DNA from: Bolinopsis microptera
Lineage: Eukaryota > Ctenophora > Tentaculata > Lobata > Bolinopsidae
DNA: 64,000 nucleotides
Assembly (NCBI RefSeq): GCF_026151205.1
Contig: NC_087073.1
Span: forward strand, 11,811,578 to 11,875,577
Direction of reading: 5' to 3'
Shown: piece by piece, positions 1 through 64,000 of the stretch
Numbering within the stretch: the stretch's first letter is position 1
How the letters are laid out: each line of letters starts with the position of its first letter
The notes under the pieces: generated by a model
Database searches by the model: none
The model's input: only the letters and a program-made list of their open reading frames with translations
Told to the model about the DNA's origin: nothing
Program-made: the position numbers and the translations under genes

Positions 1-1357
1 ACAATACTCGTAACTCACCTGAAAGGAGGAGAAAATGAGTCGTCTATTCTGAAACCATCTTCATGTCGATGCTCGGTGGCAGGTTTGGGCAGGGACTGGG
101 TGGTGAAGGAAATGGAGTGACCGCATTTGAACTCACAAAATTGACACAAGGTTAGCGTAGCAGGTACAAAGTGAGTGCTATCGGCCATACAATCCTGAAT
201 TTTAACTGGTTACAATCTTAAAAACAGGTATAATATGTATTATGTAGTATGTACTGGGGTCATGTTTTTGGGACAGTAAAGAAATAAGGCCACTTTGGAT
301 CTACAAGCAACAGAAAGTGTAGAATAAGAATTAAATTCATTTTACTCTTTCAATTTTTGGTCAGAATATTCTCTTTTAAGTGTAGTGCACATTATGCAAT
401 GCTCATACACACAATATATAGAATTGTTTGTGAGATTGAATTGGATTAAAAAATTTCAAAGATTCAAAGAAAATGATAATCTACTTTAAACAAGATAATA
501 TGGTTATTTGAAATGCAAGCTATTTAAATCACAGTAAGATGATAACAATTTAAACGATTTTCATGTTTAATTGAAATAAGCACACTCTGTACCGTAATCT
601 GCAACACTACTAAGTTTGTGAATCACAAACTTATCACAAATTGTGATAAGGAGTGCCAAACTGCTGAGTGCAGCTGTTTGTAGCAGCTGTGTGTAGCAGC
701 TGTGTGTAGTGAGTACTAGCTTTCATACATTGTATGATACGAGTATTCAAGAGTATGAAACTATTTAATAGTCAAATGTTTATCAAATGTTGTTATAAAG
801 TTAGAGAAAGAAACAGCATAACGATATTTGTGAAGAGAATCAGGGAATTTTGTCTGCAGTATGACCAAGTAGTGTCCCTTAGAGATACACTTTAGTAGGC
901 CATTCAATTTTAGTTCTCAAGGGCAATAAACTAGTGACCACAACAGCTGGACTAACTTATTCCATTATTGTATAAAAAGTATTAAAACAATATACATATT
1001 GTAATAGCAACAATGCAGTGACATGACCCTAAAAGAAATTAAACCGTCAACTAGGGGTAAACCCTTGAAAATCCAAAAAATTCCCTATCTACATCACACA
1101 ATATGGCCTTGGGAATTTAAATTTAGGTATTAACTCCCTATTTCAGCAAAATTCTTTTTGAACCTCTGTCTCATTGTAAAAAATTACTGTAACTTATTCC
1201 ATTGACTATTACCCATTAACAGATCAGTATTACAATTGTTAATTATAATGACTTCCTAATCCGGTTTCCTAATATGGCTTCCTCAACAACTCCTTTCAAA
1301 ACTCTTCCCTCCTCTTTGAGGTATGGCCTTTGACGCCACATCAGAACACAAAAATCT
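1..1357. other. non-coding stretch, no gene seen
   Basis: No open frame of note and no recognisable protein similarity on either strand. The stretch is AT-rich. A short run of AGCAGCTGTGTGT-type repeats lies near 665-710. It leads into the decayed retroelement that begins near 1.4-1.5 kb. Confidence 0.5.
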
Positions 1358-1379
1358 TTGTCAAATAAACCTCAAGTCC

Positions 1380-3405
1380 CAGTAGTAGACACAAATCATT
1401 CAATAAAAGTAGTAGACACATATCATTCAGTGAAAGTAGAAACTCCTAATATTCATAGCCCTGTTGAGGCACCAACCAGAAATGGAATTGAAAATGATGT
1501 TATTTCCTCTCCTGTTGTGTATCCATGTGATAAATGCTCTCAAGATGCCTTGAGTGCGTTAAGTGCGATGGTCCCTGTGTTAAATGGTATCATACCAATT
1601 AGTGTTGTATGCACAAAAAAACGTTTGAAAAACTTGGGCAACACTCAGAAGTAATGTGGTTATATAAGAATTGTAAGGCCTTGGAGAAGAAACCGGTTAA
1701 GCTTGTTAAAGTTATCAAATGAGGTAATCATGCTTCTTTAAGTGAGATCTCTAATGCTGCTGATTTTGCCTACAGTAAAATTATGAAATGGACCAAGAAC
1801 ATGTTCCTAGTGCCACGGGGTAAAGTGGGCAATGCCTTCATCTATGAATTAAGCATATTATTCAGCCTGTTTAATGACAAGACTGAAGACAGAATGGGAG
1901 AGTGTGGCGTTAAGACTAGTATGTTTGCCCACCGCTTGCTAAATACTTTGAGAACACCTTCAGGGAACCAACAGACCTCTATGGAGGTCTGTTGGTGGAT
2001 TATGCTCTTAGCACCAAGCTACTTATTGATCCCCTGAGAGACATCATCAAACAAGTGTGATTAGCAGATGATAGTGCTGCTGGAGGGAAACTGAAGGCAG
2101 TGTATAAGTGGTGGAACGAGTTGCTCCAAGTTGGACCTAAGTAAGGTTATTTTCTTAACCCATCTTAGAGCATTCTAGTAGTAAAGGACCCTCAATTGAT
2201 TTACCAGGCCAAAGCATTGTTTGGAGAGTTCAATATGCAAATAACATCAGGCACCAGGCATCTTGGAGCAGTACTTGGCAATACAGGTGTCAAAGATCAG
2301 TACATCACCGATAAGGTCCAAGGGTGGTGCGAAGACATCAAGATGCTAGCTGATATTGCAGAATCTGAGCCTCAAGCAGCCTACTCAGCCTACATCTCTG
2401 GCATACAACACAGATGGAAGTTTGGCAAAGGACTGCCTCACATCTCTGAAGCCATGGAGCCGCTAGAACATGAGATTAGATAAAAGATTCTGCAATAGAT
2501 GAAGGGCAGGAAGATCTCAGACTTAGAGAGAGATGTGTTAAGTCTACCAATAAGATTGGGAGGATTGGGCATTGGTTAACCCCAAGCCTCCAAGCTACTC
2601 ACCACCAAGCTGATAAAGGCAATAGTGGACCAACAGGAAGTTTACACTGCATCCAGTAACCTCACCAAATCTGGGAACGAAATGAGCAATAATTGAAGAA
2701 TTCCGAGCTCCAAGCCAAGTTTGACGCTATAGCTGAAAGATGTGGCACCTCCTCTAAGAGAACACTACTAGCAGCAAGAGAATTGCCTGTGGATGTTGGA
2801 AAACAAGTGATCTTGACCACCTTCTCACCTGTAAGCTAAGGGGCTACGTGATAATGACCCACAACAACATCAGAGACACAATGGCAAATCTCCTGCGTGA
2901 GGTATGTGAAAGTTGAACCCCAGCTACAGCAGGTAAATGAGGGTAATTGCCTCAACCCCAAGACTATAACAGGTGACCAAGCTTGGCTTGACGTATCTGC
3001 TAGAGGAGTTTGGAGTCTATTTGATAAGACCTTTCTTGACATGAGGGTTTCACACCCCAATTGCTTATCAAACAGGACAAAAACTCTTCACTGAGAAGTA
3101 TAGAGAGAACGAGAGGCAGGAGAAGGATGAGTACTTGGAGAGAGTGTTGAATGTGAGAAGGTCACCTTCACCCTGTGTCGGCTGTATTTCTGACATCTGG
3201 AGACATGTTCAAAGAGTGTAAGCAGTTAAGTTTGTAAACAGATTAGCAGACCTCATAGCCAGGAAAAAGGAAGAGAGATATTGCCATGTAGTAGGGCATG
3301 TGAGGACAAGAACAAGATTCGCAATGTTAAGAACAACGCTAATAGCTCTACGAGATTATAGAGGCAAGAAAAAAAGACGAAAAAGGGGGGACCTCCAACC
3401 CATGT
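1380..3405 (+). pseudogene. PHD-finger/reverse-transcriptase retroelement, copy A (decayed)
   Basis: Reading across frames gives a colinear but broken polyprotein. A PHD-like zinc finger lies at about 1519-1690 (CDKC, then CDGPCVKWYH in a shifted frame, then a KNC end where an expected Cys is Tyr). It is followed by a NLFxVPxGxxGxxF block (about 1795-1860), the RT motif C remnant LADD at 2061-2072 preceded by an in-frame stop, and the strongly conserved RHLGAVLGN...EPQAAYSAYISG...HRW block at 2257-2420. The C-terminal D+RVxxP, LLRTTLIALR and basic tail lie near 3000-3400. Frameshifts, stops and internal deletions make it non-functional. The same block order is known from a reverse-transcriptase family abundant in cnidarian genomes; that link is from memory and not tested here. 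A 13-bp inverted repeat (ACCAACAGACCTC / GAGGTCTGTTGGT) lies near 1968-1997. Confidence 0.7.
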
Positions 3406-3469
3406 AGCTGAGACACCTCACAGCAAATAGACCAAAGTGGATCCCTCCTGGAATCATTTCGTCTGTACA

Positions 3470-3550
3470 ATTTTACACAATATATAAGCTACAATAAATT
3501 ATCTATAAAATTTACATAAACAAACTTAAGAAACCTCCTAGCTCGTCTTC
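3470..3550 (-). mobile_element. 3' tail of retroelement copy B (left of the inserted DNA transposon)
   Basis: This segment matches 10243-10302 in the same orientation: GCTACAATAAAT, then ACATAAACAAACTTAAG, then GCTCGTCTTCT. In the uninterrupted copy C the sequence continues straight into GAGG(A)ATGAGATTGAAGG. Here that continuation is found only at 9612, on the far side of the DNA transposon. The two pieces therefore were one minus-strand retroelement copy before the insertion. Confidence 0.75.
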
Positions 3551-3963
3551 TAGTTAGGGAGGATATGTCAGTAATATCAATGGCGTGGGATTAGTTTAGT
3601 AAAAGCAATTTGACTTCAAGAATCACTAGTTGGAAGCCTAAACTAAAGGATTTTTATAGGTGGCAATTTTTATTTTGGCGGGAACACCCATTATATACGG
3701 GCCAAGCCCTTTTTTAAAAATCCGAAAAATCCGAAATGCTTATATTGATAGTAGACTAGGCTTGTGGGGTACCAAAAGAAAGGTAATGACCCACTGAAGT
3801 CAGGAAAAATAAATGTGGGGTTCCCTGACCTTCCATATGGGCGAAAACGGCGAAATCGACGAAAACGGGCGAGAAAATGACATTTTTTGAAAATTGTTCT
3901 ATACTAGGCATGTGGGGTACTAAAATAAGCGTAATGGTCCAGTGAGTGAATATAATCACCTTG
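3551..3963 (+). repeat. left terminal inverted repeat of the Academ-like element
   Basis: The outer ~220 bp is nearly identical, apart from small indels, to the reverse complement of 9396-9611. The inner ~190 bp, with two copies of a GTGGGGTAC...AAGCGTAATGG motif, is more diverged from the reverse complement of 7200-7389. The arm itself is uninterrupted, so it serves as the reference for the insertion in the right arm. Confidence 0.85.
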
Positions 3964-4485
3964 TGGGCCTCCAAAATGTATCAGGTGGGCATAAACAGCG
4001 TGACTAGATTCGGAAGAATACTTGAATGTTCTGCTTGCGCTCAGAGGGTTATTTCATTACAGAGCAGTGCATGCATTTATTAATTTATATTATATCCCGG
4101 GCGTATACTAAGTAGGGTGGAAATATCTCATAATATATATATACTAGAAAACCCGTGGTCACAGGGAAGAAGGTAATAGTATTTTTATCTATCTTTAGTA
4201 GTCAGTTTTTGTCGCATCAGAAAATATCCGTCACAACCAAAGATACAGCCGAATTAAATGTAAAACACGTTAAACACAACGTAATTACCACAAAATCGAT
4301 AAAAATCGCGCTCGTAAATATTTGCACGTGCAGGTTCGTGTACAGTGTACCAATCTTCGTTACCATGGTTACTATGCAATCTTTTGCTTTTTACGTGGGC
4401 GGTCGTACAGACAGACAGACAGAGATATATACAGCGATTCAGATGTAAATACTTCGGCGATGTGCGTACATGAACTCTTGGAGCA

Positions 4486-6144
4486 GCACCAGAAGCTGAG
4501 AGGAAAATATAAGGTGAGTGAACTATTACATTTTTACTGTTATCTATTTAAAAGTTCGAAACATCTTGTAGACACAAATAGAGGGAATGCTTAAAACCAC
4601 ATAATAATTCTCAGGCTTATCAAGCCACAGATGGTCTGCTGAACATCTGTGAACTTGGACGGGCGGCTGAGGACACATTCGTGACTGAAAGAATAATTGG
4701 AGATGAGCCGGTTTGGTCACCGATGAAGAAATTGAAGCTGTATCTTTTCAGAGACTCGGTTAAGGCTGTCAAGGTCAAGGTCGCCAAAGGATTTGTAATC
4801 ATGAAGGAGGAGAGGGGCATGATGACCAAATGGATGATAGCCTCAAAGAACAGGCCTGAAATAGACCTTCAGGCGATCATAGCCAGGCATGAGTTCACAG
4901 TCGTGCCAAGGGCAAGACTTTGGTGATCATTTCGTCAAGCGTGTAGCTGGTGAATCAAGAGGCTTTGAGAATGTCCTGCTAGTGTTTGATAGATATGATT
5001 TCCCCATGTCACTAAAAGCAATGACCAGAGATCAGAGGACTAATGGAAAACAAGTGCAGTTCAGACTAGCTCATAACACAGACATAGGAAAGCTCAAAAC
5101 AAAGATGCTACTCTCCCACGTCAAGACCAAAGTCACGCTTACGAAGATCCTAGCAGAACGGGCAGAGGAGGCATTCATAGCATCAGAAGCAAGCTACACC
5201 GTTGTCTATGGAGAAACTATCAAATCTAACATGGACATGATGGCAAATGAGACTGATCACACACAAGAGGAAGCTGATACCCTGATGATCAAGCTGGTCA
5301 ATGTCATTATATCAGCAGTGACTTCATCATACATTGTCGTGAGCTCTCCAGACACAGACGTGTTTGTTCTCCTTCTATTACCAGCTCTCACTGCTCATCA
5401 CCAGCGACAGACTGGAGTTGATGAATGGAATAAAATTGTCTTCAGAACAGGAACCAAAGCCAAGCACAGAGATCTGCCCATGGACTACTTTATTGGTAAA
5501 CTAGATGAACACCATGTAGCAGGTATGGTTGGGTTTCACTCCTTCAGTGGGTGCGATCAAATAGGAACGTACCATGGTATCTCCAAAGCGAGGCTCCTCA
5601 AGCTGTATCTAGCTTCTACATCTGATGAAGTGCGCTGCTTTAGTATGTTAGGTGAAGATGATGTAGATATGGAAGCGTTGAATGTTGGTTTGGAACAGTT
5701 CCTGATGAAGGCATACATGACTAAAGGTATTGTAGCTGTCAGTATTGGTGAATTACGGTGGCAATTATTCAGCAAGAAACAGCTCACCTCAGAGAAGTTA
5801 CCCCCGACAATGGGAGCACTGAAGTGGAAGATCCTCAGAAGCCATTATGTGACAATTGTCTGGAAGAGATCACTGCTGAGCTTTGAGGCTATTTACCCTG
5901 ACCCTCTCCAATTTGGGTGGTTACCAACCCTTCAGGGAATGCTCATCTAGCCTTGGTGCCTATCCTAACAGATGAGCCACCGGTGCCTGAAGCCACGCTG
6001 GACATGACGGATTGTGGTTGCAAGAAAACCAAGTGTATTGCAGGGTCATGTTCATGTAGAAAGGTTGGCTTGAGGTGCACTGCACTGTGCCGCTGTGTAG
6101 ATTGTTCAAACATCAGTGACCTTGACAGTGATCTAGAGATTTAG
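4486..6144 (+). pseudogene. PIN/XPG-like nuclease with CXC-type cysteine tail, transposon-borne, frameshifted
   Basis: A probable small exon ending at 4513 (GTGAGTG donor) is followed by an exon from 4615 (CTCAG acceptor) that opens with a conserved-looking stretch up to IARHEFTVVPRA (about 4915). An internal deletion with frame change then joins to DHFVKRVAGES (about 4927). The middle domain has spaced acidic residues typical of PIN/FEN nucleases: EEADT (about 5267-5281), SSPDTDVF (about 5342-5365) and SGCDQ (about 5546-5560). LRWQLFSKKQ and VWKRS blocks follow. Near 5917 a 1-nt shift leads to the tail, where about ten Cys in CxC spacing (6010-6112) form a CXC-like metal-binding region; the stop is at 6142-6144. 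It is the sole evident gene of the surrounding inverted-repeat element, so it is probably that element's transposase or nuclease. The deletion and frameshifts suggest this copy is dead. Confidence 0.65.
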
Positions 6145-6309
6145 ATTTTAGCTGACGTCTAATTATGAACAATGTGAAATCTGACACAAGTATACATGAT
6201 TTAGAGGTTAATTGTATTTGATGTTTTCAGTGAAATTTTGTTGTTTATTTGTAATGTTGTTTGTTTATTTCTAATAAGTTGATCAGGACATGGTTTTTAC
6301 ACACAACGG

Positions 6310-7069
6310 GGGGAATGCAACGTCAATTAATGTCAATTAATGTCAATTAATGTCAATTAATGTCAATGTCAGTTTTGCAAAATTTTGGAATACTGACATT
6401 AATTGACACAATATTTTTCGACCAAAGATTATGTAGTTCTACCATATTTTTAGCACTTTAGAATGTTTATATCATCAATTTATTCACTACTATCACATAT
6501 GGAAATGTGAAATGTGAAAAAAATTCAGATCATTAAACAATAAAACTAAAATAATACGGTTTTCCGAAATTTAATTTTCTTAAATGGGCGTGGCCATCCA
6601 AGGGCGTGGTTCTCAACATCATCAGAACTTAAAACCCACATTTAACGAAATGCCTTCATGACATTTATATTTGAATAACGAATCTTAAACAGCTAACATT
6701 ACTCCTTCATACTAAAAAAGCCGATTCTAGATATTTTACCTGTATAAGAAACCAATAAAATATGGGCGTGGCCGGTGGGGACCGAAGATGGAAGAGTTGG
6801 AAGCTGAAATTTGTTTTGGTGGTCTTTGAACCTAAGGATCAACAGATAAGAACATACTCATAATTATTCAAGGACATTTTGTTTTTTTGAACCGGTCTAA
6901 CTTACATAGACGTGAATATCTTGAATAATTATCGAATAATGATAATCTCAAATTTCAAGACAAATTAATGTCAATTAATGTCAATTAATGTCAATTAATG
7001 TCAATTAATGTCAATGTCAGTTTGGGGTTTTCATGGAATACTGACATTAATTGACGTTGCATTCCCCCC
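6310..7069. mobile_element. 760-bp TIR element (MITE) with repeat-array ends and 8-bp TSD
   Basis: The left end GGGGGGAATGCAACGTCAAT (6310) is the reverse complement of the right end finishing at 7069. CACACAAC occurs at 6302-6309 and again at 7070-7077, an 8-bp target duplication. Just inside each end lie tandem TGTCAATTAA decamers (about 6321-6365 and 6966-7014) and an inverted GACATTAATTGAC. No coding capacity is seen. An 8-bp duplication fits hAT, P or Merlin superfamilies, and the GG terminus would suit Merlin; this is inference. It sits inside the Academ-like element. Confidence 0.75.
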
Positions 7070-7199
7070 CACACAACTTTTGTCTTTGTTTTGTTTTCAA
7101 GAGGCAGGAAATAAAAATCATGAAAAACAAGAATTACTGCGTAACGTTCAATACAAAGTTTTTGGAAAATGTTTAGTCACTGTTATGAAACATTGTGAA

Positions 7200-7389
7200 A
7201 GGTGATTATAATCACTCACAGGACCATTACGCTTCTTTTGGTACCCCACATGGCTAGTATAGAACAATTTTCAAACAAGGCAATTTTCTTGCCAATTTTC
7301 GCCTTTTATGCCCGTATGGTGTATTGGGAAGAGCCAAACTTATTTTCACTGAGTTCAGTGGGCCAATACCTTTCTTTTGGTACCCCACA
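7200..7389 (-). repeat. inner part of right terminal inverted repeat, Academ-like element
   Basis: The reverse complement aligns with 3766-3963 (AAAAGAAAGGTA, AAAATTGTTCTATACTAG, AAGCGTAATGGTCC). The arm is broken at 7389 by the LINE insertion and resumes at 9403. Confidence 0.75.
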
Positions 7390-9402
7390 TTATTATTATC
7401 AAAACATGTCAATCTTACAAATGTCAACAATCCTAAAATAATTTAGAACCTGAACGTGATCCTTTGTAAGATTATATGTCCCAAAAGTCAAATTGACTTG
7501 TACTCAAGTATAAAATCGAATAATTTACTCCAATAACCACGGTTACTAGCAAGTTCTCTCAAATGAAGAATATCATCATACGACTCCAGCAAGATGAAAC
7601 GCTTCCAGAGGTCAACCTTCAGGTGGTGTAGGAGGTTACGTCTGTGAGCCCCGAGTCTACCAACTTCACTACACATCTCGACAGCAAAGCACAGAGCAGC
7701 TTGAGCTGGTGATCTTTCATCGCTCCTCAGTATGTGTCCTAGCATCTTCCACCTAGATAACTCAGCACGCTCGGACATAGGGGTAGAGTTACTCTGTTTG
7801 TAGAGGGTATCTTTGGACATCATACTGCGTGGCCAGCTGACATTCATGATCTTTCTGAGGTGGTTACGGTGACATGCATCTAATTTGTCCCAGTACGATT
7901 TAGGCATTCCCCAGCAACTAGAGATATACATGAGGATAGATACTACTTGGGCCTCATAGACCTTCAGCTTCTTCTGTAGGGGGATCTTACTCTGGCACCA
8001 GACCTTCTTGAAGTTCTGGAATGCTACATTGGCTAACATGATTCTTCTGGTGACATCTTTCCTACTTTCTAGCAGAGAACCCAACAACTTGCTACTGCAC
8101 CATTCTTCATTCATTCTAAGGGGTTTACCATCATCCATGACCTCATCTTTCCCAGCTATGTAGACGTGTACAAACTCTGTCTTCGATTCATTAATATTCA
8201 GATTCCAATCTTTGAACACCTTAGTAGCGATAGGGAGGAGGGCTTCTAGAGTATCTTTGTCTTCACCAAGATAGTCGATGTCATCAGAGTAGGCATCTTC
8301 TTCAGGCATGCCGCTAGGGTTAATAGGAGGGGTTGGGCGCAGCGTCACGGCACGCAGGTGGTAGCAGGCACCAGCTAGAGTGATTGTGAAACAGAGGCCT
8401 GAAACGCTATCACCTTGGGGTCCTCCATTGGTGCTGATGAATTCAAGGGAGGTAGCGCTGTTGAGTCGCACCTTGATCTTGGTGTTGCTCAGGAGGAATC
8501 TCACTAGTCTGATCTCATCTCTTGTGCACCCTGCGTCCTCTAGGAGGTTGAGCACAGTCTGCCTACTGATAGTATCGAAGGCACTGGACATGTCTAGGCC
8601 CATCTTGTGGAAAGACCACTCTCTTTCTTTTACGATGCTGATCAACATACGGTGACACCATACCAGGTCTCCACAGCTTCTCTTCTGCTTGTAGGCAGCT
8701 TGCCATGGACCTGTGTAAGCGTCTACCTTTGCTTCAATTCTCCTGAGTGTAATGAGGGATAGCAGCTTACGAGCACAGTTACATAATGTCAGGGGTCTGA
8801 GGCTTTTCAGTTCACCAGGAGTCTTGCCAGGCTTTTGAAGAGGGGTGATGAAACATTCTCCGACAGCGTCAAGGAACAGGTTCTCTTCAAAGCAGGTGTT
8901 GATGATTTTGGCGTAATGGACACATAGCGCACTCCCACCATACTTGAGGAGCTCATTGGGGGTATTGTCAGGTCCATTGGCTTTGCCGTTCTTGAGGCGT
9001 TTAGCAGCGGTTTTTACCTCATATTCTGTGATAGGGCAGTCGAGGGGAGAAGTGGGACCTTCAAACGGATCAAGGGCAGGTTCATCTCCAGTCAGCTGTT
9101 CTTCATACCAATCACGGAGTACTTCAGCTTTAGCGAGGTCTGTACCAATGGGGTACCCATCCTTATTGTGGACAACTATAGGCTTTGTCTCTTTGGTCTT
9201 AGCTAAGGATCTCACAGCTTCGAACATTTGACGCGTGTCGTCAGTTGATGAAATTTCTTCAGCTAACTGGTCAGCCTTAGCACACTCTAGCTCCTTCAGT
9301 CTCTTTTTGATGTCTTTACCGAGCTTATTTCTCCGTCCTCGCAGTACAGAGCTATCACAGGGCTTGTTGGTGCTTGCCAGGGCAAGGCGTATATCGTGTC
9401 GT
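7390..9402 (-). mobile_element. 5'-truncated LINE with reverse transcriptase ORF, flanked by 10-bp TSD
   Basis: GTACCCCACA is present once in the intact left arm (as its reverse complement at 3763-3772) but twice in the right arm, at 7380-7389 and 9403-9412, exactly flanking this block. On the minus strand the block opens mid-ORF at 9402 and ends after the stop at 7488 with a ~95-bp tail finishing in TGATAATAATAAT. That is the pattern of target-primed insertion with 5' truncation. The reading frame runs uninterrupted for about 640 codons: linker, RT motif A (GLDMSSAFDT), motif B (GGPQGDSVSG), motif C (YSDD, in place of the usual YADD/FADD), then a thumb and C-terminal region. No endonuclease domain remains. 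The apparent first codon lies in flanking transposon sequence, so there is no genuine start. The clade was not resolved. Confidence 0.85.
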
Positions 9403-9611
9403 GTACCCCACAAGCCTAGTCTACTATCAATATAAGCATTTCGGATTTTTCGGATTTAAAAAAAAGGGCGTGGCCCGTATAGGGGTGTTCCCGCCAAAAT
9501 AAAAATTGCCACCTATAAAAATCCTTTAGTTTAGGCTTCCAACTAGTGATTCTTGAAGTCAAATTGCTTTTACTAAACTAATCCCACGCCATTACATACC
9601 CTCCCTAACTA
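9403..9611 (-). repeat. outer part of right terminal inverted repeat, Academ-like element
   Basis: The reverse complement is nearly identical to 3551-3772, including TGGCGTGGGATTAG and GGTGGCAATTTTTATTTTGG. It ends with CCCTAACTA at 9611. Confidence 0.85.
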
Positions 9612-9745
9612 TTCTGAGGTATGAGATTGAAGGATACGTCATCCAGTCTAAGGTGCTGGCCTTTTTGTCTTCCTTTGATTCCACTGAGTGCTATGAGTGT
9701 GCTTCGTAGCAGTTCAAACCTGAATCGTGTTCTGATTTCTGAGGC
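9612..9745 (-). pseudogene. retroelement copy B, C-terminal fragment (right of the inserted transposon)
   Basis: On the minus strand it reads IRTRFRFELLRSTLIALSGI, then a basic KGRQKGQHL and DVSFNLIPQ. This closely matches copy C at 10300-10430. The sequence that should follow it (GCTCGTCTTC and the 3' tail) is at 3470-3550. Confidence 0.75.
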
Positions 9746-10239
9746 AAGAAAATGGACAACAAATATGAAACCCCTTTATCAGATTGTTCATATTTCAAAT
9801 ATAATATTGGTAGCAGTGGACAATTTCTGTTACCTGTGTATTGCGTTCTGCTAATTCATAATTGCATCACTTGATTTAATTGAATGTAAACATATATAGA
9901 TGAGAAAGTATTTCCGTCACCAGTGTACCTTGCCTTGCTTATTACATCACATTATTTGATAGAACGTGTCGTATTCATATTTGTATTTATTACAATTTAA
10001 CGTAATTATATAACAATTAACGTAATTATATAACAATCAATGAACACCAGCAGTGGAAGATGTTTGGACACATTCTCAGGAGTATGGAGAACACCCCAGC
10101 CCAAACGGCTCTCTCTTTAAAAAAAAAAGGAAGCAACTCACGGTATCACTCTCAGAAGAGACATGTTTCATCATTTACCGGAATTGCAACCAAATATACA
10201 CAATAAGGTTTGGTACTTTATCCGTACATCCCCTTTAAT

Positions 10240-10640
10240 AGCTACAATAAATCGTCTATAAAATTTACATAAACAAACTTAAGAGACCTCAAAGCTCGTC
10301 TTCTGAGGAATGAGATTGAAGGATACGTCAACCAGTCCAAGGTGCTGGGCTTTTTGTCTTCCTCTGATTCCCCTGAGTGCTATGAGTGTGCTTCGTAGCA
10401 GATCAAACCTGAATCGTGTTCTGATGTGATTTTTGACCTGGCTCTTAGCTTCTTTATTGTGGTCAGCTATCCTTTCAGAAATACGATCTACAAACACAGT
10501 GCAGAGTGGGCCCATACCTCCGGATGTTGTAAAAACTAGTGGGACAAAGGACCCTTTCTCTGACTGAACGGCTCTCTCTTTTGCTATTGAATCAGATAAT
10601 TTATTCATTGGAAGATTGGGGAGACCTAGAATGAACTTGT
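10240..10640 (-). pseudogene. PHD/RT retroelement copy C, C-terminal fragment with uninterrupted 3' end
   Basis: The minus frame reads EKGSFVPLVFTTSGGMGPL, then VFVDRISERIADHNKE, IRTRFRFDLLRSTLIALRGI, and the end DVSFNLIPQKTSFEVS with a stop at about 10279. This is the conserved C-terminal block seen in pieces at 3100-3400 (copy A) and 9612-9745 (copy B). The 3' flank to 10240 is the empty-site reference for the transposon inserted in copy B. The frame continues upstream to 10731, but without recognisable family sequence. Confidence 0.75.
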
Positions 10641-10891
10641 TATCGGTTTTAAGAAGTGATTTAAATAGTAAAAATTTGCAAATGGACAACTTGCATGAAT
10701 TGAACGAAATTATAGATATAACTGCATGCAACAGATGTTGGGAAAATCTTTTTCAAGGGTACAGTTTGGCGCATTAAGGTATTTTTAAGAATCATTTTTG
10801 TCGGTAAGATCCTGTTTTATAATAATTATATAACAAAAGTGCTGCAAAGCAGCTTACGCAAAATTAATTTATTATGCATTAGCGATGAACT

Positions 10892-11009
10892 TGTATCACG
10901 TCGTGATCCCCATTGTCGTTTCGCTATAGTAGAGTTTCACTATAGTAGAGTTTCTACGATACAGGGGAGCCGCGCACTCGTGCGCGGCGGGTCATACAAC
11001 GTATGACAA
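10892..11009 (+). repeat. GC-rich hairpin repeat, copy 1
   Basis: The order is TATCACGTCGTGAT, a TCGC/TTTCGCTATAGTAGAG stretch with an internal duplication, ACGATACAGGGGAGCC, the self-complementary GCGCACTCGTGCGC, then GTCATACAACGTATGAC, which is also self-complementary. The same order occurs at 11416-11525 and inverted at 46006-46110. Confidence 0.8.
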
Positions 11010-11415
11010 CGATGAACAACCTCCTGTCAGGTCTTTTGGACACGCGTGAAAATTTATATTAGTTTACCGATCTGCCTCAGCTCAGGTTTAGCAACTAAAA
11101 AATTGTTAATAAAACGTATTATATATTAGAAAACGTCACTGCTTTAACGCGCATTTTATGCTTGCATCGGTTCGAGATCGCAAAACGCGCGCCGAGTTGG
11201 ACGTGACTCGTCGACGGTATTGAAAAAATATAATTATATTACCGCAATCAATTTTTAATTATTGATCATGCAAAATAGGAAATTGAAACTAGTGAAAAAA
11301 GCGCCGTGCATAAAAACTTGCTTGCCAATTTAACATTTCAATCGTTATTTATTTTTTCAAATCCCTTAAATTAATCAAAAAGAAGCAAAATCAAACAATA
11401 ACTTAATTATATTTT

Positions 11416-11525
11416 GTATCACGTGGTGACCCCCACGGTCGCTTCACTATAGTCTTCACTATAGTCTTCGACGCTACAGGGGAAGCCGCGCACTTCGTGC
11501 GCGGCGGGTCATACAACGTATGACA
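11416..11525 (+). repeat. GC-rich hairpin repeat, copy 2
   Basis: It has the same module order as copy 1, with compensating change inside the hairpin (GCGCACTTCGTGCGC) and the same TCATACAACGTATGA palindrome. Confidence 0.8.
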
Positions 11526-11944
11526 AATTATATTAGTAAAACAAAGATTGTTAATTGAGTATATGGAAAAAATTGTTATTTTATACAGGAACATTTGACC
11601 ATTCATATTATGTTTTACCATATATTAAAAGTGTGCGTTATCTTTTAAATAAAGCATGCTTTGTGTTGCTTAAGCAACACAATATTAGTTAAATTGTAAA
11701 ATATACATTACATAAATATTTCAAATCAAAGTTTTTTTCCGGGTATATATATATATATATATATTGATTTAAATTAATGCAATGTAAACCCTTTTCAGCT
11801 CGGCAAGGCCCGATGATGCATTGCGTTACAACTTCACAAAGCCAGGTGTATAGGCGTACTACGTGACGCGCTTGTTTCACAAGCGGTCGCGCGCTACTGC
11901 AAGCGAGTGGGCTCTGGTTAGAGCAAGGTTACAACCGGACATAC

Positions 11945-13000
11945 CGCTTTCAGTATTTTTTCATTCCAAAATCGTCCAAAATCTCTTTTTGATGATTTCC
12001 CATTTATCATTACTGGGCCGCGCTAATCCTGTCATTCCGCTTTCGTTTACCAACATTAAAGCCTGGGGTCCTCAGGTAAGTTTATCAAAGCTTTCTTTGG
12101 TAATAAAACTTTGATAACGTCAATCGTGTTTTGTGCAATCCTCATCGACCTTGTAAGATGGTCATTCAAAAAAGTTCAGCTTCAAAATAGTGAAATGTGG
12201 TTGGCGGAAAACTGAAATTGGAATATATTTTACCGGTAGAACATATTCAAACATCTTTTTGGAGTTTTCTCCGGGTATACTGCTTCCAAGTTCCAATACC
12301 TTGATGGTGACTTGTGTCACTCTCACCGAGGTCTCAAAATCTCACGGATCGGTCACTGGTCAAAATTTCAGTAAAAACCGCGAAATTTCAGTCAAGGGGA
12401 CGGAAGAAAGGCTCCTCTACAAAAATCTTCCAAAATCTCTTTTTGTATTTTGGTGATTTTCCGTTTATCAATAGAACTTTGAGTACCTCAATCGTGTCTT
12501 GTGCCATCCTCACACAGGCGGGGCTAAGTGCAAAGAAACTGCTGCTCACTGCTGCTCACTGATGCTCACTGCTGCTCACTGCTTCTGTCAGTGAGCAGCA
12601 GTTAGTAGCAGTGAGCAGCAGTGAGCAGCAGTTAGCAGCAGTTTCTTTGCACTTAGCCCCTCCTGTGCTCAGTGACCTTGTAAGAAGTGGCATAACAAAG
12701 GGCCCCACCTACCCCGCTGTGGGGGGGGGAGGGGCTCAATCTTAGGGGGCTGGGGGCACCAAATCTTTGTTTGAATGTGGGACAATTTCGAAAAACTTAA
12801 CTACAATACTAGCAAAACAGTGCGTTTTGCTCTAGAAAACACGCACATATTTTACCAATGTATCCTCTGAAATCATCTAATTTGTTCAAATTCAGGGAGG
12901 GGCACCAAAAGGCAACATTATGCCACTGCTTGTAAGATGGTCATTTAAGAAAAATTCAGTCGATAAAGTGAAATTTGTGTCATGGAAAGCTGAAATTTGA
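11945..13000 (+). repeat. diverged ~330-bp dispersed/tandem repeat units
   Basis: Recurring blocks include TTTTCTCCGGGTATACTGCTTCCA, given here only by its ends TTTTCTCC and TGCTTCCA, then CCTTGATGGTGACTTGTGTC, CGGTCACTGGTCAAAATTTC, CTCAATCGTGTCTTGTGCCA, and GTGACCTTGTAAGATGGTCA. The same blocks in the same order occur at 16555-17055. No coding sequence seen. Confidence 0.7.
12513..12667. mobile_element. 155-bp hairpin MITE with CTCA target duplication
   Basis: The ends CACAGGCGGGGCTAAGTG and its near reverse complement (CACTTAGCCCCTCCTGTG) are followed inward by GCAAAGAAACTGCTGCT and GCTCACT repeats. Almost the whole element folds on itself around about 12588. CTCA is duplicated at 12509-12512 and 12668-12671. 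The related repeat unit near 16836 reads CCATCCTCAGTGACC without the insert, so it preserves the empty site. Confidence 0.85.
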
Positions 13001-13269
13001 ATTACGGTTGCCAACCGATATTATCGGCCGATAATTTTCCAAAAACGTTATCGATTATCTCAATAATTTTCGAGAATTATCTCGCATCACAACCAATTTT
13101 TATAAGAATAAAATAGCATACATTTGACATATTTTTCTAATCTGTTTCTTTGTTTGTAGAGTAAAACCCCAGTGCAATCATAATTTGCAGTGTGATGGTA
13201 TGCTGACGTGCTGTGTAGTGTGTATGAATTTGTGGCAGTGAAAATTGAAATGTTGCGTTATCGCATCTA

Positions 13270-14296
13270 CCTTACTCGGGAATATTATAGCGGGTTAATT
13301 TATGAATGGGAAAATTAATGACAGGGAAAAATATGGTGGACTTTCCCAAAACCCGCCAAATTATCCCGGTCATGAATTTACCGGTGGCCGACCTTTCAAG
13401 TTTTTTTTCAGAGGTCAACAAATTTTCAACCGAAATTTCTGTTTTTTGTTACTTGTTAAAGAAGTTATTTCAATTTACAGTTATTGATATTACTCAGAAG
13501 TAGAAAAAAAGACACGTCTATTTAAAGGAAAATAAATCTAAGCAATAATAAGTCAAATCTTCATTAAAGCGTATTCTCATTCTCATTATCGCTAATGTCC
13601 CCTCCATTATCATTATTGATATCCCCCTGCTGCTGACCGTCAAATTCGAAGTCGTATTGTTGTCTTAACAAGACTTTCATTTTGTCCGCTAGTGGGGCTA
13701 CTGCTCTGAAGGTCAGCCGGGGCTTGATTTCCTGCCCACCGCTTGGTATTGGGGAACGTCTTGGCTTTGCATCTTCAACTGCTCCAGTAATCAATCCACC
13801 GTGGACCATGAAATAGTGGCACAGTTTACTCACTTCTACCGGGATGTGGCCACAAGTTACTTTAATGGGAAAAACTCCCTCTTTCTTTAGTCTACACACT
13901 GCACACGAGAAGCGATCAATCTTTAGCGACTCAGCTGATGTCTCTCGCTCCACTGTTTTCTTCTATAACATATAAATTGTTTTCTTCTCTACGATTCACT
14001 GATTCATTGGCAAGAGAAATGAGAATCACGGTCCATCCTGAAATCTGATTTCTATAACCAAATTGTGATTTTATAGCAACAGCCAATAAAGTTACAGCCC
14101 TCCATCCACTGCTTCAAAAGTCTTCTCTAGCACATATGAGACTTCAGGTAAAATATGATGATCACCACCCCCTTGGAACCCCATAATCTGACTCAGCGGG
14201 TTTTATTATGACTGGTAAAATTTTTGACCGGGAAAAATATGGCGGAATTTTCCAAAACCCACCACTTTATCCCAGTCATAATATTCCCGAGTAAGG
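13270..14296. mobile_element. 1.03-kb TA-flanked TIR element (Tc1/mariner-type ends) carrying a HIRAN-like ORF
   Basis: CCTTACTCGGGAATATTAT at the left end and its reverse complement at the right end are flanked by TA (13268-13269 and 14297-14298). Subterminal stretches GGGAAAAATATGG recur near both ends. A 121-bp deletion derivative with the same ends lies at 33158-33278. No transposase is seen; the interior holds the minus-strand HIRAN-like ORF. Confidence 0.8.
13567..13953 (-). CDS. HIRAN-like domain ORF inside a TIR element
   Basis: This is an uninterrupted 129-codon frame. The first half reads DRFSCAVCRLKKEGVF, then CGHIPVEVSKLCHYFMVHGG, ITGAVEDAKPRR and GGQEIKPRLTF. That is the core pattern of HIRAN-like proteins (D+YAVAV...VGHVP..+S..C..F...GG.I...V.G+R......G+EVPC...F) that are numerous in cnidarian and sponge genomes. 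The C-terminal 45 residues are acidic and Asn/Gln-rich (GDINNDNGGDISDNENE). The usual N-terminal strands of the domain seem missing or lie in another exon. Whether it is expressed, or is just cargo of the mobile element, is unknown. Confidence 0.5.
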
Positions 14297-14340
14297 TAGT
14301 TAAGTAGGTGGCTCGAAGGTTGTATGCTCAGACGTAGTTA

Positions 14341-15933
14341 TTGTTGTTTGTTGAAGCACAGAAACGAACTCAGACTACATTGACTGTTAAACCTGTTGGA
14401 GCTTGCTGTGTAGTATGTTGGAGTGATAACTGCAATGCAGTGAACGAAGTTTTGGATGACTTGGAGCTACGTAATCTAAAACTGGATGCAGGGGAGACTG
14501 AATTAGTTAAGGGGGGGGGACAATGGATATTTTTTTGTGAAACTTGATTTCGAGATAGCAGTTGACCAACAAACTAGGATCAGTGACCTAACTTTTGAGG
14601 GGGTCTCGGATCCGAACCACCAAACGGTGCCCGCGGGGCAGCCACGCCCATATTTGGTCCAAATTAGGCCCAATTAAGCCAAATACCCTGAACATGCCCA
14701 AAACCAAGATTTTAGGTGCTCTAATTGTAGCTAGTGGTCTCCTGAACTCGTATATGAAATTGCATCAAGATTAGACAAAAAATGACTGAGTTATGGGCCA
14801 AAAACCATATGCCCATATTTGGGCATACGCACCAAATTTGGTAGATTTCGTCCCATAAATTGGGCAAATATCAATATTTTTGAATGAAACTTACTTTATA
14901 AGAAAGGTAAGCCTAAACTACATATTCTCTGTAAGTTATAGCTTTATATCTGTTTAAATGTGGATACTAAGGCGAAAAAACCACAAAAAATGAACTAAAT
15001 TGCCTGTATCTTGGTTCGCGATATTCGCGGAATTGATCTCATTAAAATTGTAACAACTCAATCAGTTTTCAAAATTTTTGCATAAAATTTTCGGAATCGA
15101 CTCGAAATCGCATTTCCACCTTATTTTAAGAACAGATTTTTGATTTAGGCCTCAAAAAAAATTTGGCAACCAAATTCTGAATTTTTCCGGGAAAATTTTG
15201 GAATTTGGCCGCCAATTTTTTTTGGAGGCCTAAATCAAAAATCTGTTCTCAAAATAAGGTGGAAATGCGATTTCGAGTCGATTCCGAAAATTTCATGCAA
15301 CAATTTTGAAAACTGATTGAGTTGTTACAATTTTAATGAGATCAATTCCGCGAATATCGCGAACCAAGATACAGGCAATTTAGTTCATTTTTTGTGGTTT
15401 TTTCGCCTTAGTATCCACATTTAAACAGATATAAAGCTATAACTTACAGAGAATATGTAGTTTAGGCTTACCTTTCTTATAAAGTAAGTTTCATTCAAAA
15501 ATATTGATATTTGCCCAATTTATGGGACGAAATCTACCAAATTTGATGCGTATGCCCAAATATGGGCATATGGTGTTTGGCCCATAACTCAGTCATTTTT
15601 TGTCCAATCTTGATGAAATCTCATATACGTGTTCAAGAGACCACTAGCTACAAGTAAAGCACCTAAAATCTGGGTTTTAGGCATGTCAGGGTATTTGGCT
15701 AAATTGGGCCTAATTTGGACCAAATATGGACGTGGCTGCCCCGCGGGCACCGTTTGGCGGTTGGGGTCTGGGACCCCCTCAAAAGTTCGGTCACTGGTCC
15801 TAGTTTGTTGGTCAACTGCTATCTCGAAATCAAGTTTCACAAAAAAATATCCATTGTCCCCCCCCTTAAAGACATTTATCAAGACTATCAAGACTGTGTA
15901 AAAGAGACAACAATCTCGCTCAAGCAGAAGTGA
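14341..15933 (+). pseudogene. unrecognised ORF split by the TTAA palindrome
   Basis: Removing the TTAA element and one TTAA joins ...RNLKLDAGETELVK (up to 14506) in frame to DIYQDYQDCVKETTISLKQK (15867-15930), an open frame of about 85-90 codons. I do not recognise the protein. It may be part of an older repeat or a lost exon. In-frame stops follow at 15931. Confidence 0.3.
14511..15865. mobile_element. 1,355-bp palindromic TTAA element (fold-back MITE)
   Basis: TTAA occurs at 14507-14510 and 15866-15869. Between them the two halves are inverted copies over essentially their full length: GGGGGACAATGGATATTTTT opens the left side and its complement closes the right, with a centre near 15185 (GGCCTCAAAAAAAATTTGG versus CCAATTTTTTTTGGAGGCC). 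Differences between arms are few. It has no coding capacity of its own; apparent ORFs are mirror images. A TTAA duplication points to Kolobok or piggyBac mobilisation. Confidence 0.85.
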
Positions 15934-16550
15934 TTATTCAGTTTATTGACAGCTGGAAAAGATAGAATCGCCACTTTCACGAACCTTTCTTGAAGTTGAT
16001 AGGCTACATACACGATATGTTAAGAGAAAGAACCTTAACTTCGTATGGCTGGTAACGTTCTACTCGGACACTGGTATTCAAGATGCAGATGTATATCAAG
16101 AATACAAAATGATCACGAAGTCAACCTTGATACTTAACTCTAAGTCTCTGCACAAGCGATTGTTCAAGCAGAAAGAGACAAACAGCAAAAGTAGTGCAAG
16201 TTGCAACGACTGGTCCTCAGGACAATTCGACAATGGTAGCCAGGATATATACCCTTGGTCGGGAGATTGATCTATTCACAACTGACCCAGCTAACTTTTT
16301 TGAATAAACTTGAATGATTATTCGTTAGATATGCTGATTGCTGATTATCTACATTGTTATGTCATTTTGTAACTTTATAATAATGATGTTACAAGGTAAC
16401 ATACTACATAGCATAGAAGTATAATTAAGTATGCAGAGTGCACAAATATTGCTTTCATTATCTTACCAAATTTATCACTGATAACCTATGTTATTGCAAT
16501 AATTATGAAAATATTATCGATTATCGTGATAAAACAATTGTACCAATACG
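15934..16550. other. no gene seen
   Basis: Short frames only; no repeat with a clear boundary was found. It leads into the ~330-bp repeat family that borders the TFCP2-like gene. Confidence 0.4.
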
Positions 16551-16554
16551 ATAA

Positions 16555-17055
16555 TGACAACCATAATTCGAATATGTCCTACCGGTAAGACATATTCAAA
16601 ATTTTCATTGCATCAAAGTTTTCTCTCCGGATATACTGCTTCCAGTACCTTAATGGCGACTTGTGTCACTCTCATAGACCTCACTGTTCGGTCACTGGTC
16701 AAAATTTCAGTCGGAACCGCGAAATTTCGGTCAAGAAAAGCTCCTCTTCAAATATCTTCTAAAATCTCGTTTTGTATTCTGACGATTCTCCGCTTATCAA
16801 ATCTTTCTTTGGGAACCTCAATCGTGTCTTGTGCCATCCTCAGTGACCTTGTAAGATGGTCATTTAAGAAAAATTTAGTCAAAACAGTAAAATTTGGGTC
16901 GCGGAAAGCTGAAATTCGAATATTTTCAAAGTTTTCTCCGCATATACTGCTTCCAGTACCTTGATGGTGATTTGTGTCACTCTCACCGAACTCACTGATT
17001 GGTCACTGGTTAAAATTTCAGTCAAAACTGCGAAATTTCGGTTAAGGAGACGGTC
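16555..17055 (+). repeat. ~330-bp repeat family, second cluster
   Basis: It carries the same ordered blocks as 12220-12700, with one complete unit (about 16555-16855) and a partial second (about 16856-17055). It ends about 50 bp before the first codon of the TFCP2-like gene, so any promoter there is embedded in or next to this repeat. Confidence 0.7.
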
Positions 17056-17107
17056 AGCAAAGTTTCTATTTAAAAGATTATGAACATTACGTTCAAATAA
17101 TTTTAGG

Positions 17108-20100
17108 ATGGCTGACTGGAAGGATAATGATGATCTTCCAATGCAAGCAGAAAAGACGTTTTTTAGTCACCCAATTGATAACTTGGATTTGTAAGTAGCC
17201 CTAAATACAGTTCTTTGTTCACAAAAAGTTAATTATCCCCCTTCATCATAAGCAGTTATTGATATTGTCCAGCTTGATGCTTTTTCTGACTACATTCTTC
17301 GTATTTATTCCATGAATTGTTCTCAAGTCTTAATCTAAAGAATCACTCTAGGTTTCTTCAAACCTTGTAGCAAGCTTTTAAAACTTTTAATATTTCAGGG
17401 ACCCTTTCCACTTGGAATCGAATGGACAGATAAGCAACTGTGACATGTACGTTAAATCATAACCCGATGTAAAATATAATATCATGAAGTGAATGATTGA
17501 TAGATGAACCATTTAGATTTCCAAGCTCAGTTGTCATTACAAAGTTCGAGTTTCAGGAATACAACTTTGTATCTACCTTCAGCTACCAAAAGCAATGTTT
17601 ATCTCTGCACCTTGTAGCATCATGACAATAATAACAAATCTTCAGAGATCAAACAGACTCGTTCAGTATCAGCACTCTTAAAGTAGAGCTTGGAGAACTA
17701 CAAGAGGTGCAGGATGACAAGAGTGAAACCAAGGAGGATATCGCTGCAAGGTAACTGCAACTGGAAAATCATTATATTATTGTTTTATCATTGACCAATT
17801 AAATTTCATCTAAAGAAATAGCGAGTTTATTATCTGTCGACATACGCATGACTTGATATTTTCTATTTTAGATTTTCCTACATCATTGGAGCCCCACAAT
17901 CACTATCAACGAAAGAAAGCCAGAATAACCTGACGTATTTCAACAAGGGGCAAACCTATGAAATGACATTCAAATGTAACACTCCAAACCTTTACTGTGG
18001 TTACATGATTGAGGTAAGTGTTTTATCTCCTAGCATCATATGGTAATTGTTGCTCAACTTATACGTTTATCTAATTATAGCACAGTCAATGTTATGAAAG
18101 CTTTAAAATGATTCGTTACTGCTGTACTGTTTGCCTTATATAGTAGTTTTACCTTGACATTACCTTATATGGTAGTCTCATAAAATTCTTGTAACTTCCA
18201 GTCAAATGTGTTACTGCGACTCCAAGAAAAGAAGCTACAAGCCAAGGAACGAGAGATGTTTGATCAGTGGAACAGTGAGAACAATTGCAGACTTCTTGAA
18301 GCTGGTATGCCTGGTATTCAGTTCACTTGCTCATTGGTTGCTTCCAAGATACTATTCATGTGATCTGTTTACCATCATGTCATAAGTAGTCCGCGGACTG
18401 GGCGGGCTTTTTGGACACTGCCATAATATATAGTATTGTTGAAAGTATTAAAATGTATATACTTAAAAAACCTATTCACTAAAACTTGCATGATGAATAC
18501 GAACCCCCTATTATAAATTTACAATTATTGTACTTTACTTTATTATAAGTTTAAAAAGTATTGTATTTTACTTTATCAATTTATTTATTGCTAAAAGAAG
18601 CCCACTGTGTTGCAGTAAGCTCTACATGTGTAAATACAGAGTCAGTAACGAACGATACTCTCAATCCTAACAGTGTACATGTTGTTTGGAATCCTGCCAA
18701 GGTTGGCTCTCTCTTTATCAAGGTATTTGCTGTCTTCAAACTATGTTTTATTGCCAATTTCATCTTTGTGATGAGGTCTGTGTTTAATGTTTACGGGAAC
18801 TACAATAAAACCGCAATTGAAGTGTTCTAGAGAAGCCAGAATTATACATTCTAGTGTATCACTTGTTTTCACTTGTTTTTACTTGATTTCACTTGTTTTC
18901 ACTGTTGGAGATGTAATATGTTTTTTTTATCTAATCCGTGTTTTTACAAGGTGCTTATTAAAAGCACTTAAAGCTAAGCTAAAGTACGTGACGTCAAATA
19001 TTCAACAACATATTTTTGACATTGAATTCTTTCAACCGCAGGCATATCGAATATCGAAAAAGTACAAGTAAACGTTGTAATTTATAACATTGTATAATTC
19101 CACTGTAATACTCTGCACTGCCATATTCAGCATTTATCATACACTACTGCACAGTGCACGTATCTAATAAATCCATCTTTTTACAGAATATATAATATGT
19201 TAATATATAATATGTTAATATTGTATGAGGCAGCACTAGTTGAAGAAGCGGAGGATTTCCATAACACCCTTAGACAGGCTATGAATGATGTGCCAGCGCA
19301 CCACCTGCTGATCACAGAGGGAGATATGAACGCCCGGCTTGGAAAGGAGAGTGAAGAAGATTCCCGTTGGTACTTTCATACTCGTACCAATCGGAATGGA
19401 GAGCTACTGAGAGACACTGCCCTGGAGTGCGATATGGAAATTACCAATATCCGCTTCAGAAAGAAGGTCAACAAGAGGTGGACCTTCTTATCCGATGGGA
19501 CACTTAACAAAGGTCAGATTGACTATATCCTCATACGGCGGAAGTGGAAAAACTCATTAAAGAACACTGAAGTTTACAACACTTTTCAGTCGTTGGGATC
19601 TGATCACAGAGTTGTAGTGTGTAAGATCAAAGTTAGCTTTAGGAAAGGACACAGGCCTCCGAAAAAAGTTAACTATGATTATAGTGCCCTGAAGTCGGAT
19701 GGTGAGCTTCAAAATAAGTATGCAATTGAAGTTCGGAATAGATAGATGACATCGATAGTCAGTAAAACTCTGAACAAAATGTTGCTGAACAGGATGAAGC
19801 CAAGTCTTGAGGAAGTTTTAAGGGACAACCAGAATGGCTTTAGACCTGGGCGCTCTACAACATCGCACATCCTTGCTCTACGAAGAATTATGGAGGGTGC
19901 TAGAGCCAAAAATCTTAAGGCCACCATGGTTTTCATAGATTTCAAAAAGGCGTTCGATAGTGTGCATAGAGGTTTGCTCATGAAGATATTGAAAGCATAT
20001 GGCATACCAGAAGCCATAGTGCGGCTCATTGAGGGTATCTACACGAGCACAAAGGCTAAAGTAGTTACAGCCGATGGTATAACAGAAATTTTTGATATCC

Positions 20101-23100
20101 TGGCTGGAGTACTGCAAGGAGACACTCTTGCCCCGTACTTGTTCATTATCGTGATTGACTATATCATGACAGTGTCTATAGACGATGATGACTCGGACTC
20201 TGGGTTCACTCTCAGGCCTGCACGGAGTAGAAGGATTGGTGCCGAAAAGATCGCAGACGTCGAGTTTGCAGATGATGTTGCCCTTATCACTGATACCATT
20301 GAAGGGGCAAAACTACTCCTGGACAGGCTTGAGAAAGCAGCACTGAGTGTTGGGCTAGCCATGAACGGCACTAAAACTAAGTTCATGACTCTGAACATGA
20401 CAGAGGAGGCGAGTAGTCTTAATAGTTGTTCTGGAAACCAGCTGGAAAAGGTGACAGACTTTGTTTACCTTGGAGCTTGGATAGCAACAACAGAGAGGGA
20501 CCTGCGGGTCAGGAAAGCTAAGGCTTGGGCAGCCTGCCACAAGCTGAAGAAGATGTGGAAGTCTGACCTTAGAAGAGGACTGAAGATCCGTCTATTTGTT
20601 GCTACTGTGGAATCAATACTTCTTTATGGTTCTGAAACGTGGACGCTGACAGAGCAATTGAAGAAACGCATTGATGGCTGCTACACTAGAATGCTAAGGA
20701 TGGCACTTAATGTGGATTGGAAGCAGCGAAAAACCAACAAAGAAGTCTATGGCAACCTACCGAGAGCAACCATGAAGATCCAAGAGCGCAGGATGCGACT
20801 AGCAGGCCATATCCACCGGCACCCAGAACTAGTCGCAAACCGCTTGCTACTCTGGGAACCAACTCATGGGGTGCGGAGTAGGGGGAGACCAGCCATGACC
20901 TATGTTGATAGCCTACGAGCTGACACGGGTCTCAACGACACTGGAGAAATGGGCGGACTTATGGCGGATAGAGTTTTATGGAGACAGCGCATCAATACTC
21001 GGACGCTGAAGCCGCCTTAAGTCAAGTAAGTCATATTGTATGTATAATGTACTATCTAATATATTAATATAATAGTGGGGATTGGGAGGAGGTGCAAGTT
21101 TGTGACAGGATTGTAGTATTCACAAATCAAATCCCAGCATAACCACCACGTGTCATTACCAATACCAAGTGACTTTTTAACAGACCACTTAGACAAAGCA
21201 TCCTCCCGGCTCCCGCCTACATTTCAATGATTGGTTTTGGACAATGTTTAGCACCTTAAATTACTAAGGATTTTATTACCGCTATCTTAAGAGCTAACAG
21301 AAAGTCTCTGTCGCAACCGCAAAGTTTGAGTGTGTCAAATCCCTGTAATTAACATGGTCGCCTGACATTTGACAGATCGCTGTAATTAGCATGGTCACGT
21401 GATGGCACACGTGATGGGTGTGATTATTGGGAACTGTTTCTGATTTACCCAATTTGGTGGTGATGAGAAAAGTTTGTGTCATTCAGTCTGTAAAAATACG
21501 TCAAATTGTTTTAATTTTTTAATTTTTTAATGGTCAAAAATAACTTAAATATCAACCAAGATGCTTAATTTCAGTACCATTGGGTCAGATTGTTAATTAA
21601 AATTATTTTGCTTCGGTTGTTTTTTTCCTTACCATCTTGATTTAAAACTTGGCAGTGAAAAGTAATTAATTAATCAATTCAACAGGTCCACTGTCTGAGC
21701 GGCGACTTCACAAAAAGGAAGCACAGCGGGGAAAAGGGAGTGCCGTTCTTACTATCTGTGGACACGTACATTCACAAGACAGAGAAACCTAGCCGATACC
21801 TCGGAACTTCTGCGTGTGTCCTGAAAATATTTCAGGTATGTTTTTTGTAAATAATTCTAATACATAATTTTGTGAGGTAGTTTATTATTATTGATCGGTA
21901 ACATTCCTTTGAGAAATTTACTTCCTCTAGTATAATTAGTGAGGACATCGTCATGAGCTGATTATCATCATATTTGGAAGTTTGAAAGTTTTAGATATTA
22001 TGCAATAGTAAGTGTGGCGCTTGGCACAACCTTGCAAAGTGACAAACAAACTGTACTTAGTAGTGTTTGAAGGAAGATGTCCTAGTGCCTACAGAAAATA
22101 CTGTGTAGATCTGGATAGTGGTTGGAAGGTGAACCATATTTGTGATAGAGATTACACTATCAGCTCCCAGACCAATCAGAACATCGGATCACTATCACGT
22201 GTCAAAAAAATACATAGTTCATCACCCCACGATCTATCATGGATTTATTTAACTGTCCATTTTTATCTCTAAAAAGGGGTATCCTTATCGTTCAGAATAA
22301 AGGTGCAGAAAGAAAACACAGGAACGAGACAAAACAGGTTTCCAAACTTACTGAGGAAGAGAAGGTAACAACTATTCACAATCCTCACTAAATGTTTTGA
22401 AATTTCTTCATTTTACTAGTCATTATAGTGCTGTATAACTTATCAGACGTGTAATCAGTACCAATTACTAATTAATTTCAGGGCCAGTTAGCGAATCCGT
22501 CCGATGTAACTCATTTGAAGCCCGTGAGTTTTTACCCTTCTCTAACAGTGCCCTGACGGGCTTCTCCATTAGAATTTCTATAAGCTCATACCCAGCATAA
22601 TTAGTGACTAGTGAGTGTTATAAGTCAGAGTTCAGTTTCTCTACTCAAATCCCTGGCAAGATAACCAGGCCAGGATCACACCAGCTGTCCGGGATCACAC
22701 CAGCTGTCCGGGATCACTCCAGCTGGCCGGGACCAATCCAGCTGTCCGGGATCACTCCAGCTGTCCGAGATCACTTCATCCGTCCGGGACCAATCCAGCT
22801 GTCCGGGATCACTCCAGCTGGCCAGGATCACTCCAGCTGTCCGGGATCACTCCTGCTGACCGGGATTACTCCAGCTGTCCGGGATCACTCCAGCTGGCCG
22901 GGATCACTCCAGCTGTCCGGGATCACTCCAGCTGTCCGGGATCACTTCAGCTGTCCGGGATCACTCCAGCTGTCCGGGATCACTCTCGCTGGCCGGGATT
23001 ACTCCAGTTGGCTGGGATTACTCTAGCTGACCGGGATCACTCCAGCTGGCCGGGATCACTCCCGCTGGCCGGGATTACTCTAGCTGGCCGGGATTACTCC

Positions 23101-25059
23101 ATCTGTCCGGGATTACTCCAGCTGGCCAGGATCACTCCAGCTGGCCGGGACCAATCCAGCTGTCCGGGATCACTCCAGCTGTCCGGGATCACTTAAGTTA
23201 ATCTGAAATATAGGCATTGGGATTATACTATAAATATCATCTATTTTTTTGAAGTTTATGAAGACAAAATTGTCTAGAACAATCTAGGAAATACAACGTT
23301 ACACTTCAGAGCTTAACCAACTCATACAAATCTCCTTACCTTTATACCTTTGATCTGCTTCGTCGAAACTCGACAGGCCATCAGAGTTGCTGACCACCCC
23401 AGAGAGCAGATGCCTCTCGATCGTTACGACAGTCCAGTATAGAATTGGAGTTCGGTGATGTGAAGCCCCGGGTTGGCGGTTTATCCGGCAAGGAAAGCAT
23501 GAATGCCGTCATATGATGCTTGAAGCCATCATGCTTTGAGACTGCACGTATGTGCCAAGATATACAGTTCCAGAGTCTGGGACCCATTACACTAAATGAT
23601 GTCTGATGAGCAGCTGAGCTTTTTGTATGGACAGCTGGAACCTTAGCCAGGGTACCCAATCGTGGGTTTACTGTGAACTCAGTAAAAGAAACTCAGTAAA
23701 AATAATAATTTATCTCAAACCAAGGCAGGATTCCGGCTGATAACTGCCACATAAAAATTCACTTTTTTAAATAAAGCATGATCGTTTGATGTGAAAGTTA
23801 AAATTATTTCAGATAACGAGAACATTTGATGTATCAAGCTGCAGCTACAGTGAAGCTTACAATACGTCCGCCTACTATGCTGACAATAGCAAATTGTCGG
23901 ACAAGTATGCAACTATGCTTATTTTGTTGATATTTTCTATAATTAGCTGAAGAGAGGCGTTGGAACTTGCACGATATAGTTTATAATTATGCTTGGTCGT
24001 AGATCTTTAACTCCCAATATTCGATACGATCACCATAATCAGAATTAATGCGGCTAAAAACTTGAATTCCGAAATCTAAGAACCCGTGATTTTAAATCTT
24101 CCTCTATTACAATAATACTACATAAGTTTTGTTTTGGCTCTCAATCGGTCACATCTGAAAACCGAATTTTGTAACGCGCGATTTGATCCTGAAGATAATG
24201 TACGCGCAGCACGTACGTTTATTGTGTTGTCACACCGTTTCAATCAAATTAAACACATCACTTGCAAATCTGGTCCATTTCTTCAACGTGTTGCGTGCTC
24301 GGACAAAAGCATAGTACAAAAAAAGCATAGTAATATGGTATTAACATCGCTCCAAATATCTACGTAGAAAAATCAATTGAAGTGTTATTTTTTTGATGTG
24401 CGATTTATCGTGATTATTTCTCATTATTATTTCTCTTATACAATGAGACGCAAAACGTTTATTTAAATTATTATTCAGCGAAGTTATGATAACGATTTTA
24501 ACACTTTTTCTTCAGTTACTCTGACCCTGATAACGAGCTCAACTCCCCCAAGAAGCCCTGTATCGGAGAAAGTCGTGACTCTTGGACCCTCACCTCTCGC
24601 TCCTCAGTTCACGACACTCTGCGGTGGTTACGCAACAACCGCTTCAACGGCCACATCAAAACATTCAACAACTTCTCCGGATTTGATCTGCTAAGACTGT
24701 CCCGGAACGATCTGACGGATCTGATCGGAGCTACGGACGGTATCAGGCTACACAACGCGCTGCAGAACAAAGCAGTAACTTCTAAACTGTGTCTGTACGT
24801 TATGCTGGAAGGTACACCCAACGCAGTGCACCAGGCTGTTTATCTGGAGAGTCTAACTTACCGGGAACTGGTTGGGAACATTTGTGGAGCCTTCAGTCTG
24901 GATCCCAACTCAGTGGGGGCTGTTCAGAAGAGTGGACCTAATGGGATTAATATCTGTGTAACAGACGAAGTAGTAAGACACTTGGAGAATGACACGTGTT
25001 TTAAGTGTTCTTTGTTACCGACTGACAGAGCTGAGTTGTTCATCATGGACCTGAGATGA
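17108..25059 (+). CDS. TFCP2: TFCP2/LSF (CP2)-family transcription factor, 11 coding exons
   Basis: A sequence-specific nuclear transcription factor of the Grainyhead/CP2 superfamily, CP2 branch. Coding exons: 17108-17190, 17399-17446, 17646-17750, 17872-18013, 18202-18304, 18598-18722, 21686-21835, 22296-22364, 22482-22523, 23813-23904, 24516-25059. All have GT-AG borders and phases that join cleanly, giving 500 residues (human TFCP2 is 502). The DNA-binding domain spans about residues 79-290: LTYFNKGQTYE, VVWNPAKVGSLFI, then VHCLSGDFTKRKHSGEKGVPF and SACVLKIFQ. After it come a SAM-like oligomerisation domain (about 349-415, WLRNNRFNGHIKTFNNFSG...DGIRLHNAL) and a C-terminal ubiquitin-like fold (about 416-500). 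The middle of the DNA-binding domain (exon 5) is diverged and lacks the usual GWRW-like tryptophan pair. The start is the first ATG in frame with exon 2; a TTTTAG just before it leaves room for an upstream 5'UTR exon. The gene symbol denotes the family, not a proven 1:1 orthologue. Confidence 0.92.
19197..21020 (+). pseudogene. RTE-like LINE fragment inside intron 6 of the TFCP2-like gene
   Basis: The first part (19197-19742) is the C-terminal half of an apurinic-type endonuclease: GDMNARLG, IDYILIRRKW and SDHRVVVCKI. An in-frame TAG at 19743-19745 is followed directly by the reverse transcriptase: SIVSKTLNKMLLNRM, DNQNGFRPGRST, VFIDFKKAFDSVH (motif A), LQGDTLAPYLF (motif B), VEFADDVALI (motif C), and the C-terminal GSETWTL...RRMRLAGHIHRHPE region to 21020. 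The linker normally between endonuclease and RT is missing, so an internal deletion coincides with the stop. The 5' end is truncated. The RT part itself is open for 424 codons. Same strand as the host gene. RTE clade is inferred from motif style. Confidence 0.85.
22660..23195 (+). repeat. 19-bp minisatellite in intron 9 of the TFCP2-like gene
   Basis: About 28 copies of CCAGCTGTCCGGGATCACT, with variants GGCC for TGTCC and ACCAAT for ATCACT. Because three units make 57 bp, the array stays open in two frames as a 19-residue repeat. That is a by-product of the unit, not evidence of a gene. Confidence 0.9.
23381..23659 (-). pseudogene. LINE C-terminal fragment (CR1/jockey-like tail)
   Basis: The minus frame reads TKSSAAHQTSFSVMGPRLWN, then HIRAVSKHDGFKHHMTAFML and NSILDCRNDREASAL. 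This is the familiar end of CR1/jockey-type polyproteins (SFSxxGxxLWN.LP..+R...S...FK..L..). Only the tail survives, antisense in intron 9 of the TFCP2-like gene. Confidence 0.65.
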
Positions 25060-27152
25060 AGTGAGTAGTGATAAGAATGTGTCTAATAACATGGCATACT
25101 GTTATCTACTATAGAACGAAGAGTTGAGGATTTGTGAATTAACAAATCGATATCAGTTAGTGGAAACTACAAGTGCGTGAAGTGATAACAGTCCTTCCGT
25201 TATGTTTGTGACCCTTATCATCGAATATTGCATTGCGGTTCTGTAATCAAATCTCCGTCATATTGGTGGAAACTGGAACCTCATTTTCTTAATCACCTAA
25301 ACACTTGAGATGTTAATTATTTCTAGAGAAAGTTTGAAAACGGACTAGATTAAGAGTGTAGTTTATTTATTTATACTACTACATTGTTCATCCGTGATTA
25401 AGTCACGAGTTTATATCAAGTGTTTTAGTGATCCGTTCAACTGTCAGGAGCATTTGTTGAAGGTTGAAATCTATCCGGGAGTATGTAGAATATAAGCTGG
25501 GAGAAGCTAAGTTACTTGGGAGCTTGTGGGAATTACTTAAAATGGGGGTGGGGGGTCTACTAGCCCGAAACTAAATGTTTTAATATTTACAGCATTCCAT
25601 GTTATAGAAAGATGAAGCTGCTTTCTATGTTGGAAGAATAATCGATTAAATTTTCCCTGTCTGGTATAAATAATATGGCATGAAGTAAACTTGAACAGCT
25701 GTTAATTTGAAATTAATTTTACTTGTATATTATATTTTCATGCAATGTTAATTTATTGTAAAAATTTATGATTTTAATTGTCTGCAGCACTTAATTACAC
25801 CTTACCAGTGTTCATTCTGCTCTACTCTATCCTATCACTTAGTCTCGTTGCCTGACGACATGCTGTGACCCAACTTTGCAAATGACAGAAAACTTAATCT
25901 TCTCATCTTCTAAAATAAATGCATGATACACATTATAACTATGCTTAGCTATTTGATGAGCCTTTAGATCTTTATTTTTAGATACAATGAAACGTCAACC
26001 GTCGGAGTAGCTATCTTCGGACCCAAAAATGATCGAACTACAAAAGTTATTATGGAAATTTGCAAAAGGTGCTGAAACTTGTAAAAATTATGGTAAAATT
26101 CCAGGGTGCCAGAATAGAATGGAACGTCTTAAAGACTGTCGCCGGACAGTTATAGATAGATGGCTCTCGAAGCTGTACCAGAAAGTCACTCTTTAGCGTG
26201 CTTGTGACAATGATGTTTCTCGGGTAAATAAGTTATCAAATCACATATATTTCAGCATCATCATTCATCATGCTATTCAAGAAAATTGAAATTAGAATAA
26301 AAACTGTCACCACTTCGAACCGTAGACCCACGCCCAAACTCTGCGCCTTACGCCACTCGAATTTAGAATCTTACTCAGGAAAATGGTCTAACTAACGGTT
26401 TCAATCTGGTTCAAGGATGAAAGTTTCACTGTAGATTAATCAGGAATTTCGATATCATCGCCTGGTCGGATGTACCATACCATAATCTCGCCATTTGAAG
26501 TCACATGCTCTTTATAATGCTATGGTATAATGCTCTACACTTAACACTATCTAAACGATCTATGTATATATCTATGTTTCATTGTGGGCAAAATAGTAAA
26601 GGGCTAGCTTAAAAGAGAGCCGTCTAAAATCAATTAAGGGGAAACAATCTGCAAGTCCTATTCGCCAAAATACTAACCTTTGAGGAGTCATAATCTCACA
26701 TCTATCTTGAATTAATTTTGTCACTTTAGTGGTAAATGGGAGTTTCATAGTACACAAAATGATCGGTACTGAATGTGGCTATAAATAATGGTATAATGTC
26801 TTAAATTAGTGCTTTTCTTTTATGCTCAAAATACTAAAATGGAAAATTTCTTCTAAATTAAAATTTTTGGAGTCTTAGCCAGAAGTAAATTTATTTTCCG
26901 AACTTTATATTAACATGATGACGAACGTGTCAAAAAAAGGCCAACCAAATAATATTATAGAATAAGTCTTTGCGTCCCCTCGTATTGGTAGAATGCTAAT
27001 TGTCGAGTAATAATGGAAAGTTTAATGGTTTTGTTATATGTATTGCAGTGAAACGAAAACATTTTTTAAACACAATTTTAGAGATTTACATATAATAATT
27101 ATGAATTTTAAAATTAGACTACAGAGCCTGTTCTTATTTGGTTACAAAGTTT
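25060..27152. other. intergenic between TFCP2-like gene and alpha-tubulin copy 1
   Basis: It should contain the 3'UTR of the TFCP2-like gene and the 3' end of the minus-strand tubulin gene. AATAAA occurs at about 25914. A short open stretch near 25981-26070 (NETSTVGVAIFGPKNDR) is not recognised. No other gene or structured repeat seen. Confidence 0.5.
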
Positions 27153-29190
<2,038 letters not shown>

Positions 29191-29670
29191 GATTAAATTG
29201 GTAAATTAAAGTTGGAGCAACGTAGCCAAACTTATAAATAAAGGTGAATGGAAATTAGACGATATCGTGACTCTTTATAGCTATTATAGTTAATAGTTTC
29301 CATGGTATAGAGGCTGGTTTTAAATTTGAAAAACAAGCAAGTTCACTGAAAAGCTCCGTTACTTTGACCTTTGCATGCTGAAGCTCAAATTTGTCCAAGC
29401 ACCATCATGCATGCATTGTTAACGTATTCACAATTTTATGCTTGCAAGTGTCACGTGACGAAGTCTAACAAGTGCAGTTCGTTGGATCGAACTATGACAC
29501 AAACCTATGTCATGTATAAGAATCCGTTCCAGTTGTCTGCGTGTTAAAATCGTTATGGAGATGGAGTTTGACTAGCCTTTAAAACAAAGTTGCTGGTCGG
29601 ATCTAAGCATTCTTTTGAAATTTCTACTTTGCTCTTGAACTTTTAAAACGTCTCCTTTATCTTAATCAAA
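29191..29670. promoter_or_regulatory. shared divergent promoter region of tubulin copies 1 and 2
   Basis: 480 bp separate the two start codons. Toward copy 1 a TATA-like CTATAAAGAG lies at 29271-29280 (minus strand), about 85 bp from the ATG. The block from there to the ATG (GATATCGTCTAATTTCCATT, AAGTTTGGCTACGTTGCTCC) is conserved upstream of copy 3 at 39335-39424. No equally clear TATA was found for copy 2. Start sites are inferred. Confidence 0.6.
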
Positions 29671-31625
<1,955 letters not shown>

Positions 31626-31847
31626 GAACTTCTGAGCCACTATTTCTATAGCTTTTTTAAATCGTAGTATGAGTAAAATTGTTATGAATTAAATATATGG
31701 TTGATTCGAATTAAGAAATGTTATTCGAAATTATGGTATTTTACTTTGTTTTTAAACAGTCATCATTGCCTCAAATTAGAAACTCTATGGAAAAATGGCT
31801 AAGAATTAAAAATATCAGTCAGACAGCACTAATCCATCACTCTGCAC

Positions 31848-32937
31848 TTAGTCAGTTAGTCAGTTAGTCAGTTAGTCAGTTAGTCAGTTAGTCAGTTAGT
31901 CAGTTAGTCAGTTAGTCAGTTAGTCAGTTAGTCAGTTAGTCAGTTAGTCAGTTAGTCAGTTAGTCAGTTAGTCAGTTAGTCAGTTAGTCAGTTAGTCAGT
32001 TAGTCAGTTAGTCAGTTAGTCAGTTAGTCAGTTAGTCAGTTAGTCAGTTAGTCAGTTAGTCAGTTAGTCAGTTAGTCAGTTAGTCAGTTAGTCAGTTAGT
32101 CAGTTAGTCAGTTAGTCAGTTAGTCAGTTAGTCAGTTAGTCAGTTAGTCAGTTAGTCAGTTAGTCAGTTAGTCAGTTAGTCAGTTAGTCAGTTAGTCAGT
32201 TAGTCAGTTAGTCAGTTAGTCAGTTAGTCAGTTAGTCAGTTAGTCAGTTAGTCAGTTAGTCAGTTAGTCAGTTAGTCAGTTAGTCAGTTAGTCAGTTAGT
32301 CAGTTAGTCAGTTAGTCAGTTAGTCAGTTAGTCAGTTAGTCAGTTAGTCAGTTAGTCAGTTAGTCAGTTAGTCAGTTAGTCAGTTAGTCAGTTAGTCAGT
32401 TAGTCAGTTAGTCAGTTAGTCAGTTAGTCAGTTAGTCAGTTAGTCAGTTAGTCAGTTAGTCAGTTAGTCAGTTAGTCAGTTAGTCAGTTAGTCAGTTAGT
32501 CAGTTAGTCAGTTAGTCAGTTAGTCAGTTAGTCAGTTAGTCAGTTAGTCAGTTAGTCAGTTAGTCAGTTAGTCAGTTAGTCAGTTAGTCAGTTAGTCAGT
32601 TAGTCAGTTAGTCAGTTAGTCAGTTAGTCAGTTAGTCAGTTAGTCAGTTAGTCAGTTAGTCAGTTAGTCAGTTAGTCAGTTAGTCAGTTAGTCAGTTAGT
32701 CAGTTAGTCAGTTAGTCAGTTAGTCAGTTAGTCAGTTAGTCAGTTAGTCAGTTAGTCAGTTAGTCAGTTAGTCAGTTAGTCAGTTAGTCAGTTAGTCAGT
32801 TAGTCAGTTAGTCAGTTAGTCAGTTAGTCAGTTAGTCAGTTAGTCAGTTAGTCAGTTAGTCAGTTAGTCAGTTAGTCAGTTAGTCAGTTAGTCAGTTAGT
32901 CAGTTAGTCAGTTAGTCAGTTAGTCAGTTAGTCAGTT
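31848..32937 (+). repeat. perfect 8-bp tandem array (CAGTTAGT)n, ~136 copies
   Basis: A 1,090-bp run of the octamer with no substitution or indel that I can find. It begins abruptly after CTGCACTTAGT and ends in CAGTTGAGC. It is 220 bp past the stop of tubulin copy 2. Confidence 0.97.
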
Positions 32938-33157
32938 GAGCTTTCCATTTTTTGACTATTCAGAATCTCTCCTAACAACGTTCTTAAAAATTGTTTTGAT
33001 CTTTGTCAGGGTGCAGTGCGAGAGATTAACAACATGGATTTTAAGTCAGTTTCTTGATGCCAGACTGAAGGAATGCATTTTGCTTACCTTTACCTAAAAG
33101 GTAAAGGTAAAGTTATAGAAACTCGTCCTGAACATCAAATAACTGCGTCTTCAATTA

Positions 33158-33278
33158 CCTTACTCGGGAATATTATGACTGGGATAAAGTGGTGGGTTTT
33201 GGAAAATTCCGCCATATTTTTCCCGGTCATTAATTTTCCCAGTCATAAATTAACCCGCTATAATATTCCCGAGTAAGG
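33158..33278. mobile_element. 121-bp MITE, deletion derivative of the element at 13270-14296
   Basis: The ends CCTTACTCGGGAATATTAT and the inverted copy are flanked by TA (33156-33157, 33279-33280). In reverse complement it equals roughly the first 70 bp and last 60 bp of the 1.03-kb element, fused. Target duplication TA indicates Tc1/mariner-type mobilisation. Confidence 0.85.
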
Positions 33279-34610
33279 TATATCACATTTGACTTCCGTG
33301 GAACAACTTCCTTATTATTGAATTAAACTAAAGTCTCTGAAGTGAACGGTATTTATCTGGATCTCTCAATTCCCAAAAATCTAATCAGTAGAAACTGTTA
33401 TGGCCAAAAAAGCTAATTTTCTGCTGAGTGACTTGGAACGAATATTATGGATGTTATACGTAATATAATATTAATAATTCTAATATGAAATCGATTAAGA
33501 AATGGCTGGTAAAAGTTTCGTGTGTACCGCAATTAACCGTCAATAAACTTGTTTTGAACTCGGCTAATAGCATCTTATCGTTAAAATTTGGGCACAATAA
33601 TTTGAACCATCTTGATTGACTTTTGGACGAGAAACTTGCCAGGAAGTTTACTTTTGCGGCAATGGCAATGAAACATTTTTGAGCTTCTGAGACAATTCAA
33701 CAAAAAAATTCGGAAAATCGAGATATTTGTGTTTCTAAATGCTCCGACAATCAACCTAACTTTTTACTTATGATTCCAAATTCAATGTCGATAATCGGGA
33801 AGCTAAATTCGGTATACATGTTGTGTCTACAGTTGCTGCACCACATGTTGTGTTGTGGCTCCCAGTCAGATTTGGTCTCCAAAGAGGTAAGAAACCCTGC
33901 ATGGCTTGAAACAAACTGCCTTCGGTAATTGAACCTCTGTTATAGATAGATAGGGACTTTCAAGCCAGGTCAAAATCTGAGTCTCAGAGAGGAGTCCAGA
34001 AAAAGATTTCAAATACTTTAAAAGCTAAAAGCTAATGGAAATATTTAGCACCGAAATATTTAACCCAGCTCAAGAGTATCAACCTCGTAGTCACATTAAT
34101 TTCTTAATAATGAGGTGGACAGTTATATAATATATATCCTCCTACGCACAAACGGTTATGAGTTCTGGTTATAAGAACATAAATGAACATTTTAAAGATC
34201 TGATAAGTAGCCTGAAAAAAAGAAATACAGATACATAAACTAAAACAATTTCTTCCATCCTGCTCTATCAGAGGGTAAAATTCGTTAACTGTACAAATCA
34301 TCTGTATTTACAAATGGAATATTCCTATTACCTACATTTTATGATCCTGAGCAAGTTCGACTGGCCTACTCTACCATTTTAAGTACTCTGACTCTCTACT
34401 GCAAAGTGCAAGCTGTGAAGGTGAGTTGTTATCACTCCGAACCATACCGAGAGCTACCACGAAGTAACCATCATCAGCATATCGTCCAGTGTCTGACAAG
34501 AGCCTTCAATATGCAACTAGGATAGTCTCAAAAGGAGCTTTTTAAAAGAAACAATGTCCCTCTAGGCTTACATATAAACCGAATAAAACATCTTACCTGG
34601 GATATTAGAA
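33279..34610. other. no gene seen
   Basis: AT-rich sequence with short chance ORFs only; no bounded repeat recognised. Confidence 0.4.
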
Positions 34611-36143
34611 CATAGTTGGTTCGTGCGCACTTTACGAACTTTTAAAACACAACGCACGTTACTCACGAAACGACCTAAATTCACGCACTTTTAGGTACTT
34701 TAGTATAGCCACCTTATTAATTATTATAGGGACCTTCGTATAGGTACCTTAGTATAGGTACCTTAGTATAGGGACCTTAGTATATGGACCTCAGTATAGG
34801 AACCTTAGTATAGGTACCTTATTATAGAGACCTTCGTATACTTATAGGGACCTTAGTATAGGTACCTTAGTATAGGGACCTTAGTATAGGGATCTTAGTA
34901 TAGGTACTTTAGTATAGGGACCTTAGTATAGGTACCTTAGTATAGGGACCTTAGTATAGGTACCTTATTATAGGGACCTTAGTATAGGGACCTTAGTATA
35001 GGGACCTTAGTATAGGGACCTTAGTATAGGTACCTTCGTATACTTATAGGGACCTTAGTATAGGTACCTTAGTATAGGTACCTTATTATAGGGACCTCAG
35101 TATAGGAACCTTAGTATAGGTACCTTATTATAGAGACCTTCGTATACTTATAGGGACCTTAGTATAGGTACCTTAGTATAGGGACCTTAGTATAGGGATC
35201 TTAGTATAGGTACTTTAGTATAGGGACCTTAGTATAGGTACCTTAGTATAGGGACCTTAGTATAGGTACCTTATTATAGGGACCTTAGTATAGGGACCTT
35301 AGTATAGGGACCTTAGTATAGGGACCTTAGTATAGGTACCTTAGTATAGGTACCTTATTATAGGGACCTTAGTATAGGGACCTTAGTATAGGGACCTTAT
35401 TATAGAGACCTTCGTATACTTATAGGGACCTTAGTATAGGTACCTTAGTATAGGTACCTTATTATAGGGACCTCAGTATAGGAACCTTAGTATAGGTACC
35501 TTATTATAGAGACCTTCGTATACTTATAGGGACCTTAGTATAGGTACCTTAGTATAGGGACCTTAGTATAGGGATCTTAGTATAGGTACTTTAGTATAGG
35601 GACCTTAGTATAGGTACCTTAGTATAGGGACCTTAGTATAGGTACCTTATTATAGGGACCTTAGTATAGGGACCTTAGTATAGGGACCTTAGTATAGGGA
35701 CCTTAGTATAGGTACCTTAGTATAGGTACCTTATTATAGGGACCTTAGTATAGGGACCTTAGTATAGGGACCTTATTATAGGGACCTTAGTATAGGGACC
35801 TTAGTATAGGGACCTTAGTATAGGTACCTTATTATAGGGACTTTTTACCAAATGAACTTATACAGTACACATACCATCAGCCAGAACATTCAAAATACAG
35901 TGTAGACTGTAGTATTTTACATCGTGTTGGTTCCTTTCGATCGTGGCCGATTGCAATCGGGTATTCTCAATGTTCATTTATTGTCCACTTACTATATAGT
36001 ATGTTTAAAAGTATTATATGACAAGTTAAGTCTTAAGAAGCTTATAAAGGTCGTTTTTATTGTTTATCCAAACCAGGCCTGCAAGATTTAAGGCAAACGC
36101 ACGTTAATTAATGAACGAAAAATCGACTCACGAACCAACTATG
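34611..36143. mobile_element. TIR-bounded element enclosing a 14-bp minisatellite
   Basis: CATAGTTGGTTCGTG at 34611-34625 is exactly inverted at 36129-36143. Just inside both ends is a CGCACGTT / AACGTGCG-type stretch, also inverted. Between them most of the sequence is the tandem array 34733-35840. A clear target duplication was not found, so the limits are those of the inverted repeats. Confidence 0.6.
34733..35840 (+). repeat. 14-bp minisatellite with higher-order structure
   Basis: Units of TATAGGGACCTTAG and TATAGGTACCTTAG alternate with variants (ATTATAG, GGATCTTAG). A distinctive marker, AGAGACCTTCGTATACTTAT, recurs at about 34827, 35133, 35405 and 35510, so multi-unit blocks of roughly 100-300 bp were themselves duplicated. 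Confidence 0.9.
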
Positions 36144-36940
36144 GTTAAGAAACTGTAATCCTAGAATCATCCCGGCGAGGAGAAGGATGGAATTTTGAGA
36201 AGAGGAAATGTTCGAACCTACAGCCAGGTCCAGGGACACAGTTCTGTGTCGTTGCATCACTCAACTAAAAGCATCTGACAGGAGACTAACTACCTTACGA
36301 GACATATTTAAATGGTACGAAAGTCGGTGGTTTTTCGAAAAAAAAGCCGTATCGAGTATCGACCCCACTCCGAGAAATTTTACCCTTAACCATAAATGTG
36401 TAATGGAGAGTCGGAGAAATGAAATACCTCGCACCGATTTCGTTTGCGCCAACCAGCCGCGCCCACACGACGTGCACGTGCAGATCTCGGAGAGAGTCTG
36501 TATACAATATAGATACGTATGGGCTTGTAACATAGCCATCTTTCATATTTGAGACTTGTTACTTAAATAATGTAACTATTGGACTAATCTGCCGCCACAA
36601 TCTAGAAAAATTCGAATGTTCGAGATCATGCCCATTTTTACATGTTGCAATAGGTCATTAAATGAGGCATATTATCTAAAAAATACTGCAAAACATATAT
36701 AAAATGGTGAAGTTATCAAGCATTTAAAAAATCTCATTAGCAAAATTGATGGGGTAATCAAGTGAATCCGGAATCGTGATCCCACCTGTAAATGTGATGA
36801 ACTGCTGTCGGACAGTTGTTTCTCACCCAATCTAGATCAAGTTACCTTGGGAAGATGATGAATCAAATCCAATAAAAAAGTGCTTAATCAGATACGAAAT
36901 TTATCTTACCCATAGCTTAGTTTTCTAGGTACTGTATTCA
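36144..36940. other. no supported gene
   Basis: A 114-codon open frame at 36208-36552 overlaps two open minus-strand frames and has no recognisable domain. The stretch CACACGACGTGCACGTGCAG near 36466 looks like repeat sequence. I would not call a gene here. Confidence 0.4.
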
Positions 36941-37595
36941 GAGTTCAGTTCAGAGATTTTATACTGTCGATAATCAGTCTTCTTTGGCCAGGATATTGGT
37001 CCTTCTTAGTAATAACAGGTAACTAGTAACGCTTGAGTAGAAGGTTTTTAAATTTCTGATTGGATAAATGAAATATCTTGACCTCTTATGACTTTCGTTG
37101 GGACTAGCATGTTTTAAAGCACTTTAGTGAAGATTACTCTTACGGTTACAACTTAAGTAATGACATCGTACTGTAAATATTACTTTACTATAAATTCCCG
37201 GTTTATAAGTATGATCACGTTTAGAAGTTTTAATGTATCTAAAGTTTCCTACTCTCTATATTGTATTATATGGTTGTAGATATTTGTGTCACTACAAAAC
37301 TTCAAAGTAAAAAATGCTAACATGACTCAAATCTTCGAACGACTCTCTATTACCTGGGCCCCATTCCATGTCTTCAACTAAACATTGTAGCCATTATATC
37401 TGTAATAAGTTCGATATCTACTTTCATAAGAGATATGATAGAATATGCCGGTACTTGCAACTAACTCTGTATGTACTGATTGAATACGTGGTTAATAACA
37501 CGTTCGTGAGATTGAACACGCACGTACAGTGACCAAACGTCAACAACCTTTCCAACCTCCACAGACTTGCAGCAAAACTGTGTACACAGCAAAGT
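36940..37595 (+). repeat. direct repeat, copy 1 (flanks MULE fragment)
   Basis: It aligns with 38264-39210 in the same order: CAGAGTTCAGTTCAGA, TTTGGCCAGGATATTGGTCC, TAACTAGTAACGCTTGA, GACATCGTACTGTAAA, AACACGTTCGTGAGATT. Between copies there are many 1-3 nt indels plus a few larger ones. Confidence 0.75.
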
Positions 37596-37600
37596 AGAAC

Positions 37601-38051
37601 ATGAAACGGAAAGCTTCCGATACTGATCTCCCTACGAAACACCTAATTGCTGACGCTGTTGGACCCCTCTCCTTCGAAGCCATGTCAAAACTCAGCAGGA
37701 ATCCCTCGCTAAGATGGCACGCACAGCTCGGACGAAGGCCATGAGGCATCCTGTTGCTCCCCGCTCTTTGGCTGACCTTGTCCTAACTCCTGACTACATC
37801 AGAACGAACTGTGGCGAAACTTTCCTTCTTTGGGATTCTACCTACTCAGCAGAGAGAAGAAGATCTTTCCTGTTCGGCACTGTGGAAAATATGGATCGTT
37901 TAGCTGAGGCCCCTCATCTTGTCATCGATGGTACCTTCAGCTGGTGACTATCCACGGACTCTATCCTGACGGCTGGAGAATTCCCCTTACATTCGGCTTA
38001 CTCCCCGTGGATTGGAGGAAGATGCAGCAACATGACCTAGCGAATGTGTAA
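37601..38051 (+). pseudogene. MULE-type transposase N-terminal fragment (decayed)
   Basis: From an ATG at 37601 the frame reads MKRKASDTDLPTKHLIADAV, then GPLSFEAMSKLSRNPSLRWHA. A frameshift then leads into PRSLADLVLTPDYIRTNCGE, TFLLWDS, RRSFLFGTVENMDRLAEAPH and LVIDGTF (to about 37935), and a further shift into QLVTIHGLYPDG...IPLTFGLLP to about 38051. The block order FLL.DS...+.FGT..N...L......DGTF...FxQLYTIHG...P...LL is characteristic of MULE transposases at the start of the catalytic domain, with DGTF holding the first acidic residue. The few residues expected between DGTF and QL are deleted and the rest of the catalytic domain is absent. Confidence 0.65.
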
Positions 38052-38265
38052 AGTGCTTTGTCGCACTATAGTTCGTGTCGCACTACAGTCCAGGTAGCGC
38101 ACTGTAGTGCGACAGTGTCGGCCTTGAAAATTCTCTGTCGCACTAGGGTACGTGTCGCACTACGATCCAGGTAACGTACTCAACTGCGACATTGTCGATC
38201 TTGGAGGTTTCGCACTAGGGTACATGTCGCACTAGAGTACGTGTCGCAATACAGTACGTGAACCA
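38047..38265 (+). repeat. degenerate TGTCGCACTA repeat cluster
   Basis: About eight occurrences of TGTCGCACTA or near variants in two ~100-bp blocks, interspersed with its complement (TAGTGCGACA), so local hairpins are possible. It lies between the MULE fragment and direct-repeat copy 2. Confidence 0.7.
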
Positions 38266-39210
38266 TTCAGAGTTCAGTTCAGAATTTTTATCGATAATCA
38301 GTATTCTTTGGCCAGGATATTGGTCCTTCTTAGTATTAGTAATAACATGTAACTAGTAACGCTTGAAGTTTCTTTATAAAGGACTTATATAAATACAAGT
38401 AGTAAGTTGAATGTGCCAACTGTTTTAATAAGTTTAATAAATATTTAAACGAAATGGTTCCTGAAATATACTGTTTTCAGAAACGACTCATTGCTAACTC
38501 ATCATTCGTTAGTTCAAGAACTATTTTCAAAAATTTCGTTGGGTGAATATTAGACTTTCGGATTAGGATACTTAAAATTAGCTGTCTTAAGGCATTTTAG
38601 TTGAAGATTCTCTTACGTTACAACTATAAATATAATGGACATCGTACTGTAAAATATTTAATTCCCCTGTTTAATCATAATCCTTTTTAGAAAAGTTTTT
38701 AATTCGTATGTTTAAAGTTTCCTCTCTCTATTTTTGTTTTATATGGTTGCATTATTTGTGTCAACCTACTAAAACTTAAACTAAAATATCGATACAATGA
38801 TGACTGAAATAAGAATTTAAACTTAAATCTAAATTTAAGAAAATCATAAGTTCCTTCAAAGTATAAAAATGCTGAACAGTTGACTCAAATCATTCCGAGA
38901 CGAACTCTCCTAATTAACTTGGGCCTCCCAATTCCCATGTACACTTCTACTAGAACTTCTAGCCAATTTAATATATTATGTAAATAAAGTTCTGATATCA
39001 TATACTCTACATAAGAGATATGATTAGTAATTATTGCCCGGTACTTGCAACTAACATCTGTTGTATTGATTGATAACGTGGTTAATAACACGTTCGTGAG
39101 ATTAACGCAACAACAACGGCCACGTGATCAAACCACGTGATCAAAACAGTCAACAACTTTTCCGGATTTGACCTGCACAGACAGACTTGCAAGCATAAAA
39201 CTGTGAATAC
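38264..39210 (+). repeat. direct repeat, copy 2
   Basis: Indel-rich relative to 36940-37595, including duplicated or lost single bases in homopolymers. It ends close to the promoter of tubulin copy 3. Confidence 0.75.
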
Positions 39211-39334
39211 GTTAACAATGCCTGCATGTTCTTTAGCATGCAAAGGTCAAAGTAATGGAGCTTTACAGTAATTATGCTTGTTTTCCAGATTTTAAGCCTG
39301 CGTTAATGCCATGGAAACTATTGATCACAATAAC

Positions 39335-39424
39335 TATAAAAAGTCTCGATATCGTCTAATTTCCATTCATCTTTATTTGTAAGTTTGGCTACGTTGCTCC
39401 ATCTTTAATTTCACCACTTTAATC
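39335..39424 (+). promoter_or_regulatory. core promoter of tubulin copy 3, conserved with copy 1
   Basis: CTATAAAAAGTCTCGATATC, then TCTAATTTCCATTCATCTTT and AAGTTTGGCTACGTTGCTCC, match the block upstream of copy 1 base for base apart from a few changes. The wider similarity starts near 39237 (GCATGCAAAGGTCAAAGTAA). Confidence 0.6.
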
Positions 39425-41270
<1,846 letters not shown>

Positions 41271-41399
41271 AAACCCTGAAGAACTTCCGAACCACTTTTT
41301 CTGAAAAGAAATCTGCAAAAATTTTGTAAAATTGTTATGAATTGATACTATGGTTGATTCAAATCAATAAATATCATTCTTAATCAATAATCACGATAC

Positions 41400-42840
41400 C
41401 AGTCTTTTACTTTGCTTCTAATCAATTAATTATCAGTTATCATTCGATATTTGTTCCTCCAGTTGGAAACTCTAATCTTTTGTGTCGGTTAATTTGGTGA
41501 CGGTTCAGATTGGTGCATGGCTCAGTGTTTAATGGTTTGTTGTAAGCTATAGCTGTGATGGAGACACTTCATCATCTCATAACAATGCTCATAACAATGC
41601 ATAACAATTTAACTCGGTCCAAATACAAAAAAAAGCTCCGTTCCTAGTCCTTGCCCAACGACACAATAGTTATGGATCGGGAAAAAATGTATATTACAAT
41701 CAATATTGTATTCTGAATAAAACATAAAATGAATATCAATAATCACTGAATCGCAGTCTCTTTCGAGTTTTGTTAATCCTAGGATCACTCCAGCCAATTT
41801 TGGGGACATCGAAGTATCGGCTGTATTTGAGTGCTGGGAGGAAAACCGAATTAATGCTTCAACAAAAACTCTTTCCGACCAATTTTGAACCATTATGAGC
41901 ACTTTCAGGAAAAAATTAATTTTCTTTCATTTCCGTTCATTCCATGAACCTGGGTCATTTTGTGCGACTTTCGATGGCCTCTAGGCCTAGCTTATGACTA
42001 TATCTATCATAGAAAACCGAATTGGGGCTTCCCAGCCCTTAATAACGTAATAAGTCTCAAATGACACACATGCGCCACCTAGCACATGTGTATCATTTCA
42101 AGATTTGTTTGATACACATACGCTACCTACAACCTAGGTTGCGGATATATGTGTGTCATTACTTTTTGACACACATCACACACGCGCTTCGTAGGTAGCG
42201 CATATGTGTCAAAAAGTTATGACACTATATGGTGCATACTGCATATATGCCATTCAATGGGTCATAGACTGGAATCCCGACGGCATAACTGATACCCATA
42301 TCACTATGTCAATGTGCCATAACCATGTCATAACCATATAATAAACGTCATAAGACATAAGTATAAACATGTCACAACTAAAAACTGGCCACTATCTGGT
42401 GGTCACTTGCCGGCCACTAGTATTACTCCTCTTTATCAAATTAAGGGTGGCTAATATTGTAAGAAGCAGTTCTTGCTATAAACCACTAACCACGCTGTTC
42501 AGCCCCTCTTCATGTTAGCATGACTACCAGATGTTTAATCACATACGGTAACCTGATACCAGGAGCTTAATACTCCAAGATTTACAGGAAGAGTCTATGA
42601 TTTACTATTTAAGAAGCTAGTTTGAGTTCAGAAGTGTCCAGTCGGGTTTGAGATAGTATTGACTAATAGTTCTATACTCTACTCTACTTGTTCTAAGATT
42701 CGTTGACTCACCCTCCGAGGAGAAGCATAGTCTTAACTGGACAGCCTCTCGTGATAAGTCAGACCAGCTCCCTAGAAAGGGGGAGTTTTAGTGCTAAAGT
42801 AGTGTTACCTTTCATCCTACTTATATTTCCATAGATGATA
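41400..42840. other. no gene seen; fold-back stretch near 42.06-42.24 kb
   Basis: Between 42055 and 42235 short motifs for TGACACACAT and GCGCATATGTGTCA occur in both orientations (TAGGTAGCGCATATGTGTCA versus GATACACATACGCTACCTA), giving hairpin potential. Otherwise unremarkable. Confidence 0.45.
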
Positions 42841-42842
42841 CG

Positions 42843-43566
42843 TACGAACTCTACGAACTCCTCAGTGACAACGAACTCTACGAACTCATCAACCCAAAAT
42901 TACGAACTCTTGAGGAGTTCGTTTTGTACAACTTACGTAAAATGAAATTAAACAGAAATTGTATTTACAATTCAGCCAATTCAACACATAACATACGATT
43001 GTAAAACAACTAAATATATTGGTACTCGAAACTTCTACCACGCGTCGCGTGTACACTGTACATTTCACAGTACAAGGACTGGTCGATCGACTGGAACATT
43101 CTGGCGCCAATAGTTTGCGCGCGCACGTTCCCTGGACACGTTGCAGAAAACTTCAACTTGTACTTCTGGCGTTGCGTTTCGTTTTCTTCTGCTGTAAACA
43201 GCTGTGATCACACCGAATGTACATTGTACATTCAGTGTTCATGTATGATGTATACATTTTATTTTGCCATGTACAGCAGACTGAACTATTTGAAATTGAA
43301 GTGCACTGTGTATAGACTTATAGGTATAGTTGATGATTCAAATGTCATTGTAGGTACAACTTTCAGCAGTAAAGTAGACAGTGTACAGTACTACAGTAAA
43401 GTTGATATAATAATGTACAGTTTATAGTTATCTGTATGCATAGTTTGGTACGTGATAACGCGAGAAATCCTGAGCTAAACTGACTAACGAACTCCAACGA
43501 ACTCTAACGAACTCCAAATTTTGAACGAACTCCACGAACTCTACGCCAAAAATCAACGAACTCCGC
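42843..43566 (+). repeat. CGAACTC-rich clusters flanking ~560 bp
   Basis: ACGAACTCTACGAACTC-type runs occur at 42843-42925 (with one inverted GAGGAGTTCGTT) and 43484-43566. The stretch between holds TGTACA-rich sequence without a convincing gene. Confidence 0.6.
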
Positions 43567-43651
43567 ATCTATGTATATTTCTTCAGTTTATCCTCGAGTT
43601 TGGCTTTGAAAAATCATAAGTCGTCACCAATTAAGTCAAATTTGGATTTGA

Positions 43652-43969
<318 letters not shown>

Positions 43970-45481
43970 TAACTCTCTACTCTCAAGGCCATAACCAGCT
44001 GAGCACCACCCAGTAAATATTTACACAACAATTAATTAGTAATATGCAAAGCCTAGGCCCTGAACCAATCACAGCTTGGAGTAGGACTTGGTTGATTGGC
44101 CGGATCTTGCTTAACGCCAACGGGTGATACTGATCGACGATCGTAAAGTTGGACTCGTCGACAGTCTTTGGAACAAATATTTTACGAGTATCACCCATTA
44201 AAGAAATATAAACTTGTACAACTATAATTACAAATTAATTGTAAGTCAGATGTTGGTGTGAAGGATGTGTGAAGTTGCCGCTACATAAACGTTGCATATC
44301 CCTTGTGCGGCGGCCAGCTTGCCGGGAAATTATAAACATGCATTGTCAAACGTTTTCCAAGTGGCCGCATTTTTGCTTTGTTTAACGGATGATACTTTTA
44401 AAATATTTGTTCCAAACTAGACCGTCGACGAGTCCAATTGGGCGCGCGTCTTGGTAAATTATAAATTGCAGAGAATTGCAGTGCGCGGCTGTATCGTGGC
44501 TTTTACCAGTTAGTGAAACGACAATGGGGCCGGTCACGACGTGATACAAGCGCCGCCCAGTAACAATTTGAATCAATGCAATGTAATATTTTGAACGCCC
44601 ACACGTTGATTGACGATGTCAATTTCAGATCGTTGCTCTGCGAAGCAATATTAAAAAGGCAAAATAGTTAGTTCATGCATCAAAGCGGCAAAGTCATCCA
44701 AGCCCGCACGATAATTCCAAATCACCCACATGACTTTATTAATTAATATGATGACAGATGATCAATGATACTTGTTTAAATTTATTCAGAGAAACGCGAG
44801 CCGCTTTTTATTCTTCAAAGTATTATATTTAATAGTACATAGTAGCGCTATACTTCGAAGGTTTATTGGTGAAAAAGCTGAGCAGTTAAGTTATGACAAA
44901 AAGCTGTTTCAGTTTTATCACGTGACATGTTGTTTTACGCGTCGCGATTGTCTCACGATGCGATCTTCATTTCAGGAATGAAAGCCACGATATTGGATAT
45001 AGCTGCGTACTTGTGCGCGGCGGGCCCAAAATGTGGGGCGACGTCGCGATACCTAGCCTACTTCATGGCTATTCGCTGTGAAGTTACAAATAGCTTTCAC
45101 GCACTTGATTGACGATGTCAGCCCTTCAATTCTGCCTTCCAGATCGTTGCTCTGCGAATTAATTACTGGGCGGTGCTCGCCGCTCAGCCTGTCATTCCGC
45201 CTAATCTATATGATTATGAACATAAATATAATACTAATAGCCTGGGGTCCCCATGCAGGTACAAGGTAACGAATTAACAGAGCAACTTGTAGCGCGATGC
45301 GTTACTGTGCCGCGCCGCGCACTCGCTAGATCGGCGAAATGCGCTACTGTGCCGCGCCGAGCTGCCATGAATTGACATCGTCAATTAACAGAGCAACGAC
45401 CTCGTCGATGTGAAGTAAGAATGATAGTTTGCGCGGCGCGTCGAAGCGGCGAAGTACTCCATTTCCAAGTCACGCACTTGT

Positions 45482-46586
45482 GTTGACCATTGTTAATGAT
45501 CTGGCCCGGCGCGCGCTACTTCGTAGCACTTGCCGTCGAAGAAAGCGGCGCGCGCTACTTCGAAGAAATTTAGACGAGTAACATCCGTCAAGCACTTGTG
45601 TAGTTCATAATTGTGTGTTGTACGCGGCAGGCTTACTGCTTACAATGTGGGCCAATAAAGCAATTAAATCAAATTGTTCAGGACCCCGACCAGGGTTAGA
45701 GTAAAATTAAATCATAAGCGCATGCAATGGTTTGTTAATAAACACTAGAAGTAAAACTAAAATTAACGTTTATGAAACTATACGATGGACGCAAAGATGC
45801 TGAGTCATGGGCAGCGTTTGACAACGTTTATTGTTTGTATGGTACGCATACAGTTTAGTGTTAGTCAAACTTTGTAGCGCGATGCACTACTGGGCCGCGC
45901 CGCGCATCAAATAATTCTTCTCTTCGGTAGATCGGCGAGATGCACCACTAGACTGTGCCTCACCGAGCTGCGAAGGATTGACATCGTGAATCAAGTCAAA
46001 CTTTGTCATACGTTGTATGACCCGCCGCGCACGAGTGCGCGGCTCCCTCTGTATCGTAGAAACTCTACTATAGTGAAGCGACAGTGGGGGTCACCACGTG
46101 ATATAAGTCAAACTCTGCAGTCTTGAGTCTGCGCATATTTTTGTAGCGCGATATTTATTAATTTAATTGGGCCGCGCCGCGCATAAAATCATGTTCTTCG
46201 CAATCCCAGAAAACCTTACTGGCTGGGGCCCAATTCTTCGAAAGTAGAAGAGATGGAGAGTCAGAGACTTCCGGTTTTTTGCAAAATGCTCGCTTCATAA
46301 AAATAACGTTTCCTCCTCAGGCCCAGGAGGGAAATTGGGGATACTGTAGATTTTGAGTTATCCCGAAAAGTATGATTTTAGCTTTATCATTTATAATTAC
46401 TAAGCAAATTAATGTGGTTGTCATGACTCTCTGGCTGAATTCAGATTGTAAAACGCGTGCGAGCAGCGACTTTTTTGACGGATGTTACTCGTCTAAATTT
46501 CTTCGAAGTAGCGCGCGCCGCTTTTTTCTCGACGGCAAGTGCTACGAAGTAGCGCGCGCCGGGCCAGACCATTAACAATGGTCAAC
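45482..46586. repeat. ~1.1-kb fold-back element with ~110-bp inverted arms
   Basis: The left arm 45482-45589 (GTTGACCATTGTTAATG...AACATCCGTC) is inverted at 46477-46586 (GACGGATGTT...CATTAACAATGGTCAAC) with few differences, including a run of GCGCGCGCTACTTCG. The interior contains an inverted copy of the hairpin repeat. No transposase seen. Confidence 0.75.
46006..46110 (-). repeat. GC-rich hairpin repeat, copy 3 (inverted)
   Basis: In reverse complement it matches 10892-11009 module by module, including TCATACAACGTATGA, GCGCACTCGTGCGC and TCGCTTCACTATAGTAGAG. A partial copy (CAATGGGGCCGGTCACGACG) lies near 44522. Confidence 0.8.
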
Positions 46587-47519
46587 TACTTTTATGTCAC
46601 GCGCGACGACAAATATGCTATTGAAAAATTATCACCTCTAGTATAGTAACACAGCCAGCCAGTAAGATTTCCTTGGATCTTTAGATCGTTGTAGCACGAT
46701 GCGTTGCTGGGCCGCGCATCCAATAATGATTCTTGCAAGATTGACGTGATGCGCTACTGCATACTGGGCCTTGCCGAGCTGCGAAGAATTGACATCGTCA
46801 ATTAAGTTAGATCGGTGCGCGATGCACCACTGGTGACTGGGCCGCATAGCTACGAGCTGCGAAGGATTGACATCGTTTATGCAATTCAATCAAGTTCAAC
46901 GCACATTTGTATTCGTTTAACTTTAAACACTACCTGTATTATCCGCGAAAGACGTTTTATACTAAATATACTTATAGCTATAGACCCAGTCCAGGCTTAG
47001 TGTCCATAAATATCAAATATAATGCATAAACACACCGAATGAAATTATGGCGGAATGACAAACTGAGCGCGGCCCATAAGAGAAATGAACAATAGATTAA
47101 CAATCTGATTAATAATAATAAGACACTTCATCTGCATACGAGAAAAGCGAGATCAAGATCAGCAAGCTAGGTCATAGGTTTGGAGGACTTCGCCGCTTCG
47201 ACGCGCCGCGCGAACTAGCATTCTTGCTTCTGACAAGATCAGATCGTTGCTTCTGATCGTTGCTTCTGATCATTGCTTCTGACAAGATCGTTGCTCTGCT
47301 TCGCAGAGCAACGATCTGGAGGGTTGACATCGTCAATCAAGTTATAGGTCAGTGAGTCACAGTCACACATCACACCATGAATTTATTGAAAAATAAAAAG
47401 AATTAAGATCACGATGAAAGTTGTAGGTTTACAACCTACCAGGACGTGCGCCGAGTTGGAACAGATATTTTACGAGTATCACCCGTTAAGATGAAAGGTA
47501 ATATATAAGCAAAGGTAAT

Positions 47520-49061
47520 ATATAAGCAAATTACTACAGACTAGCAAGCTGAGGTAATTCTAAATACTTTAGTTATGTAATGGGGATTCGGTGGATAAAA
47601 TAATTTTTGCCCCGCAGAGACACGGAAGACCAAAATTATAAAAGCGCTTCGTATCGAATCTTTTAATTTATACTGCTAGTCAATCTTTTGTGACCATGGG
47701 CATGAGCTTCGCTGCTTACATCTTAACAGGTGATCGCGATACTCTTAAATATTTTCAAACTCGGCGCGCGTCTTGGTAGGTTATACTTATAGTTATATAC
47801 CTACAACTTACATCAAAAGCCGAATAGCTGAACCGCCGATGAATCTTTAAAAATATTGAAAAATATGCATTTTATTTTGAGAGATCGTGCAAATTTGTCC
47901 ACCGCTCTACGCTTTAATGTATTAACCTAATCTGGATCATCCCACATGACATTCGTGGATTAGATGGAACTTCGAGGAGCTACAACATACGAATTATGCA
48001 TGATCTTGATGGAAGGGCACAGTAAGTGTAACTCGTTGCGGCTGGTGAAACCCTGTCTAAATATGGATATGGTAAGGACATGGTTTAGGTATGACTGACT
48101 GGTTTAGAAATGAGAGTAGCAAAAGCGCCGCCACGTGACACGCAACATAACCACGTGACACACGCTTAGCAGGTTAAAATCGTTAGGATGCACAAAGGTC
48201 GCTCATACCACAGCTGTCTTAAACACAACACAACCCGATCCATTTATTGTTTCATTTAGATTTGTACTCATTTGCATTCCTCAATAATTCAGTCTATATG
48301 ACTGTAGAAAGATATCTATACTGTATTATAGAAGTACTGATAGAATTGAAGACGATCGATTTTGTGTCGTGTGTCACACGCCAGTCAAATACAGTAACTT
48401 TGATACTGAATGTAATACTAAAAAATGTAACCAATTTAGTTGGAATTTTGCGGGGAAAATGAAACGACTCCTTTGATACAAAATTATTAAAAAACATAAA
48501 TCTTCGGTACAAACCTAAACTTGGCGAAATAAGTTAAACTTACAAAAGGTTACGCGTCACGGGACCGTGCTTCTCCCACTGATCTCGCGCTCAGGGTTAC
48601 AGATGGAAACTAGCATATAATACAAGCCCTCGATTTACATGTCTTATCCTTTGTCGAAGATTGTGACCAACTTGCCTGATTGATTCGTCGTCTGCTTTTT
48701 GGGATACTATAAAATAACAAAAACAAAAATCCAGCCTTTGCTTAAGTCGGCAGAATTAATTTCTAAGATTCAAAGTCTGACTGTTATCAAAGGTAAGTGA
48801 AGAAATATAGTGCTTCCCAAATTAACTATATGTATATATAATGATACTAAAAGATTTTGATAAAAGTCCACGCCAAGTGTTGGAAATGATAATGTAGAAA
48901 TAAAAACTAAAAAGACAGTAAATGATAGTGTTAATTTACTTAGAACAACTGAAGCAATGATTAGAGGTATCTGTACTATTTTTGGACTAACATCGCCATT
49001 TTATAATTCGCCCGCACTATGAAATAATTAAAAATAGTCAATAGAGTTACATGGTAACGTT
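47520..49061. other. intergenic; 3' side of the channel gene
   Basis: No gene recognised. The minus-strand 3'UTR of the channel gene must begin at 49061 and run leftward. Confidence 0.45.
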
Positions 49062-52000
49062 TTAAACTTTTGGATGCAGAGATGTTGACTCTGGCGAACC
49101 CGTTTTAGTTTGTTGTATCCCCTCTAAAGCCTCATTTCTCTTATAGTTTTTAAACCTCCTAAATGCTTTCTGCAACACTATTGCAGCCCTTATTTCTCTC
49201 AATCGTTGCTTGGTCGTTGTTTCAACAACCTCTGCGGCTAGCGTTGGGAAGGCCGCTCTGAAGCTTTCGGCCATGAGTTCTTTTATCATATCAAATTCAT
49301 CCGTATTGTTATTAGGACCGAGAGTTCGTGAGATAAGAGCCTGAAGAACGTCGATGCAGTGGGCTCTGTCGGAAGGATAAAGTGGTATGTCTAATTGAAG
49401 GATGTCGTCCTCCGTTACCTCTGGTATGCCTAATGGTTGTGATAACTGTCCGACTAGGTCTCGCAATTTACTGACGTTCAAAAATTGTGACGCTTTCGGA
49501 TCAAAAACTTTCCATTTCTCATAGAAAAGATTGATGTCATCTTCGTCTATTCCGATTTCATCGGCTTGCTGGGCTTCGCTGAAGTTGTCCAAGATAACAG
49601 CAATGTACATGTTAATCATGATCAAGAAAGCAATGAGGACGAAGGATGAGAAGTAGGCGATAGCAAATCCCTTGAAGCCGCAATCTCCGGACGAGTTACC
49701 GGCTGTTTCGTACAAGTTAACGTCACAGTCAGGTGGTGAGACCATGACGGAGTCCAGGACGTCGTTCCAGCCAGCAGATGTAGCTAGCCTCGTCATCAGG
49801 ACAATCGCAGAAGGCGTTCGCTCGAAGTTCACCTGAGAAGTAGTGATTTAGTAAATGTGTATTTCATGAAAAATCATACGAAGTACACGTCTTAATGATT
49901 TTCTTATGTTTGATATTAAGCAGAAAAAAACGTGAAGAATCTTATAAAAACCTGGTCATTTAAAGTTCCCTGTCTTCGGACATAGCCAAACATCGCCACA
50001 CCCACCACAGCATAGATATATATGATAAGCAGCAAAAGCGTGCCAATGTTTATAAGAGCAGGAAGAGAACAAATAAGGGTGTAGAGCAGACGCCTGATTC
50101 CTTTTGCCATCTGGATAATCCTCAATATCCTAGCAACCCTGAAAACCCTGAAACTTCGAAGAATCGAAGGGTCGATCACAGTGTCATTCATGACAGCGTC
50201 CATGGCAATTCCCAGCCAGGCGAACACGACAATCACAAAATCGAAAATGTTCCAGGACTTGAAAAAATAAAACTTGCGGGTGCCGATGATCTTGAGGATG
50301 GCTTCCAGCGTGTAGATAACAGTAAAGACATAGTTAGCATACGTCATGGCCTCATCGAACTCAGGGCTAGCACTATCGTGCTCCATACTCATTTGGACCA
50401 TATTCAACAAAATGATGATTGTTATTACAACTTCAAACTTTTGATTTTCAGACATGTCGTAGCAGAATTTCATGAACTTATTAGTAGGACGAGTGACCAT
50501 ACGAATTGGCTTCGTTTTAGCCATCTTTCTGAAAGTGGACATCCATCGGCGCTGAGCAGGGGTCAGAAGTACTCCCAGCTGTCCCTTTTCCTCGTACTGA
50601 AAATTCAAATATAGTTATAAATAGAATTTTGTTAAAAAGTAAACAAAGGTGGAGCATCAGGCATACAGCTAAAAGTTAAAGTAACAGAAAACGTGCAAAT
50701 GAAGAGGGTGAATTTAATTAAAAAAGAATGTGGGAACTCAAGACAACTGCAAAACACTACCTAAGGCGTAAAATAACTTGTATGATACAATAGATCACAA
50801 AAATGCCATTCATGTCACTGACCTCTTTCTTTAGTCTGTTAAAGTTATCAATGATGACACCGACTAACAAGTTTAACGTAAAGAAGGATCCGACAAAAAT
50901 GAACACCAGGAAGAAGAGGTAGGCGATGAAACTGTGCTCGAAAATTGGCTGTTTGTCAATGTCCACCGAATCTACTGCGTCATCCATAACCTCCATCCAA
51001 CCTTCGAATGTTGCCTGAAATTTGAAGAATTATTGTCACAAATCATAAGCATGTTTTATTACAGTAACAAATCCTGAAACAAATCCTGAAACATCTTTTA
51101 ACTGGAATAGAATACAGATTTACACGATTTATACACTTACCACTTGGTACAGAGCAAAGAATGCCATGACTGTGTTATCGAAATTGATCTTGGAGTTTTG
51201 CCAAGCTTCTTCTCCGTATTTAGCGATACACTGAGTCTTGTTCTCGATCTCAAGTCCAGTTTCACCAGCAGCTGGTTTGTTTTCGATTGGTCCATCGGAA
51301 TCGACGCACTTATAAAATTTGTTTCCGAAGAACTGCACGCCCAATATACTGAAAATTGTATTTATTACTCTCTGTGAGGATTAAATAAACTGAAATGTGT
51401 ACAAATTCGATAATAATGTTTTTATACATGAAGTAGCTTGCATCGGTCAACAACAAGAGGTTCAATTCAAAAGTGAAAATTAAAAGAAATATAACTAACC
51501 AGAAAACAAGCCACAGGACCAAGCAGACCAAGGACACGTTACCGAAGGAGGGAATTGAAGAAATGAGAGCGTTGACTGATAACCTCATTCCTTCCCACTG
51601 AGAGATAGCTCTCAGGGGCCTCAAGGCTCTGAGAGCCCTGATCGCTTTCAGACCACCATATCCAACATTCTTTATTACAATACTAACGATCGATATCTGC
51701 GGAGAGTGTAATTTAATGCGAATAATGACACGGACAATGCACATCACATGGAATTATGACAAAGTGTAATATAGTGGCACAAATCAATGACAAAAGTCAG
51801 AATGATTACTTTAAACGAAATCAAACTTACTGCAACAACGAGGGAATCGATCCAATGCCAGGCTGACTCAAAGTAGGTTATCGCTCCGAACGCAAAGAGT
51901 TTGAGACACATCTCAATGGTAAATACAACGACATAGAACAAATTGAGAGTTTCCACGATCTTCTTCCGCACTGGCGCTTTCTCCAGGGTGATGTCCTCAA

Positions 52001-55000
52001 AAGCAAGTGTTAGACTTGACGCCATGATCAAGAAGAGGATGGTCCACTCGAAAGCTCGATGTTCCACGACCCGTCTCACTGCAGCTCGGAATCTGGAGCA
52101 ACACACACAGAAGGGCCTACAGCAGATCATACAGCACTGACAGCAGTCATCACAGCTGTAACGGTCGTGACCTTCGTGCTCGTCCACACTCGACATATCT
52201 GGCAGTTAATGTGTAGTTAATGTGTGGTTAATGTGTGGTTAATGTGTAGTTAGTGTGTAGTTAGTGTGTATTTAGTGTGTAGTTAGTGTGTAGTTAGTGT
52301 GTAGTTAGTGTGTAGTTAGTGTGTAGTTAGTGTGTAGTTAATGTGTGGTTAATGTGTAGTTAATGTGTAGTTAGTGTGTAGTTAATGTGTAGTTAGTGTG
52401 TAGTTAATGTGTAGTTAATGTGTAGTTAATGTGTAGTTAATGTGTAGTTAATGTGTAGTTAGTGTGTAGTTAGTGTGTAGTTAGTGTGTAGTTAGTGTGT
52501 GCATCATGTGGTTTAATATTTAACTTTCTGATCAGGAAAAAGTGGAAAATAAGTCAAGCGATTTTGATAGAATCGTTACAAATAATCGAAACAGTAAAAT
52601 ATCTTACATTCATCCGCATCATGATCGTTATCAGCCTTGTTGTTATTGTTGTTATTTGTTCCATCCACATCTGAGGGATTACCGTTCGGTTTTCCACGAT
52701 GTTTGCAGGGACTTTTCATGTGATCAGCAGGACTCAGGGCCAGTGAAGACATTCTTATTTCTGAGGCAAGCTTGTGCTTCTTTTTTCTGATGTTAAATAT
52801 CTTGTTTTTAATTTTCTGTGTTAGTGAGACGTTTCCGTCATTAGCTTCCGCTGCCGCTCCACTTTTCTCCTTGATAGATTCCTCCCCAAATGCGTTAAGC
52901 AGGAGCGCCAAGAAGAGATTGAGGACTAAAAAGTTGCCGAGAACCAAAGCGCCTAAGTAAAAGATGACAGGCCATTGATCACCATTTGTGGCATTCAATG
53001 TTTCGTAGAGAAGCTCAATCCATTCACCACACAGAATTCGGAAGAGTAAGATGAACGAGTGGTAGAAGTCCTGGTAATTCCAGCGCGGCATAGTTTCTGA
53101 ATTATAGTATTCTGAATACTCATTCTGGAACAGGTTCATACCAATCACAGATAAGGTGTAGATCACCACGCCTAAAATAATGGACAGATACACCAGGCCA
53201 GATATCGACTCAGCAATGATGTCAATAAGGGCTTTCATCGTACTCCATGATTTTGCCAATCTGAATACCCGCAGCTGAAAAAGGTTTCAATATTGAGTGT
53301 GGTGGGTAGACATTATTAATGTCAAACAGAAAATGAGCAAGATTAGGAAAAACGAATATTAAAAAGTCAGATAGCCTTACTGTTGACCTACCACTCTGAG
53401 GGACCGCAATCCAGAAACATTGAACGAGGTAGATGTGTCCAGGTGTAACTCAATAAGGGAAACTATCACGATTATCGTATCAAAGATGTTCCATTTGGTT
53501 TTCCAAAACTCGGTGGGAAGTAAGCCAACAAGCTTTATTACCAACTCAGTTGTGAAGATCCACGTCAGGCACTGCAAGTAGATTCAAATTAATTCACTTT
53601 CTATTAGAGAATTTAAAGTATGTCAAATAAGAAACTTGAAGATGACAAATGATTCTCGGTCTCCTAATTGCACGTAAGATAAGTAGCATCTTAAACTAAT
53701 TACAACACTACAAATCTATTACATTTATTTCAAGAATTATGTAATGTAACATGATGGAAATATTTTAAACGTGCATATCCTGTCCAAACCCAGGATGCAC
53801 TACATGAAGAATTCGTTGTAACCTTGTTTGAAAACCATTAATATTAACTTACGTCGTTAACTTTTGAGAGAATACCATCCAGATCGTCACCGATACTCGG
53901 GGAATCAAGAGCAAGACAGAGGGTGTTGATGACAATGCACATCATGATTCCGTTCTCAAACCAAAAGCTGTAGATAAAGCTTTTAATGTGACTTCTGAAC
54001 CAAGTCCAAATGTCAGTGAACTTGTCGACACACGTTTCCTTGGTAGGAGACATGGTGATAGCCATGGTACCGTTCTCAGGGTCAACTCCAAGAGCAGAGT
54101 TCGCGAGAGGCTCGTTGAAACAACAGCAACAGGATCTCAGAGCACCAAAGAAGCCACGTTGTTCAGGACGTTTGGTCAGTTCGCCATCACCGTGGTGGTT
54201 TTGGTCGTGATTTTCTCCGTCCACCGGATCATACTCGTCTTCCTCCACGAAGCTGCACTCGTCCCCATCGTCGTCTAAGTTTGGTAGACCAGACTGCGGG
54301 ATGGGATGTTTAGAAACTATGATAATCTAAGGACAAGGTCAGCCTTATTGTTTGTTTCAACAGCAGCATCAGGCCAAGTGTATTCATTAGAATATCAGCT
54401 ATTATTATAGTAACAATTGAACTGAACTAAAATGTTGTGATAAACAATCTGTTTAATATTACCTTTTCTTCTTGCGGAGATAACACTTCTTGCTCATAGG
54501 AAATAGCTACGACAGCCAGGACCAAGTTAATCAGGTAGAAGGACCCAAAGAAGATGATAAACAGGAAGTAGACGATGTAGTAAGCTCCACTTGATCCGAG
54601 CACCTGAAAAACAGTTTATTACTCCACGGATAGAACGAGGAAAATGTTAAGCCTCATTGTAGGACCACAAGTGTAACTTGCAGGATTGCTGTAATTTGCT
54701 TTAAATTCAGGCTCGGTTATATAGCAGACAAAAATACTCTTGAGATTGAATTACTTCATGCTCAATATCGGTATCCGATAATCCAAATTGCACGATGGTG
54801 AGCAATGCATGATCAGATGATTAAACCTCAAACTAGCCATGTTAGCCCACAATCATGTACAAAAAACGTGATGCCACGCTCTATCAATAATAAGCTTAGA
54901 GGTCAACTGTCGGATAACCGAGTAAGCCGAGGTACACTAAGCTTATTGCTTCCACTAACAGTTCAAACCGAACAGAAGCGAGAAGTTTCCTAAGTTTATT

Positions 55001-57759
55001 TTAAAATGGAGCACCCGTGAGAAGCGTAAACTTATAAAAGTTTGTAAAAAAGTAGTAGACGTAGTCTGACGTTTACTTCTAACTCGCGGTCATGATTAAA
55101 ACCACTGAGGTCAGCATAGACTATAGAAAATTAGTGATCACGCACCTTGCCGTAAACATCTTCCCAGAAGTCGAGAGTGATGAGCTGAGCGCAGGTAAGC
55201 ATCGCAAAACCAAAGTTATCAAAGCTCGTGTATCCATCGTTAGGGTTGATGTCCGTTTGTAAACATTTACTAGGTTCTGGACACTGTCGTGTTCCCCTGA
55301 AAAGATCATTTTAGAAATAAGACAAGCACAAACAATGGCCTTCAATAAAAGAAAATGAGGTTTTGTCGGTATAAGAACACTTTTTCCTTTTTTAAAAGAT
55401 GAAAAACCACAAAAGAATGCAAAATATTCGTACGGTGATCGCGGAAGGGCGCAGATAATGGGGTCGTCAGCATCAGGTATCCAGTTATCTTGATTGTTTA
55501 AAAATTCCCGTCTCATACCCTTCACATCATCGGTTAACTCGAAAGTTTCTGTGGTATTCTTCCCCCACCACAAGTGGTGTTGGTGTCCAGGTTCTTCGCT
55601 TTCAAGATCTGGCTTTCTGATACAACGATATTTGAGCTGACCCATGAACAACTGTAAGCCGATAATGGCGAAGACAGCCAGGAAGAACAGCGTTAACAAC
55701 ATCACGTCTGAGAGATTCTTCAGAGATTTTAGCAGTGAGTTTACCATAATCCGCAAACCTGTGTGAGATGTCTCTTAGAAAACTTCCTTAAGTTAGACGA
55801 TAATAATTCAAAGGGATATGGTTTGCATGAAGTATATTGATTATGTTTATTATTAATTAATATTACTTTTAGAAAGTAAATATATACCGTGACAAAACAA
55901 AAAATAGTTACTGACCTGGTACCACTGTAATCGTCCGCAAAGATCTTAACACCCTTAGCGCTTTTATAAATGACAAGTCCTTTAACTGATCAATCAATGT
56001 TAGATATCTGGAATAATAGTAAGATCAGTAAAAATAATCAGTTCGTTTGATCAACAAAAGAGCTGATTACCAATTCGAATAAGGAGTTTTTGAGATAGGT
56101 GGAACAGCGAATAAATTGGTGCTCACTTTAGAAAAGCTCTTTAAAACAATTTCGTAATCTACAGTTCAATATTCGGAAGAAAATGTAGTAACAACTTACC
56201 CAAACAATACTACCACAAAATCTAATCGATTCCAAGGATCCCTTAGATACGCGTGCTTGTGGAAAACAAAGCCCCTAGCCAAGACCTTGAGAATCATTTC
56301 TATTGTATAAATTACTGCAAAGGCGTACCTGAAAATGAACGTTATAAACTCTTTTTGATATCAAAAAATAGGAAAAAAATACATGCAACAAGGTTATCAA
56401 AATATTTCTCGAAGTCAGAAAGTTTTGTTGAAGTAAAAAAGTAAATTTTGCTAAAAAAGGCAGAAAACTTACTCGATAAACGGTTCATCTGTATCAGCCG
56501 CTAGAAGAACACAGTTGATAAGGATAACAGCTATAATGAAATGGTCGAACCACTGAGTACATATAAGTCGTATACAAAATCGTCTAATTGGATTTGTATA
56601 AGAGAGAAAGAATAGGGACTTTTCTTTGCTGAACCGGAAGAAAACTTTTTTCCCCATACGCTTGTTGACAAGACTGAACGTCTGAAAGTAAATCGTATGT
56701 TAGTTGGTAAAACTAAAACTAATGATTTTAAGTTTGAACCCCTTTTAAAGTTTAAATTGTAATAGGAACCGACCGGATATCCTGCTGAATCCGGTTCCAG
56801 CCGGATGTCCGGCTTCAATATCTGGTTCCGGTCCGGTTTAGAAAGTGATTGGCCGGATATCAACCGGAAATAATCATTGGAAATTTTATGTCGGGTACTC
56901 AGGTTACATGCTGGGTTACATGCCGGGTCATAAGGTTCGGATCGCAGGGTCCAATAGCCAGTGCTCGAGATCGAAAGTTTCAAAACGTTTCAGAAAGATT
57001 TTATATCATCTGACGTCTAACCTGAGCTCGGAAATTTCAGATCTTTTCAGAAAAAATAATAATTGAAACTTTAATTCCGAATAAAGGTGCCAAATAAAAT
57101 GTCTCGGGATCTGATGTCGGCAATTAGGTTACATGTTGGGTCATTAGCTTAGAATCTCAGGGTATATTGGGGGCTATAACCACATTTTAAACTGCTAGAG
57201 GTCTAAAATGGATTAACTAAAACTTTCCGACAACCTGAAACAAACTCCGGCCAACCGGAAAAAATATTGATACCCAGCCAAAATCCCAGACCGGTCGGTT
57301 CCTAAACTGTAACACTAATTCAATAAATCTTGCTTGAAAACTCAGTTTAATTTTAATGAAATAAGAGTTGGTGGAATATAGCAAGCGCGCGTTTCAAATT
57401 TCATCGAAGTGCAGTTTAGAATGTTATGTTGTAATATAGATTCGTGCGACGACAGTTGGAATAATTTAGGGCGCTGCATTTCGCGATTGAGCCAAAAATG
57501 AAAAAATAATAAGAAACAATCAGCAAATAATTAAGAATTAGTCCTTTGGGGGATCAAGGAAATTTTCGACATCAATATTTTGTAAAAGTTAGAAAAATTT
57601 CGATTAAAGTTAATCCCCCGGCTCTGATACCTTCGGAGAGTCATCATCTCTGAATCCGATAGCTTGGGTGACTTCAGGTTGCTTCTGGGCCTCAGTAAGC
57701 TTACGGTGCTGCTTGCGAGATCCGGATCGAAAAGCGGCGCCAGACAGAAATTTTGACAT
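49062..57759 (-). CDS. four-domain voltage-gated cation channel, Nav2 type (DEEA selectivity filter), 16 coding exons
   Basis: Plasma-membrane pore-forming alpha subunit. Exons in order on the minus strand: 57631-57759, 56473-56681, 56200-56328, 55916-56007, 55434-55758, 55146-55296, 54463-54603, 53853-54293, 53392-53571, 52608-53274, 51831-52198, 51500-51696, 51141-51348, 50823-51014, 49952-50596, 49062-49832; phases agree throughout, giving about 1,614 residues. All four domains have S1-S6; S4 segments carry spaced Arg ([54 protein letters not shown]). Filter residues are D337 (LDFWE), E683 (CGEWIE), E1083 (TFEGW) and A1378 (TSAGW). This DEEA ring is that of invertebrate Nav2/BSC1-like channels, which are typically less Na-selective than DEKA Nav1. 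The III-IV linker has VLLT (1152-1155) where Nav1 has IFMT. The C-terminus has an EF-hand-like region and an IQ-like [17 protein letters not shown]. The linkers are short and bear Cys clusters. The first exon ([10 protein letters not shown]...) is inferred from splice fit and is less certain. Confidence 0.93.
52204..52500 (-). repeat. 11-bp minisatellite in an intron of the channel gene
   Basis: About 27 units of TGTGTAGTTAG / TGTGTAGTTAA. It begins within 6 bp of the exon at 51831-52198, so it abuts the intron's 3' splice site in transcript orientation and sits where a polypyrimidine tract and branch point are expected. On the transcript strand it reads (CTAACTACACA)n, which supplies many branch-point-like CTAAC motifs. 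Confidence 0.92.
56700..57600. other. intron 1 of the channel gene, with CCGG-rich repeat
   Basis: 56760-56880 holds a run rich in CCGGATATC / CCGGTTCC motifs in both orientations, probably a degraded repeat. No further exon was found between exon 1 and exon 2. Confidence 0.5.
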
Positions 57760-58691
57760 GAACGCAGGATAATCTCATGACATTAAACTAGCATCAGTAT
57801 AGTATGTGAGCGGGCGGACTCTCCGTTACATCTAGCAATGCTGAGGTTAGACGATGCAATTAACGATTGCTAACTTGTACACAATCCCCTGGAACACGTT
57901 TAGCATAGATGAAGTAAGAAATCCTTATTTCATAAGATCACTGAACCCGGAGATATGCCTCCGTATCGATCACATATCCTTTGTAATCTCTACCAAAAGG
58001 CAGACATTAGCGACCACTAATTCGGTTTTTTACTTTTACTGCGTGTGTAAGGTCAGTTGGTTTCCTTGAGAGCTTGATAGGCAAGCAAGAAGAAATACTG
58101 GGGAATAGAGCGTATACTTAGAGCGTTTTATTAAAGTATAGGGAGTATATATGTCAATCTAACGGCAGCCACTATAAACTTCATGTTTACCGACCTGGTT
58201 TCCAAGTGACGACCTGGTTTCCAAGTGACGGTACTTTAATCATCCGCCCAGTGCAACATAATCGATACCTTGACTAATCTGTGCGTGCAGGGTAAATACC
58301 CTCATACTAGCCTATCTCTAGCTGGACAACAAGTAGAGAAATATACAGCTGGTATTCAACACTCTCAAACTAACACAAAATACGCTCAACTTAAGTCAGA
58401 AACGAGCTTCAGTGCTTTTATGCGTTAAATTAACATAGTTGGAAATTTTAAGTTCATTAAAAAAATTATCTACGTGAACCAGTAAGAGAGAAGCAAATGA
58501 GAATAGAGACATGTGGCAAATGAGGCCATCAGCCGTATACATGATCTCCATTACCGATAATTGTTCTCGAATGAAATGTACACAGTATAACAGACTGATA
58601 ATGATACAATAGATCCATGTCCAATAGTGATACACCAAAACTAAAAGAAATGGAACAAAATAGATAATATGGTTATAACGAGACAGAGAAA

Positions 58692-58705
58692 GGAGGAGAG
58701 AGAGA

Positions 58706-58745
<40 letters not shown>
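58692..58745 (+). repeat. (GA)n microsatellite
   Basis: About 50 bp of GAGAGA with one GATGGA interruption near the left edge. Confidence 0.95.
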
Positions 58746-58753
<8 letters not shown>

Positions 58754-61123
58754 AGAGGACTATACGATTATGTGGCATCACCGAATACTATCATGCATTC
58801 TTAGAACCACGAGAGTACCGTGCCGGCAAACAATATACCTGGACAAGTTATCGTATTGTCTGAGAGCATTTCACACTCCCGAATTCGCACTGCTACTTCT
58901 AGATACATTTTTAATTCATATTAAAAGCTGAACAATAGACAGTCGGCAAAAGTACGATTTACAAAGTAAACCGACAAGAGCCTATAATCAATTGATGCAA
59001 ATAATTTGGTATTCAGAGGCAGAGTCACCCCGGCACAGCTAGTCATCACTGTCAAGTGTCAGCATGAAAATTTACTGTCAGGTTTAAAACTCCACTAACT
59101 ATAAACTCAACAGATGATAAAGTTGTGCAACCCTGCAGCTAAGGTTAATCATTCTCTTGTACCAGCCCAAAGATTTGGCTCAATGAATCCAAACCAATGA
59201 CCTAAGACGCGGCAGCTAGAGTACAGCCTGAAAAAAACAAATAACAATTCAGTAACTCCCGTCAACTTGGAACAAGTTACAGTCGGTGTTCATCGGATCC
59301 CAGGTCTAAGAAGGTCAGTTTCGTGACAGATATTGTTAAAATGACGACATGCACTTGTCGTCCTCAGGGCTGAACGCCATACAGGGATATAGAAACCGGG
59401 TAGAACTGAAAAGAAAAAGCTCGAAACTGCTGGCCTAAAACAGTTCTACCGGCTGACTGTACTTATATAGCACCTACAAAGGGGAGAAACGCATTGGTGC
59501 GTCCCTCATATTCCATTATCCCAAGACAATACTAATACAAAATGAAAATACCAGCAAATAAAAATACAAAAGAAATAATGTGGAGCATTGTATAATATAA
59601 GACAAAGCTCTTGGTTAACTGTACGCCAGGTGTTTCTTGCATGCTCACGAATGGTGTGCTGATAACAATCCAGAAATCATGGAATTAACTGTGAGGAGAC
59701 TTAAATAAACTGAGTTTAACAGTTGAGAGAGATGGGAGACTTCATGTGCATGTGCAATGTGCATGTGTATCCAATATCCATGTGCAAGTTTAGTTTGTGG
59801 AGGTAATAATTTAATTACCTCCAGAGATGTTCGTGTTCAATATGGATGATTGTTAAGGGTCGGAGGAGCGCACAGAAAAAAACCATTTCCGATGATCAGT
59901 GATCACGGATAGTACAAGCTTTATAACTTAATAAGTTCCACAACCAGTTTTTACGATAGGCAGCCAGAAATCTTTTCCAAATTGTAAAGTTATAAGCTTT
60001 GTGGTGGATAAAAATAAAAAAGGTGTTAATGATTTTTACGGTCAAACACATTGGCACTGTCAACGAATTTCATTGAAAACAATTTGTGAACGAAAGCAAT
60101 AAAAGCTGGCTACGATATTCCGCTTAAAATGTTTATGACGTTCAACACTAACACCGTCTACCACCAGCTATAACTAAAACTACAAATGATGTACTGATTG
60201 ATAACGGGGAGCCAACAATAAGATCGGTTACTGCCACTTACCATAATACCATATCCCTTTGTCAAATAATCCCTGGCAAAATTGGAGCCGGAATTTTTTA
60301 ACCGCAAGATCTATTATGGTTAGGCGCTTTAGGACGCTTCAAGGAAATAAATATTATGTAAGCGGAAAAAGGCGTGCAGGCCCGTGGGTGGAAATGTAAG
60401 AAAGTTCTTTTTACTCGGAAAAGCCCCACGTAGAAATCATGACATCGGAAAATTAACTGGTGCATGGCAGGTGTAAACAGGCCAGGTGTTCACACTACAT
60501 GGCCCTGGTTACTCGCCTGCAGTGACGACTACATCAACGTGGAGAAGGGGGGTAACTCAGCAGCACGACACTAATCCAAACAGCTCCCATCTCGACCATC
60601 ATGACTGTCACCGTCATCACCATCACCACATACGATGTATCACAATATGCACTGAGTGTTCAGATACGACTGGAAGGTGGGAGAATGAGGGTTGAACTCT
60701 CGGCAGGGGGTGGATACTCTCGGCAACTCTCTATTCTGACAACTACACTGCGGAGCGACCTCTCCGTGAGTCCGCTACGGCTAACACTAGTAATTAATGT
60801 TTACAGCTTAATCTTTGTAAGTGCTGATCAACTTATAATTAATTTTTTATTGCCTCCGAATTACAATTTGGTTGCAACCTACAACATGTCAGATGAGGAA
60901 TAATGCGAGTGTTTGCATATTATATGCTATAAAATAGCCGCACAGTTTTTGAGTATATCAATATAGCTTCAATCTACTATCCAGATTGTACTATGGTCAA
61001 TGACGAAATCTTACCCTAAGTCCCGACTCCTTTCAGCCACCGCCTGCCAATCAGTAGAGGAACTCTATGTGATGGGCGGTGACTAACAACATCACGAACA
61101 TAAAGCTACACCCTGTCCTTCTG

Positions 61124-61198
61124 TGACGTCACGAATTAGAAATCTCCATTATAGTTATACACGGCTATTTAACTTGCACTCACAAAACTATATATAAT
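61124..61198 (+). promoter_or_regulatory. candidate promoter: CRE palindrome plus TATA-like box
   Basis: TGACGTCA at 61124-61131 followed by TATATATAAT at 61189-61198. The downstream 81-codon frame (61221-61466) has no recognised domain. The CRE is symmetric, so it gives no direction. Confidence 0.25.
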
Positions 61199-64000
61199 AG
61201 TACGCAGCGGGAGACATGACATGGAGATGACGCACAGCGGCTACAATTGTTATCAGTTAGCTGATGTGTTGTTCAGTTCAACTCTTATCATTACTGATTA
61301 CAGTACCATAGAGCTGGTTTCAGACTCCCAACAAACTCATTATTTGTTGACACACTGTGAGAATGAACTAATGAGAATTCATAGGTTCCGTAAAACTGGC
61401 GGTAATTGGGTCGGTGCGGTGGTATTGAGGGATCGAGACAGAGGAGTCGTGAGACAAAATGTGTAATAATGCAACCAGAAGCAAATGTACTCCATCATGA
61501 GGCTGGCATTGTGTACAACGAACGAGATTGAAGGCAGATATATAACTCGTATATAATACTCCAAGATTTATGACATAAAATAAAATAATATGGGCAATTA
61601 ATGCAGCATAAGAATTAAACAGACCGATTGTGAAACGTACGCGCTATATACAACTTAATTTGTCGGGTGTAGTTGGGTATGCGTGCAACCACGAGGGAAG
61701 ATACCCGCTCAATTGTAACAAGGGTAAACAGATCCAGTTAACGCCGATCATTGGTCATTATCTTAACTGGTGCGAAGTTAGGAGGGATGTGGGCCTTATC
61801 ACAGAGATAAAATGTCAAATTAAAAGATAAATTTGACAACTATCTATTTATAACCAACTTACATCAAAAATGGATAGAATTAGGAGATATGTATTGTCGA
61901 TGTCACAGGGGCTCTCCTAGCAAAGTTTATAATTAAAGATGAAAAGAAACTGCAAACGAATTATTAAACTAAAGATGATAATTTCTTAGATTATGTAAAC
62001 ACACAATTAAATAAGGGTTAATAGAGTAACTATAAATTATAATAATATAAGAATAATGACATTTTCCTAACTGTAAGTTAATTGTTTCGTTTTATTAAGT
62101 TCTACAGTTGCACAACGCTGCAACTTGGACACAAAAAATTACCAGCTGAGTTGACAAACGTATTCGTACTTGATACAGGAGAGAGGAAAGTTTGACGTAT
62201 ATTATATGGCCCTTACAATCCCGCAAGCAGAGGGCCTCCAGGTCACTTTATTGACCAGTCCTATTAGTTAGCAGATTGAGGGCGGCAGTGAAAATCACGA
62301 GGTGATTAGTAAAAAGGATCTAGTTGAATAGTGGGACTTAAGAGACTCACGCTAAATAGCGTCAAATAATTACAGTACGGTAGAAAGGACTCATCAAGTC
62401 GAAAAGTTACAGCACGGTGAAAAGTGGACGAATCTAGTCGAATAGTAACGGTAAAAGCACGATAAGATACACAAAAAAGGGCCACCTGGATCCAACAAGG
62501 GACACAACGTGGCTGCTGGCTCTCACATGTGGACAAGGGGCACAGTAACAACTGAACCGAATAAAGTAAAACCTCAGGGAAAATGATCAGCTAACGGTTA
62601 CATGAGGCCAAGAAAAAGCATAATCAGAGAGAATAACCGCTGCCAACTCCGTCTGAAACTGATACCGGTTACACAACTAGAAAACTGAACTAGTCACACT
62701 TTCGATTGTATTCGTGAAGGAGGTGGCTTGCAGAGCGTTCACACTTTTAACAAAACAATACGGTAATATGCACTGCTTGTCAGTAGTGTAAAGTGCGTCT
62801 AAAAGTCGAATAATAAGCTGTTGTTAAGTGAAAATACATGAATCCTACTTGAGCTGAAACCAAAGGGTCCGCATCAAAAAGTGCTGCTTAGTAGTGTACT
62901 AGCTTTATGAAATACATCCACTTGAGCAAGCATCATGTGCGACTCAGGTCTTGTACTTGAATGAGAAAAAGACACGGACAGTCTGTAACAATGGTGATAA
63001 GTAGGCCGTTCTCTCGGCTGGGCCGGGACCGGCAGAGAAAGGTCCAGGTCCAAGAAGCTTGCACGACTTCTGACAAGCTACCGACTACAATTATTAAATC
63101 TCTAAGTTGAGAGCAGAAGAAGAGAATAATGGTTATATTTACTGTGTTTAACTCCGACTCTCGAGCAACTCTAACTTAACAATAATCAGCTTTAAGTACA
63201 CTTCAGGGCTAATGGCAGAAACATTACTACTTTATCTTTACAGCTAAATCCAATTACTAACGCTAACGGCCAGAAGGTGGGTCATTTGGGCACGTACATA
63301 CAAGCTCATTCAGCTGATAAAACAGAGAGATAGTCGTGAGATCCTTATATTCGTTGAAGCTTAGTAAGATATAATCCGCTGAACTAACTGCCAATAATCT
63401 GATTATAGCAGGAGCACCAGAAAAGAGAGAGCGGAGAGTGAGGAACACCGCCAATGGGGGGAGAAGTACAAACTTGCTTAACTAACTGATTGCCGAGGAG
63501 GAGTTGACCCTAATTGTTTAAAGCTAGCTTCCTTCTGGGAGAGATTAGGGTACGACACAGTATTAGAGGGATCTTAAGTACACATCAGGAGAACACCGCT
63601 CTAACCGCAGCTGTATTAATTATAATATTCACTAAATTGTAGTAATATATGCAAACCTGGATGAATTAATTGACTACCGTGTAGCTACAGCTGACCGTTC
63701 TCCTGGTAAAACATGCGACTCCACACTCAGACAATGCGACTGCAGCCCTTCTTCTTATCTGGACCAGAGCTATTATTTCGACTAACTCTGCAGCAGCTGC
63801 TCTAGTACACTCTAGCTCTTTTCTCCGCTAAATGAGTAAAACCATCCCTAATTTATGTTTTTTCGACCAAGTCTGAAATCATCCCTTTTTTGGGATTATT
63901 ACGTTCACTTCAATTCAGATGTGTTCCTTTAAATTTGGAACTCCAACTTAATCAAGGGACGCCCTTTGAACACCAGTCAGTAATAACCCTCTTACTTAGC

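What the first reader, a model, noticed from the sequence alone, without database searches (positions are those of the whole stretch)
3551..9611. Academ-like transposon whose only evident gene is a PIN/XPG-type nuclease with a CXC cysteine tail
Long inverted ends, a 3-bp duplication and an intact empty-site sequence (copy C at 10279-10310) define the element. Inside is a protein family with FEN/XPG-like acidic signatures (EEADT, SPDTDV, SGCD) and a CxC-rich C-terminus. This family is common as 'uncharacterised protein' in invertebrate databases; its placement inside a defined transposon would explain that abundance and assign it as a transposase/nuclease. The Academ link rests on the nuclease type and duplication size, and is inference.
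Basis: partly seen in the sequence, partly recalled or inferred. Interest (0 to 1): 0.8.

Follow-up and report, generated by a model that had tools for sequence, protein, structure and literature searches.

The report
Broken transposon with flap-type nuclease
This is a broken copy of a jumping gene whose fuller relatives appear to make one large protein that joins a DNA-moving enzyme to a flap-cutting nuclease and a cysteine-rich tail; it helps to explain some unnamed proteins but seems to belong to a kind of transposon already known.

Summary
The element is real and its ends are exact: 3551-9611, long inverted ends, 3-bp TTC duplication; the joined flanks match the paralogous empty site at 174/186 positions with no gap. 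The nuclease call holds: the predicted fold of a sister copy (98% identical) matches human EXO1 (Z 15.8), FEN1, XRN1 and XPG; the cysteine tail is a CXC domain. "Only evident gene" is wrong. The window copy is a wreck: against its sister it lacks 1.6 kb of coding DNA and the first nuclease aspartate, and holds a 762-bp MITE and a 2-kb LINE with a reverse transcriptase. Fuller relatives in the same genome carry one long frame: Cys/His region, DDE-like region, FEN/XPG nuclease, CXC tail. Wherever both ends were read, the duplication is 3 bp (16 of 16). In one family both halves are under purifying selection (dN/dS 0.09 and 0.13). This fits AcademX (nuclease, 3-4 bp duplications; PMC10045372), but no reference Academ sequence was compared, and the DDE fold is only weakly supported (Hermes, Z 7.2). 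Likely mechanism: DDE cuts and joins; the flap nuclease processes the other strand.

The parts
3548..3550 (.). left copy of the 3-bp target-site duplication TTC
3551..9611 (+). whole element, 6061 bp (3268 bp without the two nested insertions and their duplications)
3551..3962 (+). left terminal inverted repeat (about 400 bp in sister L009: 356 of 388 aligned positions identical between its two ends)
3752..3797 (+). 46-bp subterminal repeat, copy 1
3900..3945 (+). 46-bp subterminal repeat, copy 2 (80% identical)
4441..4630 (+). 190 bp that stand where L009 has 1588 bp of mostly DDE-region coding sequence; no other match found in the genome
4631..4911 (+). remnant of the end of the DDE region and the start of the nuclease part
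4883..5950 (+). FEN/XPG-type nuclease domain, 355-aa frame; lacks the 197 bp with the first Asp that L009 has
5902..6144 (+). C-terminal piece with the CXC (Tesmin/TSO1-like) tail, nine cysteines; frame shifted by one base relative to the nuclease frame
6308..7069 (.). nested MITE (762 bp, ends GGGGGGAATGCAACG), 8-bp duplication CACACAAC at 6300-6307 and 7070-7077
7199..7389 (-). inner part of the right terminal inverted repeat
7390..9402 (-). nested LINE, 2013 bp, tail (GATAATAATAA) at the 7390 side, 10-bp duplication GTACCCCACA at 7380-7389 and 9403-9412
7488..9455 (-). 655-aa open frame with reverse transcriptase; codons beyond 9402 are read-in from the inverted repeat
9403..9611 (-). outer part of the right terminal inverted repeat
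9612..9614 (.). right copy of the TSD TTC
10240..10425 (.). paralogous empty site (duplication of the flanks)

Best explanation
The element is an inactive, internally deleted and twice-invaded copy of a cut-and-paste DNA transposon of the AcademX type. Its fuller relatives have one long open frame (1342 to 1557 aa, stop to stop): an N-terminal Cys/His region (seen by eye), a DDE (RNase H-like) transposase domain with a large helical insertion, a FEN/EXO1/XPG-family nuclease and a single nine-cysteine CXC tail. Shown: element, ends, TSD, nuclease fold and acidic motifs, CXC signature, the order in one frame, selection on both parts in one family. Supported weakly: the DDE fold and its D-D-E residues. 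Inferred: the N-terminal region and/or the CXC tail bind the outer 150-160 bp of each end; the DDE domain cuts and transfers the 3' ends to target bonds 3 bp apart; the flap nuclease works on the complementary 5' strand, either cutting it at excision or trimming a 5' flap after joining; repair of the gaps leaves the 3-bp TSD.
For: TSD and empty site; 3-bp TSD in 16 of 16 elements with both ends read, at least four families. Nuclease: Foldseek best EXO1 E 4.7e-6, 29 matches at E <= 0.001, all EXO1, XRN1/XRN2(Rat1), FEN1, Rad2 or mycobacterial and plastid relatives; VIA-align Z 15.8, 266 residues, rmsd 3.7; catalytic-type acidic positions kept in 9 of 9 rows except the first Asp, 8 of 9; weak profile hits to EXO1 (E 0.02) and to the LIN54 CXC (E 0.046). 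DDE: candidate D and D in 6 of 6 rows that reach them, E in 9 of 9; VIA-align rows 1-5 are all Hermes, Z 7.2-6.0, colinear over model 1-469 against 165-609, next row 4.8. One frame: 1438 aa (L010, L011), 1557 aa (L033), 1342 aa (L032). 49 of 70 DDE-region loci have a nuclease locus downstream on the same strand within 5 kb, 1 of 70 in the reverse order. dN/dS 0.094 (DDE), 0.128 (nuclease) for L033/L034. Eight of eight window-family copies without the gene share with L009 only the outer 146-161 bp on the left and up to 151 bp on the right. Literature: AcademX = nuclease and 3-4 bp TSD (PMC10045372, passage).
Against: The DDE model is poor (mean pLDDT 56.5), Foldseek finds nothing for it (best E 0.06), a profile search of the PDB finds nothing meaningful, and Z below 8 can be a common arrangement. 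No reference Academ protein could be compared; Kojima 2020 and Yuan & Wessler 2011 are not held. No full-length protein of the window family was found in the assembly; the architecture is read from families about 35% identical or less and from L009, which has a one-base frame break. The tail lacks the Tyr that LIN54 uses to read DNA. Twenty-one of 70 DDE loci had no nuclease match within 5 kb, and 38 of 87 nuclease loci had no DDE match upstream.
Confidence: 0.75

Rival explanations
1. The nuclease-CXC gene is a host gene or cargo captured by an unrelated transposon, and the nuclease plays no part in transposition.
For: The window copy holds only this gene of its own; window-family copies with the same ends exist without it.
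Against: It lies in one frame behind the DDE region in families only 20-33% identical to L009; DDE and nuclease loci stand in the same order at 49 of 70 loci; nuclease part dN/dS 0.128 in L033/L034.
Confidence: 0.07
2. A transposon of another 3-bp-TSD superfamily (PIF/Harbinger-like) that has gained a nuclease.
For: 3-bp TSD.
Against: TSDs (TTC, AGA, CAC, CTG, AAA and others) are not confined to the TWA type that I recall for PIF/Harbinger; no Pfam transposase family was reported for the 1438-aa protein at E <= 10 (HMMER filters on).
Confidence: 0.06
3. A separate, undescribed superfamily with the AcademX formula (DDE plus FEN/XPG) that is not monophyletic with Academ.
For: No reference Academ sequence could be compared; no held paper contains CXC domain, PIN domain, transposase and transposon together (0 papers).
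Against: TSD length and nuclease type both fit AcademX (PMC10045372); the mean Academ length of 5565 bp in bivalves (PMC10294476, passages) lies within the 3.6-7.8 kb of the coding copies measured here (some of them shortened).
Confidence: 0.12

Closest known systems
AcademX lineage of the Academ superfamily (Kojima 2020, recalled, not read; cited in PMC10045372)
   Same: 3-bp TSD; nuclease of XPG type (the XPG label for AcademX is recalled; PMC10045372 says nuclease); DDD/E-type transposase expected
   Different: Reference sequences not compared; whether described Academ proteins end in a CXC tail could not be checked
AcademH lineage
   Same: same superfamily by name
   Different: helicase and 9-10 bp TSDs (PMC10045372, passage); here no helicase family reported at E <= 10 and 3-bp TSDs
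hAT transposase Hermes
   Same: colinear weak fold match over the RNase H core with inserted helical domain; a G-x-x-H kept in 6 of 6 rows, 28 residues after the second Asp in L009, resembles the C/DxxH that PMC10045372 names for hAT and others
   Different: 8-bp TSD in hAT and no FEN/XPG nuclease (both recalled); Z only 7.2
EXO1 / FEN1 / XPG (Rad2) nucleases
   Same: fold, acidic series and the SGCD-helix region
   Different: about 7-14% identity in the structural alignments; stands behind a transposase-like domain and before a CXC tail
LIN54 and MSL2 CXC domains
   Same: nine-cysteine CXC pattern (PMC4974476, passages)
   Different: single CXC (as MSL2) rather than tandem; residue at the LIN54 Tyr position is S, Q, T, N or R in 8 of 8 aligned tails
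Tn7 TnsA-TnsB pair (recalled)
   Same: working analogy: DDE enzyme for one strand, second nuclease for the other
   Different: different nuclease fold, bacterial, separate proteins (recalled)

Membership tests
Academ superfamily, AcademX lineage | target-site duplications of 3 or 4 bp | tested here: met
   3 bp in 16 of 16 elements with both ends read; empty site shown for the window copy
Academ superfamily, AcademX lineage | encodes an XPG-type nuclease | tested here: met
   FEN/EXO1/XPG fold, Z 15.8 to EXO1 and 12.1 to XPG; acidic positions
Academ superfamily, AcademX lineage | DDD/E transposase | tested here: inconclusive
   conserved D-D-E candidates and Hermes in rows 1-5 (Z 7.2-6.0), but model confidence low and no Foldseek or profile hit
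Academ superfamily, AcademX lineage | sequence kinship with reference Academ transposases | not testable with these tools
   no Repbase; Kojima 2020 and Yuan & Wessler 2011 not held
Academ superfamily, AcademH lineage | 9-10 bp TSD | tested here: not met
   3-bp TSDs
Academ superfamily, AcademH lineage | helicase domain | tested here: not met
   no helicase family reported by Pfam at E <= 10 in the 1438-aa L010 frame or the two L009 frames (HMMER filters on)
hAT | 8-bp TSD (recalled) | tested here: not met
   3-bp TSDs
PIF/Harbinger | 3-bp TSD of TWA type (recalled) | tested here: not met
   TTC, TAC, AGA, CAA, AAA, CAC, ATT, CTG and others among the TSDs
FEN/XPG nuclease superfamily | fold and catalytic acidic residues | tested here: met
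   on the sister copy and relatives; the window copy itself lacks the first Asp
CXC (Tesmin/TSO1-like) domain | nine-cysteine CXC motif above the Pfam gathering score | tested here: met
   30.9 bits against cut-off 23.5; nine Cys by direct count in the window and L009 tails
LIN54-type CXC DNA readers | tandem CXC with minor-groove Tyr | tested here: not met
   single CXC; no Tyr at that position in 8 of 8 aligned tails

The most novel reading that the evidence does not exclude
A two-nuclease transposase on one chain: the DDE domain makes the 3' cuts and joins, while the FEN/XPG domain cuts or trims the non-transferred 5' strand, as TnsA does in Tn7 but with a flap-nuclease fold, and the CXC tail (a fold known from dosage-compensation and cell-cycle DNA readers) holds the transposon ends. 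If so, unnamed proteins that combine PIN and CXC domains are transposases with a second-strand nuclease of their own.
Probability: 0.3. Interest if true: 0.65.

Novelty: new member of a known kind. Interest (0 to 1): 0.42.

Why it matters
It turns a puzzling gene fragment into a transposase fragment with a defined element, duplication and architecture, so that proteins of this kind can be annotated as transposon-derived. It also gives a natural test of what an XPG-type nuclease does in transposition: near-identical copies exist in one genome (99.4-99.8% over 5.65-5.78 kb), two of them with open 1438-aa frames, and short shared ends have been outlined.

Tried and rejected
Nuclease alone as the transposase: rejected, since fuller relatives carry a DDE-like half in the same frame. 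Pfam gave no nuclease or transposase family above its cut-off; a PDB sequence search with the 1438-aa protein gave one chance-level hit (E 0.052). A profile of the DDE region found nothing meaningful in the PDB; Foldseek likewise. Close relatives in viral contigs (with L029) and in prokaryote genomes (with the L010 nuclease part): none at E <= 1e-3; both scans reach close relatives only. The 46-bp subterminal repeat as an essential end signal: not supported, because the eight copies without the gene lack it (up to 14 mismatches allowed). The 190 bp at 4441-4630 as a piece of the parent element: open; no other match found. Paper searches: (one paper; its Academ match is 'Academic'; 20 of 352 listed; none; 20 of 34 listed; 20 of 527; 2; 20 of 63): nothing on this architecture in what was listed; 80 (2); 81 (1; passages seen: Academ named in a class list); 91 (AcademX in one held paper). 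PMC9143410 (passages) and PMC10799480 (passages) mention Academ without this architecture.

Rows dropped or limited: TSDs were read only where both ends were in hand. Of the four second-family loci fetched, the C10 copy was left out because its left end was not resolved; the C5 copy has a damaged left tip and its TSD CTG is read on that assumption. L030, L032, L033, L034 and L038 show one end only, L029 and L035 were not resolved, and the second copy in L037 runs off the stretch. Two paired elements (C1, C4) were fetched at one end only and not read for TSD. In some searches the window element was cut one base short on the left (6060 instead of 6061); TSDs and counts are not affected. In one search the alignment inside 4441-4630 is forced between unrelated sequences, so its 98.9% identity includes some chance columns. 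The locus counts are lower bounds from three single-protein queries.
Full report
What is there. The element runs from 3551 to 9611 between TTC duplications. Its ends are inverted repeats: 111 bp at 100% and 79 bp at 96%, with weaker inner blocks. The inner block on the right lies at 7199-7389 and the outer part at 9403-9611, because a LINE has landed in the right repeat. Joined flanks with one TTC align with the paralogous empty site at 10240-10425 at 174 of 186 positions and no gap. This fixes the duplication at 3 bp.

What the window copy has lost and gained. Against the sister copy L009 (C7:11282872-11287729; 98% identical in the nuclease), the window copy has 770 bp more (a 762-bp MITE plus 8-bp duplication) and 2023 bp more (a 2013-bp LINE plus 10-bp duplication). 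It lacks 1588 bp, mostly DDE-region coding sequence, where it has 190 other bp, and it lacks 197 bp of the nuclease. That these are losses is inferred: both stretches have counterparts in the second family. The LINE frame is a reverse transcriptase (RVT_1, E 5.9e-19) with nine further full-length or nearly full-length relatives at 98-99% identity. The MITE end pattern has 207 matches in the genome and none in the control.

The gene in fuller relatives. A second family (35% identical in the nuclease) has a single 1438-aa frame in L010 and L011. Others have frames of 1557 aa (L033), 1448 aa (L034, cut by the stretch end) and 1342 aa (L032). Frames are stop to stop. The order is an N-terminal Cys/His region (C-x2-C ... 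Y-H-x2-C, by eye), a DDE-like region, a nuclease, a CXC tail. At 49 of 70 loci with a DDE-region match, a nuclease match follows on the same strand within 5 kb; in the reverse order this holds for 1 of 70. Twenty-one of 70 DDE loci had no such nuclease match and 38 of 87 nuclease loci no DDE match upstream (lower bounds). Between L033 and L034 dN/dS is 0.126 over 1448 codons: 0.176 N-terminal, 0.094 DDE, 0.128 nuclease, 0.183 CXC on 44 codons. L030/L034 and L030/L033 give 0.124 and 0.136, L010/L011 0.096 on four changes; other pairs are higher (L035/L036 0.45, L032/L031 0.60, window/L009 0.60 on six changes), which I read as decaying copies. In the L033/L034 family both catalytic parts have evolved under constraint.

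The nuclease. The predicted structure of the L009 nuclease-CXC piece (9 sequences; mean pLDDT 75.1, pTM 0.77) matches human EXO1 best in Foldseek (E 4.7e-6), then XRN1/XRN2, FEN1 and Rad2. VIA-align gives Z 15.8 over 266 residues to EXO1, 14.7 to FEN1, 14.4 to XRN1, 12.1 to XPG. The acidic series is kept: the Asp of I-I/V-D (8 of 9; Val in L036), D/E-x-Y (9 of 9; 5 D, 4 E), E/D-A-D, D-x-D and G-C-D (9 of 9). Matching these to EXO1's catalytic residues is from recall. The CXC tail was modelled with low confidence.

The CXC tail. Pfam TCR scores above its gathering cut-off in the window, L009 and L010 frames. A weak profile hit to LIN54 (E 0.046) covers the tail. LIN54 reads DNA with one Tyr per CXC, and MSL2 has a single CXC that inserts an arginine (PMC4974476, passages). 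In 8 of 8 aligned tails the Tyr position holds S, Q, T, N or R, so the LIN54 way of reading is not conserved; DNA binding by the tail is inferred.

The DDE region. Candidate residues are D13 (AIDN), the Asp of LDMQLY, and E428 (DHAMEQ) of the L009 piece: Asp in 6 of 6 rows that reach the first two positions, Glu in 9 of 9. The model is weak (pLDDT 56.5), Foldseek finds nothing and a PDB profile search nothing meaningful. VIA-align's first five rows are all Hermes transposase (Z 7.2 to 6.0), the best colinear from model 1-469 to Hermes 165-609, and the next row has 4.8. This is support, not proof.

A family of transposons. The window-family ends give 27 matches, forming 12 paired elements and three single ends. 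Ten paired elements were read and all ten have 3-bp TSDs: TTC, TAC, AGA, CAA, AAA, CAC, TAA, ATA, ATA, ATT. Of these ten only the window copy and L009 carry the gene. The other eight share just the outer 146-161 bp (left) and up to 151 bp (right) with L009 and lack the 46-bp subterminal repeats, so about 160 bp per end seems enough for mobilisation (inference). The second family gives TTT, AAA and CTG; L037, L031 and L036 give TAA, ACA and TAG. In all, 16 of 16 elements with both ends read have a 3-bp TSD.

How it most likely works. The DDE half would bind, cut and transfer the 3' ends to phosphates 3 bp apart. FEN/EXO1/XPG enzymes act at junctions of single- and double-stranded DNA (established knowledge), so the likely task is the non-transferred strand: second-strand cleavage at excision, or removal of the 5' flap after joining. 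PMC10045372 links the different TSD lengths of AcademH and AcademX to helicase and nuclease (passage), in keeping with a role at the ends. The choice between the two steps is open.

Comparison with what is known. By TSD and nuclease the element fits AcademX (PMC10045372, passage). PMC10294476 (passages) treats Academ as a DDE/D superfamily with mean length 5565 bp in bivalves. Kojima 2020, which defines the two lineages, is not held, so sequence kinship was not tested. No held paper combined CXC domain, PIN domain, transposase and transposon, and AcademX appears in one held paper. This does not show that the CXC tail is unknown, as Repbase entries were not searched. I rate it a new member of a known kind.

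Noticed in passing
window 7390-9402 (-): LINE inserted in the right inverted repeat with a 10-bp duplication; ten places in the genome (this one included) hold its reverse transcriptase at full or nearly full length and 98-100% identity
   Followed up: partly
window 6308-7069: MITE with ends GGGGGGAATGCAACG, tandem ATTAATGTCA units and an 8-bp duplication; its 35-bp end (up to 2 mismatches) has 207 matches in the genome
   Followed up: partly
G000 contig C7: 7 of 12 paired window-family elements lie on C7 (20.1 of 264.7 Mb; binomial p about 8e-6); the seven have distinct flanks, so local hopping or a special chromosome is possible
   Followed up: no
L018, L020, L021, L022, L023, L024: Six of the eight window-family copies without the transposase-nuclease gene hold a related frame of 126-150 aa; whether it is a gene was not tested
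   Followed up: no
window 4441-4630: 190 bp without another match found in the genome, holding a GT...AG intron-like stretch (AAG|gtgagt ... ctcag|GCTT); the bases just before it (4380-4434) match many places
   Followed up: partly
L010 about 1038-1761: array of 42-bp tandem units inside the second family's element, upstream of the transposase frame
   Followed up: no
G000:C7:9263671-9265617: relative of the DDE region with many in-frame stops, an old decayed copy
   Followed up: no
L036 2967-4778: nuclease copy with Val in place of the first conserved Asp, framed by inverted ends and a TAG duplication
   Followed up: no
window 10891-10930 and 11414-11453: 40-bp direct repeat at 85% identity, 523 bp apart
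   Followed up: no
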